Source: Methylomonas sp. LL1 | GTDB taxonomy: Bacteria > Pseudomonadota > Gammaproteobacteria > Methylococcales > Methylomonadaceae | Direction: 5' to 3' | NCBI RefSeq assembly: GCF_015711015.1 | Contig: NZ_CP064653.1 | Span: 3,348,001-3,412,000 of the forward strand | DNA: 64,000 bases | Part shown: positions 1-64,000 of the stretch, in pieces | Numbering within the stretch: the stretch's first letter is position 1 | How the letters are laid out: every line of letters begins with the position of its first letter | Translations under genes and position numbers: made by a program | The notes under the pieces: model-generated | What the model saw: only the letters and a program-made list of their open reading frames with translations | Told to the model about the DNA's origin: nothing | Database searches by the model: none

Positions 1-519
1 TTCTTCGGCGGGTTTGGGTTGATCTTCCGGTTTCGCTTCGGCGTCCGGGGCTGATTCGGGACTTGCCTCCGTCACCGCTGATTTTGCACCGGCGGTTTCC
101 AATAATTTGACAATAGCCTCGCGCTCAAGCTTTTTGGCCTTGTCGATGACTTTTACACCTTGATTATCGGCCGCATTGACGTTAGAACCGGAAGCGATTA
201 GCAATTTGACAATGTCGACGCCGCCAAAAAGCACGGCATCCGACAATGCGGTTGAGCCGAGTTTATCGGCGCTATTAACATCGGCGCCATAGCTCAGCAG
301 TAGTTTGACGATGCGTAAATTGCCGTTGAAACTGGCGGCCATTAAGGCGGTTCTGTCTTGCTCTATCTTGCCGTTAACATCCAAGCCTTGCGCCAACAGG
401 GCTTGAACCCTTTCCAACTTACCGCTGGCCGACGCCGCGAATAAATCCTTGGCGTCTTCCGCAAATACGGGTCGTGACATCATCAGAATCAAGGCGAACA
501 GCGCCGTACTTATCTTCAT
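1..519 (-). CDS. Secreted ankyrin-repeat protein (C-terminus beyond left edge)
   Basis: An open frame of 173 codons reads leftward from an ATG at 517-519 and leaves the window without a stop. The first ~20 residues form a signal peptide ending VFA. Then come about three ankyrin repeats, visible as the recurring pattern D-x-x-G-x-T-A-L and V-K-L-L-L-x-x-G-A-D-V-N. The last ~30 visible residues are rich in Ala, Pro and Glu, a low-complexity tail. Ankyrin repeats mediate protein-protein contacts; the partner is unknown. The gene is divergent from apaG with a 67-bp gap that should hold both promoters. Export to the periplasm is inferred from the signal peptide. Confidence 0.85.
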   Translation of the reverse strand, partial: MKISTALFALILMMSRPVFAEDAKDLFAASASGKLERVQALLAQGLDVNGKIEQDRTALMAASFNGNLRIVKLLLSYGADVNSADKLGSTALSDAVLFGGVDIVKLLIASGSNVNAADNQGVKVIDKAKKLEREAIVKLLETAGAKSAVTEASPESAPDAEAKPEDQPKPAEE

Positions 520-586
520 CAGGTAGCTTGCGTTTGCGTATCAGTTAGGTTGAAATAGGGATAATTCAGAGTCACATAATCTATCA

Positions 587-964
587 ATGAGCGAAAAATA
601 CAAAGTTTTAGTTGAGGCGAAACCACATTACATTGAGGCCCAATCGTCGCCGGAGCAAAACCGGTTTGTATTTGCTTATACCATCACCATCACCAATGTC
701 GGTTCGGTGCCGGCACGCTTACTGACCCGCCATTGGCTGATCACCGATGCCAACGGCAAGGTGCAGGAAGTCAACGGCGAAGGCGTGGTGGGCGAACATC
801 CTCACTTGAATCCCGGCGACTCGTTTCGTTATACCAGCGCGGCGATGATTGAAACGCCGGTGGGTGTGATGCAGGGCAAATACCAGATGCAATCCGACAC
901 GGGTGAAAGTTTTAGTGCTTCTGTTCCCAAATTCACCTTGTCGATTCCCAGAACACTGCACTGA
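587..964 (+). CDS. apaG: ApaG, DUF525-domain protein
   Basis: The 125-residue product matches the length and sequence style of ApaG, including the TITNVG strand, the RHWLITDANG segment and the G-V-V-G-E-x-P-x-L-x-P-G loop typical of the DUF525 fold. ApaG is a small immunoglobulin-like protein with no agreed biochemical role. It is classically coupled to apaH, as it is here, with the stop codon overlapping the apaH start (TGATG). The pair is almost certainly co-transcribed. Family assignment is firm; function stays unknown. Confidence 0.95.
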   Translation: MSEKYKVLVEAKPHYIEAQSSPEQNRFVFAYTITITNVGSVPARLLTRHWLITDANGKVQEVNGEGVVGEHPHLNPGDSFRYTSAAMIETPVGVMQGKYQMQSDTGESFSASVPKFTLSIPRTLH

Positions 965-1791
965 TGGCAATTTATGCTATTGGTGACATTCAAGGTTGTT
1001 ACAACGAACTGCGTCGCCTGCTGGATGTCATAAAGTTTGATCCGGATCAGGATCAACTTTGGCTGGCGGGCGACCTGGTCAACCGCGGCCCACATTCCCT
1101 CGAAACGTTACGCTTTGTCAAAAGCCTGGGCGATTCAGCCATTACGGTACTGGGCAATCATGACCTGCATTTGATTGCTACCGTGGCTTCGTTGAGCAAA
1201 ACAGGTAAAAAAGACACACTGGGGCCAATCTTACGCGCGGCCGATTGTGATGAGCTAATCGACTGGTTGCGTAACCAGCCGTTATTTTATCACAACGACC
1301 AATTCTGCATGCTGCATGCGGGACTACCGCCGCAATGGGATTTTGAGCAGACCAAGACCATGGCCTCGGAAACCGAGCAAGCCATCCGTGGCGAGGATTA
1401 TCAGCGCTTCTTCAGATCGATGTACGGCAATAAACCCACGGCCTGGCAAGACGACCTGCCAAAAACCGAAAAACTACGCTTTGCGGTCAACTGCTTTACA
1501 CGCTTACGTTATTGCACGGCCGATGGCGAACTGGACTTTCATCACAAAGGCCCACCCGGCAGTCAGGCAGGGCATCTATTGCCATGGTTTGCCGTTCCGG
1601 GGCGTAAAAGCCGCGACATGTGCATCATCTTTGGGCATTGGTCCACGCTGGGCTTTTATCAAGAACACAATGTATATTCAATAGACACCGGCTGCCTATG
1701 GGGCGGACAACTGACCGCATTAAGGCTGGATCAGCCCGCGCAGCGTATCAGCATTGATTGTCAATGCGTACACAAACCCTCGGAGCTATAA
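964..1791 (+). CDS. apaH: Symmetrical bis(5'-nucleosyl)-tetraphosphatase
   Basis: A 275-residue metallophosphatase that hydrolyses Ap4A to two ADP in the cytoplasm, limiting dinucleoside polyphosphate alarmones. The N-terminus carries the metallophosphoesterase motifs in order: GDIQG (residues 7-11), GDLVNRGP and GNHD. The C-terminal half has the histidines FGHWS expected for the family, and length is normal for ApaH. It is translationally coupled to apaG by a one-base overlap. Nothing looks broken. Confidence 0.96.
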   Translation: MAIYAIGDIQGCYNELRRLLDVIKFDPDQDQLWLAGDLVNRGPHSLETLRFVKSLGDSAITVLGNHDLHLIATVASLSKTGKKDTLGPILRAADCDELIDWLRNQPLFYHNDQFCMLHAGLPPQWDFEQTKTMASETEQAIRGEDYQRFFRSMYGNKPTAWQDDLPKTEKLRFAVNCFTRLRYCTADGELDFHHKGPPGSQAGHLLPWFAVPGRKSRDMCIIFGHWSTLGFYQEHNVYSIDTGCLWGGQLTALRLDQPAQRISIDCQCVHKPSEL

Positions 1792-1884
1792 ACGATCAGC
1801 TCTTGAACTTTAGCGCCTAACCAACGTCCATGCCGAGTCGGATGTTAGACACGGATGTTTATTACCACTACCCCGGAGGCCGTT

Positions 1885-2214
1885 ATGAACAAGAAAACTC
1901 TACTGTTAGCCACCGCGTTATCGTTGCCGCTTACCGTTTTTGCCAGGCAAGGCATGGAAGGACATGAAGCACCGCCCCATCACCGCTTGGAGCGCTTGGA
2001 AAAAGAATTGCAACTAAGCCCGGAGCAAAAGGCCAAATTGGAAGTGATATTCAAGGAACAGCATGACAAATTTCAGGCTATTCACGATGAATCACATTCC
2101 CGGATCAAAGAGGTGCTCAGCCCCGAACAAATAACGAAATGGGAGAAAATGAAACAGCAGCAACAAGAAAAACGCCGCGAAAAAATGCAGCAACGCCAGC
2201 CCACTTCGCAATAA
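1885..2214 (+). CDS. Periplasmic Spy/CpxP-like small protein
   Basis: A 109-residue protein with a signal peptide (MNKKTLLLATALSLPLTVFA) and a highly charged, all-helical mature part. It contains two LSPEQ segments (around residues 45 and 78), resembling the LTxxQ motif of Spy/CpxP envelope-stress chaperones. The C-terminus is a Gln/Lys/Arg-rich coiled helix. The ATG at 1885 is chosen because GGAGG lies 5 bases before it and the signal peptide begins there. An upstream in-frame start is possible but would bury the signal peptide. A holdase or metal-stress role is inferred from family resemblance only. Confidence 0.7.
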   Translation: MNKKTLLLATALSLPLTVFARQGMEGHEAPPHHRLERLEKELQLSPEQKAKLEVIFKEQHDKFQAIHDESHSRIKEVLSPEQITKWEKMKQQQQEKRREKMQQRQPTSQ

Positions 2215-2453
2215 GCTGGAAGTAGCGTGCATGTTGACCTCGCCGCGCATTGAGTCTCGCTGCAAATAATCAACAATATCAATTTGACAAATTGCCTGGT
2301 TCAGGCGCATTGTTGCTCCATGGCCTTACAACACTAGCGGTTTAGGTCTATGCTTGTTTCAAATTAGAGTCTAATATTTTTGTTAGAAGTTTTTTTTCGT
2401 GCCTGCCCGCGCGGTTTCGGACGGTATCAAATCTGTAAAACAAGGAGCTACTC

Positions 2454-2861
2454 ATGAATAAAAATAAAATATTAGCCGCCTGCGTTCTATCCGGCGCATT
2501 AATGACGGCACCCACGGCACAAGCAGAAAGTTATTTTACTGGCTTTAGCAATAAAGTGAGTCAAGGCTTTGCCAATATTGCCTTTGGGTTCGTCGAAATC
2601 CCTAAAAATATCATCAACATTAGCAATCAACACAATATTTTCGTGGGCATGTCCTGGGGGCTGTTGCGTGGCGTTGGCCATACCGTTGGCCGCACACTGG
2701 TCGGAACGGCCGAGCTTGTGACTTCGCCGATCCCAACCCGTGAATTTGCCGCCCCGGCCTATGTCTGGGATCGCTTTAGTGAGGACAGTCGTTACTTTGG
2801 TCTGAATTACCCAGGTTATTGGACTATTTATGGTCCATTGGATAATGGCGACAACGAGTAA
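2454..2861 (+). CDS. Exosortase-system-associated protein, TIGR04073-like
   Basis: A 135-residue exported protein with a signal peptide ending AQA. Its body resembles the TIGR04073 family: F-S-x-K-x-x-x-G-x-x-N near the start, then an E-I-P-K segment, a glycine-rich W-G-L-L-R-G-V-G-x-T stretch and a closing Y-x-W motif. Members of that family occur in genomes with PEP-CTERM/exosortase systems, but their function is not known. AAGGAG precedes the ATG by 7-8 bases. A lipoprotein gene follows 36 bases downstream, so the two may be co-transcribed. Assignment is from recall of the family pattern. Confidence 0.7.
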   Translation: MNKNKILAACVLSGALMTAPTAQAESYFTGFSNKVSQGFANIAFGFVEIPKNIINISNQHNIFVGMSWGLLRGVGHTVGRTLVGTAELVTSPIPTREFAAPAYVWDRFSEDSRYFGLNYPGYWTIYGPLDNGDNE

Positions 2862-2897
2862 GCCTGTTGCGACTAATTGAATCACGAGGATATTATC

Positions 2898-3593
2898 ATG
2901 AAAAAAAAATACGTAACCCTGCCGCTCGCGGTTTTAGCCCTGTCTCTGACCGCTTGTAGCACACCCAAAAAGGACTCCACCGATCTAAAAGCGGCAATTG
3001 ATGCATCCAGAGCCGGCCACTATGGTCAAGCCATGCTGCACGAGGAATTGTCCGAAAAAGATCTGGAAGCAGCAAACATCATCCTGGGTCATCTGGAAAA
3101 AGATTACTACTGGAATATCAACGAGAAACAAAAAGGCTTGGATCTCGCTCAATCGGCCGCTCACCATCGTCTGCAATCGGAAAAAGAAATGTGCCAATGG
3201 CTGACGGAAGTTCATGCGCAAAACCATCACCATGTGGAAACTATTCATGAAACAGTGGCGTACTTTAAAACCGCCAGCGACGTTCCGTTCAAAACCAAGG
3301 ACGAAACCATTCGCCATATAGGTCATTTCTTGCATGATCATCCCGATTCGACCGCAAACGTGACCGCATCGACCGACACGGTGGGTAAACCGGCCTACAA
3401 CCAGGATCTCTCGGTGAGAAGAGCCCGGACTGTCAGCGATATGCTGGTCAAATTCGGCGCCAAGCCTTCTCAACTTGTCGTAAATGCAACGGGTGAAGCA
3501 CATGGTCCCGATAATACACCAGACCAAAGCCATCGCGTTGCCGTCGTGATCACGGCGCATCCCGACTACATCGATTGCCCGAATGTAAAATAA
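2898..3593 (+). CDS. OmpA-domain outer-membrane lipoprotein
   Basis: A 231-residue product with a lipoprotein signal peptide and lipobox LTAC (Cys about residue 19). The N-terminal half is helical and His-rich. The C-terminal ~90 residues resemble an OmpA/MotB peptidoglycan-binding domain: D-S-T-A-N-V-T-A-x-T-D, then N-Q-D-L-S-x-R-R-A-x-T-V, then a G-x-G-E-like segment reading ATGEAHGPDN. It probably tethers the outer membrane to peptidoglycan. The ATG at 2898 is chosen over an earlier in-frame start because GAGGA lies 8 bases before it and the signal peptide begins there. Confidence 0.8.
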   Translation: MKKKYVTLPLAVLALSLTACSTPKKDSTDLKAAIDASRAGHYGQAMLHEELSEKDLEAANIILGHLEKDYYWNINEKQKGLDLAQSAAHHRLQSEKEMCQWLTEVHAQNHHHVETIHETVAYFKTASDVPFKTKDETIRHIGHFLHDHPDSTANVTASTDTVGKPAYNQDLSVRRARTVSDMLVKFGAKPSQLVVNATGEAHGPDNTPDQSHRVAVVITAHPDYIDCPNVK

Positions 3594-3606
3594 GGCTTAC
3601 TCTCCC

Positions 3607-3638
3607 GCCCCGCTGACTATCGGTCATGCGGGGCTTTC
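3607..3638 (+). terminator. Rho-independent terminator after the OmpA-like lipoprotein gene
   Basis: A GC-rich stem pairs GCCCCGC with GCGGGGC, extended inside by TGAC/GTCA around a short loop, and is followed by a T-rich run. It lies 14 bases past the stop codon and between convergent genes. Confidence 0.75.
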
Positions 3639-3679
3639 CTTACCGCGCCACCAGCTCCCGCATTCAAATTCTCGGCTTG

Positions 3680-3883
3680 TCACAAATCATCCAGCTGCTT
3701 TTTCTGCTCCACCGCATTTTCCAGAATTTGTTGTTCCACATCCTTGGCTTTATCCAGCGGTTGATTCATCTCATCGGCAATTGCTTGCCGCTTGGTTTTG
3801 TCGTTAGCCGCATCATCATTGTTCGAGCAAGAGCAAGCGGCTAACAAGATGAATAGAGCCGATGCAGCGATAATATTTTTCAT
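3680..3883 (-). CDS. Small lipoprotein of unknown function
   Basis: A 67-residue product with a short hydrophobic leader and a lipobox (LLAAC, Cys about residue 17). The mature part is ~50 residues, highly charged, with helical heptad-like spacing (DKAKDVEQQILENAVEQKK). It looks like a small helical envelope lipoprotein. I do not recognise a family. It is convergent with the OmpA-like gene and shares no obvious operon. Confidence 0.65.
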   Translation of the reverse strand: MKNIIAASALFILLAACSCSNNDDAANDKTKRQAIADEMNQPLDKAKDVEQQILENAVEQKKQLDDL

Positions 3884-4110
3884 GACAAACTCCGATAAAA
3901 TTTTAAGCTAAAAAGCATGTTCCACCCTGAAGTTAAATCGGCCCATCCCGAGCAAGATCGAATGGAACAAACCGATGAAACAACCGTCGAAGTGCCAAAC
4001 TTATAGCCGGACTCTCCATAATCGCCCTATGCCTTAGTTGCCACTCTTGCCGCTTGCCGCACAGTGAGCATAGAATGCCGGTTTTATACATTCAGCGTGA
4101 GGATATTCCG

Positions 4111-4662
4111 ATGTCAGATTCATATTGGTTCAGAACCGGCGAAGCCACCGTATTTTCCAGCGAAGGCCAAGGCACCGATGCCATGCCGGAAATTCTGATT
4201 GGCGATGTAAAAGGTCCGGCCGGACATGCGTTTGCCAACCTGATGGGACAAACCGAGGGCCATACCCGCATGTTTGCGATTCGCGCCTGTAACCAGCAAG
4301 TCCGTCCCGCCACCATTATGGTGCCTAAAGTCACCATTAAATCCTCGGCTTATGTCAGTTTGTTTGGCGGTCCGGTGCAATCGGCTATTGCCGACGCCGT
4401 GATTGACAGTGTCGCGGACGGCATCATACCGCGACTGCAGGCCAACGATTTGTGCATTATCGCCATGCTGTGGATAGACCCATCCTGCGCAACCAACCCT
4501 AATCTCGATCGCAAGGATCTGTACCGGACCAATTACGAAGCCATGAAACTGGCGATTCAACGGGCGATGAGCAATTCCCCCAGTATCGACGAATTAATCG
4601 CCAACCGGCATAAAATCGTACACGAAATGTACGATCCCGAGACTGGCGAGTCGCAATGGTAA
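4111..4662 (+). CDS. Formaldehyde-activating-enzyme paralogue (Fae family)
   Basis: A 183-residue member of the Fae family, which condenses formaldehyde with tetrahydromethanopterin in methylotrophs. Family hallmarks are present: IGDVKGPAGHAFAN, the PATIMVPKVTIK strand, FGGPVQSAIADAV, D-G-I-I-P, and NYEAMKLAIQRAMS. It differs from canonical Fae in two ways. The position of the catalytic His (H22 in the Methylorubrum enzyme, VAHIDL) reads Met in this protein (residue 25, DAMPEI), and there is a C-terminal extension. It is thus better read as a divergent Fae2/Fae3-type paralogue than the main enzyme. The ATG at 4111 has GAGGA 9 bases upstream. Confidence 0.85.
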   Translation: MSDSYWFRTGEATVFSSEGQGTDAMPEILIGDVKGPAGHAFANLMGQTEGHTRMFAIRACNQQVRPATIMVPKVTIKSSAYVSLFGGPVQSAIADAVIDSVADGIIPRLQANDLCIIAMLWIDPSCATNPNLDRKDLYRTNYEAMKLAIQRAMSNSPSIDELIANRHKIVHEMYDPETGESQW

Positions 4663-4695
4663 TCCAAGTTCAGCCGAGGACTTAACACGAGTTCG

Positions 4696-4737
4696 CCACG
4701 AAACACTCAGCGGTTTAGATTTAGCAGTGTTTCGTGG
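4696..4737. terminator. Perfect 12-bp inverted repeat between convergent genes
   Basis: CCACGAAACACT (4696-4707) is repeated in inverse at 4726-4737 with an 18-base spacer. It lies between the ends of the fae paralogue and batD, so it probably works as a bidirectional terminator, though the flanking T/A runs are short. Confidence 0.55.
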
Positions 4738-4783
4738 AATAATCCCCTACCCCGAAACATGCCGTGCATTGCTTTACCGCGTA

Positions 4784-6466
4784 TCAAAGCCGATATAGCG
4801 GCTGCAATGTATCGGACTCTATAGGATTTTTGTTCGGCGTGGAATCCTGTTTTGAAAACGCCCGCCATAAAGCCTCGCCGTCCCAGGCCTGTTGTTCACC
4901 GGAATACAACACGTGATTCAAGGCCAAAATTTCCTCGGATAACGGTCCGGAGCAACAATCGGCAACCGCCGTCAAATTGTCCGCCGCAAATTGCCGCCTA
5001 CCCCAATCCAACAATGCTTGTTTCGCGGCGTGGGGATTATTTTGTTGGCAGGCTTTTTTTAGAGCTGTTTGCTGATCAAGCCTGGCCGCTTCGACTACCG
5101 GCATTTTGTCGACGGGGGATTTTTGTCTTTTGTCGCGAAAAAACCAAACCATGGTCAACAACCAACCCAAACCCAGAAAACCGGATAATGCTTGCCATAA
5201 CAGATTGCCGTCAGTTGCCGAAACCGGCGAGGCTTGCTGATGGCCCGGTTCGATTTGCGCTTGCGACGGGGCCGTCGCGGCCGGCTGACTATCCTCGGTA
5301 GCGAGGGCCTTAATCCTCACCTCGGCTAGATGCGCGACTTCGGTTTTTTGAGTTTTGGTGTTGAACCAGTTGATAGTCAGCGCCGGCAGGGTATATTCGC
5401 CCGGTTTGCTGGAGATATAGGCAATTTTTTCCTCGCGCACAGCATTCAGACCATCGCTTGACTTGTCTTCCCGCAATAACGGCTGGTCGGGATAGGTCTT
5501 AATGCCATCAATGCCGGATTGTCCGGCCAATTCCGGCAACTGCCCGACCGTGGCACCTTTCGCCGTCAACTTAATAGTTCGGGTCAGAGGTTCTCCGACC
5601 TTGCCTTGTAAGCGATCATCCGACCAACTTTGGCTAAGTTCCAGCGATTCGGCGCTCAACCAGGCTGGTCCGGTAAAGCTGGCCGGTACCGGCTGCACAT
5701 TCAAGGTAATAGCCTTGGAAGACACTCGCCGGCTTTCGGTAATCTGGCGATTGAAAAAACCGTTGAAACGCGGGTTTTGATTAGCGACCACCTCCGCCGT
5801 CAAGGTCAGCGGCTCAATGGTGAAAATACCGCTCTGTTGCGGGAAAATCGCGTATTTGCGCTCGGTCACCCAATAATCCATGCCCTTGACCTGGGTACTG
5901 TAGGTACTGTCCTCTCCCAGCTTTTCCACCACGGCATCCTTGATTTCCGGGTCGTTCAGGCTGGCCTGGGTAATCTGCACCCGTCGGTACAATTTCAAGG
6001 TATACAGTACTTGCGATTGTACATAGGGTTTTTCCGGCGTGACTTGCACTTCCAGGAATACCTCGTCGCTACTACTGGTCGTGAGCGGCGCGTCGTTCAC
6101 CACCACTTTTAACGGTTTACTGCTGTCGGCGCCAAAGGCTATCGGCGGAATCAGCAGTTCGCCGGACTGCCTCGCTATCACACTGACTAGCCATTGCTCG
6201 TTACGGCTGCTCTTGCCGTTCACCCAGGATACATTACTGCTACGTTGTTGATTCAGAATCTCGAAATTTTGCAGCAGCGGGGCAAAATCCGGGCTGCCGT
6301 CCGGTGGTTCGCCTGCGCTAAAGGTAATCTGAAACGATTCGCTCAGATTGACCGGATTACGGTCGACACTGACCTGAATCTCCGCGGCGGCGGCTTGAAA
6401 TGTCAGCAGAAAACCGCAGAGAAACCAATACAGCCAGATATAACGATTATTTTTAAGCATGATCAT
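4784..6466 (-). CDS. batD: BatD-like (oxygen-tolerance) membrane protein
   Basis: A 560-residue protein with an N-terminal signal segment (~residues 8-27), a large periplasmic beta-rich region with repeated Ig-like stretches, one transmembrane helix near residue 430 (LSGFLGLGWLLTMVWFF) and a cytoplasmic tail. This is the architecture of BatD. Bat proteins form with MoxR an envelope assembly whose exact role is unsettled. The gene is the last of a minus-strand cluster, 46 bases behind the BatB/TPR gene. An alternative start lies two codons downstream. Confidence 0.85.
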   Translation of the reverse strand: MIMLKNNRYIWLYWFLCGFLLTFQAAAAEIQVSVDRNPVNLSESFQITFSAGEPPDGSPDFAPLLQNFEILNQQRSSNVSWVNGKSSRNEQWLVSVIARQSGELLIPPIAFGADSSKPLKVVVNDAPLTTSSSDEVFLEVQVTPEKPYVQSQVLYTLKLYRRVQITQASLNDPEIKDAVVEKLGEDSTYSTQVKGMDYWVTERKYAIFPQQSGIFTIEPLTLTAEVVANQNPRFNGFFNRQITESRRVSSKAITLNVQPVPASFTGPAWLSAESLELSQSWSDDRLQGKVGEPLTRTIKLTAKGATVGQLPELAGQSGIDGIKTYPDQPLLREDKSSDGLNAVREEKIAYISSKPGEYTLPALTINWFNTKTQKTEVAHLAEVRIKALATEDSQPAATAPSQAQIEPGHQQASPVSATDGNLLWQALSGFLGLGWLLTMVWFFRDKRQKSPVDKMPVVEAARLDQQTALKKACQQNNPHAAKQALLDWGRRQFAADNLTAVADCCSGPLSEEILALNHVLYSGEQQAWDGEALWRAFSKQDSTPNKNPIESDTLQPLYRL

Positions 6467-6512
6467 ACTCGAGCTTAGAGGTTCTGAAATTGATCAACCC
6501 AGCCGTCGACAC

Positions 6513-8309
6513 TCACCAGTCCGGACCGACATGAGCCGGCGGATTGCGTTGACCGTACTGGTATTTGAATTTGCGTTTCAACAAGCCGGTGGGCTCGTCG
6601 GGAATGCGCCGTAATAATTGTTCGTCGGCCCGTTTGGCTTCGTCCCGGTCAGCCGTGGCCGGTTCTTCTGCTTGCCCGGTTTGATTGGGCTGCTCCGGTT
6701 TGGGTTTCTCGGCCGAATGGCCGGCATCGTCCGGCTGATCGCCTTGCTGTTCCGGCCGGGGCGGTTGTTCCTGGTTTTCCGAAGGCTTCGGTTGCGAGTC
6801 ACTACCGGATTGATCCTCGGCCTGTTTTTGCCGGTCTTGATTTTGGCCCCGCTCCTGATTTTGCTTGTCGGATTGACCGGGTTGCTGATCTTGTTGTTTT
6901 TGATCTTTTTCTTGCTGGCTCGGAGGCTGTTGATCGTTACTCTGCTGATTTTGCTGCTGCAGCTGTTTTTCCACCAGCTCCTTGTTGTGCTTGGCGTCGG
7001 CATGCTCAGGATCAATATTCAACGCTTGCTGATAGGCTTGCAGGGCTTCCCGCAACTGCCCGGCCTTGGCCAAGGCATTACCACGGTTGTAATGGCCGTC
7101 GGCGCTTTGAGTCGCTTTTAGGGTTTCGGCGGCCTCTTGATATTGACCGGCTTTATACTGGGCGGCCGCGCGCCAATCCGGATCGTTGAATTGTTCAGCG
7201 GCCTGCTGGTATTGCTGTTGCCGGAAGGCCTGTTGGGCGCGTTGATCCAGAGTTTGCCACAGGCTTTGCCAGTCCAGCGCCCAAGCGTCTTCTGGTAGCG
7301 GCAGCAGGCAGATTAGGGCAAACACCAACAAACCTTTCCTGAAACGTAGCGCTGCCCAAGGCAGCACCAGCAACAGTAGCCACGGGCCTTTTTCATCCCA
7401 TTGTTGCAGCAGCAAATCGGTTTTTTCGGCCTTGTCGTTGCCGTTGGCTTGGTTAAATAAACCGCCCAGACGTTCGATGTCGTCGTCATTGGCCGTCACG
7501 GTTTGAAAAATGCCCCGCCCGGCCGAGGCCAGCGCCGATAATTCCGCCGTATCCAGTTTGGCAACCACCAGACTTCCTTGCCGGTCTTTTAAAAAACCGC
7601 CTCCGGGTAACGGAATCGGCGCGCCTTCCGGGCTGCCCAGCGCCAGCACCGATAACCGGTAATCGCCCAAAATTCGGCCGACTCGATCCACGCTATCGGC
7701 ATCGGCGCCGTCGGTCACCAGCAATATGTGGCCTTGTGCCAGTCCGGCCTGATGCAATAAATCCACGGCTTTGCCGACGGCAATAGCGGTGTTGCCGCCG
7801 GGACTAGGCATGATGTCGGTAGTCAGCGCTTCCAGCTGGCTGTTGATGGTGGCGGTATCGGTGGTAAGCGGGGTCACGGTAAAAGCATCGCCGCTATAGA
7901 CCATCAATGCCGTTTGGCCATCCTTGCGCAATTTCAGAATATCGCTAATTTTGTAGCGAGCACGGCTGACACGGCTGGGTTTGGTGTCGGTGGCATCCAT
8001 GGATCTGGATAAATCCAACGCAATCACCAAGGCCGAATCGTTGCGAAAAGCAGGGCCTGGTAACCTTTCCCAGGTCGGGCCGGCCAGAGCCAGAATACTC
8101 AAACTGGTTGCCAGCGAGGCCGCAATCCAACCGCCGGCAAGAGGCTTGCTGGGCTTCTGCTGCAAAATATACGGTAACAATTCCGCATCGCAGACATCCG
8201 TCCAGTCGCCGCGTTGATATTTGTTTTTGATCAGCAAAAACAGCAAAACCGCCGCCGGCAACAAAGCCAGCAACCACCACGGCCTGAGGAAATGAAAATC
8301 CGCCAGCAT
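6513..8309 (-). CDS. batB: BatB-BatC fusion: VWA domain, TPR repeats and Gln/Pro-rich tail
   Basis: A 598-residue protein with two N-terminal membrane helices, then a von Willebrand A domain with the metal site D-L-S-R-S (about residues 97-101). A central hydrophobic segment follows (LLLLVLPWAALRF), then TPR units (G-x-x-Q-x-A-A-E; H-Y-N-R-G-N-A-L-A-K-A-G; A-L-x-I-D-P-x-x-x-D-A). About 120 residues of Gln/Glu/Pro/Asp-rich low complexity precede a short conserved end. The VWA plus TPR layout is the BatB/BatC fusion common in gammaproteobacteria. The ATG at 8309 overlaps the batA stop (TGATG) and has GGAGG upstream, which decides against a longer in-frame start. Confidence 0.88.
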   Translation of the reverse strand: MLADFHFLRPWWLLALLPAAVLLFLLIKNKYQRGDWTDVCDAELLPYILQQKPSKPLAGGWIAASLATSLSILALAGPTWERLPGPAFRNDSALVIALDLSRSMDATDTKPSRVSRARYKISDILKLRKDGQTALMVYSGDAFTVTPLTTDTATINSQLEALTTDIMPSPGGNTAIAVGKAVDLLHQAGLAQGHILLVTDGADADSVDRVGRILGDYRLSVLALGSPEGAPIPLPGGGFLKDRQGSLVVAKLDTAELSALASAGRGIFQTVTANDDDIERLGGLFNQANGNDKAEKTDLLLQQWDEKGPWLLLLVLPWAALRFRKGLLVFALICLLPLPEDAWALDWQSLWQTLDQRAQQAFRQQQYQQAAEQFNDPDWRAAAQYKAGQYQEAAETLKATQSADGHYNRGNALAKAGQLREALQAYQQALNIDPEHADAKHNKELVEKQLQQQNQQSNDQQPPSQQEKDQKQQDQQPGQSDKQNQERGQNQDRQKQAEDQSGSDSQPKPSENQEQPPRPEQQGDQPDDAGHSAEKPKPEQPNQTGQAEEPATADRDEAKRADEQLLRRIPDEPTGLLKRKFKYQYGQRNPPAHVGPDW

Positions 8310-9295
8310 CAAGACCTCCTCAAACGGCTGCCCGCCAACAGCCCGGCCAAAGCCAGTGCCAAGGCCAGCGGCCAATAATACAACTCCGATTTAGGCCGAA
8401 AAAACTGTTTGTCTTTTTCCACCGGTTCCAGTTGATCGAGAATGAAATAAATCTGGTTCAATTCCTCGGTGTTACGGGCGCGGAAATAACGGCCGCCCGT
8501 GGTATCGGCAATGGCTTTCAGGGTTTTTTCATCCAGGTCGGCGGACGGGTTCACCCGGCGGGTACCAAACAAGCTGCGCACCAGCATTTCATCGGCGCCG
8601 ATCCCGATAGTGTAGATTTTCAGATGATGCTGGGCGGCGATTTCGGCGGCTTTCAACGGCGCCAGTTCACCGGCGGTATTGGCGCCGTCCGTCAATAAAA
8701 TCAGCACCCGGCTCTGGTTTTTTTCGTCCTGCAAGCGTTTGACGGCCAATCCGATGGCGTCGCCGATCGAGGTTTGCGGCTCGTCTTCGGTGATACCGAT
8801 AAAAGCTTCGTTCAGTAGGGTTTGCACGGTTTTACGGTCGAAGGTCAGCGGCACATGCAGATAAGCCTGAGTGCCAAATAAAATCAGGCCGATACGGTCG
8901 CCGATACGGCGTTGGACGAAATCGCTGACCACGTATTTGGTGGCGGTCAACCTATCGTAGCGCTTGTCCTTGATGATGAAATCCTTTTCGTCCATGCTGC
9001 CCGACACGTCCACCGCCAGCATCAGATCGCGGCCATTGACCGCCAGTTCCAACGGCTCGCCCAGCCACTGCGGACGGGTACAGGCTATCACCAGAAATAT
9101 CCAGGCGAAACCCGCCAGCCGCAACGGCCAACGTCGTTGCGGACTAACTTGGCGCGGCTCGATACCCGGAAAATCATCCAGAAACGGCACGATCAAAGCC
9201 GCCTGTTCGGCCTGAAACTTGGCCGGCAGCAACCAGCGTAGTAAAAAAGGCAACGGCAACAACAACGCCAGCCAGGGCCATTGAAAGGCGATCAT
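8309..9295 (-). CDS. batA: BatA-like VWA-domain membrane protein
   Basis: A 328-residue protein with N-terminal membrane helices (residues ~5-25 and ~55-75), a VWA domain with a complete MIDAS start D-V-S-G-S-M-D (about residue 93) and a T-D-G-A-N loop, and a C-terminal membrane helix. The VWA domain faces the periplasm in this family. The start at 9295 overlaps the stop of the DUF4381 gene by four bases (ATGA) and removes a 55-residue upstream stretch that looks like out-of-frame translation. It is coupled at both ends to its neighbours. Confidence 0.9.
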   Translation of the reverse strand: MIAFQWPWLALLLPLPFLLRWLLPAKFQAEQAALIVPFLDDFPGIEPRQVSPQRRWPLRLAGFAWIFLVIACTRPQWLGEPLELAVNGRDLMLAVDVSGSMDEKDFIIKDKRYDRLTATKYVVSDFVQRRIGDRIGLILFGTQAYLHVPLTFDRKTVQTLLNEAFIGITEDEPQTSIGDAIGLAVKRLQDEKNQSRVLILLTDGANTAGELAPLKAAEIAAQHHLKIYTIGIGADEMLVRSLFGTRRVNPSADLDEKTLKAIADTTGGRYFRARNTEELNQIYFILDQLEPVEKDKQFFRPKSELYYWPLALALALAGLLAGSRLRRS

Positions 9296-9759
9296 GATTT
9301 TTTTTCCCTCTGCTTCAGCCAACGCTCGCACAGAGCAAACAAAGCCTCGAGATCGATATCGTCGGCGACGGTGGGGCGATAATGCGCATCGGCCAAACAG
9401 CGGCCGATACCTTGCCCGAAAGGTTGGTCCGGCAAGGAACGGTCCAGATAATCCAGCCAAGCCTGACCTCGTAGGCTTGCCACCTCGGACCGGGCGGCGC
9501 TGGTACTGATCGCGGTGCGCCGCAGCAGCGCCGACAAGTCGGTCAAGGTACGCAATCTATCGTTTTGTTGCCGGCGAATATCGGCCAATAATCTCCGCGC
9601 GCCGCCGATAGCTGTTTTTCGAGTCAAGCGCTTGTACAATGCGCGCGCGGCCAAAATCACCAAAACCAGGATAATGGGCAACAGCCACCAACCGGGTGCC
9701 GGCGGCCACCAGCCTATGACCTCGGGCAAATGAATGTCTTTTAACGCTAAAGGTTCCAT
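9292..9759 (-). CDS. DUF4381 membrane protein
   Basis: A 155-residue protein beginning with the DUF4381 signature (L-K-D-I-H-L-P-E, then W-W-P-P-A-P-G-W-W), followed by one transmembrane helix (~25-45) and a cytoplasmic helical domain. DUF4381 genes normally sit between the DUF58 and batA genes of MoxR clusters; here a large signalling gene lies on the upstream side. The start at 9759 fits the family N-terminus and lies just after the stop of the upstream gene; a start ten codons earlier would overlap that gene. Function is unknown apart from the association. Confidence 0.85.
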   Translation of the reverse strand: MEPLALKDIHLPEVIGWWPPAPGWWLLPIILVLVILAARALYKRLTRKTAIGGARRLLADIRRQQNDRLRTLTDLSALLRRTAISTSAARSEVASLRGQAWLDYLDRSLPDQPFGQGIGRCLADAHYRPTVADDIDLEALFALCERWLKQREKKS

Positions 9760-9767
9760 GGGCTTAA

Positions 9768-12700
9768 TCAAGCATATTTCGTCAGGCAATCATCCAAGCG
9801 GCGTTGAGTTTGCGTTAATTCGGCAAAACCGGCGCGGGCGGCTTCCGTTTCCCCCTCCCAGAATTGATGCATTAGCACATCGCCTTTATGTAGCAATTCC
9901 GCATGCAGGGCGGCAAGTTGCGCCAGCCACTGCTTATTATACTGATCTTGATACTGGGCTTGCTTGAGCCAACGGCCAAAATGGCTTTTGCCCGGCAGCA
10001 TGATGGGCCAATGATTGATACCGGCGATGCCGCCATTCAAGCATTGATTTATCCGTTGCAGCCATTGCTCGAGATCGATTCGGCGAATGGCGACTTGGAT
10101 TTGCAGCGCCGTCAGCTCCTTGCCGGCATAGTCCCGCCACTGCGGATAGGGCCGATAATGGCTTATCCAGTCCAACATCTCCTCGGCCGGCATCGGCTTG
10201 GCTATGGCATAACCTTGGGCCAAATGACAGTCCATCAACAACAACATCAAGCCCTGTTCTTGGGTTTCCACGCCTTCGGCAATCACCTCATGGCGGAAAG
10301 CTTGGCTCAGGCTAATCACACTTTCGACGATGGCGTAATCATCCGGGTCATCCAGCATGTCCCGAACGAAGCCCTTATCGATCTTGACCGCGTTAACCGG
10401 CAGATGGCGTAAGTGGGCCAACGATGAATAGCCGGTGCCGAAATCATCCAGCGCGGTCGTCACGCCCAATGCGTCGCGGCAGACTTTGATGACCCGATTC
10501 ACCGCCGACAAATCGTCCAGCGCGGTGCTTTCCAATATTTCCAATTGTAGATAACGGGAGGCGATGCCCGGGTGACTAGCCAGCGTGGTTTCCAGATGCT
10601 CGACAAACTTCGGCCATAACAAGTGGTAGGCGGAAATATTGACGCTGACTTCAAGCATGAAACCCAATTGTTGCCAAGCACACAGTTGTTGCCAGGCCTG
10701 TTCAATCACCCAGTTGCCGACGCGAATTTCCAGTTCGCTGGAAGCGATCACCGGCAAGAACGCTTGCGGCGCCAGCAGGCCACGTAGCGGATGTTGCCAC
10801 CGGATCAGTGCCTCCGCCCCGGCAACCTGGCCGGTTTTGATGTTGACCTTGGGTTGGTAATACAGGCAAAACTGGTCATCGGCAAACGCCGTTTCGATAT
10901 CGTGCAACTGCTTATGCAGATCGATCATCAGCTGGTCATGGCTGGCGTCGAACAAATGGTAACGGTTTTTACCGGACAATTTGGCCTGGTACATGGCGTG
11001 ATCGGCATGCCGCAAAAGGGTATCCGAATCGGCCGCGTCGAGCGGAAAAATGGTAATGCCGCTGCTGACGCCGATGTTGATCGTGTGCTCGTTGATCAGA
11101 TAGACCTCGGCGATGGACTGATGAATACGGCCTAGGGTTTGCGTGCACTCTTCGATGGTATGTAAATCGCCCATCAGCAAGGCGAACTCGTCGCCGCCGT
11201 GCCGCGACACCGTATCTTCCTCGCGCAGACAGGATTTAAGCCGCTCGGCAACCTCGATCAATACCTGGTCGCCCGTTTCGTGTCCGAACTGGTCATTGAC
11301 AGGCTTAAAGCCATCCAAATCCAGAAAACAAATCGCCAGCAGGGATTTTTCGCGTTTGCTACGGGCAATGGCTTGTAACAGCCTGTCGGCAAACAGCGTG
11401 CGATTCGGCAAACGGGTCAAGGGATCATAATGAGCCAAGAGCTCCAGCATCTGTTGCTGATTTTTGAAATGGGTAATATCCGAAAACAAGCCCAGATAAT
11501 TAATCACCTCGCCCTGGTCGTTGCAAAGGGCCGACATGGTCAACAGCTCGGCATAAAGTTCGCCGTTTTTTTTCCGATTCCAGACTTCGCCCTGCCAATG
11601 CCTGCAACTGGTTAAGGTATTCCACATCTCCTGGTAAAATTCGCGGTTATGTTTGCCTGATTGCAAGATGCGCGGATTCTTACCGATGATTTCTTCGCGG
11701 CTATACCCGGTGATTTCGCTGAACGTAGGATTGACATCAATAATGATAGCGTTGGCGTCCGTGATCAAGATCCCTTCGTGTGCCTCTCCGAAGACCCGCG
11801 CGGCCAGTTTCAGTTCCTCTTCGGCGGCTTTGCGGGCGGTAATATCGCGGGTCAAGCCCAATAAGGCCACGATATTGCCTTCGTTATCGCGCATCGGCAC
11901 CGCATGGGTATCCATCCAACGGTGCGTGCCTTTCAGTCCGGTTATTTCGAATTCCAGCGTGGCCGGTTCACCGGCGAACACGCTCTGAATACTGTCGGTA
12001 AATGCCTGTTGGTATTTAGGCTGCACCAGCGGCAGCACGTTTTGGCCCTTGACCTGTTCAAGGCTGTCGGCCTCGATCAATGCCAGCCCGGCTTGATTCA
12101 TGTCCAGCAAGCTGCCGTCGCGCGCCAACAATTTAACGCATTCCGGTTGCGATTGAACCAAGGTGCGCAATTTGGCCTCTGAAGCCTGTAAATCGCTGGC
12201 TATGGCCTCGAGTTCGGCATTGGCGGACTCCAACTCCCGGGTACGGGCATTGACCAGGGCTTCCGCCTGCGCCGTACGGCCGGTCATGACCAACAGCAGC
12301 ACGGTCAGCAAACTGGTAAAGCACAACCCGCCCAACAAGGTCGCCCAGGGCAGGATAGAGCCGTGCTCGGTGATAAAGTTTTTATCGGCAACGATGCTAA
12401 GCAGCCAGCCGCGGTCACAAAACTGAAATTCGCGTTGCCGGTATTTGAGACCATAACTACGGTGAACCTGATTGGCTACGGCTTTCAGAAACAAATTGGC
12501 TTGCTCCGGCGGCGCGTCCGTATCTCTCAAACTGATGCCGAACTGATCGCTGTTTATGCCTTGCAGTGCGATTTGCGCCATCCTCGCCGGCAGCAACACG
12601 GTAGAGACAAACCCGGCTAAATGTTCGGCACCTGCCCCCGGCTGGTCGAAAACCGGTATCGATACCAGCACCCCGATTTCGGTGTCATCTTGTTGGGCCA

Positions 12701-13817
12701 AAGTCAGCCGCCGAGAAACACTGGGCTGGCCGGTGCGGCTCGCAATCCGCTTGGATTCGAGGCTTACCGGATTAGAAGAGGAATCCAGTCCGAAGGCTTT
12801 TTCGTTGCCGGCCATGGGCTCGACGAATAAAATCGGGAAATACTCATCGCGCCGGCCGACGGGGATTAGCGAGCCATCGGCCGCCCTTTCCGTTACCTTG
12901 AAATCGGCAAATCCTTCGGCCCTGACGGCTTGCTCGAAACTCGGCAACTGCTCCCAGGTAACGCGCGGCAACCATTCCAGGGCTTGTACCTCCGGATGGC
13001 GTTTCAACAAGCCTTGGGAGAAGCGCGAAAACTCCCGGCGGTCGACGATTTCCGAGGCACTCAATAAATCTTTCAGCACCAGGGTGCTATCCAGCACGTT
13101 GCCGACATATTCCAGCATCAAACTTTCGATGGCGGCCGCCTGACTATCGAAGGTCATTTGAATTCTGGCCTGTTCGGCACGGAAAACAAATACGAAGGCG
13201 GTGGACAAGGCCAACAACGCCCCCAGCAACGGCAGCGCCACCCGCAGCATTCGCGGTTGCCAAAGTGGCCTAGGCTCGGCAAACAGGCAAAATGCCAATG
13301 GCGCAACCAACAAAACCCCCAGGCTATCGCCGAACCACCAGTTCCACCAGGAAACCTTTAATTCGGAGGCGGGTAATACCTCCAGCAGATACAAACCGGT
13401 CACGCCGATACAAGGCGCGATTAAACAGGCCAGCGGTCCGGTCAGTAGAAAAAAAGTTAAAACTTGGCGAGGATTATCCAGCCGTGGCACACCGCAATCG
13501 ACGAATTTTTTGCCGAGCCGAACCGCAATTAATGCTTGAATAGTGCTGGCCAAGCCGATCAGCGCCGCCGAGCAGACAACCGTGGCCGATAACTCCCCGA
13601 CGGCATCGAGGCCGGCTGAAATATTGTTGGCGAAGGCACCTATCCAGATGGCGGGCCACAAACGTTTGCCGCTCAATAGCAGAGCCGCCAAGGCAATACC
13701 GGCGGGCGGCCAAATCGGGCTGGCATATCCCGGCGGCACCGCCATTTTCAACCCCAGCCAGCCCCCCAGAAAAATCAGGCCACTGACCAAAACGATGCGA
13801 TAAAAGACGGACGGCAT
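9768..13817 (-). CDS. MASE1-CHASE-PAS-PAS-GGDEF-EAL cyclic-di-GMP protein
   Basis: A 1349-residue membrane sensor. In order: a MASE1-like multi-helix membrane domain (~1-210), an extracytoplasmic CHASE-like sensor (~230-480), a membrane helix, two PAS domains (~545-800), GGDEF (motif about residue 874, intact GGDEF), EAL (E-A-L about residue 1001; D-D-F-G-T-G-Y about 1123) and a C-terminal ~100-residue region. The latter has F-G-R-W-L and H-x-x-x-L-H like a CZB zinc-binding domain, but His and other residues replace the usual metal ligands. Both catalytic motifs look intact, so synthesis and hydrolysis of c-di-GMP are both possible. It sits inside the MoxR-Bat cluster, which is unusual. Confidence 0.88.
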   Translation of the reverse strand: MPSVFYRIVLVSGLIFLGGWLGLKMAVPPGYASPIWPPAGIALAALLLSGKRLWPAIWIGAFANNISAGLDAVGELSATVVCSAALIGLASTIQALIAVRLGKKFVDCGVPRLDNPRQVLTFFLLTGPLACLIAPCIGVTGLYLLEVLPASELKVSWWNWWFGDSLGVLLVAPLAFCLFAEPRPLWQPRMLRVALPLLGALLALSTAFVFVFRAEQARIQMTFDSQAAAIESLMLEYVGNVLDSTLVLKDLLSASEIVDRREFSRFSQGLLKRHPEVQALEWLPRVTWEQLPSFEQAVRAEGFADFKVTERAADGSLIPVGRRDEYFPILFVEPMAGNEKAFGLDSSSNPVSLESKRIASRTGQPSVSRRLTLAQQDDTEIGVLVSIPVFDQPGAGAEHLAGFVSTVLLPARMAQIALQGINSDQFGISLRDTDAPPEQANLFLKAVANQVHRSYGLKYRQREFQFCDRGWLLSIVADKNFITEHGSILPWATLLGGLCFTSLLTVLLLVMTGRTAQAEALVNARTRELESANAELEAIASDLQASEAKLRTLVQSQPECVKLLARDGSLLDMNQAGLALIEADSLEQVKGQNVLPLVQPKYQQAFTDSIQSVFAGEPATLEFEITGLKGTHRWMDTHAVPMRDNEGNIVALLGLTRDITARKAAEEELKLAARVFGEAHEGILITDANAIIIDVNPTFSEITGYSREEIIGKNPRILQSGKHNREFYQEMWNTLTSCRHWQGEVWNRKKNGELYAELLTMSALCNDQGEVINYLGLFSDITHFKNQQQMLELLAHYDPLTRLPNRTLFADRLLQAIARSKREKSLLAICFLDLDGFKPVNDQFGHETGDQVLIEVAERLKSCLREEDTVSRHGGDEFALLMGDLHTIEECTQTLGRIHQSIAEVYLINEHTINIGVSSGITIFPLDAADSDTLLRHADHAMYQAKLSGKNRYHLFDASHDQLMIDLHKQLHDIETAFADDQFCLYYQPKVNIKTGQVAGAEALIRWQHPLRGLLAPQAFLPVIASSELEIRVGNWVIEQAWQQLCAWQQLGFMLEVSVNISAYHLLWPKFVEHLETTLASHPGIASRYLQLEILESTALDDLSAVNRVIKVCRDALGVTTALDDFGTGYSSLAHLRHLPVNAVKIDKGFVRDMLDDPDDYAIVESVISLSQAFRHEVIAEGVETQEQGLMLLLMDCHLAQGYAIAKPMPAEEMLDWISHYRPYPQWRDYAGKELTALQIQVAIRRIDLEQWLQRINQCLNGGIAGINHWPIMLPGKSHFGRWLKQAQYQDQYNKQWLAQLAALHAELLHKGDVLMHQFWEGETEAARAGFAELTQTQRRLDDCLTKYA

Positions 13818-13841
13818 GGTATCGGGACAATGTGTCGTAGG

Positions 13842-14762
13842 TTAATACGATCTTGATTTTATGGGCGGCGAGGTCAACGCCGCCAGGGCCGACTGGTTGG
13901 TAGCGCAAGACAACAGACTCAGCCGTAATTTTTGGCTAAGCTGTTGTAAATACAGCTGTCTCTGTTGATATTGGTGCCGGTAATCCCGTAGGACTTTTTT
14001 GTCGCTGCTGTCGATGATGATGTCGCGGATTTTATCGGTAAAACGGTAGCGGCCAGTCTCGGGCAAATGGCTTTCCAACGGATCGTAAATTTGCAGCAAT
14101 ATCACTTCGCAATGCCGCGCCAACAGGGCCAAATGATTCTCCGCCACGCCATTCAGGCCGCGAAAATCGCTGATGATATAAACCCGGCTGCCGGGGTGGG
14201 CATGAAGTTGCAATCGGGCCAGAGCCAGTTCCAACCTATCATCGCGGGTGTTGGTATAGTGCGGGTGTACCAAGGCGTTAAAAAATTGCAGCAGCGCGGC
14301 CTTGCCGCTGCGCGGTTTCAATTCCAGGCAACCTTCGGCGCTAAAAACCTGTCCGCCAACCCGGTCGCCCTGTTGCAACGCGGCCCAGGCCAACAATCCG
14401 GCCAGTTTGGCGGCTTGTACCGATTTGAATACGCCACGGCTAGCAAACTTCATGGTCGGCCGATAATCGACCGAGATGAATAGCGGACGTTCCCGCTCTT
14501 CTTGGAAGATTTTACTGTGGGGTTTGTCGGTACGCGCGGTGACGCGCCAGTCCATGCGCCGCACATCGTCGCCGGGTTGATACAAGCGGGTTTCGGCAAA
14601 GGCCATGCCCCGGCCTTTAAAGTGCGACAGATAATTGCCGCTTTGCGCCGCGCCCACCCGCATTGGCGGCAACTTCAGCGCGGCCGCCGGCTTGGCCAGA
14701 TCAAACAGGGTTTTCAAGCTGACGGCGATACGCTCGTTGGGATCGGTAGCGGCGGAGCTCAT
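13842..14762 (-). CDS. DUF58 protein of the MoxR-Bat cluster
   Basis: A 306-residue soluble protein with the DUF58 core: G-R-G-M-x-F-A-E-x-R-x-Y-Q-P-G-D-D-V-R-x-M-D-W (about residues 50-75) and a VWA-like fold after it. The five-residue metal motif of VWA is not intact (D-Y-R-P-T), as often in DUF58. Such proteins are encoded with a MoxR ATPase and presumably are its clients. The start at 14762 overlaps the creA stop in ATGA. The c-di-GMP gene begins 24 bases downstream. Confidence 0.88.
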   Translation of the reverse strand: MSSAATDPNERIAVSLKTLFDLAKPAAALKLPPMRVGAAQSGNYLSHFKGRGMAFAETRLYQPGDDVRRMDWRVTARTDKPHSKIFQEERERPLFISVDYRPTMKFASRGVFKSVQAAKLAGLLAWAALQQGDRVGGQVFSAEGCLELKPRSGKAALLQFFNALVHPHYTNTRDDRLELALARLQLHAHPGSRVYIISDFRGLNGVAENHLALLARHCEVILLQIYDPLESHLPETGRYRFTDKIRDIIIDSSDKKVLRDYRHQYQQRQLYLQQLSQKLRLSLLSCATNQSALAALTSPPIKSRSY

Positions 14763-15217
14763 CGTCCCCAAGGCATCACCGGTACGGTGGAAATACTGTT
14801 GACCGGCGCCCCTTCGATCAGTTTACGGCTAATGGCCAGATAGACCAGGGTATTGTGGGCGTTGTCCCATAACCGCATCACTCGGGTTTCCTTGAACAGT
14901 AATGAGGTGTTTTCGGAAAACACTTCTTCATCTTGAGGCAGGCCGTTCGGCACCGAAATCGGTCCGGTCTGGCGACAGGCCAGCGAAAATTGAGAGGGGT
15001 CCTGCGCCAGCCCCAGCGTGCCGGAGACACCGCCGGTTTTCGCCTGGCTGACGTGGCAAGTCACCCCGGGAATTTTGGGGTCGGAAAACGCTTCGACGCA
15101 AACTTTATGATTGGCGCCGATCAATTTCCAGGCTGTCGTCACGCAGCCGACGGTCTCGGCCCGAGCCAGGGCCGATGCCGCCAGAAGCGGCAAAATAAGG
15201 CAAAATTGTTTCCGCAT
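14759..15217 (-). CDS. creA: CreA family periplasmic protein
   Basis: A 152-residue exported protein with a signal peptide ending ARA. The mature sequence shows the CreA pattern: E-x-V-G-C-V-T-T, V-E-A-F-D/S-D-P-K-I-x-G-V-T-C-H-V-S, then C-R-Q-T-G-P-I. The four cysteines could form disulfides. The function of CreA is unknown even in E. coli. The start at 15217 is chosen because AGGA lies 9 bases before it. It sits between moxR and the DUF58 gene, overlapping the latter by four bases, so it is co-transcribed with a cluster where it is not normally found. Confidence 0.88.
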   Translation of the reverse strand: MRKQFCLILPLLAASALARAETVGCVTTAWKLIGANHKVCVEAFSDPKIPGVTCHVSQAKTGGVSGTLGLAQDPSQFSLACRQTGPISVPNGLPQDEEVFSENTSLLFKETRVMRLWDNAHNTLVYLAISRKLIEGAPVNSISTVPVMPWGR

Positions 15218-15275
15218 GAGTGGCATTCCTGAGTTGATGGCTAGGCGGTGACGGGAAAATAGCATGAATGGGTGT

Positions 15276-16262
15276 TTACGGTACCGCAATTCTGGCAATC
15301 AATTGTTTGATCACATCATCGCTGGTAAGCCCTTCGGCCTCGGCTTCGTAGGACAGAATCAAACGGTGCCGCAATACGTCGAAGGCAATCGCTTGTATAT
15401 CGCCGGGATCGACGAAACTCCTTTGCTCAAGCCAAGCCTTGGCCCTGGCGCAACGATCCAGGGCAATGCTGGCGCGGGGACTGGCGCCGTACTCTATCCA
15501 CTTGGCAAGATCCTGCCCATACGCGGCCGGGGTGCGGGTTGCCAGAACGATTTGCAGCAGATACTGTTCCAAGGCTTCGGCCATATAAATATCGAGCACT
15601 TCGTCGCGAGCGTCAAACAACGATTGTTGACTGATTTTCCGGACGCCGACGGCGTTTTTTTGCCCGGCTCCCCTAGCTTCCGCCCGAGCCAAGTGCAGAA
15701 TGGCTTGTTCGTGGACCGCATTGGGATAATCGATTTTGACATGCATTAAAAATCGATCCAATTGCGCTTCGGGTAGCGGATAGGTACCTTCCTGCTCGAT
15801 CGGATTTTGGGTCGCCATCACCATGAACAAGGGTGGCAACGGATAACTGGCCTTGCCGACGGTGATTTGGCGCTCGGCCATCGCCTCCAGCAATGCCGCT
15901 TGCACCTTGGCCGGTGCGCGGTTGATTTCGTCGGCCAAAACCAGATTGTGAAACAGCGGGCCTTTCTGAAATTCGAAACTCCCTTGTTGCGGCCGGTAGA
16001 TCTCGGTGCCGGTCAAGTCGGCCGGCAACAAATCGGGCGTAAACTGTACACGATGAAAGTCCGCTTCGATGCCTTGGCTCAAGACGTTGATGGCACGAGT
16101 TTTTGCCAGGCCGGGCGCGCCCTCGACCAATAAATGGCCATCGGCCAGCAAGGCGATCATCATCCGCTCCACCAGCACGTCCTGACCGATGATCTGGGTG
16201 TTGATATGCGCTCTGAGTTGGTGCAGAGCGGTTTGCGCCGGGGTCAAGTCGGTTGCGGTCAT
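15276..16262 (-). CDS. MoxR family AAA+ ATPase
   Basis: A 328-residue AAA+ protein with Walker A G-A-P-G-L-A-K-T (about residues 49-56), Walker B L-V-L-A-D-E-I-N-R, sensor motif A-T-Q-N-P and the MoxR-type P-L-P-E-A-Q-L-D-R-F. MoxR ATPases act as chaperone-like motors for VWA-domain proteins, here the BatA, BatB and DUF58 products encoded downstream. The ATG at 16262 is preferred over a TTG three codons upstream, which would sit only three bases after the GGAGG. It is probably the first gene of the cluster or follows the LOG gene by 33 bases. Confidence 0.93.
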   Translation of the reverse strand: MTATDLTPAQTALHQLRAHINTQIIGQDVLVERMMIALLADGHLLVEGAPGLAKTRAINVLSQGIEADFHRVQFTPDLLPADLTGTEIYRPQQGSFEFQKGPLFHNLVLADEINRAPAKVQAALLEAMAERQITVGKASYPLPPLFMVMATQNPIEQEGTYPLPEAQLDRFLMHVKIDYPNAVHEQAILHLARAEARGAGQKNAVGVRKISQQSLFDARDEVLDIYMAEALEQYLLQIVLATRTPAAYGQDLAKWIEYGASPRASIALDRCARAKAWLEQRSFVDPGDIQAIAFDVLRHRLILSYEAEAEGLTSDDVIKQLIARIAVP

Positions 16263-16295
16263 GAGTATCAAAATCCTCCGTTTGAAAAAAGTAAA

Positions 16296-17009
16296 TTACG
16301 GCGTGGGATGCCGGCGCTGCTGGTTTTTCCATTCCCGGTGATCGGCCATGATGCGGACGACTTCGCGCGGATCGTCGGTGACGGTGATTAACTCCAGATC
16401 TTCCGTCGATATGGTGCCGTATTCGAGCATTTTGGTTTTCAGCCAATCCATTAACCCACCCCAAAAATCGCTGCCGAACAATACCAAGGGCAACGGGTAA
16501 GCCTTGTGGGTTTGCATCAATGTCAACGCTTCGAAAAATTCGTCCAGCGTGCCGAAGCCGCCCGGCATGCAGACATAGCCCATCGAATAGCGCACAAACA
16601 TCACTTTACGCACGAAAAAATAGCGAAAGTTCAGTGACAAACTTTGGTACGGATTGGGCTTTTGCTCCATCGGCAGCTCGATGTTCAGGCCTATCGAGAG
16701 CTGATCCTGCAACTGCGCGCCCTTGTTGGCGGCTTCCATCACGCCCGGTCCGCCGCCACTGATGATGGCAAAGCCCTCCTTGCTCAGCAGTTCCGCCAGT
16801 TCCACGGTTTTTTGGTAGTAAAAGTGTTCGGGCGCCAGGCGCGCGGAACCGAAGATAGAGATAGCGTCGCACAGGCCGGATAATTCGTCGAAGCCTTCGG
16901 TAAACTCGCTGATAATGCGAAAAATCCGCCAGGACTGATCGCCCTTTAAATCATCAATGATGCTGGGCGAGCTTGAGCCGGTGGCGGAACGATTTTTGAT
17001 ACACGTCAT
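16296..17009 (-). CDS. LOG-family (TIGR00730) nucleotide 5'-monophosphate phosphoribohydrolase-like protein
   Basis: A 237-residue Rossmann-fold protein with both LOG signatures: S-G-G-G-P-G-V-M-E-A-A-N-K-G-A (about residues 83-97) and P-G-G-F-G-T-L-D-E (about 148-156). Family members release ribose 5-phosphate from nucleotide monophosphates, which in plants activates cytokinins; in bacteria the substrate is often a general NMP. The N-terminal ~40 residues extend beyond the core fold. It lies 33 bases upstream of moxR on the same strand. Confidence 0.88.
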   Translation of the reverse strand: MTCIKNRSATGSSSPSIIDDLKGDQSWRIFRIISEFTEGFDELSGLCDAISIFGSARLAPEHFYYQKTVELAELLSKEGFAIISGGGPGVMEAANKGAQLQDQLSIGLNIELPMEQKPNPYQSLSLNFRYFFVRKVMFVRYSMGYVCMPGGFGTLDEFFEALTLMQTHKAYPLPLVLFGSDFWGGLMDWLKTKMLEYGTISTEDLELITVTDDPREVVRIMADHREWKNQQRRHPTP

Positions 17010-17115
17010 GTTGTTTCCTGCGCTACTACCCGATGTGATGGGCGTATAAAGTTATTATTATTTTCGGCGCGATGGATCGGCATCGCTCCCGCAATGCCGA
17101 TTCATCAATTCGAGG

Positions 17116-18405
17116 TCATCCGCGATCCTGCAAACTGTAAAGCAAGCGTCCTTCCAGCAAGGTATGCGTGACTCTGCCGGTCAAGGTTTTCCCCCAGTAG
17201 GGCGTATTATGGCCGGCACTCCGCCAGGTCCGTGGATCGACCCGCCAACTGTGTTGGGGATCGAAAATACAGACGTCGGCGCGCATGCCCGCTGTCAGGG
17301 CTCCGGTATTCAACCCCAGAATCGCCGCCGGATTTTGGCTCAGGCTGGCGATAGCTTCCGACAAACCGATGCGCTGCTGTTGTGCCAGAGCCAGCGTCAA
17401 CGGCAACAGGGTTTCCAAGGCGGCGATGCCGGGCTCGGTTTCCGGAAAAGCGCCGAGTTTGGCGTCCAAATCGTGCGGTTGGTGATCGGAACAGATAGCA
17501 TCGATGGTGCCGTTCGCCAATCCTTCGCACAGATATTGGCAGTCCTCTTCGCTACGGAACGGCGGTATCACATGATAATGGCTATCGAATGGGACCACAT
17601 CGTCCTCGGTTAAATGCAGCTGATGTATCGCGACGTCGGCCGTGACATTCAGACCGTATTTCTTGGCTTGCTGGATTTTGATTACCGACTGCTTGCTGCT
17701 GATCTGGCTGATATGAATCCGGCAACCGGTCAGTTGCGCCAGCTCCAGACACTGGGCCAGCGCAATCGATTCGGCGGCAACCGGAATGCCGGGCAATCCG
17801 TAACGGCTGGCAACCTCGCCTTCGTGCGCGCAACCGTTGCCGCTCAGAGCCGCTTCGTTGGCGCGGTATATCAACAGCAAATCGTGGCTGCTGGCGTATT
17901 CCATCGCCCGCCGTAATATCAGCAAATTTCCCACCGGAGCCCGCGCGTTGCTGACGGCGATGCAGCCGGCCTGCTTCAGCGCAAACATCGAACTCAGTTC
18001 GCTACCGTCCAGGCGTTGAGTCAACGCACCGATGCTGTAAACGTGTGGATAAGCGGCGGCTTCGGCCTTGTCCTTGATATATTCCACCACGGCCGGGGTA
18101 TCGATACAGGGCTTGGTGTCGGGCGGCAAGCAAAGCGACGTGACGCCGGCACTCAGCGCGGCCCGTGTTTCAGTTTTAATCGTGCCTTTCTGGCTATGAC
18201 CGGGTTCGCGTAGCCTCACGCTCAAATCGACAAAGCCGGGACAAACGACGCTACCGGTGGCATCGATGATTTGGTCGGGAGTGAAATCGGCCGGCGGCGT
18301 CATCAAATGCAGTATCTTTCCATCGGCAATGCACAAGGAACCGACAGCATCGATGGCATTGGCCGGATCGATGATCCGGCCGTTTTCGATCAAAATCCTG
18401 GTCAT
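17116..18405 (-). CDS. pyrC': Dihydroorotase-like subunit, probably non-catalytic (PyrC')
   Basis: A 429-residue amidohydrolase-fold protein of the dihydroorotase family. The first metal-binding motif, normally D-x-H-x-H-L-R-E-P-G, reads [10 protein letters not shown] (residues 60-69), so both zinc histidines are gone (Ser62, Arg64). This matches the inactive PyrC' partner that holds aspartate transcarbamoylase dodecamers together in pseudomonads. It overlaps pyrB by four bases (ATGA), as that class does. The catalytic dihydroorotase should be encoded elsewhere. Loss of activity is inferred from the missing ligands. Confidence 0.9.
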
Positions 18406-19367
18406 GACGCACCTCCGTGGCTACCCATGGTCATGGTCATCACCGCCATACGCACCGCTATACCGTTTCCAACCTGCCTCAGAATGACCGACTGCGCGCC
18501 GTCCGCTACGCTGGATGCGATTTCCACGCCGCGATTAATCGGCCCCGGATGCATGACGATTGCATCGGGCTTGGCAAATCGCAGCGTGGATTCGGTCAAA
18601 CCGTAACAACGGAAAAATTCGCTTTCGCTGGGTAAAAACGCCGAATTCATGCGTTCTTTTTGCAAACGCAGCATGATAATGACATCGACATCCCGTAATC
18701 CTTCATTCAAGTCATGCAGCGGAATCACGCCCATGGATTTCACGTGTGCCGGCAACAGGGTTTTGGGGGCGATCACGCGCACTTCGGCGACACCCAGGGT
18801 ATTCAGCGCCAAAATCTGCGAGCGCGCTACCCGCGAGTGCAGTATGTCGCCGACGATAGCGACTTTTAGATTCTCAAATTGCTTTTTATGCTGACGGATC
18901 GTGAACATATCCAACATGGCCTGGGTCGGATGAGCGTGCTGGCCGTCGCCGGCATTGATCACACTGATGTGCGGCGCGGTATGCTGGGCAATGAAATGGG
19001 CCGCGCCGCTCAATGCATGGCGCACCACGAACATATCGACATGCATCGCTTCCAGGTTATGGATGGTATCCAGCAAACTTTCGCCCTTTGAGGTAGCCGA
19101 GGTAGCGATATTCATGCTCAACACGTCCGCCGATAAGCGGGTCGCGGCCAGTTCGAAAGTGGTGCGGGTGCGGGTGCTGTTTTCGAAAAACAAGTTGACG
19201 ATGGTCTTGCCGCGCAGCAGCGGTACTTTTTTGACCTGATGTTCGGAGATGCCGGCAAACGATTCGGCGGTATCTAGGATTTCGGTCAGCAAAGCCTTAT
19301 CAAGGCCTTCAATAGTCAGAAAATGCTTGAGCTTGCCGTGTTCGGTGAGTTGTATATGCGGGGTCAT
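18402..19367 (-). CDS. pyrB: Aspartate carbamoyltransferase catalytic subunit
   Basis: A 321-residue transferase that makes N-carbamoyl-aspartate from carbamoyl phosphate and aspartate in pyrimidine synthesis. The carbamoyl-phosphate loop F-E-N-S-T-R-T-R-T is intact, as are [10 protein letters not shown] (the HPTQ motif) and M-L-R-L-Q-K-E-R-M. It is followed directly by the PyrC' gene and preceded by pyrR with one base between them. No pyrI regulatory gene is present, which fits the PyrB-PyrC' enzyme class. Confidence 0.97.
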
Positions 19368-19368
19368 A

Positions 19369-19887
19369 TCAAGCGGCGCGGGCCATGGTCTCTACATGAA
19401 TACCCAACGGTTCGGGGCCGGTGAGTTTGATGCGTTGCCCTTCCGGCAAATCGATGCGGGCGGCCCGGCAATCGGGTTGCAAGGGTATTTGCCGGCCATT
19501 GCGCTCTATCAGTACGGCCAGCAACACTTGGTTAGGGCGGCCATAATCGAAAATCTCGTTCAACGCGGCCCGAATGGTGCGGCCGGTGTAAAACACATCG
19601 TCGATCAGAATAAGGTTGCGACCCTCCAGATGCGGAGGCAACTGACTGGCTTTAACATTGGGATGCATGCCGATTTGGGAAAAATCATCGCGGTAAAAAG
19701 TGATGTCCAGCAGCCCCAGCGGCTCGCTAATACCCAAGCGCTGGTGCAAGTGCTTGGCAACCCAGGCTCCGCCACTGTGTATGCCGATCAACAGCGGATT
19801 GTTAAGTTTGCGTTCGGCAATTTGCCGGCGAACGGCGGCTTCGAGATTGTCGAGCAATTCGGCGATGTTTAGCTTTGCGGTTGGCAT
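19369..19887 (-). CDS. pyrR: PyrR, pyrimidine regulator / uracil phosphoribosyltransferase family
   Basis: A 172-residue type I phosphoribosyltransferase with the PRPP-binding motif [17 protein letters not shown] (about residues 88-104), including the family-typical V-F-Y-T-G-R-T. Family members bind pyr mRNA in Gram-positives or act as uracil phosphoribosyltransferases. In gammaproteobacteria with this gene order the regulatory role is less clear. I chose the ATG at 19887, which begins the conserved domain; a start 15 codons upstream is possible. No obvious attenuator was seen between ruvX and pyrR. Confidence 0.9.
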
Positions 19888-19979
19888 TGTCGGCTTACGG
19901 TTAAGATTGTTTTTTCTAAAAAATTCAGGCAAAAAGCGAAAAAACCAAGGAGCAACCCTGTTCGCCTTATATCTTTCGT

Positions 19980-20426
19980 CTACTTATCAAACCAGCTTTG
20001 CAGGATCAGTTGGGCGGCAAGTTGATCTTGAACTGCCCATAGTTTACCAGCACTAACTTTAAGGTCATCAAATAACAATTGCTTGGCGGCAAAAGTAGTC
20101 AGAGCTTCATCGACTTGATGCACCGGCAGGTTGTAACGGCCATTCAGTTGCCGACAAAACTTTTGCATGCGCGGGGTGATGATATTGTCCGAGCCATCCT
20201 GCTGGCGTGAGATGCCCACCACCAATCCGATCGGTCGCCATTCCGCTATCAATTTGCCTATCGTATCCCAGTCCGGAACCTGATTCACGGAACGTAGGGT
20301 TTGCAACGGACTTGCGATACCGGTATCGGCATAGCCGACCGCAATGCCGATTTTTTTATTGCCGAAATCAAAGCCCAAATAAGCATCGCTGCTGAGTTTG
20401 GCGGCCAGCGGATCGTGTTTAACCAT
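19980..20426 (-). CDS. ruvX: RuvX/YqgF family putative pre-16S rRNA nuclease
   Basis: A 148-residue RNase H-fold protein. The N-terminal motif Y-L-G-F-D-F-G-N-K-K-I-G-I-A-V and the late D-x-x-A-A-x-L-I-L are present, so the acidic triad looks kept. The usual D-E-R-L-T/S-T motif reads D-E-A-L-T-T, replacing an otherwise conserved Arg. YqgF trims the 5' end of 16S rRNA and was earlier proposed as a Holliday junction resolvase. It overlaps yqgE by 8 bases. Confidence 0.9.
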   Translation of the reverse strand: MVKHDPLAAKLSSDAYLGFDFGNKKIGIAVGYADTGIASPLQTLRSVNQVPDWDTIGKLIAEWRPIGLVVGISRQQDGSDNIITPRMQKFCRQLNGRYNLPVHQVDEALTTFAAKQLLFDDLKVSAGKLWAVQDQLAAQLILQSWFDK

Positions 20427-20985
20427 GACCGGCCGTGGTCGTCAGACGGTTGATATCGATGCCCAGCTGGCTGGCGGCCGCGATCCAGCGTTGATTTATC
20501 GGAGTTTCATACAAAATGGCTTCGCCGCAAGGCGTATTCAGCCAGGCGTTTTCGATGATTTCCTTTTCCAGTTGACCGCTGCCCCAGCCGGCATAGCCCA
20601 GAGCAATCAGAAAATGATCCGGCCCCTTGCCCTTGGCTATCGCCTCCAGAATATCTCGGGAACTGGTCAGGGTGATGTTGTCGGCGGTCGAAATGCTGGA
20701 ATCCCAGTGTTGTTCACAGGGGCTATGAATCACGAAGCCGCGTTCTTGCTGAACCGGGCCGCCGGCAAAAACCGGGGTATTCAATACGCGCTCCAGATCG
20801 GTATGGATGCCCATTTGCTCGAAGATGTCCTTCAGCTTCATGCCGGTGGGGCGGTTGATCACGATCCCCAAGGCGCCTTCCTGATTATGTTGACACAGGT
20901 AAGTCACGGTATGAAAGAAATGCGGATCGAACAAGCCCGGCATGGCGATCAGAAACTGATTGTTGAGATAAGTGCTGTTGATCAT
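20419..20985 (-). CDS. yqgE: YqgE/AlgH (UPF0301) family protein
   Basis: A 188-residue protein with the family start L-x-x-Q-F-L-I-A-M-P-G-L-x-D-P-x-F, then the G-A-L-G-I-V-I-N-R-P motif and V-x-x-G-G-P-V-Q. UPF0301 proteins are found next to ruvX in many gammaproteobacteria and have no settled function, though AlgH affects alginate in Pseudomonas. Start and length agree with the family. Confidence 0.94.
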   Translation of the reverse strand: MINSTYLNNQFLIAMPGLFDPHFFHTVTYLCQHNQEGALGIVINRPTGMKLKDIFEQMGIHTDLERVLNTPVFAGGPVQQERGFVIHSPCEQHWDSSISTADNITLTSSRDILEAIAKGKGPDHFLIALGYAGWGSGQLEKEIIENAWLNTPCGEAILYETPINQRWIAAASQLGIDINRLTTTAGHG

Positions 20986-21002
20986 AACAATGATGAGTTA
21001 GG

Positions 21003-21893
21003 CTAGCGGGCAGTCATACCGGTTTCGTCGGAAAACTTCCAGACCCGGGTAACGACTAATACATTGACTTCCTTAAGCAGTTCTACCGGCAATTCCGCAA
21101 AAGGCGCGCTCATTTTAACGATGCGTTTGGCGGCTTCGTCCAATGCCGGATTTCCCGATGACCGGGCGATACGCATGCTGTAAATACTGCCGTCGGCGTT
21201 AATACCGACCTCCATCGTCAGCGATTGCGAACTGCCGGCTTTTCGCGCGGCCTCCGGATAATTCAGATTACCGGTGCGCTCGACCTTGTCCTCCCAATCC
21301 TTGACGTATTGTGCCGCCAGGTATTTATGGGTGCTGACGGAATTAACGAACTTGATTTTGCTGTCCTGCGTACTTTGCCGGCTATTGCGGATCTGTTCGC
21401 CCAGTTGAGCTATTTGTTGCTGCAAGGCTTCGGCGGTCAGTTTGGGTTTTTCTTCGACGGTTTCTTCCGCCGGCTCTTCTACCGTTTCGACTGGTGCGGC
21501 AATTTTTACCGGGGCCTTGGCTTGTGTCAGCACTTTTTGCGGGGTCGGTTTTTTGCTTTCGCGGGCCGGCTGTTTTTGCGGCTCGGCTTTGGTGGCGGGT
21601 ACCGGCTCGGTCTGCGGCGTGGGTAGGCTCAGTTTAGGCGGGACCGGTTTTTGATTGTCGTCGCCCGCACCCAACTGATGGTCGGGCGCCAAATACTTGG
21701 CCTGTTTCGGAGCTTTTTTCAGTGGCGTGTGCGACAGGGTGATCTCAATCGATTTATGGGCTTTCGCGGGTTGCGGCGCTTTGAAATTGATACCCAGCAA
21801 AATACCGACATGCACGACCGCCGCGATAAACACCGCCAATAGCAATGAATCGTTGTTTGATAGTGGCGAGGGTGTCAGATTCTGCTGGTACAT
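21003..21893 (-). CDS. TonB-like energy transducer (TonB3 type)
   Basis: A 296-residue protein with one N-terminal membrane helix (~residues 18-36), a long Pro/Lys/Glu-rich linker through ~150, a helical stretch and a C-terminal TonB domain (Y-P-E-A-A-R-K-A-G, then G-S-I-Y-S-M-R-I and a V-W-K-F end). It lies between gshB and yqgE. That order is the one around tonB3 in Pseudomonas, where it affects twitching motility rather than iron uptake. No exbBD lies beside it; an independent exbD-exbB-tonB set is at 39.4-41.3 kb. Confidence 0.88.
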   Translation of the reverse strand: MYQQNLTPSPLSNNDSLLLAVFIAAVVHVGILLGINFKAPQPAKAHKSIEITLSHTPLKKAPKQAKYLAPDHQLGAGDDNQKPVPPKLSLPTPQTEPVPATKAEPQKQPARESKKPTPQKVLTQAKAPVKIAAPVETVEEPAEETVEEKPKLTAEALQQQIAQLGEQIRNSRQSTQDSKIKFVNSVSTHKYLAAQYVKDWEDKVERTGNLNYPEAARKAGSSQSLTMEVGINADGSIYSMRIARSSGNPALDEAAKRIVKMSAPFAELPVELLKEVNVLVVTRVWKFSDETGMTAR

Positions 21894-21903
21894 ATTAACG
21901 GTG

Positions 21904-22857
21904 TTACTTGGAATCCATGCGAGATTGGATGTGATCCATTAACTGGGCGCTGATGTTGATGCCGAATTGCTTGTCAAGTTCCTGCACACAGGTTGGACTG
22001 GTGACGTTGACTTCGGTCAGATAGTCGCCGATCACGTCCAGGCCGACAAATACCAGACCTTTTTCGCGTAGCGTCGGGCCAACCTGCTCGGCAATCCAGC
22101 GGTCTCGTTCGCTGAGTTCGCGTCCCTCGCCGCGGCCGCCGGCGGCCAGATTGCCGCGGGTTTCGCCGCTGGCTGGAATTCTGGCCAAACAATAAGGTAC
22201 CGGTTCGCCGTTGACCATCAAGATGCGCTTGTCGCCGTCCTTGACTGCCGGCAGATATTTTTGCGCCATGATGTAACGCGAGGCGTGCTCGGTCATGGTT
22301 TCCAGAATCACGCTCAGATTGGGGTCGTTTTCCCGCACATGGAATATCGACGCTCCACCCATGCCGTCCAGCGGTTTCAGGATGATTTCACGGTGTTGTT
22401 GCAAAAAATCACGGATTTTTTGCGGATCGCGGGCCACCAGCGTGTCGGTGCAGCATTGCGGAAACCATGCGGTATACATTTTTTCGTTGGCATCGCGCAG
22501 TGACTGCGGCTTGTTGACCACGTAAACGCCCTGACGCTCGGCTTGTTCCAACATATAAGTGGCGTAAATGTATTCTTGATTGAAGGGTGGGTCCTTACGC
22601 ATCAGGATCACATCCAGTTCGGCCAGATGAAGTTCCTGCTCGCCAAGAAACTGATGCCATTGGTTTTCGTCGCGCTGAACCTTAACAATCCGGGTTCGGG
22701 CAAAAGTCTCGCCATTGCGCAAAAACAGATCGCCCAATTCGATATAGTGCAACTCCCAGCCGCGCGATTGCGCTTCCAGTAGCATGGCGAAACTGGTGTC
22801 TTTCTTGATGTTGATCTGGTCTATGGGGTCCATGACCATGCCGAATTTGAGAGTCAT
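21904..22857 (-). CDS. gshB: Glutathione synthetase
   Basis: A 317-residue ATP-grasp ligase that adds glycine to gamma-glutamylcysteine. Family features are plain: M-D-P-I-D near the start, [15 protein letters not shown] (the ATP loop), G-D-K-R-I-L and E-V-N-V-T-S-P-T. Length is normal. It is probably the first gene of the gshB-tonB-yqgE-ruvX-pyrR-pyrB-pyrC' run, and glutathione is also the substrate of the GST encoded at 54.9 kb. Confidence 0.97.
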
Positions 22858-22997
22858 TAAAGTCCTGTTTTCATAAGTGTTCGATAAAGAATGCTAAAAT
22901 TCTATCAAATTTATTTTTCATAAGGTGGTTTACCGGTAAAAGTTTTTTTGGTATAAAGCTCGGCTATTTTGAATCAAACGCTCGCATTGAGGTAGTC

Positions 22998-23234
22998 ATG
23001 TCCAGAGTATGCCAAGTAACAGGTAAACGTCCCGTCACCGGGCACAACGTTTCACACGCAATGAACAGAACCAAAAGACGTTTTACGCCGAATCTGCATC
23101 ACCACAGATTTTGGGTGGAAAGCGAAAACCGCTGGGTTCGCCTGAGAGTATCGTCGAAAGGCATGCGTATTATTGACAAGAACGGTATCGATGCTGTGTT
23201 GGCTGACATGCGTAGCCGCGGCGAAAAAGTTTAA
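22998..23234 (+). CDS. rpmB: 50S ribosomal protein L28
   Basis: A 78-residue basic protein with the L28 start (S-R-V-C-Q-V-T-G-K) and the N-R-T-K-R-R-F-x-P-N-L motif. It forms the usual pair with rpmG, 11 bases downstream. Divergent from gshB with 140 bases between them. Confidence 0.98.
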
Positions 23235-23245
23235 GGAGAATTAAC

Positions 23246-23401
23246 ATGCGTGACAAAATCAAATTGGTTTCTAGCGAAGGCACCGGCCATTTCTACACCA
23301 CCACCAAGAACAAAAAAACCATGCCCGAGAAAATGGAGATCAAAAAATTTGATCCCGTGGTTCGCAGACATGTGATTTACAAAGAAGCCAAAATCAAATA
23401 A
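23246..23401 (+). CDS. rpmG: 50S ribosomal protein L33
   Basis: A 51-residue protein found by reading on from rpm[21 protein letters not shown] is its start, followed by K-N-K-K-x-M and the ending V-x-Y-K-E-A-K-I-K. An AAGGAGAA site lies 7 bases before the ATG. The zinc-ligand cysteines of some L33 forms are absent, so this is the C-minus type. Confidence 0.98.
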
Positions 23402-23432
23402 ACCTTTGGTTGTTACTGCTTCAAAAGCGACA

Positions 23433-23463
23433 GGCTAGTTTGGCATAACTGCTCGAACTAGCC
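23433..23463. terminator. Hairpin between rpmG and the convergent cNMP/rhodanese gene
   Basis: GGCTAGTT pairs with AACTAGCC around a 15-base loop, shortly before CCTTTTATT. It overlaps the last codons of the minus-strand gene and probably ends rpmBG transcription. Confidence 0.5.
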
Positions 23464-24780
23464 GCCGCCTTTTATTCTCCCCAGCTCGGCCTTCAACGCC
23501 TCCAGTTGCCTGGTTATTGAAGCGCACTTCAGCTCCAAAGCCATTTTATCGGCCTCCAGCGCACTACATTTTGCCTTGAGTTCCCGCACAAGCTGATGCA
23601 AATCGGTTGCCTCCGACAATACATTGCCGGTTTCGGAAGGTATTCTTGATTCAGGCTGACTGGCTGACCCGGAAAAACTGCCAGGTTCATTACTGTCATC
23701 AATCACAAATAACGCGGGCTCCGCCTGTAATTGATCCGGCCGGAGTTTGGCGATACCGCCCCTCAGAATCAGCGCATTGAATTTGTGCCTCAGTAAAATA
23801 AATGCAGCGGTTTCGCTGGTTCTGCCGTCCTTGCAGACTACAATAATCGGCCGCTGCCGGTTCAGGCTTTTGAAATACATGCGTAACGAAAAAAACGGCA
23901 CATTAATGCTGTTCGGCAGATGACTTTTCTTGTACTCGTCCGGCCCTCTGACGTCGATCAAATCGGCGCCATTGCGCACGCAGTCCTGAATATCTTGAAA
24001 CTCGATATATTTTAGCGACGGAATCTTGATCAGCTTGATAAACTGCTCCTTGTTCAGCCGCAACAACGAACTCTCGACCAGCGCGGTAACCGAAACATTT
24101 CTCGGCTCATCGGAAATCAGCGCATCCTCGCCGAAGGTATCCAGATCGCCCAATTGTGCCAGTTTAATTTCCTTGGCGTTGGGTGTCGGTTTGCGGCTGA
24201 TCAGGACCTGGCCTTTTTTGATGATGTAATAATAATCACCCTGTTCGCCTTGATTAATAATGACCTCTCCAGCTTTATAACTGACCTCTTCCAGGCTTAT
24301 CAGGATTTTTTGCAAATTGGCGGGTGGAAGCCCCCGGAATATGGGTGACTTCAATAATGTCGTCATCCAGTCATCTTTGTCTTCCAAATCTTCGACCATC
24401 ATAATGCTTTCATTCTCTTCGTAAGCTGTTTCCTGAGACGTTTTCATCATATCAGCATTCAGGCGTAAAAACTGAACTCTGCTGCCGGCAACCGCGTCGA
24501 CTTTTCTGGGGCATTGATGGGCTATCGCAAAGCGCGCGGAATTGCTACCCGCGGTAATGGTTTCGATTTTAAACGCTTCGGTTTGCAAATCGACCGAGCC
24601 ATCCAGCAGATAATACAGATCGCAATTCGCATCGCCGCGCCTGAACAAGAACTGCCCTTGTTCGGCAATTTCGATTTGCAATTGTCCGCACAAATTAGCA
24701 AATTTATGGGAAGGCAAAGTTGATACGGGTATCAATTGCCGGATGATGCGTGCTTCTTCGGACTGGGTATCGACAGCCAT
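23458..24780 (-). CDS. Double cyclic-nucleotide-binding domain plus rhodanese protein
   Basis: A 440-residue soluble protein. Residues ~15-115 form a divergent cNMP-type beta roll. Residues ~145-265 form a clearer one (G-E-V-I-I-N-Q-G-E-Q-G-D-Y-Y-Y-I-I-K-K-G-Q-V, then F-G-E-D-A-L). The rhodanese domain (~275-365) has the active-site loop C-K-D-G-R-T, so sulfurtransferase activity is possible. The C-terminal ~45 residues form a coiled coil (L-x-x-L-K-A-K-C-S-A-L-E-A-D-K). I do not know a named member; signal-controlled sulfur transfer or redox sensing is inference. Whether either roll binds nucleotide is unclear. Confidence 0.82.
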   Translation of the reverse strand: MAVDTQSEEARIIRQLIPVSTLPSHKFANLCGQLQIEIAEQGQFLFRRGDANCDLYYLLDGSVDLQTEAFKIETITAGSNSARFAIAHQCPRKVDAVAGSRVQFLRLNADMMKTSQETAYEENESIMMVEDLEDKDDWMTTLLKSPIFRGLPPANLQKILISLEEVSYKAGEVIINQGEQGDYYYIIKKGQVLISRKPTPNAKEIKLAQLGDLDTFGEDALISDEPRNVSVTALVESSLLRLNKEQFIKLIKIPSLKYIEFQDIQDCVRNGADLIDVRGPDEYKKSHLPNSINVPFFSLRMYFKSLNRQRPIIVVCKDGRTSETAAFILLRHKFNALILRGGIAKLRPDQLQAEPALFVIDDSNEPGSFSGSASQPESRIPSETGNVLSEATDLHQLVRELKAKCSALEADKMALELKCASITRQLEALKAELGRIKGGG

Positions 24781-24920
24781 GGGTTTATGCGGGATTAGAG
24801 CGCTGTAAATTGCTGCGAGTAACAGTGGGTATCATAGACGATTATGCGTTAATATTTTCAATGAAACATTTTTTTAGCCAGATTGTCATTAGTCGCAACT
24901 TAACTGCTGGAAGCAAAATT

Positions 24921-26270
24921 ATGATCAACAAAACCAAAATACTGCTGATTTTTGTTCTAGGGTTTGCCGGCTTGCAAGCTCGCGCCGCATTGCCGCTGCA
25001 AGTCGAGGGTGAAAATTTGCCCTCGTTGGCGCCGATGCTGGAACGCAGCATGCCGGCGGTAGTCAATATCTCGACCTCCACCAATGTCAAGATGCAGGAA
25101 AATCCGTTGATGAACGATCCGGTATTCCGCCATTTTTTCGGCATACCCAACAACCCGCGCCAACAACAACGAAACAGCCTGGGTTCGGGCGTCATCATCG
25201 ACAAGGATGAAGGCTATGTGTTGACCAACAACCACGTCATAGACAAAGCCGATACCATCACCGTCACCCTACGCGACGGCCGGCAACTGAATGCCAAGTT
25301 ACTGGGGGCTGATCCCGAGGCGGATGTGGCGGTGATTCAAATTCCGGCGGACAACCTGACAGCGCTGAAAATCGCCGATTCCAATCAATTAAAGGTGGGC
25401 GATTTTGTGGTGGCGATCGGCAACCCGTTCGGCTTGGGGCAAACCGTCACCTCCGGTATCGTCAGCGCTCTGGGCCGTTCCGGACTCGGCATTGAAGGAT
25501 ATGAAGACTTCATCCAAACCGACGCATCGATCAATCCAGGCAACTCCGGCGGCGCGCTGGTGAATCTACGCGGTGAATTTGTCGGCATGAATACCGCGAT
25601 ACTGGCACCCAGTGGCGGCAATGTCGGCATCGGTTTTGCGATTCCGTCCAATATGGCGATCAAGCTGATGGAGTCGTTGGTTCAACACGGCGAAGTACGG
25701 CGCGGTTTGTTAGGCGTGACCACGCAGGACTTAACCCCGGAACTGGTAAAGGCCTTCAATTTGAAAAGCCAGCACGGCGCGGCGGTCAGCCGAATTGAAG
25801 CCGGCTCGCCCGCCGAAAAGGCCGGCATGGAACCCGGCGACATCATCGTTGCGGTCAACGGCCAGGAAATCAAAAATGGCAGCAGCCAGATCCGTACGGC
25901 CATCGGCTTATTGCAGATCGGCGATACTGTCGAGTTAGAGGTCATGCGCGGGGAAGAACGCAAAACGCTGCATGCGACCATAGGCAAACCGAAACGCCCG
26001 CAATTGGCTGGCGATAGCTTGCATCCTACCTTAAAAGGCGCCACCTTGAGTCCGACCACCAAGGATCAGATTGAAGGCATCTTGCTGGAAAAAATCGAAA
26101 CTAATTCCCATGCATGGAAAACCGGCCTACGTCCGGGCGACATCATCATCACCGCCAATCGCTATCGGGTCAGGAGCCTGGATGAATTGAAACAGGTCGT
26201 CAATCCACGCGCGCCGTTACTGGTCAACCTGCAACGGGGTGGCGAAGCCTTCTTCGCGGTATTGCAATAA
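24921..26270 (+). CDS. Periplasmic HtrA-type serine protease (DegP/DegQ family)
   Basis: A 449-residue protease-chaperone. A signal peptide covers residues ~1-23. The trypsin-like domain has the full triad: His105 (T-N-N-H-V-I), Asp135 (E-A-D-V-A-V-I) and Ser209 (G-N-S-G-G-A). Two PDZ domains follow (about 255-345 and 360-449). It degrades or refolds damaged periplasmic proteins. Two earlier in-frame starts exist, but the ATG at 24921 has GGAAG 7-8 bases upstream and begins the signal peptide. DegQ and DegP cannot be told apart reliably from the sequence. Confidence 0.95.
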   Translation: MINKTKILLIFVLGFAGLQARAALPLQVEGENLPSLAPMLERSMPAVVNISTSTNVKMQENPLMNDPVFRHFFGIPNNPRQQQRNSLGSGVIIDKDEGYVLTNNHVIDKADTITVTLRDGRQLNAKLLGADPEADVAVIQIPADNLTALKIADSNQLKVGDFVVAIGNPFGLGQTVTSGIVSALGRSGLGIEGYEDFIQTDASINPGNSGGALVNLRGEFVGMNTAILAPSGGNVGIGFAIPSNMAIKLMESLVQHGEVRRGLLGVTTQDLTPELVKAFNLKSQHGAAVSRIEAGSPAEKAGMEPGDIIVAVNGQEIKNGSSQIRTAIGLLQIGDTVELEVMRGEERKTLHATIGKPKRPQLAGDSLHPTLKGATLSPTTKDQIEGILLEKIETNSHAWKTGLRPGDIIITANRYRVRSLDELKQVVNPRAPLLVNLQRGGEAFFAVLQ

Positions 26271-26279
26271 ATCATTGCC

Positions 26280-26308
26280 CGATGCTGGCTCGGATCAAGC
26301 CAGCATCG
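26280..26308. terminator. GC-rich hairpin between htrA and rep
   Basis: An 11-bp perfect stem, CGATGCTGGCT with AGCCAGCATCG, has a 7-base loop. It spans the end of the rep coding region between two convergent genes. There is no clear T-run, so bidirectional termination is only likely. Confidence 0.5.
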
Positions 26309-28301
26309 ACTTCAATTGCGCCAGGCTGGCTTTACCCCGTTGTTTGATTTCCTCAGGGGCCAGCTGTTTTCTGTTGGCCCATTCCAAATCCTCATCCGGT
26401 AATTCGCTTAAAAAACGGCTGGGTTCGGATTCGCTGATCTCGCCGTAGCGTTTGCGGTGAGTGCAATAGCTAAAGGTCAAGGTCTTTTGGGCTCGGGTAA
26501 TGCCGACATAGGCCAGCCGCCTTTCTTCTTCGATATTGTCGGTTTCGATGCTGTTTTGATGCGGTAACAAGTTTTCTTCCATGCCGATCAAAAACACATG
26601 CGGAAACTCCAAGCCCTTGGCGGCATGCAGCGTCATCAAGCTGACCTGGTCGCCGGCCTCCTGTTCCTGGTTGCGCTCCAGCACATCCAATAACATGACC
26701 TTGGCAATCACATCGGCCAGCGATTTCTCCACCCCCTCTTCATTGCCGGCAAGCCGTTGCAGCCACTCGATCAATTCCAGCACATTGCTCATGCGCCGCT
26801 CGGCCGCCGCCGGCGTTTTGCTGTTTTCCTGCAACCATTGCTGATAATGAATTTGCTCCAGCATTTGATGAATCACCTTGAAGGTGTCCTCGCGCTCGAT
26901 TTTTTGCCCGGTTTCGATGATCCATTCGCGGAATTTTTGCAGGCGCGAAACCGACTTGTCGGATAAACGCTGCTGCAAACCAAACTCGGAACAGGCGTCA
27001 AACAAGCTGATGTGGCGCTCGTTGGCATAGGCTCCCAGTTTTTCCAGCGTAGTTGGGCCGATCTCGCGCCGGGGCGTATTGATGATGCGTAAAAACGCCG
27101 CGTCGTCGCCGGGGTTGACCATCAAGCGCAAATAAGCCAGCACGTCCTTGATTTCGGCAAAACTAAAAAACGAGGCATTGCCGCTGATGAAGTACGGCAC
27201 ATTGTTTTCGCGCAATTCCCGTTCGAACAAGCGCGACTGGTGGTTACCTCGATACAAGATGGCGTAATCGGCATAACTGCCGCCATGCTTGAAACGATGA
27301 TGCACGATTTCCGCCGCGATCTGCTTGGCTTCGAGTTGGTCGGACTTATGGCTCAACACCCGCAACGGATCGCCGTAACCCAGCTCGCTCCACAATTTTT
27401 TCTCGAAGGTATGCGGATTATTAGCGATCAACTGATTGGCCACCTTTAAAATGCGGCCGGATGAACGATAGTTTTGCTCCAACTTGATGACTTGCAGCCG
27501 ATTGTAATCTTTTTGCAATTGACTCAAGTTTTCCGGCTGAGCCCCGCGCCAGGCGTAAATCGACTGATCGTCGTCGCCGACCACGGTAAAACGGCCGAGA
27601 TTGCCGGCCAATAGACGCACCAGTTGGTACTGGGTGATATTGGTGTCCTGATACTCGTCCACCAGCAAATAGCGGATTTTATTCTGCCACTTCTCTAATA
27701 CCGGCGCATGTTGTTGAAACAATAGCACCGGCAGCAAAATCAGATCGTCGAAATCCACCGCGTTATAGGCTTTCAAACTACGGGTATAGGCGTCGTAGAG
27801 CAGCGCAGCCGAAAAACTTGAACTATCAGCTCTGCTGACGGCTTGCTCCGGGGTGACGAAAGCGTTTTTCCACTGGCCGATTTGTCGGTTGTAGTCGTCG
27901 ACCTGATCGATGTCGCAATCTTGCATGCCATGACTGATCAGGTTGCGCAGCAAGGTCAAACGGTCCTGCTCATCAAACAAGGTGATGGTAGCTTTGTAAC
28001 CCAGAGTCTTATGCTCGGCGCGCAGGATATCCAACCCTAATGAATGGAAGGTCGAAACCCTGAGGCCGCGACTTTGCTTGTCGTCCAGCAAGCGACTGAC
28101 CCGACTTTTCATCTCGCGAGCGGCCTTGTTGGTAAACGTTACCGCCGCGATGTGCCGGGCGGCAATCCCCTGCTGTACCAGATAGGCGATTTTCTCGGTA
28201 ATGACCCGGGTCTTGCCGCTGCCGGCGCCCGCCAGCACCAATAAAGGCCGATCAATGATTTTAACAGCGGCTTGTTGTTGCGGATTCAGTTTGGTGGACA
28301 T
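26295..28301 (-). CDS. rep: ATP-dependent DNA helicase Rep
   Basis: A 668-residue superfamily 1A helicase, 3'-5', which aids replisomes past bound proteins. Motifs are in order: Q-motif L-N-P-Q-Q-Q-A-A-V, Walker A A-G-A-G-S-G-K-T, Walker B L-L-V-D-E-Y-Q-D-T, G-D-D-D-Q-S-I-Y-A-W-R-G-A, and motif VI V-G-I-T-R-A-Q-K-T-L. Length and the ending (conserved W-x-x-R near the tail) fit Rep rather than UvrD or PcrA. I start at 28301, since the seven codons upstream do not match the family. Confidence 0.95.
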   Translation of the reverse strand: MSTKLNPQQQAAVKIIDRPLLVLAGAGSGKTRVITEKIAYLVQQGIAARHIAAVTFTNKAAREMKSRVSRLLDDKQSRGLRVSTFHSLGLDILRAEHKTLGYKATITLFDEQDRLTLLRNLISHGMQDCDIDQVDDYNRQIGQWKNAFVTPEQAVSRADSSSFSAALLYDAYTRSLKAYNAVDFDDLILLPVLLFQQHAPVLEKWQNKIRYLLVDEYQDTNITQYQLVRLLAGNLGRFTVVGDDDQSIYAWRGAQPENLSQLQKDYNRLQVIKLEQNYRSSGRILKVANQLIANNPHTFEKKLWSELGYGDPLRVLSHKSDQLEAKQIAAEIVHHRFKHGGSYADYAILYRGNHQSRLFERELRENNVPYFISGNASFFSFAEIKDVLAYLRLMVNPGDDAAFLRIINTPRREIGPTTLEKLGAYANERHISLFDACSEFGLQQRLSDKSVSRLQKFREWIIETGQKIEREDTFKVIHQMLEQIHYQQWLQENSKTPAAAERRMSNVLELIEWLQRLAGNEEGVEKSLADVIAKVMLLDVLERNQEQEAGDQVSLMTLHAAKGLEFPHVFLIGMEENLLPHQNSIETDNIEEERRLAYVGITRAQKTLTFSYCTHRKRYGEISESEPSRFLSELPDEDLEWANRKQLAPEEIKQRGKASLAQLKSMLA

Positions 28302-28404
28302 CAAGGTTAATTCGAAGGGCAAGAGGCATTAGCCGCCATTGCTTATTTGGAGTGGCGGTCAACTGGGGCGATATTTTAAACGATCAGGCATTATGAAAGC
28401 CTAA

Positions 28405-28450
28405 TAAAATCGCCCCCAACTTTCATATTATGAAGGGGTTGGGGGGGTAA
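28405..28450 (-). terminator. Rho-independent terminator after pgm
   Basis: Read on the minus strand, CCCCCCAAC and TTCAT pair with ATGAA and GTTGGGGG in an interrupted long stem, then CGATTTTATT. It lies 50 bases past the phosphoglucomutase stop. Confidence 0.65.
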
Positions 28451-28499
28451 AATGGAGCTAAATCAAGCAATGCGAGAATTTGGTCAATGCCCTTGCCGA

Positions 28500-30137
<1,638 letters not shown>

Positions 30138-30216
30138 CTACCCTTAATGCGACAATTGGAAGTCTTTAACTTACACTAAAACTTTAGCAATTTGTAGATT
30201 TACCGAAACATTGGCC

Positions 30217-30774
30217 ATGAGACAGAAAACGTTGCTACGAAATTTGATATTAAGCTTTTGTATTGTTTCATCCAGCAGTTGGGCCGCCGACCCCGACGTC
30301 TGGTTGCTAATCGATACCCATACTCGCAATCTTGAAGTCAAAAAAGGCGATGAAACCTTGGAAATATTAGAAAATGTGGTTATTGGCCGAAAAGGAGCCG
30401 GGACCAAGGAGCATCGTGGAGACGATATTACGCCACTCGGCAATTATCGGATCGGTTGGATCAATGAAAAAAGTGCTTTCCGTAAGTTTTTTGGTTTGAC
30501 CTATCCCAATGTTGAGCATGCCGAAAAAGCCTTGCTAAAAGGCCAGATTAATCGAGATACTTATGACGCCATTGCTAGAGCCGAAACCACTGGCCAAATT
30601 CCGCCACAAAATACCGATTTGGGCGGTCAAATTGGCATACATGGATTGGGGAGCGGGAGTTTAAGTATTCACGAAGTATTTGACTGGACTCATGGCTGTA
30701 TTGCTTTACGGAATGATCAAATCGATCGCCTCAGCCAATACGTTGAAGAAGGGACGCTAGTGACCGTGAAATAA
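30217..30774 (+). CDS. L,D-transpeptidase (YkuD domain), short form
   Basis: A 185-residue exported protein with a signal peptide ending SWA and a YkuD catalytic domain. The active site reads I-H-G-L-G-x-G, then T-H-G-C-I-A-L-R-N, with the catalytic Cys in THGC instead of the commoner SHGC. L,D-transpeptidases make 3-3 peptidoglycan cross-links or attach lipoproteins. There is no LysM domain. The ATG at 30217 is used; a TTG two codons upstream would change little. An alanine-zipper lipoprotein follows 82 bases downstream. Confidence 0.88.
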   Translation: MRQKTLLRNLILSFCIVSSSSWAADPDVWLLIDTHTRNLEVKKGDETLEILENVVIGRKGAGTKEHRGDDITPLGNYRIGWINEKSAFRKFFGLTYPNVEHAEKALLKGQINRDTYDAIARAETTGQIPPQNTDLGGQIGIHGLGSGSLSIHEVFDWTHGCIALRNDQIDRLSQYVEEGTLVTVK

Positions 30775-30856
30775 TGTTGGTAAAATCCAAAAAAATGTTG
30801 GAAAATTGCCACCGTATGTATTTTCTGTTTTTTAAACCACAATCAAGGGGAAAACC

Positions 30857-31135
30857 ATGATGAAAGCTGTAAAATTATCCGCACTTGTTGCTGTTGCTGC
30901 TCTGGCTACTGGTTGCGCAAGCACATCAGACATCGAAAACCTGCAAGGTCAAATCGACAGCCTGAAACCACAAGTTTCTGCTGCCGCTTCCGACGCTGCT
31001 TCTGCTAAAGCTGCTGCTGCTGAAGCTTCTGCTAAAGCTGCTGCTGCCGAAGCTGCTGCTAACCGTGCTGCTCAATATGCTCAAGATACCAACAGCAAAT
31101 TGGACCGTATGTTCAAAAAATCACAACACAAATAA
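30857..31135 (+). CDS. Lpp/OprI-like alanine-zipper lipoprotein
   Basis: A 92-residue lipoprotein with lipobox A-T-G-C (Cys about residue 20). The mature part is a helix with many Ala-rich heptads (A-A-S-D-A-A-S-A-K-A-A-A-A-E-A), the alanine zipper of Lpp/OprI, and the sequence ends in Lys. In Lpp the C-terminal Lys is the point where L,D-transpeptidases attach the protein to peptidoglycan. Two L,D-transpeptidase genes flank this one. Trimeric coiled-coil packing and murein attachment are inference. GGGG precedes the double ATG start; the second ATG is equally possible. Confidence 0.85.
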   Translation: MMKAVKLSALVAVAALATGCASTSDIENLQGQIDSLKPQVSAAASDAASAKAAAAEASAKAAAAEAAANRAAQYAQDTNSKLDRMFKKSQHK

Positions 31136-31157
31136 GCTTTATTGCTGTTGTTGATTT

Positions 31158-31194
31158 AAAAAGCCCGTGAACCGCAAGGCTCACGGGCTTTTTT
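31158..31194 (+). terminator. Strong Rho-independent terminator after the lipoprotein gene
   Basis: AAGCCCGTGA pairs with TCACGGGCTT around a 10-base loop, flanked by an A-run and six T. It lies 22 bases beyond the stop. The symmetry would also serve the convergent transpeptidase gene. Confidence 0.92.
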
Positions 31195-31209
31195 ATTGCT
31201 GTTTGAATG

Positions 31210-32157
31210 TTATTGCGCTTGAGTTTGAGCGGTAGTGCTGACGGGGCGCTCGAAAATGGCAACTGGAATGCCGGTGGCTTTTTCCAAGGCTAGCTTAAGC
31301 ACCGAGCCTTTTATCACCGGCATTTGTCCGCCATTGGCTTGCTCGATCAAATTTAATGCCGTATGCAAGCGTTGTTCGTATGTCGCCGGCATTTCCTCCA
31401 ACTCGGGGTAGACCTCCATATACAAAGTATCGTGATACCAGCCTAGCTTGATGGATTGATTGACGATGTTGACCTGAGTACCCGTCCTAACCATCGGGAA
31501 AAATTGTTCGATATCGGCCGGATACATCCGAATACAACCATGACTGACGCGCATGCCAATGCCGTTGGTTTTTGTGGTGCTGTGAATCAAGTAGCCGGGA
31601 ATCCCCAGACGGAACGCAAACAAACCCAGTGGATTGTCCGGTCCAGGCGGGTAGTAAGGTTCCAACACATCACCCTCCGCCAAATGTTCGGCAATGATAG
31701 ACGGCGGCGGCGTCCAGGAAGGGTTTTCCATTTTTCCGGCAATTTGGGTTCTACCTAACGGGGTCTTCCAGTTATTTTCTCTGCCGATGCCGATGGCGTA
31801 AGTAACGACTGTGTTAGCGTCGGGGTAATAATAAATTCGCATTTCCGGCAAATTGATAACGATACCCTTGCGTGGCGCGTTGGGCAGTATGAAACTGGTC
31901 GGGATGCGCACCGGCGTTCCCGCCCCCGGCAGCCAGCGATCGACATGCGGATTGGCCAGCACAATTTCGTCCTGCCCCAGCCGGTGCTCAACCGCAATAT
32001 CAATCAGAGTGTCTTCGTATTTCGCCGGCACATATTTAACCTGATGCGGCGGACTGCCGATCAGACTGTCACCCGGCCGATCGGGCGCCGGCAAAGTGAG
32101 CGCCGATGCAGCCGTGTTGGTGAGCGCCAATAGGCAAGATAACAACGCACGTTTCAT
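31210..32157 (-). CDS. L,D-transpeptidase of the ErfK/YbiS/YcfS family
   Basis: A 315-residue periplasmic enzyme. A signal peptide covers ~1-19. A LysM-like region follows (Y-E-D-T-L-I-D-I-A, then V-L-A-N-P-H-V-D-R-W-L-P-G-A-G). The YkuD domain (~95-225) carries I-H-S-T and S-H-G-C-I-R-M with the catalytic Cys. This is the architecture of the E. coli ErfK/YbiS enzymes that attach Lpp to peptidoglycan, which agrees with the alanine-zipper lipoprotein gene next to it. It overlaps the rdgC stop by one base. Confidence 0.93.
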   Translation of the reverse strand: MKRALLSCLLALTNTAASALTLPAPDRPGDSLIGSPPHQVKYVPAKYEDTLIDIAVEHRLGQDEIVLANPHVDRWLPGAGTPVRIPTSFILPNAPRKGIVINLPEMRIYYYPDANTVVTYAIGIGRENNWKTPLGRTQIAGKMENPSWTPPPSIIAEHLAEGDVLEPYYPPGPDNPLGLFAFRLGIPGYLIHSTTKTNGIGMRVSHGCIRMYPADIEQFFPMVRTGTQVNIVNQSIKLGWYHDTLYMEVYPELEEMPATYEQRLHTALNLIEQANGGQMPVIKGSVLKLALEKATGIPVAIFERPVSTTAQTQAQ

Positions 32158-33065
32158 TAGGCATTACCCTCGACATTAAACAATTCAAGCAGACGCGGAA
32201 AGAACTGGGCAAGTTCCGCCGTCATAATAGAAAAATCGGCATCGAATTGCTCGACCTCGTCGATGGTTTCGATGTCTGCGGCCTGCTCCTGAATCAAGTC
32301 CAGAAATTTCAGGCGTTTGACTGACAGATTTTCATCCAGCACAAACGATAATCTTTCGGCCCAACTCAGCGCCAGCTTGATCACTTGCTTGCCGTTGTCG
32401 AGATGATTTTTGATTTCCGGCAACGCCAAATCGTGGCGTTTACAACGAATGATGCCGCCTTCTTCTTCGGGAGAACGTAATTCGCATTCATCCTCGATGA
32501 CAATGTCTTTTGGCGCGTCATGATGCAGCAACCATTGAGTCATCACCGTTGCCGGCTTGATCGATGCGCCGATGGGTACGACCGGGAGCGAGCCCAGACA
32601 TTTGCGCAATTGGCTGAGCAAATCTTCGGCTTTTTTCGCCGATGCCGCATCCACGACCAGCCAGCTGCCTTGGCTATCGATATAGGCGTAAGTTTTACGC
32701 GAAAACGAGAAGGCGCGCGGCAACAGCTCAAAAATCAGTTCATCCTTGATCCGCGTGCGCTCCTTTCCAGGTAATTTACGCGCCTCCAGCTCCTCTATTT
32801 CGCTGATTTTTTCTTGCAACATTTCGTTGATGACCGAAGCGGGGATGACTTTTTCCTCTTTTTTTGCGCACAGCATGAAGAAGCCATTGTTGGCGTGCAC
32901 TAAGGCATCGGATGCCTTTCCAAGAGGCGAAGTCCAGCCGAAACTGAATTCATCATGCCCACCGCAAGGGCGAAACGGTTGTTGCTGCAGTTTTTGCTCC
33001 AAAACCTCGGATGTTAATGTGAAGGGCTCGGTAAAACGATAAACCGCCAGATTTCTAAACCACAT
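32157..33065 (-). CDS. rdgC: Recombination-associated protein RdgC
   Basis: A 302-residue member of the RdgC family, a DNA-binding ring protein that limits RecA filament formation. The start M-W-F-R-N-L, the G-W-T-S-P-L-G segment and K-x-E-x-K-V-I-P-x-x-V-I-N-E are characteristic. Length matches the family. It overlaps the transpeptidase gene by one base, though the two functions appear unrelated. Confidence 0.95.
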   Translation of the reverse strand: MWFRNLAVYRFTEPFTLTSEVLEQKLQQQPFRPCGGHDEFSFGWTSPLGKASDALVHANNGFFMLCAKKEEKVIPASVINEMLQEKISEIEELEARKLPGKERTRIKDELIFELLPRAFSFSRKTYAYIDSQGSWLVVDAASAKKAEDLLSQLRKCLGSLPVVPIGASIKPATVMTQWLLHHDAPKDIVIEDECELRSPEEEGGIIRCKRHDLALPEIKNHLDNGKQVIKLALSWAERLSFVLDENLSVKRLKFLDLIQEQAADIETIDEVEQFDADFSIMTAELAQFFPRLLELFNVEGNA

Positions 33066-33577
33066 GTATCAACTCAATTAAAAACAGGTGATTATCGCAA
33101 ATTTATCGTAGGCATAGAACCTCGCCGGCCAAAAATTACCCTCCAGGCGTCTGTCGGCAACCATTCGCTCCTTCAGTTTATGCACATTTTGCATCAAAAA
33201 CATAGAAAGGAAATGCACTTGACAGTCCAACTGATTGATATTGAAACATAGTTTGTAACATTTTGATTTGTAATAACTAAAGTACAAAACTGCTCGCCAT
33301 GCGCTTTAGCTGTATGTCAGGCCGATTGAGTGTAAACACCGGTCCTCGGCAACTTACTCACAGACTTATCCACAGGAACCATTATGCCGATTAAAACACT
33401 TTGCCAGCCCATTTCAGGCTGACTGACGACAAATAGATTTAATTCATCGTTCGATTCGGATGAGTTTTTTAACCCCTAGCCAAAGCAAATCGATGTGACG
33501 GCGCCAAGGTTTGCTAGAATGCCGACAAGACTGAGTTTGTACAGCCTCATCAATACTACCAACCGATTGGAGTCATC
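33066..33577. other. 512-bp gap between rdgC and a small membrane gene
   Basis: I see no convincing gene. The stretch is AT-rich near 33210-33290 and contains one perfect DnaA box at 33366-33374. Short open frames here lack ribosome binding sites and family resemblance. Confidence 0.6.
33366..33374 (+). promoter_or_regulatory. Single DnaA box
   Basis: TTATCCACA matches the consensus DnaA box exactly. Only one copy is visible in the gap, with no AT-rich 13-mers beside it and no dnaA, dnaN or gidA genes nearby. An origin is not supported; a regulatory or chance site is likelier. Confidence 0.4.
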
Positions 33578-33757
33578 ATGTCGACCATGGAAAACCTCGC
33601 GCTCGGTGCACTGGCTTTATTACTGCTATTTTGGGTGCGGCCCGGCATCAATGCCGCCATCGCGCGCGGCAAGCAAACCCCAGCCGATTGGCAGAGCCTG
33701 GTTTTACCAATAGGTTTAGTCGTGATGTTTGTGCTTTTTTTAATTGCAATGGTTTGA
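33578..33757 (+). CDS. Small membrane protein of unknown function
   Basis: A 59-residue open frame with two hydrophobic helices, residues ~6-20 (LALGALALLLLFWV) and ~41-59 (LVLPIGLVVMFVLFLIAMV), joined by a basic loop. Its stop is one base from the ATG of darP at 33759, which suggests translational coupling. TTGGAG lies 7 bases before the start. I do not recognise the family; it could regulate nothing and be a simple inner-membrane peptide. Confidence 0.6.
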   Translation: MSTMENLALGALALLLLFWVRPGINAAIARGKQTPADWQSLVLPIGLVVMFVLFLIAMV

Positions 33758-33758
33758 A

Positions 33759-34349
33759 ATGATAGATCAAGAATATTACCAAGAAGAAGACGATGAAGAC
33801 GTCGAGTATTACGCGGTACGCCCCAATAAAACTCGAATCAAGCAAGAAATTGCCCTCGTTTTTGCAATGGCGGAGGAGATTTGCCAATTGACTCCGGCAC
33901 AAATCACCGAATTTAATTTGCCCGAGCGCGTTGAGTCTGCCTTATTCGATGCGGGAAAAATGGGCCAAAACGCCGCGCGTAAACGTTTGCTGAAATACAT
34001 TACCGCTCAACTTAGAACGCTGGATACCGAAGCCGTCCAAGAAAAGCTGGCTCGAATGAAAAACAGAAGCGCGCACGCGGTAAGAGAACACCATCAAGCT
34101 GAACGCTGGCGCGATCAATTGCTGGCCGATAGCGGCAATCGCCAATTGACACTGTTGATGGGCGATTATCCCGATGCCGACAGCCAGCATATTCGTCAAT
34201 TACAACGGAATGCGCAAAAAGAGGCCAAGGAAGATAAACCGCCGAAATCGGCACGTCTGCTGTATAAATATTTGAAAGATTTGATTTCGGATCAGACTCC
34301 ATCCGATCTGGATTTTAAATCGGATCAAATGGATGAGCAGGACATTTAA
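33759..34349 (+). CDS. darP: DarP/YjgA, ribosome-associated 50S assembly factor
   Basis: A 196-residue helical, charged protein of the UPF0307 family. The match rests on the N-terminal acidic stretch, the K-T-R-I-K-Q-E region, then R-K-R-L-L-K-Y-I, A-R-M-K-N-R, and the diagnostic Y-P-D-A-D-S-Q-x-I-R-Q-L-x-R-N-A-Q-K-E with K-P-P-K-S-A-R-x-L-Y-K-Y-L. YjgA (DarP) joins late 50S assembly intermediates in E. coli. The start at 33759 follows the upstream stop directly; a start five codons earlier would overlap it. Confidence 0.9.
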   Translation: MIDQEYYQEEDDEDVEYYAVRPNKTRIKQEIALVFAMAEEICQLTPAQITEFNLPERVESALFDAGKMGQNAARKRLLKYITAQLRTLDTEAVQEKLARMKNRSAHAVREHHQAERWRDQLLADSGNRQLTLLMGDYPDADSQHIRQLQRNAQKEAKEDKPPKSARLLYKYLKDLISDQTPSDLDFKSDQMDEQDI

Positions 34350-34364
34350 TTTCAAGCTCCGTTT

Positions 34365-35135
34365 TCAAGGCTCCAAATTACGCATTTGCCGCAAAACCCA
34401 GCTTTGCCGGCGACCTAAATAGGCCGTCGGCTTATCAGCCTTCAATGCCGCTGGATTCGGCAGAGTAGCGGCCAATAGTGCTGCCTGGCTAGCTGAAAGC
34501 CGCTTGGCGGAGATACCGAAGTAATGCCGGCTGGCAGCTTCAATACCATACAAATGATCGCCGAATTCGGCGATATTCAAATACATCTCCAAAATTCTGG
34601 ATTTATCCCATAACGTTTCAATCAACAAGGTAAACCAGATTTCCAATATCTTGCGCCCAAAATTCCGCGCGGGACTCAAAAATAAATTTTTCGCCACCTG
34701 CTGGCTGATAGTGCTGGCCCCGCGCAATTTACCGCCCCTCAAATTATGTTTGTATGCCTTGTAGATAGCATCAAGATCAAAGCCATAATGCTGATAAAAA
34801 CGCTGGTCCTCGGATGCGATAACAGCCGCAAATGCGTACTTGGATATTTGTGCATTGCTAACCCAGTGCTGCTGAATGGGCCGATAAGACTTACCCGCAA
34901 CCAAGTCGTCAATATGCTGGTGCAACATAAATGCCGAAGTCGGCGCTGGCAGGAAACGCAAGATTGCCGTCAAGACTATTGAACTAAGCAATAACGCGAT
35001 TACAAAATAGGCCAAACCACGCAGCAAGCGTTTCGATACGGAAGTTGCGGCCCGATAGGTTTTGACTGGCTGACGTGAGTAACGTGAAGTTTGATAACGA
35101 TTCAATGGGCTAATGGAGTGAAAATAATTGTGCAT
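34365..35135 (-). CDS. mtgA: Monofunctional biosynthetic peptidoglycan transglycosylase
   Basis: A 256-residue membrane enzyme that polymerises lipid II into glycan chains. An N-terminal membrane helix lies at ~41-63. The GT51 domain shows E-D-Q-R-F-Y-Q-H-Y-G-F-D (catalytic Glu), R-G-A-S-T-I-S-Q-Q-V-A-K-N-L-F-L and E-M-Y-L-N-I-A-E-F-G. There is no transpeptidase domain. The N-terminal ~40 residues are longer and more basic than in E. coli MtgA. It is convergent with darP. Confidence 0.95.
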   Translation of the reverse strand: MHNYFHSISPLNRYQTSRYSRQPVKTYRAATSVSKRLLRGLAYFVIALLLSSIVLTAILRFLPAPTSAFMLHQHIDDLVAGKSYRPIQQHWVSNAQISKYAFAAVIASEDQRFYQHYGFDLDAIYKAYKHNLRGGKLRGASTISQQVAKNLFLSPARNFGRKILEIWFTLLIETLWDKSRILEMYLNIAEFGDHLYGIEAASRHYFGISAKRLSASQAALLAATLPNPAALKADKPTAYLGRRQSWVLRQMRNLEP

Positions 35136-35682
35136 TATCCCTGATTCGGCAACGCAAGCCGAACAAGCCGGCTTGTTTTTATAAAAACAGGTGAAATCCC
35201 TACTTCATCAGGCTAAATAACATAGTTTATCTGTTAGATTGTACCGATCACTCCTTCAAGGCCTAGTAAAAACAAGGATTATAAAAGTGGCATGACTTTC
35301 GCTATAAATATGTCAGGTGTCAGGGATTTTGAGTTCTCTCCCCCGTGAACATGGAAAATTAAGATGCCAAGGAATAACCCGGATACTAGCATAAGGAATA
35401 TGCTTTTATCCGGGCAGGGATGGCTCTCGGCGCCCTTGCCGCTTCAGCCCGGCTTGCTTAATTGAATAGCTCGAAACCTGGACATTTACCTCTTCCTCCC
35501 CAAGCAGTCCCGCCGTCATTTTTACTTGATCATGGCGCTCAATTAGCCACCATACACTAAAGCCGTTAAACCGAAATTCATCTTAATCGCCTGGCAAGGC
35601 AACACTCGTCAGACTGATTTATTCTTGTCAAGCAGCGCCTATTTCCTTATTCTTTACGGTTAATTCTAATGAGGAGAGCACC
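35136..35682. other. 547-bp gap between mtgA and the CBS gene
   Basis: No gene is supported. A 16-bp AT-rich palindrome, TGTTTTTATAAAAACA, lies at 35174-35189, about 40 bases upstream of mtgA, and may be a regulator site. A TGAGGAGAG ribosome site for the CBS gene is at the right end. The rest has no repeat or fold I recognise. Confidence 0.55.
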
Positions 35683-36144
35683 ATGCGCGTCGCCGAGCTG
35701 ATGACCAGCAAAGTATTTACTGTCGAACCCAATGATTTGATCGATCGGGTTTTCTTTTTAATTCATTACGAAAAAATCCGTCATCTGCCGGTGGTGGAAA
35801 AAGGCAAACTGGTGGGTATCGTCTCCGACCGCGATTTGTACAAGGCTCTGGGGCCTAAAAGCAACTCCAATGCGGTTGAAGCCAATAAGGACAACACCCA
35901 GCTGCATGTCATATCTCAAAAAGTAGTGCATATCATGCACCGTGGGGTCTATACCGTCACCCCCGATACGCTACTGTCGGATGCCGCGGCGATGATGGCC
36001 GAGCACCGTATCGGCGCCCTGCCGGTAGTAGAGAACAACAAGCTGGTAGGCATTTTGTCCGCCACCGATATCCTCAGAATATTCGCCAAACAGGAACATG
36101 CTCGAGAAGAGCGTGAAAAAAAGAGTAGCGAAAGCCAGGGTTAA
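35683..36144 (+). CDS. Two-CBS-domain protein
   Basis: A 153-residue protein made of two CBS domains only. The first (~1-60) contains I-R-H-L-P-V-V-E-K-G-K-L-V-G-I-V-S-D-R-D-L-Y. The second (~80-145) contains H-R-I-G-A-L-P-V-V-E-N-N-K-L-V-G-I-L-S-A-T-D-I-L. CBS pairs bind adenine nucleotides and act as energy or ionic sensors. It ends with a charged tail. No enzyme domain is attached, and the partner is unknown. GAGGAGAG precedes the ATG. Confidence 0.9.
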   Translation: MRVAELMTSKVFTVEPNDLIDRVFFLIHYEKIRHLPVVEKGKLVGIVSDRDLYKALGPKSNSNAVEANKDNTQLHVISQKVVHIMHRGVYTVTPDTLLSDAAAMMAEHRIGALPVVENNKLVGILSATDILRIFAKQEHAREEREKKSSESQG

Positions 36145-36202
36145 GCAACATTTGTCTACATTACCGTGCCCTTTCGACCGGGAAGTTCTGTATAATCAGC
36201 AG

Positions 36203-36550
36203 CAGAGTTGGCCGAACAGCCGCCGTTTCATGCAAATGAGAGGGAGGAAAGTCCGGGCTCCATAGGGCAGGGTGCCAGGTAATGCCTGGGAGGCGCGAGC
36301 CTACGGAAAGTGCCGCAGAAAATATACCGCCTGGTTTTTCGAAACTCGGTAAGGGTGAAATGGTGCGGTAAGAGCGCACCGCGCGACTGGTAACAGGCGT
36401 GGCAGGGAAAACCCCACCCGGAGCAAGATCAAATAGAGGAACATACGCGTGGCCCGCGCGGTTCCTGGGTAGATTGCTTGAGCGACAGGGTGACCTGTCG
36501 CCTAGATGAATGGCTGTTCTCGACAGAACCCGGCTTACAGGCCAACTCTT
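36203..36550 (+). ncRNA. rnpB: RNase P RNA, bacterial class A
   Basis: The catalytic RNA of RNase P, which trims 5' leaders of tRNA precursors. Its universal core elements are readable: GAGGGAGGAAAGTCCGGGCT near 36240, CATAGGGCAGGGTGCCAGGT, GGTAAGGGTGAAATGG with AGAGCGCACCGCGC, CCACCCGGAGCAAG, and near the 3' end CGACAGAACCCGGCTTA. The ends pair (GAGTTGGCC with GGCCAACTC), fixing the limits to within a few bases. No frameshift-like damage is visible. The mtnB coding region starts 36 bases past the 3' end, so an upstream in-frame start of mtnB would lie inside this RNA. Confidence 0.97.
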
Positions 36551-36585
36551 TCTCTTCTCTTTTGCAATTCGCAAAATCTTTCTTG

Positions 36586-37209
36586 ATGACTTTAAAAACC
36601 GACGAATTTTACAGCAAGGCCGACGAGCTGATTGCCGCCGGTCGTTTCATCGACAATAAAGGCTGGGTGCCCGCCACCAGTGGCAATTTTTCCGCGCGAT
36701 TGGCTGACGGCAATATCGCGATTACCGTCTCCGGCCGCCATAAAGGCCATTTGCAGCGCGACGACATCATGTTGATCAACGCAGAGGGAAAGTCGCTGGA
36801 CGGCAAGAAACCCTCGGCGGAAACTCTGCTGCACACGTCTATTTACCAGCGCTATCCCGAGGTGCGAGCGGTTTTGCATCCGCACTCGATGAATGCCACG
36901 CTGGCCGCGCGCTTGTTTAAACATGAAATCGTGCTGGAAGATTATGAGCTATTGAAAGCCCTGGCCGGCATAGACACTCACGAAACCCGCATCGCCATCC
37001 CGATTTTCCCTAACGACCAGAACATTCCGCGACTGGCCGCCGTGGTGGAAAATCATCTGGATAAGCACGGCGATATTCATGCCTATGTGATTGCCGGCCA
37101 CGGTTTCTACACGTGGGGGCCTTCCGTGAATGACACGCTACGCCATTTGGAAGCATTGGAATTTTTATTCGATTGTGAAATACGTTTGCACGGAGTAAAA
37201 CAAGCATGA
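36586..37209 (+). CDS. mtnB: Methylthioribulose-1-phosphate dehydratase
   Basis: A 207-residue class II aldolase-fold enzyme of methionine salvage, dehydrating 5-methylthioribulose 1-phosphate. Zinc-site features are V-L-H-P-H-S and G-H-G-F-Y; the early S-G-N-F-S-A-R matches the phosphate loop. The ATG at 36586 is used because upstream in-frame codons belong to rnpB. It overlaps mtnD by four bases, so mtnB-mtnD-mtnC is one operon. mtnA and the nucleosidase gene are not in this window. Confidence 0.93.
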   Translation: MTLKTDEFYSKADELIAAGRFIDNKGWVPATSGNFSARLADGNIAITVSGRHKGHLQRDDIMLINAEGKSLDGKKPSAETLLHTSIYQRYPEVRAVLHPHSMNATLAARLFKHEIVLEDYELLKALAGIDTHETRIAIPIFPNDQNIPRLAAVVENHLDKHGDIHAYVIAGHGFYTWGPSVNDTLRHLEALEFLFDCEIRLHGVKQA

Positions 37210-37763
37210 GCGCCTTAACCACCTATCGAGCTGACCAACCTCAAAACGGTACCACCACGCGCGAGTTTGCCGCCATCGCCGAACAATTGCATGCCATCGG
37301 CGTACAATTCGAGCGCTGGCGGGCCGAATGCGAATTCGGCGCCGACGCCGAAGCGCAAGACGTCCTGAATGCTTATCAAGGTTCGGTAGACAGGCTCAAG
37401 CAACAATACGGCTTTCAGTCGGCCGACGTGATCAGCTTGAAAGCCGACCATCCCAGCAAGGATCAATTGCGGCAAAAATTCCTGTCCGAACACACCCACA
37501 GCGAGTTCGAAGTACGCTTCTTCGTCGAAGGACGCGGCCTGTTTTATCTGCATATAGCCGACAAGGTGTATGCGGTGTTGTGCGAACAGGGCGACCTGAT
37601 CAGCGTTCCGGCTAATACCACACACTGGTTCGACATGGGCGAAAATCCCGATTTCAAATGCATCCGCCTGTTCACCACCGAAGACGGCTGGGTGGCGCAA
37701 TATACCGGCAATCCGATCGCGGAAAGCTTCCCTACCCTGGACCACTATCTGGCGACATTATGA
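37206..37763 (+). CDS. mtnD: Acireductone dioxygenase
   Basis: A 185-residue cupin enzyme, which opens the acireductone with oxygen on the way to 4-methylthio-2-oxobutanoate. The metal ligands are seen in H-T-H-S-E-F-E-V-R (H-x-H-x4-E) and the later His in N-T-T-H-W-F-D. The metal, iron or nickel, decides the product and cannot be read from the sequence. It overlaps mtnB and mtnC, both in ATGA-type junctions. Confidence 0.95.
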   Translation: MSALTTYRADQPQNGTTTREFAAIAEQLHAIGVQFERWRAECEFGADAEAQDVLNAYQGSVDRLKQQYGFQSADVISLKADHPSKDQLRQKFLSEHTHSEFEVRFFVEGRGLFYLHIADKVYAVLCEQGDLISVPANTTHWFDMGENPDFKCIRLFTTEDGWVAQYTGNPIAESFPTLDHYLATL

Positions 37764-38434
37764 TTAAGGCCATCGTCACCGATATCGAAGGCACGACTTC
37801 ATCGCTGTCTTTTGTAAAGGATGTGTTGTTTCCCTACGCCCGCGCCCATTTGCCGGAGTTTGTAAAGCAACACCAGGATGAAGCCGAAGTTAAAGCGTTG
37901 CTAGCCGATGCCCGTCGCGAAGCCGGCTCGGAATTGGGCCTAGAACAACTCGTCGCCCAATGCATAGACTGGATAGACCGCGATCAAAAAATCACGCCGC
38001 TGAAATCCTTGCAGGGCCTAATCTGGGAAGCTGGCTACCGGCGGGGCGATTTCAACGGCCACCTTTACGAAGATGCCGTCCGAAACTTAAATGCCTGGAA
38101 AGAAGCCGGCTACGCGCTTTACGTGTATTCCTCCGGCTCGGTCCACGCCCAGAAGCTGTTGTTCGGGCATACCGAATACGGCGATTTGACACCGCTGTTT
38201 TCCGGCTATTTCGACACCCATATCGGCGGCAAGCGGGAAGCCGTGTCCTATCAACGCATTGCCGAACAGATTCAGCTTCAACCCGAGGAAATCCTGTTTC
38301 TGTCCGACATCAAGGAAGAACTGGATGCCGCTAGCCAAGCCGGCTTGAACACCTACTGGCTAATCAGAAATCGGACTGCCGACCCGCAAGCCGCTCATCG
38401 CCATGCCTATGATTTTGACGCGATCCGGCTGTAA
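37760..38434 (+). CDS. mtnC: Enolase-phosphatase E1
   Basis: A 224-residue HAD-family enzyme that enolises and then dephosphorylates the diketone intermediate of methionine salvage, giving the substrate of MtnD. HAD motif I reads V-T-D-I-E-G-T-T (residues ~6-13), motif II Y-S-S-G-S-V and motif III F-L-S-D-I-K-E-E. The ATG at 37760 overlaps the mtnD stop by four bases, which rules out a 34-codon upstream extension. Confidence 0.95.
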   Translation: MIKAIVTDIEGTTSSLSFVKDVLFPYARAHLPEFVKQHQDEAEVKALLADARREAGSELGLEQLVAQCIDWIDRDQKITPLKSLQGLIWEAGYRRGDFNGHLYEDAVRNLNAWKEAGYALYVYSSGSVHAQKLLFGHTEYGDLTPLFSGYFDTHIGGKREAVSYQRIAEQIQLQPEEILFLSDIKEELDAASQAGLNTYWLIRNRTADPQAAHRHAYDFDAIRL

Positions 38435-38452
38435 TCGGAATAGCTTTTCTGA

Positions 38453-39358
38453 ATGAAAATAGCCATTCTTTCCCGCGATGCCACGCTGCATTCCAGCGTG
38501 CGTCTGTTGGAGGCCGCCACGGCACGCGGCCATCAAGCTCGAGTGCTGGATCCCACTCACTGCTACATGAACATCACCTCGATGAAGCCATCGATTCATT
38601 ACCAAGGCGAAAATCTGGTCGGTTATGATGCGGTGATTCCGCGCATCGGCGCGTCGATCACGTTCTATGGCACGGCGGTACTGCGGCAATTCGAGGTAAT
38701 GAACACTTTCTGCCTGAATAATTCGGCCGCCATCAGCCGCTCCCGCGACAAAATGGCTTCCAGTCAATTACTGGCCCGCAAGGGCATCGACCTGCCGATC
38801 ACGGCTTTTGCCCATAATCCCGATAATATCGAGGATCTAATCGCCGAAGTCGGTGGCGCGCCGCTGGTCATCAAACTGGTGGAAGGGTCGCAAGGCATAG
38901 GCGTGGTACTGGCTGAAACCGACAACGCTGCCCGTAGCGTGATTCAGGCCTTCATGGGCCTGAATGCCAATATCATGGTGCAGGAGTTTATTCAGGAAGC
39001 CAAGGGCAGCGACATTCGCTGCTTTGTGATCGGCGACAAGGTGGTAGCCGCCATCAAGCGCCAGGGCCGAGAAGGCGAGTTCCGCTCCAACCTGCATCGC
39101 GGCGGTAGCGCCACACTGGAACGGCTAACACCGCTGGAGCGCACCACGGCAGTCAGGGCGGCCAAGATCATGGGCCTGAATGTCTGCGGCGTCGACCTAC
39201 TGCGTTCCAAGCGCGGCCCCTTGGTGATGGAAGTCAACTCATCACCGGGCCTTGAAGGCATAGAAAAAGCCTCCGGCAAGGACATTGCCGGCTTGATGAT
39301 CGAATATATCGAAAAAAATATCGCTACTAAAAATAAGTCGGCGGCCTTGAGCCTTTAG
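38453..39358 (+). CDS. rimK: RimK, ATP-grasp glutamate ligase
   Basis: A 301-residue ATP-grasp enzyme adding glutamate to the C-terminus of ribosomal protein S6, or making poly-glutamate. Evidence: M-K-I-A-I-L-S-R start, the V-I-P-R-I-G-A-S region, [11 protein letters not shown] nucleotide loop, D-I-R-C-F-V-I-G and the metal-site M-E-V-N-S-S-P-G-L. It follows mtnC by 18 bases, so it may be co-transcribed, although its function is unrelated. Confidence 0.94.
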
Positions 39359-39386
39359 CTCTCGGAGTAACGAACCGCCACCGGAC

Positions 39387-39797
39387 TTATTTCTCCAACG
39401 TCACAAACGCCAACTTGGCAATACCGGCATGTTGCACGGCCGCCATCACTTCCGCGACTTTACCGTAATTTACCGCTTGATCGGCGTAAACATGCACGGT
39501 CAGGTCCGAGTTTGCAACTAATTCTTTTTGCAGTGTCGCTTCCAACATCGCCAAATCGGCAATGGGATTTTTATTAAGTGTCACGCCGCCCTGGGCATCG
39601 ATACCCAGCTGCATGGGCTGCTTGTCGACATCCGGTGTAGTGGATGCTGTTTTGGGAAGCGCCACGTTCACTGATTGGGTTAACAAGGGTGCGGTAACCA
39701 ACAAAATAATCACCAATACCAACATGACATCCACCAGCGGCGTGACGTTAATCTCACTAACCGCGTCGTCGTCGTCCGATTGTGTTTTAAATCCCAT
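39387..39797 (-). CDS. exbD: ExbD, proton-channel subunit
   Basis: A 136-residue inner-membrane protein, with one membrane helix at ~21-42 that carries the essential Asp (I-N-V-T-P-L-V-D-V-M-L-V-L). The rest is a periplasmic domain. With ExbB it converts proton flow into motion for TonB. I use the ATG at 39797, with GGAGTAGGAG upstream; a 21-codon longer frame overlaps exbB and lacks family fit. Confidence 0.94.
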   Translation of the reverse strand: MGFKTQSDDDDAVSEINVTPLVDVMLVLVIILLVTAPLLTQSVNVALPKTASTTPDVDKQPMQLGIDAQGGVTLNKNPIADLAMLEATLQKELVANSDLTVHVYADQAVNYGKVAEVMAAVQHAGIAKLAFVTLEK

Positions 39798-39807
39798 CGA
39801 GTTACTC

Positions 39808-40473
39808 CTACTCCTTGGTAGAGCTGTCGCCAAAGGCGATATGTAAAAAACCGTCGACAAAATGTTCGAGCGAGGCCCTGTGATGTTTGGCGCGGCGTTG
39901 AAAAAAGTTATAGGCTAAGACCGCCGGTACCGCCACCGCGATACCGATGGCGGTGGCGATCAAGGCATCGCCAATCGGGCCCGCCACCACATCCAGGCTG
40001 GCCGAGCCGCTGGCGCTAATATCATGCATGGCATTCATGATCCCCATCACGGTACCGAACAAACCGACGAACGGCGCGGTACTGCCAATACTGGCCAGCA
40101 TGGTCAAGCCGCTTTCCATGCTGCCTTGTTCTTGTTGAGTCTGTTTGCGCAAGGCCTGCTCCAGCAAATCCTGGGGTGAACCGCGAAATTTCAGACTGGC
40201 CGCGGCAACCGGGTCATTCAATTCAGCCAGCCAGGCAAAACCACAGGCGGCGATGCGCGATTTGGGGCCGCGTCTTATGTCGTCCGGTAATTGCTCGGCG
40301 GCCTTAAGATCGGAGGCATCCCAAAACGCGACGCCATAGCGTTTGTTGTAATAATTATTTTTGGCAAACTGCCAGACTTTGAAAAAAATCAAAGTCCACG
40401 TCACCAGCGAAAACGCCAGTAGCGTGTACAAAGTGCCATCAATGATGAAGGCAGTTTCAACATGAAAAGGCAT
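39808..40473 (-). CDS. exbB: ExbB/TolQ family proton channel
   Basis: A 221-residue protein with three membrane helices: ~12-32, ~125-150 and ~165-190. The last two are in the MotA/ExbB channel region (S-T-A-P-F-V-G-L-F-G-T-V-M-G-I-M, then A-L-I-A-T-A-I-G-I-A-V-A-V-P-A-V). It sits between tonB and exbD, 10 bases from exbD. TonB-dependent transport of iron or copper complexes is the likely use, but no receptor is encoded here. Confidence 0.95.
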   Translation of the reverse strand: MPFHVETAFIIDGTLYTLLAFSLVTWTLIFFKVWQFAKNNYYNKRYGVAFWDASDLKAAEQLPDDIRRGPKSRIAACGFAWLAELNDPVAAASLKFRGSPQDLLEQALRKQTQQEQGSMESGLTMLASIGSTAPFVGLFGTVMGIMNAMHDISASGSASLDVVAGPIGDALIATAIGIAVAVPAVLAYNFFQRRAKHHRASLEHFVDGFLHIAFGDSSTKE

Positions 40474-40488
40474 TAAAGTCTCCTGATT

Positions 40489-41256
40489 TTAATTGCGCAA
40501 GGTAAATACAATCGGCACGATGACCGAACTGGCTACGGGTGTTTCGCCGCGTTTTGCGGGAATAAATCGCCATTTTTGAACTGCCTCAATGGCTGATTCA
40601 TCGAGTATTTCATGGCCGCTGGATTGTTCGACGGCAACTGCATCGCTCAAACCCTCGGCCGACACTTTGACCCTCAACAAGACTTTTCCCTGCCAGCCGC
40701 GACTCTTGGCTATGGTCGGATACTCCGGCTTGGGGTTGTGGGCATAGTTGGCTCGAAAATTGGCTTCGGTAAAAGTCTCCGCGGTATTGGTCGACACGGC
40801 CTGACTCGGCGCGGCATTACTCGTGCTGGCCGACTGCGTGACCTGAGGTGTTGGCGCCGGCGCGGGCTCAACCGGTTCGGCTGGCGCAAAATCCGGGGCC
40901 TTTTGCACAACCAGCGGAGTTTTTTTGACAACCGGTTTAGGTGGCGTCTTTTTCGGAGGAGGCGGCTTTTTTTCCGGCGGCGGTGGCGCGGGCTTGGGTG
41001 GTGCGGCGGCCGGCTTCGGCGCCGAGATGGCAATCATGGAGACTTCCATCACCAAGGGCACGGCCTCGGTGATTTTCTCGACAGGCCGCATCAGCCATGT
41101 CAATAACCAAACGTGCAACAGCAAAACCAGTAATGTCAACAGCAACATCATATGGCTTGGCCGTTCTTCGCCCAGCAAAGCCACCCAAAAACGCCGCCCT
41201 CTCATTGTCATGTTGGCCGATGATCCGCCGAATAATGCCAAATCGTTGTTCTGCAA
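40489..41256 (-). CDS. tonB: TonB
   Basis: A 255-residue energy transducer with one membrane helix at ~35-56 (MLLLTLLVLLLHVWLLTWLM), a strongly Pro/Lys-rich spacer at ~85-125 and a C-terminal TonB domain (P-x-Y-P-x-x-A-K-S-R-G-W-Q-G-K-V-L-L-R-V-x-V and the W-R-F end). It is the first gene of tonB-exbB-exbD. Start choice is uncertain: a Met 15 codons later is possible. Confidence 0.93.
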   Translation of the reverse strand: MQNNDLALFGGSSANMTMRGRRFWVALLGEERPSHMMLLLTLLVLLLHVWLLTWLMRPVEKITEAVPLVMEVSMIAISAPKPAAAPPKPAPPPPEKKPPPPKKTPPKPVVKKTPLVVQKAPDFAPAEPVEPAPAPTPQVTQSASTSNAAPSQAVSTNTAETFTEANFRANYAHNPKPEYPTIAKSRGWQGKVLLRVKVSAEGLSDAVAVEQSSGHEILDESAIEAVQKWRFIPAKRGETPVASSVIVPIVFTLRN

Positions 41257-41489
41257 AGCACCCTCATTGCTTTTGTAATGAAAAAACAGTTGTATGACAA
41301 ACTGATCAAAATTACTCGCATTGTAAGGGATAATCGGATTCGGCGTCAGTCCTAATCACGCGGTAAAATTGATCTGCTTTTCCATGGACGTTGCAACGCG
41401 GAAACGCCCTCGGCCCGATTACAATTTAGAGGTAGAAAATACAATATGTGGCATAATTTCCACACCTGTCTCTTTTCCGCAGATACCTT

Positions 41490-43376
41490 ATGTCCGCAAA
41501 CCACCCCGTCCAATCCAAACAACCGCTATCCAGCTTGGCTTTAAGCGCTATTGGCGTGGTTTTCGCCGATATTGGCACCAGCCCGTTGTATGCGGTTAAA
41601 GAAGTGTTTCATGGCGGACTACCCGCCGATACCCTTCATATCCTGGGCGTTTTGTCGTTGATTTTCTGGGCATTGACCCTGGTAGTGACCACCAAATACA
41701 CTATTTATATCATGCGCGCCGATAACAGGGGCGAAGGCGGCATCATCGCCTTGATGGCTCTTGCCTTGCAAGGCTCCAAACTGCAGCCGAAACGCAAATT
41801 GCTGATCGTCACCCTCGGCTTGCTTGGCGCCTCGTTGTTTTACGGCGACAGCATCATTACACCGGCCATTTCGGTACTCAGCGCCATCGAAGGCATCAAA
41901 GTCATCGCTCCCCGTTTCGAAAACCTGGTAATTCCGCTCACCCTAATCGTGCTCGCCGCATTATTTTTATTGCAAACCAAGGGCAGCCGCCACCTTAACA
42001 AATTTTTCTCGCCCATCATGCTGGCCTGGTTTTCCGTGCTGGCTATTCTGGGGCTGATCAACATCCTTCGTTATCCTAGCGTATTGATAGCTATCAACCC
42101 CTATTACGCAGCGAATTTATTGGTCGAACTAGGTTGGCACGGTTTTGCGATCATGGGCGCGGTGGTATTGGTAATTACCGGCGCGGAGACTTTATATGCC
42201 GATATGGGCAACTTCGGCTTAAAGCCGATTCGGCTAGCCTGGTTTGGATTCGTATTTCCGGCTTTGCTACTGAATTATTTCGGTCAGGGCGCATTACTGA
42301 TCAATAATCCCGACGCGCTGGCCAATCCTTTTTATCTGCTGGCACCGGCCTGGACCCAATACCCCTTGTTGATCTTGGCGACATTGGCCAGCGTGATCAC
42401 CTCGCAAGCCGTCATTTCCGGCGCGTTTTCGGTGACCCGCCAGGCGATTCAGCTGGGTTATTGCCCGCGCATGGATATTCAGCATATTTACAACCAAGGC
42501 GTGGGGCAGATCTATATAGCGTCCATCAACTGGCTGTTAATGGCTTCGGTTTTGATTCTGGTCTTGAGCTTCAAGTCTTCCTCGGCCCTGGCCTCCGCTT
42601 ACGGTATTGCGGTAACCGGCACCATGATAGTCGACACCATTCTGGCCTTCATCGTGATTCAGGCCCTATGGCAATGGGGTAAAATCACCAGCATCGCCTT
42701 CTTATCGGTATTCTTGTTGATCGATCTGACCTTCCTATTGTCCAACAGCCTCAAAATCCCGACCGGCGCCTGGCTGCCGTTGGCTGTTGCCGGAGTAGTA
42801 TTTGCCATCATGACCACCTGGATAAAAGGCAAGGAAATGCTGGCAAGGTATCTGGAAGAGAAACGCGTACTATTCGAAGAGTTACAGGAACAATTAAAGG
42901 ATCGTCCCTTGGCCATGGTCCCAGGTACGGCCATTTACATGGCGCGTAGCTTACATGGGGTACCGCAGGTTTTATTGCATAACCTGGAACACAACCATGT
43001 CATGCATTCAAAAATCGTGGTACTGACGATAGTCACCAAGGAAGAACCCTATGTCGACGAAGCACACCGGGTAAAAATTCGCTCGTTTGGCGATACCGGC
43101 AATTTTTTCCGGGTAAAACTGTATTTCGGCTTTCAAGAAGAACAAGACGTGCGCCGCGCCTTGCAATTATGTTGTCATGAAGGCTTGGACATCGATCAAA
43201 AGACCGTTTCGTTTTTCATCGGCAGCGAACGTTTGTCCTTCCGCCGCAAAAACCCGATGCCTACTTGGCAGCGCTCCTTGTTTAAATTTTTAACCCATAA
43301 TTCCGCAAGCGCGATTGCCTTTTTCAAAATCCCCGTGAATAGAGTCATCGAGTTGGGCATACGCGTCGAGCTTTAA
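41490..43376 (+). CDS. kup: Kup-type low-affinity potassium transporter
   Basis: A 628-residue inner-membrane K+/H+ symporter of the KUP/HAK family. The N-terminal motif G-V-V-F-A-D-I-G-T-S-P-L-Y-A is exact, followed by R-A-D-N-R-G-E-G-G-I-I-A-L and G-D-S-I-I-T-P-A-I-S-V-L-S-A. About 12 membrane helices cover ~15-435; a soluble C-terminal domain follows. No regulatory RNA is evident in the 233-base upstream gap. Confidence 0.96.
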   Translation: MSANHPVQSKQPLSSLALSAIGVVFADIGTSPLYAVKEVFHGGLPADTLHILGVLSLIFWALTLVVTTKYTIYIMRADNRGEGGIIALMALALQGSKLQPKRKLLIVTLGLLGASLFYGDSIITPAISVLSAIEGIKVIAPRFENLVIPLTLIVLAALFLLQTKGSRHLNKFFSPIMLAWFSVLAILGLINILRYPSVLIAINPYYAANLLVELGWHGFAIMGAVVLVITGAETLYADMGNFGLKPIRLAWFGFVFPALLLNYFGQGALLINNPDALANPFYLLAPAWTQYPLLILATLASVITSQAVISGAFSVTRQAIQLGYCPRMDIQHIYNQGVGQIYIASINWLLMASVLILVLSFKSSSALASAYGIAVTGTMIVDTILAFIVIQALWQWGKITSIAFLSVFLLIDLTFLLSNSLKIPTGAWLPLAVAGVVFAIMTTWIKGKEMLARYLEEKRVLFEELQEQLKDRPLAMVPGTAIYMARSLHGVPQVLLHNLEHNHVMHSKIVVLTIVTKEEPYVDEAHRVKIRSFGDTGNFFRVKLYFGFQEEQDVRRALQLCCHEGLDIDQKTVSFFIGSERLSFRRKNPMPTWQRSLFKFLTHNSASAIAFFKIPVNRVIELGIRVEL

Positions 43377-43409
43377 GGCCATTTCAGTCCGATTCCACCG
43401 CTTCGACCA

Positions 43410-43934
43410 TCAATCGCGACGGCGGCCAAAACCGTGCCGGTCTTGGCCCTCCATGGAAAATGGAGACGGCCCTGAACGATGTTGCAACCTGCCTAAACTG
43501 CCCCTTAATTCCCGGTCGGGCCGCCAATCACGTCTCGACTCACTGTTGGATTGACGTTGTTGGGCTCGAGCCGCCCAAGGTCTATGTGGCGAGTCCGATC
43601 TATCTTCGCTCCAGCGTTTTTGCTCGCCGTGCTCTCCATGTTGCCGAGAACCGCCTTGTCGACGCGCTGAACTCGACCAATCCCTATCGCGCCCACGCCA
43701 ATCATCGTGCCCATCATGCAGATGGGGGTAACTCGGCGCCAGATACTGCTGCTGATAACGGATAACGCCACCCGGCTGGTAATACGATCTGACCGGGTAA
43801 TCATAATAACTTTGCCCAACATAAGCGCTGGAATGGCCGGAACTATAGCCGACATATCCGCGCTGATAACCGTTGTATGCGCAACCCGACACCCCTAGCA
43901 TGAGTACCGAAAAAACCACGGGTAAGATCTTCAT
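43410..43934 (-). CDS. Tyr/Arg/Gln-rich lipoprotein
   Basis: A 174-residue lipoprotein with a signal peptide and lipobox V-S-G-C (Cys about residue 18). The first half is Tyr/Gly/Ser-rich (Y-N-G-Y-Q-R-G-Y-V-G-Y-S-S-G), and the rest is charged, rich in Arg, Asp, His and Ser with no fold I recognise. It could be a disordered surface protein. It is convergent with kup, 33 bases away. The low-complexity composition makes the far C-terminus less certain. Confidence 0.7.
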   Translation of the reverse strand: MKILPVVFSVLMLGVSGCAYNGYQRGYVGYSSGHSSAYVGQSYYDYPVRSYYQPGGVIRYQQQYLAPSYPHLHDGHDDWRGRDRDWSSSARRQGGSRQHGEHGEQKRWSEDRSDSPHRPWAARAQQRQSNSESRRDWRPDRELRGSLGRLQHRSGPSPFSMEGQDRHGFGRRRD

Positions 43935-44027
43935 AATTGCCTCTTGGCAAATGCCTCAATTTTATGTCGAATTCAGCATAATCCACAGCGACTTAATCCA
44001 GGCTTAATACCGTCATTTAACGACGAA

Positions 44028-44879
44028 TTATTCCGGCTCGGCAATTACCGGATTGGTCAGCGTACCGATAGACTCGATTTCAATCCGCACGGTTTGTCCA
44101 GGCATTAGATAACCGCGCGGTTTCATTTTCACGCCAACGCCGGCCGGGGTACCGGTGCTGATCACATCACCCGGTTCCAGCGTCATGGCCTGGCTCAGAT
44201 AAGCCACCATTTCGTAACAGTTGAATATCATCTCGCCGGTATTGGCACTTTGCCGTAATTCGTCGTCGACCCAAGTTTTAAGGCCGAGATTATGCGGATC
44301 GGCGATTTCATCCGCCGTCACCAGCCAGGGCCCCATTGGCCCATGGGTATCGAAGGATTTGCCCAAGGTCCAGGTCGGCGTGCGCTGCTGCCAGTCACGG
44401 ACCGTGACATCATTGCAAATCGTGTAACCGGCAATCACTTCATGAGCCTTATCAACCGGCACATTTTTACAACGCTTGCCAATCACGAATGCCAACTCGC
44501 CTTCGTAATCGACTTTTTCGGAGATATTCGGCACATGAATCGCCTCGCCGTTGGCAATCACGCAGGTACTTTGCTTGGTAAAAAACGTTGGATATTCCGG
44601 TTTTTCCCGCCCGGTTTCGCTAATATGGTCGGCATAGTTCAATCCAATCCCAAGAAACTTGCCCGGCCTTGGAACCGGCGCCAGCAAGGTAACGGCAGTC
44701 ATCGGAATGCGGGGGGCGCTGCTATCGATTTGCCGTTGCAATTCGGTTTTGGCGGATTCGCCCGCCGCCAAAAATTCCATCATGTCGTTTGGCAGTTCGC
44801 CGCTGGCCGCAACGATAGCATCATCAATCAACGCCCCGATGTTGCTTTGTCCGTTACAGATAAACGTAACCAGTTTCAT
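44028..44879 (-). CDS. Fumarylacetoacetate hydrolase (FAH) family enzyme
   Basis: A 283-residue protein of the FAH fold. The core shows F-L-G-I-G-L-N-Y-A-D-H, then D-Y-E-G-E-L-A-F-V-I-G (acidic metal ligands) and G-Y-T-I-C-N-D-V-T-V-R-D-W-Q. The family includes acylpyruvases, oxaloacetate decarboxylases and homoprotocatechuate-path hydrolases; the substrate cannot be chosen from the sequence. It is divergent from mmoX across a 426-base gap. Methylotroph relevance is not obvious. Confidence 0.88.
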   Translation of the reverse strand: MKLVTFICNGQSNIGALIDDAIVAASGELPNDMMEFLAAGESAKTELQRQIDSSAPRIPMTAVTLLAPVPRPGKFLGIGLNYADHISETGREKPEYPTFFTKQSTCVIANGEAIHVPNISEKVDYEGELAFVIGKRCKNVPVDKAHEVIAGYTICNDVTVRDWQQRTPTWTLGKSFDTHGPMGPWLVTADEIADPHNLGLKTWVDDELRQSANTGEMIFNCYEMVAYLSQAMTLEPGDVISTGTPAGVGVKMKPRGYLMPGQTVRIEIESIGTLTNPVIAEPE

Positions 44880-45166
44880 ACATTACTCTCAATTTCCAAT
44901 AGAAATCGGCATTGTAGCTCAGAGCCAACCGCTCCACACAGCAGTCGAGCAACCGTTGCCGTCCTACTTGGCGGCCGGAACTCTACCGTCCGCGAGAAAG
45001 GGAGAACAACGCGGCGCCTTACGGCTTGCACGATAAAACTGGACGTTTGATTTTTAAGCACTGTCTAGTTTCTAAACGCTATTACGGCAGCCCGGCTCTT
45101 ACAAACAAAGGAGCCATTTATACGCAACTCGTTAATAGTTATAGGCTTTTAAAATAACACCAATAC

Positions 45167-45182
45167 TGGTACGCATGTTGCT
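45167..45182 (+). promoter_or_regulatory. Sigma-54 (-24/-12) promoter of the mmoX operon
   Basis: TGGTACGCATGTTGCT fits the sigma-54 consensus TGGCAC-N5-TTGCW with one mismatch, including the invariant GG and GC with correct spacing. Transcription should begin near 45193, about 110 bases ahead of mmoX. Sigma-54 control of mmoX is known in several methanotrophs, and the activator gene mmoR lies at the end of the cluster. Confidence 0.88.
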
Positions 45183-45201
45183 CTAGTGCATGGAGGCTGG
45201 C
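45183..45201 (+). repeat. Left copy of a 19-20 bp direct repeat flanking the sMMO cluster
   Basis: CTAGTGCATGGAGGCTGGC here matches the copy at 54802-54821 in the same orientation, apart from one inserted C. This copy covers the predicted mmoX transcription start. Confidence 0.6.
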
Positions 45202-45305
45202 GCCAGAGCAAACGATGAAAGCCGTTCAAGACGACAGAAAAGCTCCCAACCGTTGAATGGCGCCGGCCTCATTTATTCCTATAAACCAATCTATGAGGAG
45301 TCAAC

Positions 45306-46889
45306 ATGGCTATAAGTGCTGCTACCAAAGCCGCAACCGATGCGCTGGCCATCAACCGCGCACCGACCAGCGTCAATGCCCAGGAAGTTCACCGCTGGTT
45401 ACAAAGTTTTACTTGGGACTTTGATAAAAACCGCACCAAGTACCCCACCAAATACAAAATGGCCAACGAAACCAAGGAACAGTTCAAGCTGATCGCCAAG
45501 GAATACGCCAGGATGGAATCGGTCAAGGACGAACGCCAGTTCGGCAGCTTGCAGGACGTGTTGACCCGTCTGGATGCCGGCAACCGCGTGCATCCAAAAT
45601 GGGGCGAAACCATGAAAGTCGCGTCCAACTTCCTAGAAGTGGGCGAATACAACGCCATCGCCGCGACCGGCATGCTGTGGGATTCCGCTTCCGCGCCGGA
45701 GCAAAAAAACGGCTATCTGGCCCAAGTGTTGGACGAGATTCGCCACACCAACCAATGCGGCTACGTCAACTATTACTACAGCAAGCATTACCACGATCCC
45801 GCCGGCCATAACGATGCCCGCCGCACCCGCACCATCGGCCCGCTGTGGAAAGGCATGAAACGGGTATTCTCGGACGGCTTCATCTCCGGCGACGCGGTCG
45901 AATGTTCGATCAACCTGCAACTGGTGGGTGAAGCTTGCTTTACCAATCCGTTGATCGTCGCAATCACCGAATGGGCGGCCGCCAACGGCGACGAAATCAC
46001 TCCGACCGTGTTCCTGTCGATCGAAACCGACGAACTTCGGCACATGGCCAACGGTTACCAAACCGTGGTGTCGATCGCCAACGACGAAGCGGCTTCGAAA
46101 TACTTGAACACCGACCTCAACAACGCCTTCTGGACCCAGCAAAAATACTTCACCCCGGTGTTGGGCATGCTGTTCGAGTACGGCTCCAAATTCAAGGTCG
46201 AGCCTTGGGTTAAAACCTGGAACCGCTGGGTTTACGAAGATTGGGGTGGCATCTGGATCGGCCGCTTGGGCAAATACGGCGTCGAGTCGCCACGCAGCCT
46301 GCGCGACGCCAAGAAAGACGCTTACTGGGCACACCATGACCTGTTCCTGTTGGCATATGCGTTGTGGCCGACCGGCTTCTTCCGCTTGACCTTGCCGACC
46401 CAGGAAGAAATGGACTGGTTCGAGGAAAACTATCCCGGCTGGTACGACCACTACGGCAAGATCTACGACGAATGGCGCGCGCGCGGCTGCGAGGACCCCA
46501 ACAGCGGCTTCATTCCGCTAATGTGGTTCATCGAAAACAACCATCCGATCTATATCGACCGCGTCTCGCAAGTGCCGTTCTGCCCATCCTTGTGCAAGGG
46601 CGCCAGCACCTTGCGCGTACACGAGTGGAACGGTAAACGTCATTCGTTCAGCGACGATTGGGGCGAACGCATGTGGTTGAGCGAACCCGAACGTTACGAG
46701 TGCCAAAACATGTTCGAACAATACGAAGGCCGCGAACTGTCGGAAGTGATCGCCGAACAGCACGGCGTGCGCAGCGACGGCAAAACCCTGATCGCCCAGC
46801 CGCACACCGATAAAAACGGCAAGCTATGGACCCTGGACGACATCAAAAAACTGGGCTGCGTGTTTAAAGACCCGCTGAAAGCACTATAA
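45306..46889 (+). CDS. mmoX: sMMO hydroxylase alpha subunit
   Basis: A 527-residue subunit holding the di-iron centre where methane is oxidised to methanol. All iron ligands match the Methylococcus capsulatus Bath numbering: Glu114, Glu144, His147 (D-E-I-R-H), Glu209 (G-E-A-C-F-T), Glu243 and His246 (T-D-E-L-R-H). Cys151 and Thr213 of the active-site cavity are also kept. GAGGAG lies 6 bases before the ATG. First gene of the operon, downstream of the sigma-54 promoter. G+C-rich and strongly codon-biased, as expected for a highly expressed enzyme. Confidence 0.99.
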   Translation: MAISAATKAATDALAINRAPTSVNAQEVHRWLQSFTWDFDKNRTKYPTKYKMANETKEQFKLIAKEYARMESVKDERQFGSLQDVLTRLDAGNRVHPKWGETMKVASNFLEVGEYNAIAATGMLWDSASAPEQKNGYLAQVLDEIRHTNQCGYVNYYYSKHYHDPAGHNDARRTRTIGPLWKGMKRVFSDGFISGDAVECSINLQLVGEACFTNPLIVAITEWAAANGDEITPTVFLSIETDELRHMANGYQTVVSIANDEAASKYLNTDLNNAFWTQQKYFTPVLGMLFEYGSKFKVEPWVKTWNRWVYEDWGGIWIGRLGKYGVESPRSLRDAKKDAYWAHHDLFLLAYALWPTGFFRLTLPTQEEMDWFEENYPGWYDHYGKIYDEWRARGCEDPNSGFIPLMWFIENNHPIYIDRVSQVPFCPSLCKGASTLRVHEWNGKRHSFSDDWGERMWLSEPERYECQNMFEQYEGRELSEVIAEQHGVRSDGKTLIAQPHTDKNGKLWTLDDIKKLGCVFKDPLKAL

Positions 46890-46925
46890 AAGTCGATCCC
46901 ATCATCTTTCAAAGGAGACATCTTA

Positions 46926-48104
46926 ATGTCTGTACAAGTACAACAAGGAAAACGCGGATTAACCGACCCGGAAATGGCGAAAGTCATCCTGGATGCGATT
47001 CCGGACCAGCCGCTGGATACCCAGCGCAAAATGAATTACTTCGTCAAACCGCGCGGCAGACGTTTATCGGAATACGAAGTGCTTTGCTGTTACGCCCAGC
47101 CAACCCCGGATTGGATACCCGGCGGCCTGGATTGGGGCGACTGGACCCAGAAATTCCACGGCGGTCGCCCGTCCTGGGGCAACGAAACCACCGAGCTGCA
47201 TTCCACCGACTGGCATATGCACCGCGACCCGGCCAAACGCTGGCACGCGCCCTATGTGAAGGACAAGGCCGAGGAATGGCGTTACACCGAACGCTTTCTG
47301 CTGGCTTATTCCGCCGAAGGCCAGGCCCGCTCCATTGATCCGACCTGGCGCGACGAAGTGTTGAACGATTATCTGGGCGCATTCTGCTTCAACGAATACG
47401 GCTTGTTCAACGCTCACTCCTCGGCCTCGCGCGACTGCCTGGGCGATACCCTGCGGATGAGCATCGCGATGATCGGTTTCGACAAGGTCGACAACGCCCA
47501 GATGATTCAAATGGAAAGAACCTTTTTGGCCAAACTGGTGCCCGGTTTTCCGGAATCCACCGACGAGCCTAAGAAGGAATGGACCCAAGGCGCTATCTAC
47601 AAGGGTGCCCGCGAAACGGTTCAGGACATCTGGCAAGCGACCTACGACTGGAACGAAATCCTCTGGGCCTGCCACATGGTCTATGACCCGCTGTTCGGCC
47701 AATTCGTGCGCCGCGAGTTCTTCCAACGGCTATCGTCCTACTACGGCGACACGCTGACACCGTTCTTCATCAACCAGATGCAGCTGTATTTCTCGCAAAC
47801 CAAGGGCATCACCTCCGACATGTTCTTCGACTGCCTGGGTGACGATGCCGAGTTCGGCGATTACAACCGGCGCATGATGCGGACCTGGACCGATAAATGG
47901 CTGCCGCGCACCGTGCAAGCCTTGCGCGACTTCATGGGTATCTTCGCCAAGATTCCGGAAATACCCGGCGTCACCAGCAAGGATGCGGTGGAAGCCGCGC
48001 TGGAACGGGTACTGGACGACTGGAAGATCGATTTTGCCGACAAGGTCAGTTACAAGTTCGACAAGGCCGCCATCATTAAAACCGTCATGCAAGGCATGAA
48101 ATAA
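46926..48104 (+). CDS. mmoY: sMMO hydroxylase beta subunit
   Basis: A 392-residue structural subunit that pairs with MmoX in the alpha2-beta2-gamma2 hydroxylase. It begins with the family pattern K-R-G-L-T-D-P-E-M-A and shows W-T-Q-K-F-H-G-G-R-P-S-W-G. The ferritin-like fold is kept, but no di-iron ligand set is expected or seen. It follows mmoX by 36 bases, with AAAGGAGA upstream, and length is normal. Confidence 0.98.
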   Translation: MSVQVQQGKRGLTDPEMAKVILDAIPDQPLDTQRKMNYFVKPRGRRLSEYEVLCCYAQPTPDWIPGGLDWGDWTQKFHGGRPSWGNETTELHSTDWHMHRDPAKRWHAPYVKDKAEEWRYTERFLLAYSAEGQARSIDPTWRDEVLNDYLGAFCFNEYGLFNAHSSASRDCLGDTLRMSIAMIGFDKVDNAQMIQMERTFLAKLVPGFPESTDEPKKEWTQGAIYKGARETVQDIWQATYDWNEILWACHMVYDPLFGQFVRREFFQRLSSYYGDTLTPFFINQMQLYFSQTKGITSDMFFDCLGDDAEFGDYNRRMMRTWTDKWLPRTVQALRDFMGIFAKIPEIPGVTSKDAVEAALERVLDDWKIDFADKVSYKFDKAAIIKTVMQGMK

Positions 48105-48114
48105 GGAGAGCAAC

Positions 48115-48537
48115 ATGTCAGTCAGTTCAAACGCATACGGCGCGGGCATTATGGCCAAAACCGGCAAAGCCTTTGCCGACGAATATTTTTCGGAAGAGAA
48201 CCAGGTCGTGCATGAAAGCAACGAAGTGGTGCTGGTGCTGAAAAAGTCCGACGAAATCAACATCATCGTCGACGAAATCCTGCTTGGCGAGCGCAAGGCC
48301 GACAACCCAACCCTGGTGGTTGAAGACCGTGCCGGTTACTGGTGGCTGAAAGCCACCGGCAAAATCGAAGTCGATTGCGAGGAAGCCTCGGAAATTCTGG
48401 GCCGCAACTTCAGCGTCTACGACTTCCTGGTGGACGTGTCATCCACCATCGGTCGCGCCTTCACCCTGGGCGAGAAATTCACCATTACTTCGGAATTGAT
48501 GGGCCTGGATCGTCAATTGGAAGACCTGAAATCATAG
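48115..48537 (+). CDS. mmoB: sMMO regulatory (coupling) protein B
   Basis: A 140-residue cofactor-free protein which binds the hydroxylase and tunes oxygen and methane access and electron transfer. The flexible N-terminal tail (S-V-S-S-N-A-Y-G-A-G-I-M-A-K-T-G) and core (Y-W-W-L-K-A-T-G-K-I-E-V-D) match MmoB. Early glycines resemble the cleavage-prone site known in Bath MmoB. Ten bases separate it from mmoY, with AAGGAGAG upstream. Confidence 0.98.
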   Translation: MSVSSNAYGAGIMAKTGKAFADEYFSEENQVVHESNEVVLVLKKSDEINIIVDEILLGERKADNPTLVVEDRAGYWWLKATGKIEVDCEEASEILGRNFSVYDFLVDVSSTIGRAFTLGEKFTITSELMGLDRQLEDLKS

Positions 48538-48546
48538 GAGTTAAGC

Positions 48547-49050
48547 ATGGCAAATTACAAAATTCATGACAATCCGGTACGCGATGAATGGATCAAAAAA
48601 ATCGGCGCCCTTAACACGCTGGCCAAGGGCGTTGAAATGTTGGGCGATTTTCGCCGCAAATACACCACACCGCTTCGTGACAGCTATGATCTTGAACTCG
48701 ATTGGGGCTGGATCGAATGCAAACTGGAAGAAAAAGTAGCGCTGTTGAAACACCATGAGTTCAACGACGCACAGATTCTCAACCAATGCGCCAGCGGCGG
48801 CGATGCACAAAAACAAGCCGACGAGGTGCTAAAAAAAATGGCGGCTTGCACCGACAAATACGAGGCCGAACGGATTCATATCGGTTTCCGGCAAGCCTTC
48901 AAGCCACCCATAATGCCGGTCAATGTGTTCATGGATACCGACCGTATCCTCGGCACCAAATTGATGGAGCTCAGAAACATCGGCTATTACGACTTACCGT
49001 TGACTGAGTTGCGCAAGGTTCGCGGCGTTAAAGTGCTTACCTTGCAGTAA
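48547..49050 (+). CDS. mmoZ: sMMO hydroxylase gamma subunit
   Basis: A 167-residue helical subunit on the outside of the hydroxylase dimer. Recognisable segments are the H-D-N-P-V-R-D-x-W start, W-I-E-x-K-L-E-E-K-V and P-P-I-M-P-V-N-V-F-M-D-T-D. It follows mmoB by 9 bases with GGAG before the ATG. A strong hairpin begins 66 bases past the stop. Confidence 0.97.
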   Translation: MANYKIHDNPVRDEWIKKIGALNTLAKGVEMLGDFRRKYTTPLRDSYDLELDWGWIECKLEEKVALLKHHEFNDAQILNQCASGGDAQKQADEVLKKMAACTDKYEAERIHIGFRQAFKPPIMPVNVFMDTDRILGTKLMELRNIGYYDLPLTELRKVRGVKVLTLQ

Positions 49051-49115
49051 CCGTCCGTAACTTGTCTCGGTGCCGACTCTTTTAATGTATGCGGGGGAGT
49101 CGGTAGGGCATGTTA

Positions 49116-49142
49116 GAGCGCCGCGCGAAATGCGCGGCGCTC
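49116..49142 (+). terminator. Strong hairpin between mmoZ and mmoD
   Basis: GAGCGCCGCGC pairs perfectly over 11 bases with GCGCGGCGCTC around a 5-base loop, and ACTTTTAA follows. It resembles a terminator with a short T-run, or an mRNA-stabilising processing stem that would set different levels of mmoXYBZ and mmoDC. Confidence 0.8.
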
Positions 49143-49297
49143 ACTTTTAACGTTAAACCGGTGTGACGCATGGGCAAACAATGCGAGTTCGGTCATCCGA
49201 ATAAGCCACGATATTCAGGCTTGCGGACGGTTTAGCCGCCCAATGCCAAGCTGTTGCGTAACATCAAATCATCAATCATTAAACCGACAGATTCAGC

Positions 49298-49567
49298 ATG
49301 ATGGATTTATTTTCAACTATTAAATCGTCCCCACCGCCAGCCTTTCCCGGCGAAAACGCCAACATCACCAAGTTATACGATGACTCTTCCTACACGGCAT
49401 TCAGCGAAGACCTGGAATTCATGTGGCGCTGGACCATCTATCGCGACAACAAACTGGTGCAGGAAGGCTGTTCATTAACGCTGGATGCATCGCGGCACGC
49501 CGTCAAGCATGTCTTGGCATTTTTCAACATCGCCGCCCAAAGTCAGCGACAAGGAGAATTAAGGTGA
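49298..49567 (+). CDS. mmoD: MmoD (OrfY), sMMO-associated small protein
   Basis: An 89-residue protein in the invariant place between mmoZ and mmoC. The match to MmoD is by position, by the aromatic core (Y-D-D-S-S-Y-T-A-F-S-E-D-L-E-F-M-W-R-W) and size, slightly shorter than the Bath protein. MmoD binds the hydroxylase and is proposed to take part in the copper switch between methane monooxygenases. The adjacent second ATG is an equal start. It overlaps mmoC by four bases (GTGA). It lies after a 247-base gap with the hairpin. Confidence 0.92.
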   Translation: MMDLFSTIKSSPPPAFPGENANITKLYDDSSYTAFSEDLEFMWRWTIYRDNKLVQEGCSLTLDASRHAVKHVLAFFNIAAQSQRQGELR

Positions 49568-50598
49568 ACGCCCATCAAGTCAAAATCACCACCGAGGATG
49601 GCGAAACAGTCTGCTTCGACTGTAATGAAGACGAAGACATTGTCAGCGCCAGCTTGCGCCAGGATATTTACCTGATGACTTCTTGCCGGGAAGGCGGTTG
49701 CGCCACCTGCAAGGGATTTTGCACCGAAGGCGACTACGAAATGGGTAAAGTCAGCGTGCAAGCCTTGCCGCCCGAGGAAGAAGAGGAAGGCTATGTCTTG
49801 CTTTGCCGTTGCTATCCGACCAGCGATGTCGAAATCGAAGTGCCCTATACCTACGACCGCATTTCGTTTTCGCCGGACGATCTCGGCTTCGAAGCCGAAG
49901 TAGCCGAACTGAGCAAAGTGTCCTGCAATGTGATGAAACTGCGCTTACATAAGCTCGGCGACAACCAACAGATCAAGCTGGATTCAGGCCAATATTACAA
50001 CCTGGAAATTCCCGGCACCGATATTTTCCGGTCTTATTCGCCGGCCAATACCGCCAACAATCGCGGCGAGCTGGAATTTCTGATTAGGATCGTCGACAAC
50101 GGCAAATTCTCCAGTTATCTGCAAAACGACGCCTATATCGGACAAAAGCTCAACGTCACCGGTCCCTTGGGTATTTTCGGGCTGAAGGAAAACGGCTTCA
50201 CCCCGCGCTATTTCGTGGCAGGGGGTACCGGCCTGGCACCTATATTGTCCATGGTCCGGCGCATGCACGAATGGGAAGAACCTCAGCCTTGTGTCATTTA
50301 TTTCGGCGTCAATACCGAGGAAGAGGTGTTTTACGCCGAGGAATTACAACGTCAGCAAGCCCAAATGCCAACTTTGTCGGTACGGATTTGCGTCTGGAAA
50401 GCCAGCGACAATTGGAGCGGCGAAAAAGGCAGCGTGGTCGATGTATTGCGGCGCGACCTGCGGGGAACCGGCGTCAAACCGGACCTGTACTTATGCGGAC
50501 CGCCTGGCATGGTCGATGCCACCTACGCCGTTTGCGCCGATGTTGGCATACCGCAAAACAAGATCTATCTGGAAAAATTTTTACCTAGCGCCGCCTGA
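49564..50598 (+). CDS. mmoC: sMMO reductase, component C
   Basis: A 344-residue reductase passing electrons from NADH through FAD and a 2Fe-2S cluster to the hydroxylase. The plant-type ferredoxin domain has C-R-E-G-G-C-A-T-C and a later L-C-R-C. The FAD motif R-S-Y-S-P-A-N is followed by G-G-T-G-L-A-P for NADH and a C-G-P-P-G-M near the end. I set the start at GTG 49564, which overlaps the mmoD stop and has AGGAG 8 bases before it; a longer frame would overlap mmoD. Confidence 0.97.
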   Translation: MNAHQVKITTEDGETVCFDCNEDEDIVSASLRQDIYLMTSCREGGCATCKGFCTEGDYEMGKVSVQALPPEEEEEGYVLLCRCYPTSDVEIEVPYTYDRISFSPDDLGFEAEVAELSKVSCNVMKLRLHKLGDNQQIKLDSGQYYNLEIPGTDIFRSYSPANTANNRGELEFLIRIVDNGKFSSYLQNDAYIGQKLNVTGPLGIFGLKENGFTPRYFVAGGTGLAPILSMVRRMHEWEEPQPCVIYFGVNTEEEVFYAEELQRQQAQMPTLSVRICVWKASDNWSGEKGSVVDVLRRDLRGTGVKPDLYLCGPPGMVDATYAVCADVGIPQNKIYLEKFLPSAA

Positions 50599-50603
50599 GT
50601 CGC

Positions 50604-50891
50604 ATGAGATCCGAAGATCAGGACTTTATCATCCAAATGGTTAAGGAACTGGAACAAAGCATACGCCATCTGGTTGCCGAAGAACGAAGGCTGACAGACA
50701 AACTGGGCCAGGAGCGCGTGGCCGAACTGCTGGAATTCTGGCAAAAACGCATGCCGGCCGAGGAGGAGGAGGCCTTCAAACTGGCGCTCGACCATAATGA
50801 TAAAAAGTTGACCTGGATCTGGCTACGGCTGAAACGAGCCCGACAGTCACGCGCCAAGGCCGGCCAAGCGTTGATGAAAGACCGAACCTAA
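50604..50891 (+). CDS. Small helical protein of the sMMO operon, unknown function
   Basis: A 95-residue, highly charged, helix-forming protein (V-K-E-L-E-Q-S-I-R-H-L-V-A-E-E-R-R-L-T-D) with no signal peptide or cysteine. A lone Trp pair near the end (T-W-I-W-L-R-L-K) stands out. It starts 5 bases after the mmoC stop, in the operon sense. I do not recognise a function. A role in sMMO assembly is suggested only by its place before mmoG. Confidence 0.6.
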   Translation: MRSEDQDFIIQMVKELEQSIRHLVAEERRLTDKLGQERVAELLEFWQKRMPAEEEEAFKLALDHNDKKLTWIWLRLKRARQSRAKAGQALMKDRT

Positions 50892-50935
50892 CTTTTTGGC
50901 GAACTAGTTATCTGGATTTATTCCCCTTCAACACG

Positions 50936-51000
50936 GGAGATCGAGAGGGGATTCATTTAAAAAATCTCCCCTAGCCCCTCTTTTTTCAAAGAGGGGGAAT
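50936..51000. repeat. Palindromic intergenic repeat before mmoG
   Basis: The segment contains nested inverted repeats: GGGAGAT and ATCTCCC, and AGCCCCTC with GAGGGGG separated by TTTTTTCAAA. Its form is that of dispersed palindromic repeats often seen in intergenic DNA. Only this copy is in the window, so a multicopy family is inferred. Confidence 0.55.
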
Positions 51001-51044
51001 TCCATATCACTAGTTTTGCCCCAATAACCGCAGACGACATCACC

Positions 51045-52727
51045 ATGAGCAAACAAATCATCTATAACCCCGAAGCACGGCAACGCATCATGCATGGCAT
51101 GAACACCGTCGCCCGCGCCGCCAGCGTTACGCTGGGCAGTGCCGGACCGGCCGTCCTGATTCAGCACCGGACCGATGGTATCGCGCCGATTTTCACCCGC
51201 GATGGCGTCACCGTCGCCAACGCCATTATCCAGGAAGACCGAATAGCCGATCTGGGAGGACGCATGCTGCGCGACGTGGCCGGTTCCGTATCCAGGCAAG
51301 TCGGCGACGGCACTACCACCGCCATCGTGCTGGCCCGCATCATCGCCAGCGAATGCCTGAAAAGCGTGGCGGCCGGCTTTCATCCGCTGGAGCTGAAAAA
51401 AGGCCTAGATCTGGCGTTGACCTTGGTCGAGCAGCATCTGCACAGACAAGCCGTCACCGGCGTCACCGCCGACTGGATCGAGAAAATCGCCGCCGTCGCC
51501 ACCAAGTCCGAACCTGGAGTGGGACAATTGCTGGCTCGGGCCTTGGCTGAACTAGGGGCCGATGGAACCCTGAGTTTTCAATTAGGTAGCGCGTTACAGG
51601 ATCAACTGGACATCGTCGAAGGCATCCATTTCGGCCAAGGTTATCTGTCGCCGTACTTCGTCACCGACAAAACCCGTAACGAAGCGGTGCTGGATCATCC
51701 CTACATCCTGCTTTACGACCGGGAAATCACTGACTTGATGAACTTGGTCCCCATCCTGGAACAAGTCGCCGACCAAAACCGGCCACTGTTGATTATCGCG
51801 GAAAACGTCCATGATCAGGCCTTGACCGGCTTGCTGCTGAATCACATTCGCGGCGTGTTCAACGTGGTGGCAATCAAGCCGCCTGGATTTGGCGACAAAC
51901 GCCTCAACCGGCTCAACGACTTGGCCTTGCTGACCGGCGGCCAGGCCTTGCACGAAGGGCGCGGAGACCAGCTCGAACGAGTCACGTTGGCCCAACTCGG
52001 CCAGGCCCGCCGCGCGGTAATTACCGCCGAACAAACCACCATCATCGGCGGTATCGGTGACCAAGCGCGCATCCGCCAACTCAGCCGGTCGCTTCGCCAG
52101 CAAGCCGAGGCCATACGCGCGCAAAAACCCGGTCAAGGTTCGGCCACCGGCAACCGGCACGACATCGACGAACTGGAAGAGCGCATCGCGATGCTGGCCG
52201 GCAAAGTAGGCCATTTTCAGGTCGGCGGGATTACCGATGTCGAAATCAAGGAACGCCTGGTGCGGATCGAAAACGCCTATATGTCGGCCAAGGCCGCGCT
52301 GGAAGAAGGCGTGCTGCCGGGCGGCGGCGTAGGGCTGTACAACTGCCTGCCGGCCATCGCCGAAGTGATCGCCGAAAACGCCGAACAACAGCAAGGCATA
52401 GCGATCATGCGTCAGGCTCTCGCCGCGCCGTTGCAACAATTGCTGGCCAACTCCGGGTTGAGTGGCGAAACGGTTCTCGCCAGACTTGACGCGGAATCGG
52501 ATCGTCGGCAGGCTTTCGATATCCAACACCAACGCTACGGCCATTTTCTGGAGATCGGCATTATCGATCCGGTCAAAGTCACGCGTCTGGCATTGCGTAA
52601 TGCGGTCAGCGTCATCACCACCCTGATGGCCACCGAGTCGGTGGTGATGGAGATACCCGACCTGAGCATTATGGATGGCTATTCACCGGAATGGGCCGCC
52701 GCCACCCGCGAAGACCCAAGAATGTAA
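51045..52727 (+). CDS. mmoG: MmoG, GroEL-like chaperonin of the sMMO cluster
   Basis: A 560-residue chaperonin of the GroEL class. ATP-site features are G-D-G-T-T-T-A-I-V-L-A and D-G-I-A-P-I-F-T-R-D-G-V-T-V; V-L-P-G-G-G-V-G-L-Y is also kept. The glycine-methionine tail of GroEL is missing. In methanotrophs MmoG is needed with MmoR for mmoX transcription, probably by folding sMMO or MmoR. It follows the small orf after a 153-base gap containing repeats, and its own terminator follows. Confidence 0.95.
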   Translation: MSKQIIYNPEARQRIMHGMNTVARAASVTLGSAGPAVLIQHRTDGIAPIFTRDGVTVANAIIQEDRIADLGGRMLRDVAGSVSRQVGDGTTTAIVLARIIASECLKSVAAGFHPLELKKGLDLALTLVEQHLHRQAVTGVTADWIEKIAAVATKSEPGVGQLLARALAELGADGTLSFQLGSALQDQLDIVEGIHFGQGYLSPYFVTDKTRNEAVLDHPYILLYDREITDLMNLVPILEQVADQNRPLLIIAENVHDQALTGLLLNHIRGVFNVVAIKPPGFGDKRLNRLNDLALLTGGQALHEGRGDQLERVTLAQLGQARRAVITAEQTTIIGGIGDQARIRQLSRSLRQQAEAIRAQKPGQGSATGNRHDIDELEERIAMLAGKVGHFQVGGITDVEIKERLVRIENAYMSAKAALEEGVLPGGGVGLYNCLPAIAEVIAENAEQQQGIAIMRQALAAPLQQLLANSGLSGETVLARLDAESDRRQAFDIQHQRYGHFLEIGIIDPVKVTRLALRNAVSVITTLMATESVVMEIPDLSIMDGYSPEWAAATREDPRM

Positions 52728-52785
52728 TTTCCTCAGCAACACCCCTCACCGAAAGTTCAATAGTCCTTTATTCCGCAATAGAATA

Positions 52786-52820
52786 AGGCAATGTGACGTT
52801 ATGTCGCATTGCCTCTTTTT
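52786..52820 (+). terminator. Rho-independent terminator after mmoG
   Basis: AGGCAATGTGAC pairs with GTCGCATTGCCT (12 bases, one G-U pair) around GTTAT and is followed by CTTTTT. It lies 59 bases past the mmoG stop, separating mmoG from mmoR. Confidence 0.88.
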
Positions 52821-52928
52821 CGGAATTTGTTATTTTGACTGCACATTCATCAAAACAGCTAAGTCACTGTTTTTTATGTTTATGTTTTGCGCCGAAACTA
52901 TTGCCGCGCGCCAAAATAAAGAGGAAAA

Positions 52929-54713
52929 ATGGATATTGCCCTACATCTGCCCCACAACGTTAAAATCATCCAGGAAGCCGTTGCGTTTAAGCGTTCACTT
53001 GCTTATGAAATCGATCGTCCGGTTCAAGCCTGGCGCTGGATGATTCAATCCCGCTGCGTTCCCGATCATGCCGACTGGGTCAGGCCCGAAGTTTCGGAAT
53101 CCTGGCGCCGCTGTCTGGAAGACTATCAACTGCCGTTAGGCAATTACGCCTGCTGGGAACATCTTCGCGATGCGGCGGAACCGGCCAAGGCCAGCCATAA
53201 GGCACAAGACGTGGTTAATCTGCTGGCGCACTTGGGTCATCAGTTTCATATTTTTCTGAAAGAAGCCGGCGTCATGTTGGTGCTGACCGACACCGACGGC
53301 AGCCTGTTGCAAGTGTTAGGCGAAAATCCGTTTCCGAGCCCGTTCATGACCTGTCTCCACCAACAAAACAGCCGCTGGAGCGAAGCCGTTTTAGGCAACA
53401 ATGGCATCGGTACCGCCGCGCAACTGAAAAAACCGATTGCGTTTCAAGGCATGGAACATTTTCTGAGCCTGCTGCATCCCTTTACCACGGTCGGCTATCC
53501 CTTGCTGGATCAAGACGGCAACCTGATAGCGGTAATCGGCTTGATCAGCGATCGCCAGGAATGCATGAATTCACTGTTTGCCTTTCTGCATTTGCTGTGC
53601 GTACTACTCAACACCAATCTACCCCTGACCCAAAATCCGCTGGCACAGGCGCGGGTGTTGGAAAAAATCCCCTTCCGCCTGGCGAAGAAACCGCCGCAAC
53701 ACAACGAATCGGCAATGTCAGAAGCGTTGACTGCGTTAATCGATAAGGCCGTCAAACTGCAGAACCATAAGATCCCGATCCTAATCACCGGCGAATCCGG
53801 CGTCGGTAAGGATCACTTCGTCAACCTGATCAAAAACGCCGGCCCGCGCCGCCATCAAACCTTGATAGCCATCAATTGCGCCTCGATCCCGCATGACTTG
53901 ATCGAAAGCGAATTATTCGGCTACGAAGCCGGCAGTTTCACCGGCGCTCGCAACGCCGGCAAACCCGGCAAATTTTTGCTGGCCGACAAGGGCATACTGT
54001 TTCTGGACGAAATCGGCGACATGAGTTTGGATTTGCAAACGACGCTATTACGAGTCTTGGAAACATCGGAGTTTACTCCGGTCGGTGGCAGCAAACCAAT
54101 TCGAGTCGACGTGCAGATCGTAGCCGCCACCAACGTTCCCTTGCTGGAGGCGGTCGAAGCCGGCCGCTTCCGCCGCGACTTGTATTACCGGCTCAACGGC
54201 GCTCAAATCCATTTACTACCGCTACGCGAGCGCGAGGACAAGCAAGCCATCATTCATCATATTCTACAGCGCGAACTGGCCAATCTGCCGCATGCGGAAT
54301 CCATCAGCATTTGCCCCAGCGTGATCACCCTGATCGAACAACATCCCTGGCCCGGCAACATTCGGCAGTTGATCAATGTGATCCGAGCCACGCTCTACAC
54401 AGCCGGAGATGCTTTGATAACGCCCGGCGATCTGCCGCTGGATTTTGTCGAAGAACTGGAAAAAACCACCCAAGCCAGCGACATGACCCAACAGGGTCAT
54501 GCGCCCGCTTTATTTGAGCAACGACTGAACGGCAAAGCCATGACCTTGGAAGAATGGGAGATCCAAGGCATCAAAACCAGCCTGCAGGCCTGCGCCGGCA
54601 ATATTTCCCTGGCCGCCAAACAACTGGGCATTACCCGCACCACCCTATACAAAAAAATCGACCGCTTCGGCCTAGGCAAAACCGACTGGCGCGAGCGACC
54701 CCGCCCCGATTAA
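52929..54713 (+). CDS. mmoR: MmoR, sigma-54-dependent activator
   Basis: A 594-residue regulator of the AcoR/MmoR style. Residues ~90-230 form a GAF-like sensor (N-N-G-I-G-T-A and G-M-E-H-F-L). The AAA+ domain has Walker A G-E-S-G-V-G-K-D (288-295), the sigma-54 contact loop G-S-F-T-G-A (335-340, Ser in place of the usual Ala) and Walker B I-L-F-L-D-E-I-G-D (356-364). A Fis-type helix-turn-helix ends the protein (~560-590). It is expected to drive the mmoX sigma-54 promoter. The ATG at 52929 has AGAGGAAAA upstream. Confidence 0.95.
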   Translation: MDIALHLPHNVKIIQEAVAFKRSLAYEIDRPVQAWRWMIQSRCVPDHADWVRPEVSESWRRCLEDYQLPLGNYACWEHLRDAAEPAKASHKAQDVVNLLAHLGHQFHIFLKEAGVMLVLTDTDGSLLQVLGENPFPSPFMTCLHQQNSRWSEAVLGNNGIGTAAQLKKPIAFQGMEHFLSLLHPFTTVGYPLLDQDGNLIAVIGLISDRQECMNSLFAFLHLLCVLLNTNLPLTQNPLAQARVLEKIPFRLAKKPPQHNESAMSEALTALIDKAVKLQNHKIPILITGESGVGKDHFVNLIKNAGPRRHQTLIAINCASIPHDLIESELFGYEAGSFTGARNAGKPGKFLLADKGILFLDEIGDMSLDLQTTLLRVLETSEFTPVGGSKPIRVDVQIVAATNVPLLEAVEAGRFRRDLYYRLNGAQIHLLPLREREDKQAIIHHILQRELANLPHAESISICPSVITLIEQHPWPGNIRQLINVIRATLYTAGDALITPGDLPLDFVEELEKTTQASDMTQQGHAPALFEQRLNGKAMTLEEWEIQGIKTSLQACAGNISLAAKQLGITRTTLYKKIDRFGLGKTDWRERPRPD

Positions 54714-54801
54714 TCGGCATTGAGCCTATCGAGCCATCCCAGCTGCCGTTCTCCCAAAATCGGCCCAAGATAGCGAAACTTGGGCGGCTCACAGACCATG
54801 G

Positions 54802-54821
54802 CTAGTGCATGGAGCGCTGGC
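54802..54821 (+). repeat. Right copy of the direct repeat flanking the sMMO cluster
   Basis: CTAGTGCATGGAGCGCTGGC matches 45183-45201 except for one inserted base. It lies 88 bases after the mmoR stop, in the intergenic gap before the GST gene. Confidence 0.6.
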
Positions 54822-54872
54822 CCACGGTTGTTGCCGTGAACGTCGTAGCGTCTCACTCCCTACACCCCTTGC

Positions 54873-55523
54873 TTACCTGTTCTTAAAAAATGCTTCCAAG
54901 GCCGCAGCTCTATCCTTGCCGACCTGTTGCGCATGGGGACGGCTTTCTATCAACTGCATATAGGCATCGATACCAGGAATGTGCTCGGCCACCAAGTTCT
55001 TGCCGTAAATTTGTTGGGTGGCGAACGACACCAATTGCAGATGCGGCCAAGCCACGATGTCGGCGGCACTGAAATGGTCGCCCAAGGCATACGGCGATAA
55101 TGCCATCAACCGAGCCAAACCAGCCAAACCGGCTTCGACCTTGGTCCTCACTTCGTCCTTGGTTTCCTGCGATACCGTGCCGCCGAAAATGGCCTCGGAA
55201 TAGATGCGGCGGGCAATCAGCTCGACATTCAATTCGATATGCTGGATGAACTCACGGCATTTGCCACGCTGGAAAACATCGGCCGGATAGAGCGGATTTT
55301 CCGGAAAGGCTTCTTCCAGATATTCCAGAATGGCTTGCGACTCGGACAAATAACCGTCCTCGGTCTTAATAAACGGTATTTTGCCCAACGGTGAGCGCTT
55401 TAATACGGCATCAGTTTGAACCGGTGCCAAATCTTCTTCGGCAAAAGCGATGCTTTTCTCCAACAGGGCGAATTTAACTTTGTTGTAATAGTTGCTGATG
55501 GCAATACCGTACAGTGTGATCAT
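54873..55523 (-). CDS. Glutathione S-transferase
   Basis: A 216-residue cytosolic GST. The thioredoxin-like half has L-Y-G-I-A-I-S-N-Y-Y-N-K-V and the glutathione-binding S-P-L-G-K-I-P-F and L-S-E-S-Q-A-I-L-E-Y-L; the second half is helical. It may detoxify electrophiles, possibly aldehydes or epoxides from methane oxidation. It is divergent from a TetR gene, with palindromic operators in between, so it is probably repressed by it. GGAG precedes the ATG by 8 bases. Confidence 0.92.
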   Translation of the reverse strand: MITLYGIAISNYYNKVKFALLEKSIAFAEEDLAPVQTDAVLKRSPLGKIPFIKTEDGYLSESQAILEYLEEAFPENPLYPADVFQRGKCREFIQHIELNVELIARRIYSEAIFGGTVSQETKDEVRTKVEAGLAGLARLMALSPYALGDHFSAADIVAWPHLQLVSFATQQIYGKNLVAEHIPGIDAYMQLIESRPHAQQVGKDRAAALEAFFKNR

Positions 55524-55558
55524 GATGTTATCTCCGTGAGTTACTAAATGTTACACCT

Positions 55559-55576
55559 ATACCGACCGGTCGGTAT
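55559..55576. promoter_or_regulatory. 18-bp perfect palindrome, likely TetR operator
   Basis: ATACCGACCGGTCGGTAT is fully palindromic and lies between divergent gst and tetR. Such a site in a divergent promoter region is typical for TetR-family autoregulation. Confidence 0.75.
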
Positions 55577-55589
55577 GTTGAAATAATAC

Positions 55590-55603
55590 ATACCGGTCTG
55601 TAT
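55590..55603. promoter_or_regulatory. Second, imperfect TetR operator
   Basis: ATACCGGTCTGTAT repeats the ATACC and CGGT parts of the perfect palindrome at 55559-55576 and lies 13 bases from it, close to the tetR start. It may be a second binding site for the same repressor. Confidence 0.6.
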
Positions 55604-55632
55604 AGTTGCAAGTTTATTTATTCCTGTTTTTT

Positions 55633-56205
55633 ATGACGCGTAATCTTCAAGAACATATTTTGCAGACAGCCTCCCAGCTGTTTTACAGCCAGGGCATCAA
55701 AACTACCGGTGTCGATGCGATCGTCAAGGCGGCCGGCACCACCAAGATGAGCCTATATAAATACTTTCCATCGAAGGACGATCTAGTGCTGGCGCATTTG
55801 CGCAAAAGCCGAGCCGCCATGCTGAAGCACATCCAAAATGGTATCGAAAACAGCGCCGGTGATCCTAGGCAAAAACTGCTGGCGGTATTCGACGTGTTTC
55901 AGTCGCTACTGAACACGCCGGAATTTCGCGGTTGCCCGTTCATCAATGCCGCCGCCGAATTTGCCGCCGAAAATAACCCGGTGCAACAGGCCGCCGCCGA
56001 GTTTTACACCGACTTCCGCAAGCTGTTGGCCGATCTGGCAACGCAAGCCGGCATCACCGACGCCGAGCTGCTGGCGACACAATTAACGACCTTAATCTCC
56101 GGCGCTATCGTCGGCGAGCAAATCCAAAGACGCGCCGATACCATGCGCAATGCCAATGCCGCCGCGAAAATCCTGATCGACTACTATCTTGCCGCCAGCC
56201 GATAA
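55633..56205 (+). CDS. TetR-family transcription regulator
   Basis: A 190-residue repressor-type protein. The N-terminal helix-turn-helix reads A-S-Q-L-F-Y-S-Q-G-I-K-T-T-G-V-D-A-I-V-K-A-A-G (about residues 11-33) followed by K-M-S-L-Y-K-Y-F-P-S-K. The C-terminal ligand domain has a Cys (F-R-G-C-P-F) that could be reactive, which would suit an electrophile sensor paired with GST. I start at the ATG 55633, where the family begins. It probably controls itself and gst. Confidence 0.9.
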   Translation: MTRNLQEHILQTASQLFYSQGIKTTGVDAIVKAAGTTKMSLYKYFPSKDDLVLAHLRKSRAAMLKHIQNGIENSAGDPRQKLLAVFDVFQSLLNTPEFRGCPFINAAAEFAAENNPVQQAAAEFYTDFRKLLADLATQAGITDAELLATQLTTLISGAIVGEQIQRRADTMRNANAAAKILIDYYLAASR

Positions 56206-56254
56206 ACAGGTTTCTTCATCCCTCCAACCTTTAATTTAGATTGTTGAGCCGCCC

Positions 56255-56674
56255 ATGTGGATTCAAAAGGAAATACGCCTCAAACCGAAAAACCGTGGCT
56301 TTCATCTGGTCACCGATGAAATCCTCTCCCAGTTACCGGAACTGCGCGCGGTCAAAATCGGCCTGTTACAGGTATTCATCAAGCATACCTCGGCCTCGCT
56401 GACGATTAACGAAAACGCCGATCCGACCGTGCGGCAGGATTTCGAGAGCTATTTCAATCGCGCCGTGCCGGAAAATCAGCCTTATTACCGGCATCTGGAC
56501 GAAGGTGACGACGACATGCCGGCGCATCTGAAAAGCAGCATCCTCGGTTGCAACCTAACCATTCCCGTCAGCAACGGCCGCCCCAATCTGGGCACCTGGC
56601 AAGGCATCTATATATGTGAACACCGCAACCACGGCGGCGGCCGCGCGCTGCTGTTGACCCTGAACGGCGAATAG
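56255..56674 (+). CDS. YjbQ / UPF0047 family protein
   Basis: A 139-residue protein of the secondary thiamine-phosphate synthase-like family. The motif L-x-V-F-I-K-H-T-S-A-S-L-T-I-N-E-N-A-D-P-T-V-R-x-D (about residues 42-66) and the C-terminal G-x-W-Q-G-I-Y-I-C-E-H-R are diagnostic. The histidines likely bind metal. A link to thiamine is known only from complementation in E. coli; native function is uncertain. Confidence 0.93.
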   Translation: MWIQKEIRLKPKNRGFHLVTDEILSQLPELRAVKIGLLQVFIKHTSASLTINENADPTVRQDFESYFNRAVPENQPYYRHLDEGDDDMPAHLKSSILGCNLTIPVSNGRPNLGTWQGIYICEHRNHGGGRALLLTLNGE

Positions 56675-56744
56675 GGCTTTGTGCATTACCCGCCCCGGCA
56701 GCGTACAATATGCTCTGTTTGAAAAGCCGATACGGGGGTATTTT

Positions 56745-57203
56745 ATGAAACGCTTGAAAATGATGGTTAGCACTATACTGCTGGCGACGAGCATGACGAC
56801 TACGGCCGAGGAAGCGGTCGACCGGGAAATGACCGTTTATCGCAGCCCAACCTGCGGTTGCTGCGGCAAATGGATAGAACATGTCAGCCAAAATCATTTT
56901 GCGATCAAGGACATCGTCAGCGACGACATGCAGGCGATCAAGCAAAAATACGGCGTGCCGGAAAAATTGGCGTCCTGCCATACCGCCATTGTCGATGGCT
57001 ATGTGATCGAAGGCCACGTGCCCGCCGCCGACATCCAAAAACTGCTGCAAACCAAACCCAAAGTGGTCGGTATTTCCGCGCCCGGCATGCCGATGGGTAG
57101 CCCCGGCATGGAAATGGGCGGCCGGCAGGATAATTATGATGTGGTGTCGTTCGATAGCGCCGGCAATGTGCAGGTGTTTTCCGAGCATAAAGCCGGTCAA
57201 TAA
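56745..57203 (+). CDS. DUF411 exported metal-binding protein
   Basis: A 152-residue exported protein with a signal peptide ending TTA. The DUF411 start is Y-R-S-P-T-C-G-C-C-G-K-W (CxCC), then C-H-T-A-I-V-D-G-Y-V-I-E-G-H-V-P-A and a Gly/Met-rich stretch with three Met-rich pairs (G-M-P-M-G-S-P-G-M-E-M-G). The Cys and Met clusters suggest copper or another soft metal, which would fit a copper-using methanotroph. The ATG at 56745 is used because the signal peptide begins there. Confidence 0.85.
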   Translation: MKRLKMMVSTILLATSMTTTAEEAVDREMTVYRSPTCGCCGKWIEHVSQNHFAIKDIVSDDMQAIKQKYGVPEKLASCHTAIVDGYVIEGHVPAADIQKLLQTKPKVVGISAPGMPMGSPGMEMGGRQDNYDVVSFDSAGNVQVFSEHKAGQ

Positions 57204-57267
57204 ATTCTATTAGCCAGATTAGCGTAACCGTCCCGACCAATCACTTGATGCGCCCGATTTAAAACCG

Positions 57268-58284
57268 ATGCAAATCCAGACCACACTGCAAAAACTGCTC
57301 GACCAGCAAAACCTTAGCGGCGATGAAATGCGCGCGGTGATGCGGGCGATGATGAACGGCGAATTGAGCGACGCTCAAATCGCCGGATTCCTGATTGCCT
57401 TGCGCTGCAAGGGCGAAACCATAGAGGAAATCGCCGCAGCGGTCGGCGTGCTGCGCGAATTGGTGCGGCACGTTCCCGTGACCGGCGAGCATGTGATCGA
57501 TACCTGCGGTACCGGAGGCGACGGCGCCAACACTTTTAACATTTCCACCACGGCGGCCTTTGTCGTGGCGGCGGCCGGCGGCAAGGTCGCCAAGCACGGT
57601 AATCGTTCGGTTTCCAGCAGTTGCGGCAGCGCGGACGTACTGGAAGCCGCCGGCATCAACCTGGATATGCCGGCCGAACAAGTCGCCGACTGTGTCAATC
57701 GAATCGGCGTCGGCTTTTTATTTGCCGCCAAACATCACAGCGCGGTGCGCCATACGGTCAATGCCCGCAAGGAAATGGGGGTCAGAACCCTGTTCAATCT
57801 GATCGGCCCGATGTCCAACCCGGCCAATGCCCCGCATCAATTGATCGGCGTATTCGACAAACAATGGCTGGTACCGGTGGCCGAAGTGCTGAAACAACTC
57901 GGCAGCCGCCATGTACTGGTTGTGCATGCCGAGGACGGCCTGGATGAGATCAGCATCGCCGCGACGACCGATGTGGCCGAATTGAAAAACGGCGAGGTGA
58001 CCAGCTACCGCGTCACGCCCGAGCAATTTGGCTTGCAACGCGCCGATCTGGCCAGTTTGGCGGTAACTGATGCGCGGTCCAGCCTGGAAATTATCCGCCA
58101 GGTGTTGAATAATCAACCTGGCCCGGCGCGAGACATCGTGGCCTTGAACGCCGGCGCGGCGATTTATGCGGCCGATTTGGCCGATTCGTTGGCGTCTGGG
58201 GTGAAACGGGCGCATGAGGTGTTGGTTGATGGGACTGCGTTAGGGAAGTTTGAGGCGTTGATAGAATATTCTCGGGCAACGTAG
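57268..58284 (+). CDS. trpD: Anthranilate phosphoribosyltransferase
   Basis: A 338-residue enzyme joining anthranilate with PRPP for tryptophan synthesis. The PRPP loop [14 protein letters not shown] (about residues 79-92), the K-H-G-N-R-S-V-S-S motif and the I-G-P-M-S-N-P segment are intact. Its normal partner trpC lies 1.2 kb downstream beyond a RAYT element, not adjacent. No trpG lies upstream. Confidence 0.96.
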
Positions 58285-58296
58285 TTTTTAGTTTTG

Positions 58297-58556
58297 TATC
58301 GCTATCGCGATAGGGTCTTTTAGAAGTCGGGTCTCGGCCCGACAGCCGAGATACTTTTCTTTGCTTGTCCAAAGAAAAGTATCCAAAAGAAAAGACACCC
58401 CAATGCCGCTTTGATCCTGCGCTCCGAAGGCTTTGAACGGGGTTTTCGGAAGGGCTATCCATAGCCCTCCGAAAACGCGATGCCTCCCTGCATCGCCCCT
58501 AAAGGGCAATTCCGCTCAAACCCTCCGGTGCTCGGCGCGGCAAAAGGGGAAAAACT
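58297..58556 (+). repeat. Left arm, long inverted repeat of the RAYT element
   Basis: Its reverse complement aligns over most of its length with 59229-59496. It contains a 14-bp hairpin, GATACTTTTCTTTG with CAAAGAAAAGTATC, plus the conserved CCGGTGCTCGGCGCGGCAA block at 58525-58543. Short open frames across it look spurious. Confidence 0.8.
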
Positions 58557-58596
58557 CGTTGGGCGAATATAAGTTGTTGGATTATTTTTTAGGACC

Positions 58597-58630
58597 GTAG
58601 GTCCGATTAGCGGAGCGTAATCGGACGCAT
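58597..58630 (+). repeat. REP palindrome beside the RAYT gene, left
   Basis: GTAG at 58597-58600 precedes GTCCGATTA-N8-TAATCGGAC, a classical REP layout with the conserved GTAG tetranucleotide recognised by RAYTs. It is inverted to the copy at 59185-59218. Confidence 0.88.
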
Positions 58631-58663
58631 GTATAAACTCATAATCCCGAAATTTTAAAATCC

Positions 58664-59173
58664 ATGCCCAATTACCGATGCGCATTTGTCCCAGGTGGAA
58701 CATGGTTTTTTACGGTGAATTTGCTGGAACGAAAAAACAACGATTTATTGCGCAAAACCGTGCGCGCGGTAAGAGAACGGTATCCGTTTAAAATCGACGC
58801 CTGGGTGGTGTTGCCGGAACACATGCCTGCGGTTTGGACATTGCCGCCGGGCGATGCGAATTTCAGCAAACGCTGGCGATTGATTAAAAGCGGGGTTTCG
58901 CGAGTGATACCGAAAACAGAGTATCGGTCGGATGTGCGTAAAGCCGCGAACGAACGTGGAATATGGCAACGGCATTTTTGGGAGCATTCGCTACGGGATG
59001 AAGCCGACTTTGAACGCCATGTGGATTATGTTCATATCAATCCGGTTAAACATGCGATTGTCAAAAGAGTCATTGATTGGCCGTATTCCAGTTTTCATCA
59101 GTATGTTGAAAAGGGAATTTATCCGGAAAATTGGGGTGATGATTTGGATTTGACGGTAGCAGGGGATGATTAA
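58664..59173 (+). CDS. REP-associated tyrosine transposase (RAYT), HUH motif altered
   Basis: A 169-residue Y1-type transposase (TnpA_REP). Its family marks are W-V-V-L-P-E-H-x-x-A-V-W-T-L-P, R-W-x-x-I-K-S, H-F-W-E-H, and Y122 in D-Y-V-H-I-N-P-V-K-H, followed by W-P-Y-S-S-F-H. The metal-binding H-U-H motif, normally HxH, reads H53-M54-P55, so the second His is lost. From His (CAT) to Pro (CCT) is one base. The catalytic tyrosine is intact. The protein is probably inactive or has changed metal use; otherwise the gene looks full length. Confidence 0.87.
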   Translation: MPNYRCAFVPGGTWFFTVNLLERKNNDLLRKTVRAVRERYPFKIDAWVVLPEHMPAVWTLPPGDANFSKRWRLIKSGVSRVIPKTEYRSDVRKAANERGIWQRHFWEHSLRDEADFERHVDYVHINPVKHAIVKRVIDWPYSSFHQYVEKGIYPENWGDDLDLTVAGDD

Positions 59174-59184
59174 CATTCGCTGAC

Positions 59185-59218
59185 ATGCGTCCGATTACGC
59201 TTCGCTAATCGGACCTAC
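59185..59218 (-). repeat. REP palindrome beside the RAYT gene, right
   Basis: On the minus strand this reads GTAG-GTCCGATTAGCG-AAG-CGTAATCGGAC, with one or two bases different from the left copy. The pair forms an inverted REP set around the transposase gene. Confidence 0.88.
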
Positions 59219-59228
59219 CGATCTGAAA

Positions 59229-59496
59229 CGGTTTTCTCCCCTGTTGCCGCGCCGAGCACCGGCGGTTTCGAACGGCATTGCCCGACAGGGGCGACGCAGG
59301 GATGCATCGCTTTTTTCGCAGGGGCAGGGATGCCCCTTCGAAAAAACCAGTTCGAAACCGTTGGAGCGCAGGAAATATGCGGCATTGGGGTGTCTTTTCT
59401 TTTGGATACTTTTCTTTGGACAAGCAAAGAAAAGTATCGCGCCTGTCGGTGCGCGAACCGACTTAAAATATAATCAGTCGCGATAGCGACACCTCA
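59229..59496 (-). repeat. Right arm, long inverted repeat of the RAYT element
   Basis: Inverted to the left arm. It includes the TTGCCGCGCCGAGCACCGG block (59244-59262) and the fully identical 60-base segment 59379-59438. Hairpins in it may also act as terminators in the trp operon. Confidence 0.8.
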
Positions 59497-59515
59497 CTAA
59501 ATCGAACATAAAAAC

Positions 59516-60313
59516 ATGACAGATACTCCCGACATCCTAAAAACCATCCTTGCCAAGAAAGCCGAAGAAGTCGCTCGCCGCAAGGCCAACACGCCGCTCT
59601 CGATGCTGCAGGAAATCGCCGGCAGCGTGCAAGGCCCGCGCGGTTTTTATCAGGCCTTGCGCGGCAAAGCCGATGCCCAAAAACCGGCCATCATCGCCGA
59701 AATCAAGAAAGCCTCGCCCAGCCAGGGCGTGATTCGGGAAGATTTCAGACCAGTCGAGATTGCGGTGGATTATGCGATGAACGGCGCCAGTTGCTTGTCG
59801 GTGTTGACCGACAAGGAATTTTTCCAGGGCTCCGAAGCCAATCTGCAAATGGTACGGGATAAATGTCCGCTTCCGGTGATTCGCAAGGACTTTATGATCG
59901 ATCCTTATCAAATTCACGAATCCCGCGCACTGGGCGCCGATTGCATCTTGCTGATCGTCGCCGCCTTGGACGATGCCCTGTTGAAGGAACTGGCCGACAC
60001 CGCCACCGGACTGGGACTGGATGTATTGGTGGAAGTACACGACGCGGCCGAACTGGAGCGGGCATTAAAGCTGAATACCAACATGATCGGCATCAACAAC
60101 CGTAATCTGCGCACTTTTGAAGTGTCGCTGCAAACCACGCTGGACTTGAAAAACACCATTCCCGCCGACAAACTGATCGTTACCGAAAGCGGCATCCACA
60201 CCCCGGCAGACGTCAAATTGATGCAGGACAACGGCATTTATAGCTTCCTGGTCGGCGAAGCCTTCATGCGCGCCGAGCGTCCGGGACTGAAAATGCGCGA
60301 ACTGTTCTTTTAA
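59516..60313 (+). CDS. trpC: Indole-3-glycerol phosphate synthase
   Basis: A 265-residue TIM-barrel enzyme that closes the indole ring in tryptophan synthesis. Family motifs: [40 protein letters not shown] and T-E-S-G-I. It follows the RAYT element; its expression may depend on read-through from trpD or on a promoter within the element. Confidence 0.97.
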
Positions 60314-60395
60314 GCGGCCGTGGCGCGCCGTAACAGGATAGACTTGAGACGCGCGCCATCCAGGCAAAACTCGACATCCGAGGCAGGTAACTATT

Positions 60396-61226
60396 ATGGC
60401 GATAGCCCAGGTTTTCAATCGATATTATGTTTGCGGCAAAACCGATTGCGGTCAGCGCCGCGCGCATAATGAAGACACCATCCTGATCAACGACGATGCC
60501 GGAATAGTGTTACTGGCCGATGGCATGGGCGGCCACCAATACGGCGACAGGGCCAGCGCCGAAGCGACCCAGTTAATCAACCAGCTACTCGAACGTTATT
60601 TACCGCCGGCGCCCAACAAACCGGTTCAAACCGGCTTTTGGCAAAAAATCATCGGCCTCCTGAATCGAGCCGGCTCTTCCGACCCTTACCAGGCGCTCGA
60701 AACCGATGGCCAAATTATTGCGGACATTCTGATTGAAACCAACCAAACCATTTACCGCTATAACCAGGATGCGCAAATGGCCGATGGCAACGGCATGGGC
60801 ACGACGCTGGTCGGCTGTAAATTCAGTGATACGTCGGCTAACATGCACGTGTTTCACCTCGGCGACAGCCGGCTTTACCGCTGGCGAAACCAGACCTTGA
60901 CGCAACTGACCAAGGACCATTCGGCTTATCAAAATTGGCTCGACAATGGCCGAATCGGCGAAGCTCCGGGCTCGAACGTCATATACCAAGGCATAGGCCC
61001 CAAGCCCGAAGTGAAGCCGGATATTCAAATTATCGCTATCGAAGCCAACGATAGTTTCCTGCTGTGTTCGGACGGCTTGACCGATTTGGTCGAGGATGAC
61101 CTGATAGCCGATATTTTGAAAAATCTTTGCCGAGAAAATATCGAGGAAAAGACCCAGGAGTTGATAGACATCGCCAACCAAAATGGCGGCACCGACAATA
61201 TCTCGGTTATTTTGATCTGCCAATAG
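60396..61226 (+). CDS. PP2C-family serine/threonine phosphatase
   Basis: A 276-residue metal-dependent phosphatase. Motifs in order: R-x-H-N-E-D, L-A-D-G-M-G-G-H, G-T-T-L-V, L-G-D-S-R-L-Y-R, S-D-G-L-T-D-L and G-G-T-D-N-I-S-V. It contains a ~35-residue insert after the first motif group. No Ser/Thr kinase lies in the window. It is convergent with a two-FHA protein; phosphothreonine signalling is inferred. Confidence 0.93.
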   Translation: MAIAQVFNRYYVCGKTDCGQRRAHNEDTILINDDAGIVLLADGMGGHQYGDRASAEATQLINQLLERYLPPAPNKPVQTGFWQKIIGLLNRAGSSDPYQALETDGQIIADILIETNQTIYRYNQDAQMADGNGMGTTLVGCKFSDTSANMHVFHLGDSRLYRWRNQTLTQLTKDHSAYQNWLDNGRIGEAPGSNVIYQGIGPKPEVKPDIQIIAIEANDSFLLCSDGLTDLVEDDLIADILKNLCRENIEEKTQELIDIANQNGGTDNISVILICQ

Positions 61227-61229
61227 GAG

Positions 61230-61910
61230 TTATTCTTCCATAAACTTCAATAACAGATTTTTGATGGTGATACTGTCGTCATTACTCAACTTGATTTGTG
61301 AACTTAACTCGCGGCCATTCAGTTTGACCAGTTTATTCTTTCTCGGAAACAGATAATAACTATTGCCGATACGTGAAATCTCGGCCACCAGTTTCGGGGT
61401 AAACCAGCCGCCGACGCACAGGTCGCTATGCTTACTCTTACCGATGGAATAGTAATCCCGATTCAGTAATAACTTATTGATATTGCGTTTTTCGCCATGC
61501 ACCAATAAATAACAATTACTAGCCTTTTGCGTGCCGGCGGCGGGCTGGCTGTTGCCGACCATCATCGTCCTGTCACTGTCGTCGCTTTGGTGAATATTCT
61601 GCGCTTGTCCGCCATGGCCGCGTTCGTTGACAAACTTCAAATCATGCTTGCAAATACTGATGGTGTCGCCGAATTTTAGTTTCTGCTTACCCTCTATCTT
61701 CACTCCATTTAAATAGGTGCCATTGGTGCTATTTAAATCCTCGATAAACCATTCTTTATTTTGTTGTGTAATAGCGGCATGCAGCAATGAAACGCCTTTA
61801 TTATCTATTTGAATGGGGTTATAGCCGGCCCGGCCGATAGTCGCGGAGTTACTCTCGATTTCAACCGAGTTCTGTAGCGAACTATTAAAATAGATTTCAA
61901 TAAAACTCAT
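61230..61910 (-). CDS. Two-FHA-domain protein
   Basis: A 226-residue soluble protein. The first FHA domain (~10-85) has G-R-A-G-x-N-x-I-x-I and H-A-A-I, with L-N-S-T-N-G-T-Y-L-N-G, all conserved for phosphothreonine binding. The second (~150-220) is divergent (S-I-G-K-S, V-K-L-N-G). It is convergent with PP2C, 3 bases away. A joint role in a phosphorylation switch is likely, but the kinase is missing here. Confidence 0.85.
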   Translation of the reverse strand: MSFIEIYFNSSLQNSVEIESNSATIGRAGYNPIQIDNKGVSLLHAAITQQNKEWFIEDLNSTNGTYLNGVKIEGKQKLKFGDTISICKHDLKFVNERGHGGQAQNIHQSDDSDRTMMVGNSQPAAGTQKASNCYLLVHGEKRNINKLLLNRDYYSIGKSKHSDLCVGGWFTPKLVAEISRIGNSYYLFPRKNKLVKLNGRELSSQIKLSNDDSITIKNLLLKFMEE

Positions 61911-62078
61911 TTTGCTAGCTCCACATCTGGGTTTGTATTCGTTTCAAAACAGGGCTGTTTATTAGGATAGGCTTGGGTTGAAGCGGTCATCTGTCTGTTT
62001 CTATCTTATACCCGAATGCGTGAGTTAAAAAGACCATCATCAGCGCGTCGCCGCCCGCCGGAGCCTCCTTCCCAAGCC

Positions 62079-62993
62079 TCAATCGGTTAAATCAGGCAGC
62101 AAACTGTAATCGGCTTGCAGGCTATACTGGCTGCCCGGTTGAATCTGAATCAGGTCGAACGCTATATTTCCCACCTCTACGCAAATAAATTGCTGGTAAG
62201 CGATGGGGGCTAAATCCGGCATTTTTTTGATGGTTTTGGCCCAGGGATTCCAGACTACTGCCGTGCTGGTGTCGGGAGAGCTAACCCGAATCCGGCGCTT
62301 GAACACTGAATCCACGATAATCAAATCCTTTAGCGCGTTGGTGTAGACCCGATCGACTTCCCTGGTAACCGTGATGGCGCCATTTTGAGATTTTTGGGTG
62401 CCATGATCCAATTTATCGAAATACTCGCAATCCTCCAGCCCTAAAACCTTCACACGCTTGATATGGCCGATCCGAAAATAACTATGAAAAGCCTGGGTAA
62501 TCGAGAAAGGCTTATCGCCGGTATTATATGTCGTCAGCTTTAATTGCAAGCTGGGACCGACGCTAATCTCCAGCATCAACATAAACGCCTGCCGCCAAGT
62601 ATTTTCTTTTTTAAAGCTTTCGTTGAACAGCAGGCTGACCTTGGTTTCGGCCTCGCTGATTGCTTCCGTTTTCGCTAGCTGCCAAAAGTGATTACGAACG
62701 AAACCATGATTGGGGCGCTGCAAACCCTTGGGGTCCGGCCCGAACCAGGGCCAACACACCGGAATGCCGCCGCGAATAGCCTTGCCCTCGGCATACTCGG
62801 ATTGTTGGCTCAAAAATAACATATCCTCGTTTTGATCCAACCGCTGATACGACAACACTTGCGCCCCATACACCGAAATCAAGGCCCTGGCGCTGCCATT
62901 GTCGATTTTAATCATGGGCAAGCCGCCCTGGCCTGAAATTATTTCAAGCTGGTTTGCAATACTAAAATCACGGTTTAATTGCTGAATATCCAT
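62079..62993 (-). CDS. D-hexose-6-phosphate mutarotase (YeaD family)
   Basis: A 304-residue galactose-mutarotase-fold protein. It shows G-G-I-P-V-C-W-P-W-F-G (about residues 75-85), the H-G-F-V-R motif, an F-H-S-Y-F-R-I catalytic region and V-V-W-N-P-W. It speeds anomer exchange of glucose 6-phosphate. In the cell this may support glycolysis or the RuMP cycle. Confidence 0.92.
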   Translation of the reverse strand: MDIQQLNRDFSIANQLEIISGQGGLPMIKIDNGSARALISVYGAQVLSYQRLDQNEDMLFLSQQSEYAEGKAIRGGIPVCWPWFGPDPKGLQRPNHGFVRNHFWQLAKTEAISEAETKVSLLFNESFKKENTWRQAFMLMLEISVGPSLQLKLTTYNTGDKPFSITQAFHSYFRIGHIKRVKVLGLEDCEYFDKLDHGTQKSQNGAITVTREVDRVYTNALKDLIIVDSVFKRRIRVSSPDTSTAVVWNPWAKTIKKMPDLAPIAYQQFICVEVGNIAFDLIQIQPGSQYSLQADYSLLPDLTD

Positions 62994-63584
62994 GGACCCA
63001 CTGTATTAAAATCGATTATGGCTGGCTTCATCCAACCGCCACCGTCCATGGCTCTGGATGCCCGAGTCCCGCGGGCATGACGACACACTATTTTACAGAT
63101 GACATGTCACGTAACCGCTATCGCGGCAACGTAACCTACCTTACTTTATTTTTCTAGCGGGACGGGGTTAATCCCGTTTGCCGCGCCGAGCACCGAAGCT
63201 TTTGACGGGATCAGCCCGTTAGGGGCGATGCAAGGATACATCGTGGATCCGGGGTTCTGACTCGCGCCGTCCAGGCGCTCGCACGTCGTACGCCGTTGGC
63301 TTCCGCTAGGCGGGAACCGATATTAGATCAGGCCGCGATAGCGAATCATAATTTTACAGGACGACGCAGCGCGTCTAAGGCTGCATTTCCACGTAGAACG
63401 TGGGAACGATTAATAAGAGCATTTCCATCTTAAGTGTGCTACCACACAGACTCAGTATAATCAAATATTTATTATGTATAGCAAGGGACATTACTGCCTG
63501 GTTCTTCAAATTGATTTGTTGCAATTTTAAGATCTACCAAAATGGCTGAAGGAACATAGATTTTTTTTATTTGGAGAATACGAC
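62994..63584. other. 591-bp gap between mutarotase and secreted-protein genes
   Basis: No gene is supported. A degenerate copy of the RAYT-element arm fills 63178-63347. The AT-rich right end holds the promoter region and ribosome site TTGGAGA of the next gene. No convincing sigma-54 site was seen there. Confidence 0.6.
63178..63347 (-). repeat. Degenerate, transposase-free relative of the RAYT-element arm
   Basis: TTGCCGCGCCGAGCACCG at 63178-63195 matches 59244-59261 exactly. The following part keeps the GGGGCGATGCAAGGATACATCG block of the arm with a few changes, and CGCGATAGCGA at the far end. The 60-base conserved hairpin segment is missing. It has the orientation of the right arm. Confidence 0.65.
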
Positions 63585-64000
63585 ATGAGTAAACAAGCTT
63601 TCATAAAACCAAGCATTTGCTTAGCTTTAGGATTGAGTTTAATGGCACCTTCCGCATTTGCTAGCGTACCTTGGGTAGGCAGTGTGGATTATTCCCAAGC
63701 GCCAAGTGCACTTGGTACGGAACCAACTGTTGGACCGTTTGATACATATGACTTTGGGGCCGGTGTTACTCTAATTCAGCTAACCAGCGGCAGCACCTTT
63801 AATGGTTATTATCAAACCCTGGTTAGTGGGCATTTTTTGAACAATATCGGCATTAACGTTCCGGGACTTGATATTTCCGGAACTGGCGCCGGATTCGAGG
63901 TAACCGCAACCGCATCGTTTAGCGGCACTTATTCAAATGTCGGAAATTTATCAAACATAAATTATACGTCTGGTGAAGTCAATGTGTATTTCGATCCAAC
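63585..64000 (+). CDS. Secreted protein, possibly PEP-CTERM type (C-terminus beyond right edge)
   Basis: A 138-codon open frame runs off the right end. The signal peptide spans ~1-26 and ends AFA. The mature part is rich in Ser, Gly, Thr, Asn and has repeated beta-type segments (Y-Q-T-L-V-S-G-H-F, then G-A-G-F-E-V-T-A-T-A-S-F-S-G). This style resembles secreted PEP-CTERM proteins such as the flocculation protein PepA, but the C-terminal sorting signal is outside the window. GGAGA lies before the ATG. Confidence 0.6.
   Translation, partial: MSKQAFIKPSICLALGLSLMAPSAFASVPWVGSVDYSQAPSALGTEPTVGPFDTYDFGAGVTLIQLTSGSTFNGYYQTLVSGHFLNNIGINVPGLDISGTGAGFEVTATASFSGTYSNVGNLSNINYTSGEVNVYFDP

Follow-up and report, generated by a model that had tools for sequence, protein, structure and literature searches.

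Within the window, the 64,000-nucleotide stretch of the Methylomonas sp. LL1 chromosome that was analysed, trpD and trpC are separated by a gap of 1.23 kb, which contains a RAYT-like gene, inverted GTAG REPs and, outermost, a pair of inverted arms (Table 1). The original prediction described the two tryptophan genes as split by a layered, repeat-rich insert, and this description holds: every layer is present, and trpD, trpC and the RAYT are each recognised by family models. The predicted outer inverted repeats with an identical 60-base core were also found, the core being identical between the two arms of the window in the arm alignment, with arms that measure about 280–285 bp. Identity along the inverted repeat is 81% between 58287-58475 and 59313-59501, and 76% between 58443-58560 and 59227-59344. 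The inner REP pair (58587-58632 and 59183-59228) is 89% identical, and both REPs begin with GTAG, as had been anticipated. At the far side, the conserved outer end of the right arm, CGACAC, ends 23 bp 5' of trpC.

Table 1. Features of the trpD-trpC slot, in window positions
Feature	Position	Strand	Basis
trpD, upstream flank of the slot	57268..58284	+	TIGR01245, 415 bits
Left arm, structured repeat of ~285 bp, outer end toward trpD	58287..58571	+	Arm profile positions 3-285
Left GTAG REP hairpin, just inside the arm, points at the cargo	58597..58626	+	Begins GTAG
Cargo, RAYT-like Y1 transposase ORF	58664..59173	+	NCBIfam NF047646 (REP-associated tyrosine transposase), 173.5 bits, cut-off 80
Right GTAG REP hairpin, points at the cargo	59189..59218	-	Begins GTAG
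Right arm, inverted	59222..59500	-	Arm profile positions 4-279
trpC, downstream flank of the slot	59516..60313	+	NF001373, 406.8 bits; PF00218/TrpC models

Each arm carries one terminator-like hairpin with a T-rich tail, facing into the cassette (58331-58352 on the plus strand and 59456-59437 on the minus strand), and from these hairpins the arms might insulate the cargo. A consensus scan returned terminator-like hits at a level near chance (4 found, 2.2 expected), and detected no promoter inside the insert, where 1.4 would be expected. The arm was rejected as a known RNA family, the Rfam model RsmW scoring 27.3 bits against a gathering score of 52. A lone 71-bp piece of the arm's inner part, 82% identical, lies elsewhere in the window (63173-63243, minus strand).

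Because the same arm matches 39 (left) to 42 (right) places in this genome, the repeat is not a product of chance, and the left arm is also matched in 50 of 121 sampled genomes of the family. In six complete genomes of the genus, 178 merged arm copies from among the matches listed (including 30 of the 39 matches in this genome) gave 51 neighbouring pairs less than 4 kb apart, with 43 facing inward, four direct and four outward; about 4.5 pairs of any orientation would be expected at random. A profile of 289 positions, built from 103 copies, was run over the window and 93 fetched stretches, most of which had been chosen for holding arms, and identified 64 inward pairs. The four pairs with fewer than 20 bp between the arms were dropped, and 60 with at least 20 bp were retained. 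Of 128 arms, 101 span the profile from position 7 or before to position 274 or beyond, and the outer end is sharp, with information rising from ~0.7 to 1.9 bits at GTGTCGC, while the inner end fades over ~20 bases. The outer ends of a pair read GTGTCGC...GCGACAC. The arms look like the ends of a non-autonomous element; no target-site duplication was seen by eye at the slot A and slot E junctions inspected (slot A being the trpC slot). On plasmids the arm was represented by a 55–57 bp core in two records, with none in phages.

The original prediction had treated the arms as part of a RAYT element that could move as a unit, and this part was not supported. A full-length RAYT ORF lies within six of the 60 arm pairs (the window, L046, L102, L116, L139 and L145), and three further pairs hold a broken copy (L165) or fragments (L110, L117), leaving 51 of 60 without any RAYT match and 54 of 60 without a full-length ORF. 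The possibility that arms occur unlinked to RAYT genes, raised in the original prediction as a point against it, is thus largely what was found. Conversely, of the 11 places in this genome that match the RAYT, four do so over nearly its full length, and for two of them, at 1213366 and 1217782, the 10-kb stretch fetched around the match contains no arm match. The window copy is itself probably inactive, having lost the second histidine of the HUH motif: it reads HMP, against HMH or HLH in six relatives, and the ORF is seven residues shorter than its five closest relatives. Movement of the whole insert by the RAYT was therefore dropped as the main account, the gene being one cargo among many.

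Inverted GTAG REPs occur on both sides of the window RAYT gene, and an orientation count that took in 59 of the 60 arm pairs revealed how such REPs are placed more generally. Of 118 inner arm ends, 37 have a REP hairpin that aims at the cargo and eight have one that aims at the arm; outside the arms, 14 point to the arm and 0 of 118 point away. A GTAG REP at both ends is found in six of the 59 cassettes.

Across the genus, represented by one genome per species, trpC was found in all 37 genomes, and in 20 of these the conserved arm end lies 16–34 bp before it (17 bp in G025). Upstream of this arm-bounded slot, trpD is present in 14 of the 20; the contig ends before the upstream neighbour in three (G007, G011, G012), and in the other three, G005, G006 and G014 (L106, L102 and L116), genes other than trpD lie beyond the cassette. 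In G006 this gene is guaA, as expected if dispersed arms recombine, and the three cases together hint that the arms mediate rearrangements. Element-free trpD-trpC junctions, proposed as a check by the original prediction, do exist: in six of the 37 genomes the two genes lie 87–586 bp apart with no arm found. In the other 11, the stretch fetched around trpC contained no trpD and no arm.

What the slot contains varies widely from species to species. RAYT genes occupy it in this genome (G000) and in G005, G006 and G014, with RAYT fragments in G001 and G002; other cargos include DUF2971 (G022), HSDR_N (G003), GNAT (G021), a 457-aa protein (G019 and G020), an Exo_endo_phos_3 match under its cut-off (G002), and unknowns. 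In several genomes toxin-antitoxin-like genes also lie between trpD and the left arm. These vary too, being HigB/HigA-like by eye in L109, L110, L111, L112 and L117, and BrnT-like by eye in L103, L104, L113 and L118; when one protein of each kind was scanned, Gp49 scored just over its cut-off and BrnT below.

The same behaviour extends to other places in the chromosome. Eleven slots, drawn up by hand, hold 43 cassettes, and when cargos of at least 300 bp were compared, with sharing defined as at least 40% of the shorter cargo, only 10 of 111 pairs shared cargo. The outer flanks of these slots were shared in 164 of 252 comparisons. Of the 88 misses, the left flank of slot A accounts for 75, and for slots H, I and J a single flank matches. 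Occupancy is also variable, slot C having arms at 24 of 30 loci and slot E at 15 of 30 (loci from 30 of the 37 genomes in each case), this genome having no arm at slot E.

The 60 arm pairs enclose 74 ORFs of at least 75 aa, 12 pairs having no such ORF, and the ORFs are diverse: 20 mutual matches were found at an E-value of 1e-5, 15 of them between RAYTs. Pfam matches among the cargo include KAP_NTPase, SIR2_2, Mrr_cat, HNH, RVT_1, HSDR_N, AAA_21, DCD, PIN, T5orf172 and GNAT, while many cargo proteins have no Pfam match. In a scan of 68 of the 74 ORFs, the first 25 of 223 PADLOC families include models for retron-type RT and NDT, HEC-04, PDC-S20, PDC-S14, PDC-S31, PifA and QatA, hits that show only that defence genes occur among the cargo. 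The retron-type RT models match one cargo ORF. An RVT_1 reverse transcriptase lies within an arm pair of G014 (L149:3532-4479), alongside an IS1595-type transposase. Some cargos contain IS transposases; among the first 25 of 45 Pfam families, none of transposases is found in more than five of the 68 ORFs, Y1_Tnp matching five, with the window RAYT not among them.

Cassettes also have a preferred setting. With ORFs called mechanically, and the same slot counted once per genome, 41 of the 60 lie between co-directional ORFs (41 of the 53 resolved), with seven convergent, five divergent and seven unresolved. Where the flanks are co-directional, 34 of 40 cargo ORFs with 120 aa or more share their direction, including 13 of 13 at slot A.

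Insight into how cargo turns over comes from one dissected case, the trpC slots of G019 and G020. The shared 457-aa cargo gene is 91–100% identical in 80-bp windows, and mostly 94–100%, whereas trpD and trpC are mostly 80–98% identical. The sequences bordering the left arm, the outer segment and the spacer on its inner side, are unrelated between the two genomes, making the locus a mosaic. The greater likeness of the cargo than of its flanks suggests that the cargo was transferred later than they were, one breakpoint lying close to the left arm's inner edge. The arms themselves are not simply static, since allelic arms are barely more alike (82%) than non-allelic arms (78%). In the variable middle part, the arms of one cassette agree at 0.82, compared with 0.70 for non-allelic arms, a likeness from which the arms could be supposed to travel with their cargo. 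A route for imported DNA is plausible, judging from the DNA-uptake protein ComEC, which scores over its cut-off in 35 of the 37 genomes.

The arms form chains of hairpins whose pairing is conserved. From 42 full arms, RNAalifold predicted 74 pairs, 30 with double changes; with loop pairing added by eye (columns 52–55 with 64–67), 97.2% of cells are paired and 32 of 78 pairs are double-changed. Double-changed cells number 309, whereas shuffles gave 100.5 (sd 8.8) and slid controls no more than 26, the latter being a flattering comparison, as the structure was derived from the same alignment, and the former one that ignores relatedness. Further pair types (62 against 58.5 in shuffles) are not clearly above expectation, 49 of 500 shuffles reaching 62. 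One-sided wobble changes are far fewer than the double changes (309 cells), a bias suggestive of a symmetry kept at the DNA level, and RNA-level selection alone was for this reason not adopted as the account of the arms, though they may also function as RNA. From the pattern of substitutions, the symmetry may reflect selection on folded DNA or hairpin-templated repair, an action at the DNA level being at least as likely as one at the RNA level. Columns 44–69 of the arm alignment (A2) also hold two overlapping hairpins that could not readily form at once, both with compensatory changes, which may reflect a pseudoknot or switching between two folds.

Collapsed forms of the arm pair recur. At slot A of G008 and slot C of G016, what is left of the two arms is their outer 50–60 bases, joined at the second hairpin. 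A scar-pattern search of the 37 genomes returned mostly intact arms, which were set aside by eye, and, among the matches listed, six without the core palindrome (G004, G008, G010, G012, G014 and G031). Six short forms were inspected, comprising five of these and the G016 locus; they measure 83–97 bp by the profile and are joined at the same second hairpin. They may be deletion products or minimal elements.

Taking together the anatomy of the insert, the copy number and inward pairing of the arm, the recurring slots, the cargo turnover, the conserved structure and the recurrent short forms, we favour, with a probability of roughly 0.55, a reading in which the insert is an occupied slot of a dispersed, hairpin-bounded cassette platform that has no common transposase, and whose cargo is replaced by recombination of imported DNA. 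Our confidence is high for the anatomy and the turnover, and moderate for the recombination route. An inward-facing pair of arms, each a ~285 bp chain of hairpins, would stay put, mostly between two co-directional genes, while the DNA between them, often one accessory gene and sometimes with a GTAG REP near the inner edge, would be swapped over time. Homologous recombination of imported DNA would exchange the cargo, with the flanking genes and the arms as landing homology; the arms would on occasion collapse at their hairpins to leave short scars, and the host transcript would carry cargo expression. The current resident of the trpD-trpC slot would then be a decayed RAYT with its own REPs. Points that weigh against this reading are the small difference between allelic and non-allelic arms, the likeness of the two arms within a cassette, the slots with a single matching flank, the count of further pair types near that of shuffles, and the IS transposases in some cargos. 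A more tentative alternative, to which we give distinctly less weight, is a separate chromosomal cassette system of methanotrophs, in which the paired arms would serve as lasting docking slots. Single accessory and antiviral genes would be loaded, swapped and ejected there by an enzyme that works on the arms folded as single strands, possibly aided by RAYTs at the inner-edge GTAG REPs, and a hairpin scar of ~90 bp would be left behind.

Other accounts each explain part of these data. It is rather unlikely that the cassettes are mobile insertion cassettes, with arms and cargo moved together by an unknown transposase in trans and reinserted at preferred spots: the sharp outer ends, the dispersed copies, the 83–97 bp minimal forms, the matching of arms within a cassette and the presence of RAYT cargo in two different slots of G006 would all fit, although no target-site duplication was seen at the junctions inspected, many species use the same slots, and the Pfam families cited above include no transposase frequent enough to be common to the cargo. 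The absence of movement is the essence of another doubtful reading, that of static structural repeats, perhaps transcription insulators, with turnover due to ordinary exchange via conserved flanking genes, as in minimal mobile elements. Variation of the toxin-antitoxin-like genes outside the left arm of slot A indicates that exchange has no need of arms, and both arms have terminator-like hairpins aimed into the cassette; however, such hits are near chance, and this reading does not explain why arms are paired around cargo at dozens of places and consistently face inward.

Two further accounts assign the arms to enzymes that are present in the genus. Capture of an integron type, with IntI acting on folded arms, is very improbable: the arms look foldable as single strands and IntI is over its cut-off in 14 of the 37 genomes, this one included, but no IntI scores over the cut-off in 12 of the 20 genomes whose trpC is preceded by an arm end, and inverted pairs of ~285 bp do not resemble attC sites, which in integrons are laid out serially. 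In G036, where the arm end before trpC is present, IntI was found as split pieces below the cut-off. The integron integrase of this genome lies at G000:C2:1960215-1961168 and scores 440 bits, over the NCBIfam cut-off. It is also improbable that the insert is a TIRtron, its arms being the terminal inverted repeats of a RAYT-like transposase gene that are moved in cis and in trans. Long TIR families around RAYT-like genes have been described (PMC3733652), RAYT DNA is found in 9 of 60 arm pairs, and GTAG REPs are oriented toward the cargo at 37 of the 118 inner ends, with none outside pointing away; against this stand the 51 pairs without RAYT match, the missing HUH histidine of the window copy, and the two full-length RAYT matches of this genome without an arm match in their vicinity.

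Mobile insertion cassettes and MITEs consist of inverted repeats around passenger genes, or around nothing, and have no transposase. The arms resemble them as sharp terminal inverted repeats lacking a common transposase gene, and differ in that no target-site duplication was seen by eye at the junctions inspected and in that species share the sites while the cargo differs. The boundary sites of dif modules lie in inverse orientation. As outlined in the accessible part of one report, those of Acinetobacter plasmids are small gene modules, often toxin-antitoxin, bounded by recombination sites (PMC13141974); the bounded small gene modules are common to both systems, with short Xer sites on plasmids in the one and chromosomal arms of ~285 bp in the other. 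In Neisseria minimal mobile elements, different whole-gene cassettes lie between the same two conserved genes across genomes (PMC3898611), and conserved gene pairs here likewise hold differing whole-gene cassettes, but the slots are framed by one structured inverted repeat at dozens of places, a frame not described in the available text of that source. TIRtrons, or TIRYT genes, as presented in the accessible portions of two papers (PMC3733652; PMC6006769), share with the window and five further arm pairs a RAYT-like gene within long inverted repeats of a repeat family, whereas the repeats here mostly enclose other genes or no ORF, and the GTAG REPs lie inside the arms. REPIN/RAYT systems, so far as the accessible text covers them (PMC3116915), also combine inverted pairs of GTAG REPs with a RAYT gene, but explain only the inner layer of the insert. 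A full-text search on the core letters and related terms returned no name for the arm, and no precedent was found in the literature searched for exchangeable slots that a single structured repeat family frames dozens of times over, few subscription papers being covered in either case.

The insert is therefore ordinary as a RAYT insertion and unusual as a member of a cassette-slot family. If the favoured reading of a recombination-driven cassette platform is true, it would show in what way accessory genes of the chromosome, candidate defence genes among them, stay exchangeable without an adjacent integrase, and how they come to sit in host operons able to express them. The short forms and the compensatory changes make the action of the arm as folded DNA testable. 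In addition, the arms provide a searchable signature, in the form of the 289-position profile and the core palindrome, which also occurs as inverted pairs in Paraburkholderia records, and with this signature unknown cargo genes could be catalogued in methanotrophs and their relatives.

Among 369 genomes sampled from the class, 16 contain the core palindrome, this genome included, and the records listed include Methylomonas, Paraburkholderia, Burkholderia, Xanthomonas, Stenotrophomonas and others. Some of those listed are Bacteroidales or Selenomonadaceae, which may be unrelated occurrences. An inverted partner of at least 60 bp was found within 5 kb for 58 of the 129 palindromes in the loci examined, many of the others being near an end; none of the Xanthomonas and Stenotrophomonas loci examined had an inverted partner. 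The centres of the Paraburkholderia pairs are mostly short. In one allelic Paraburkholderia pair, L216 and L264, the flanks are 81–84% identical and the outer arm 90%, with little likeness inside. The inner arms of L216 and L264 differ between the two inserts, yet are symmetric within each.
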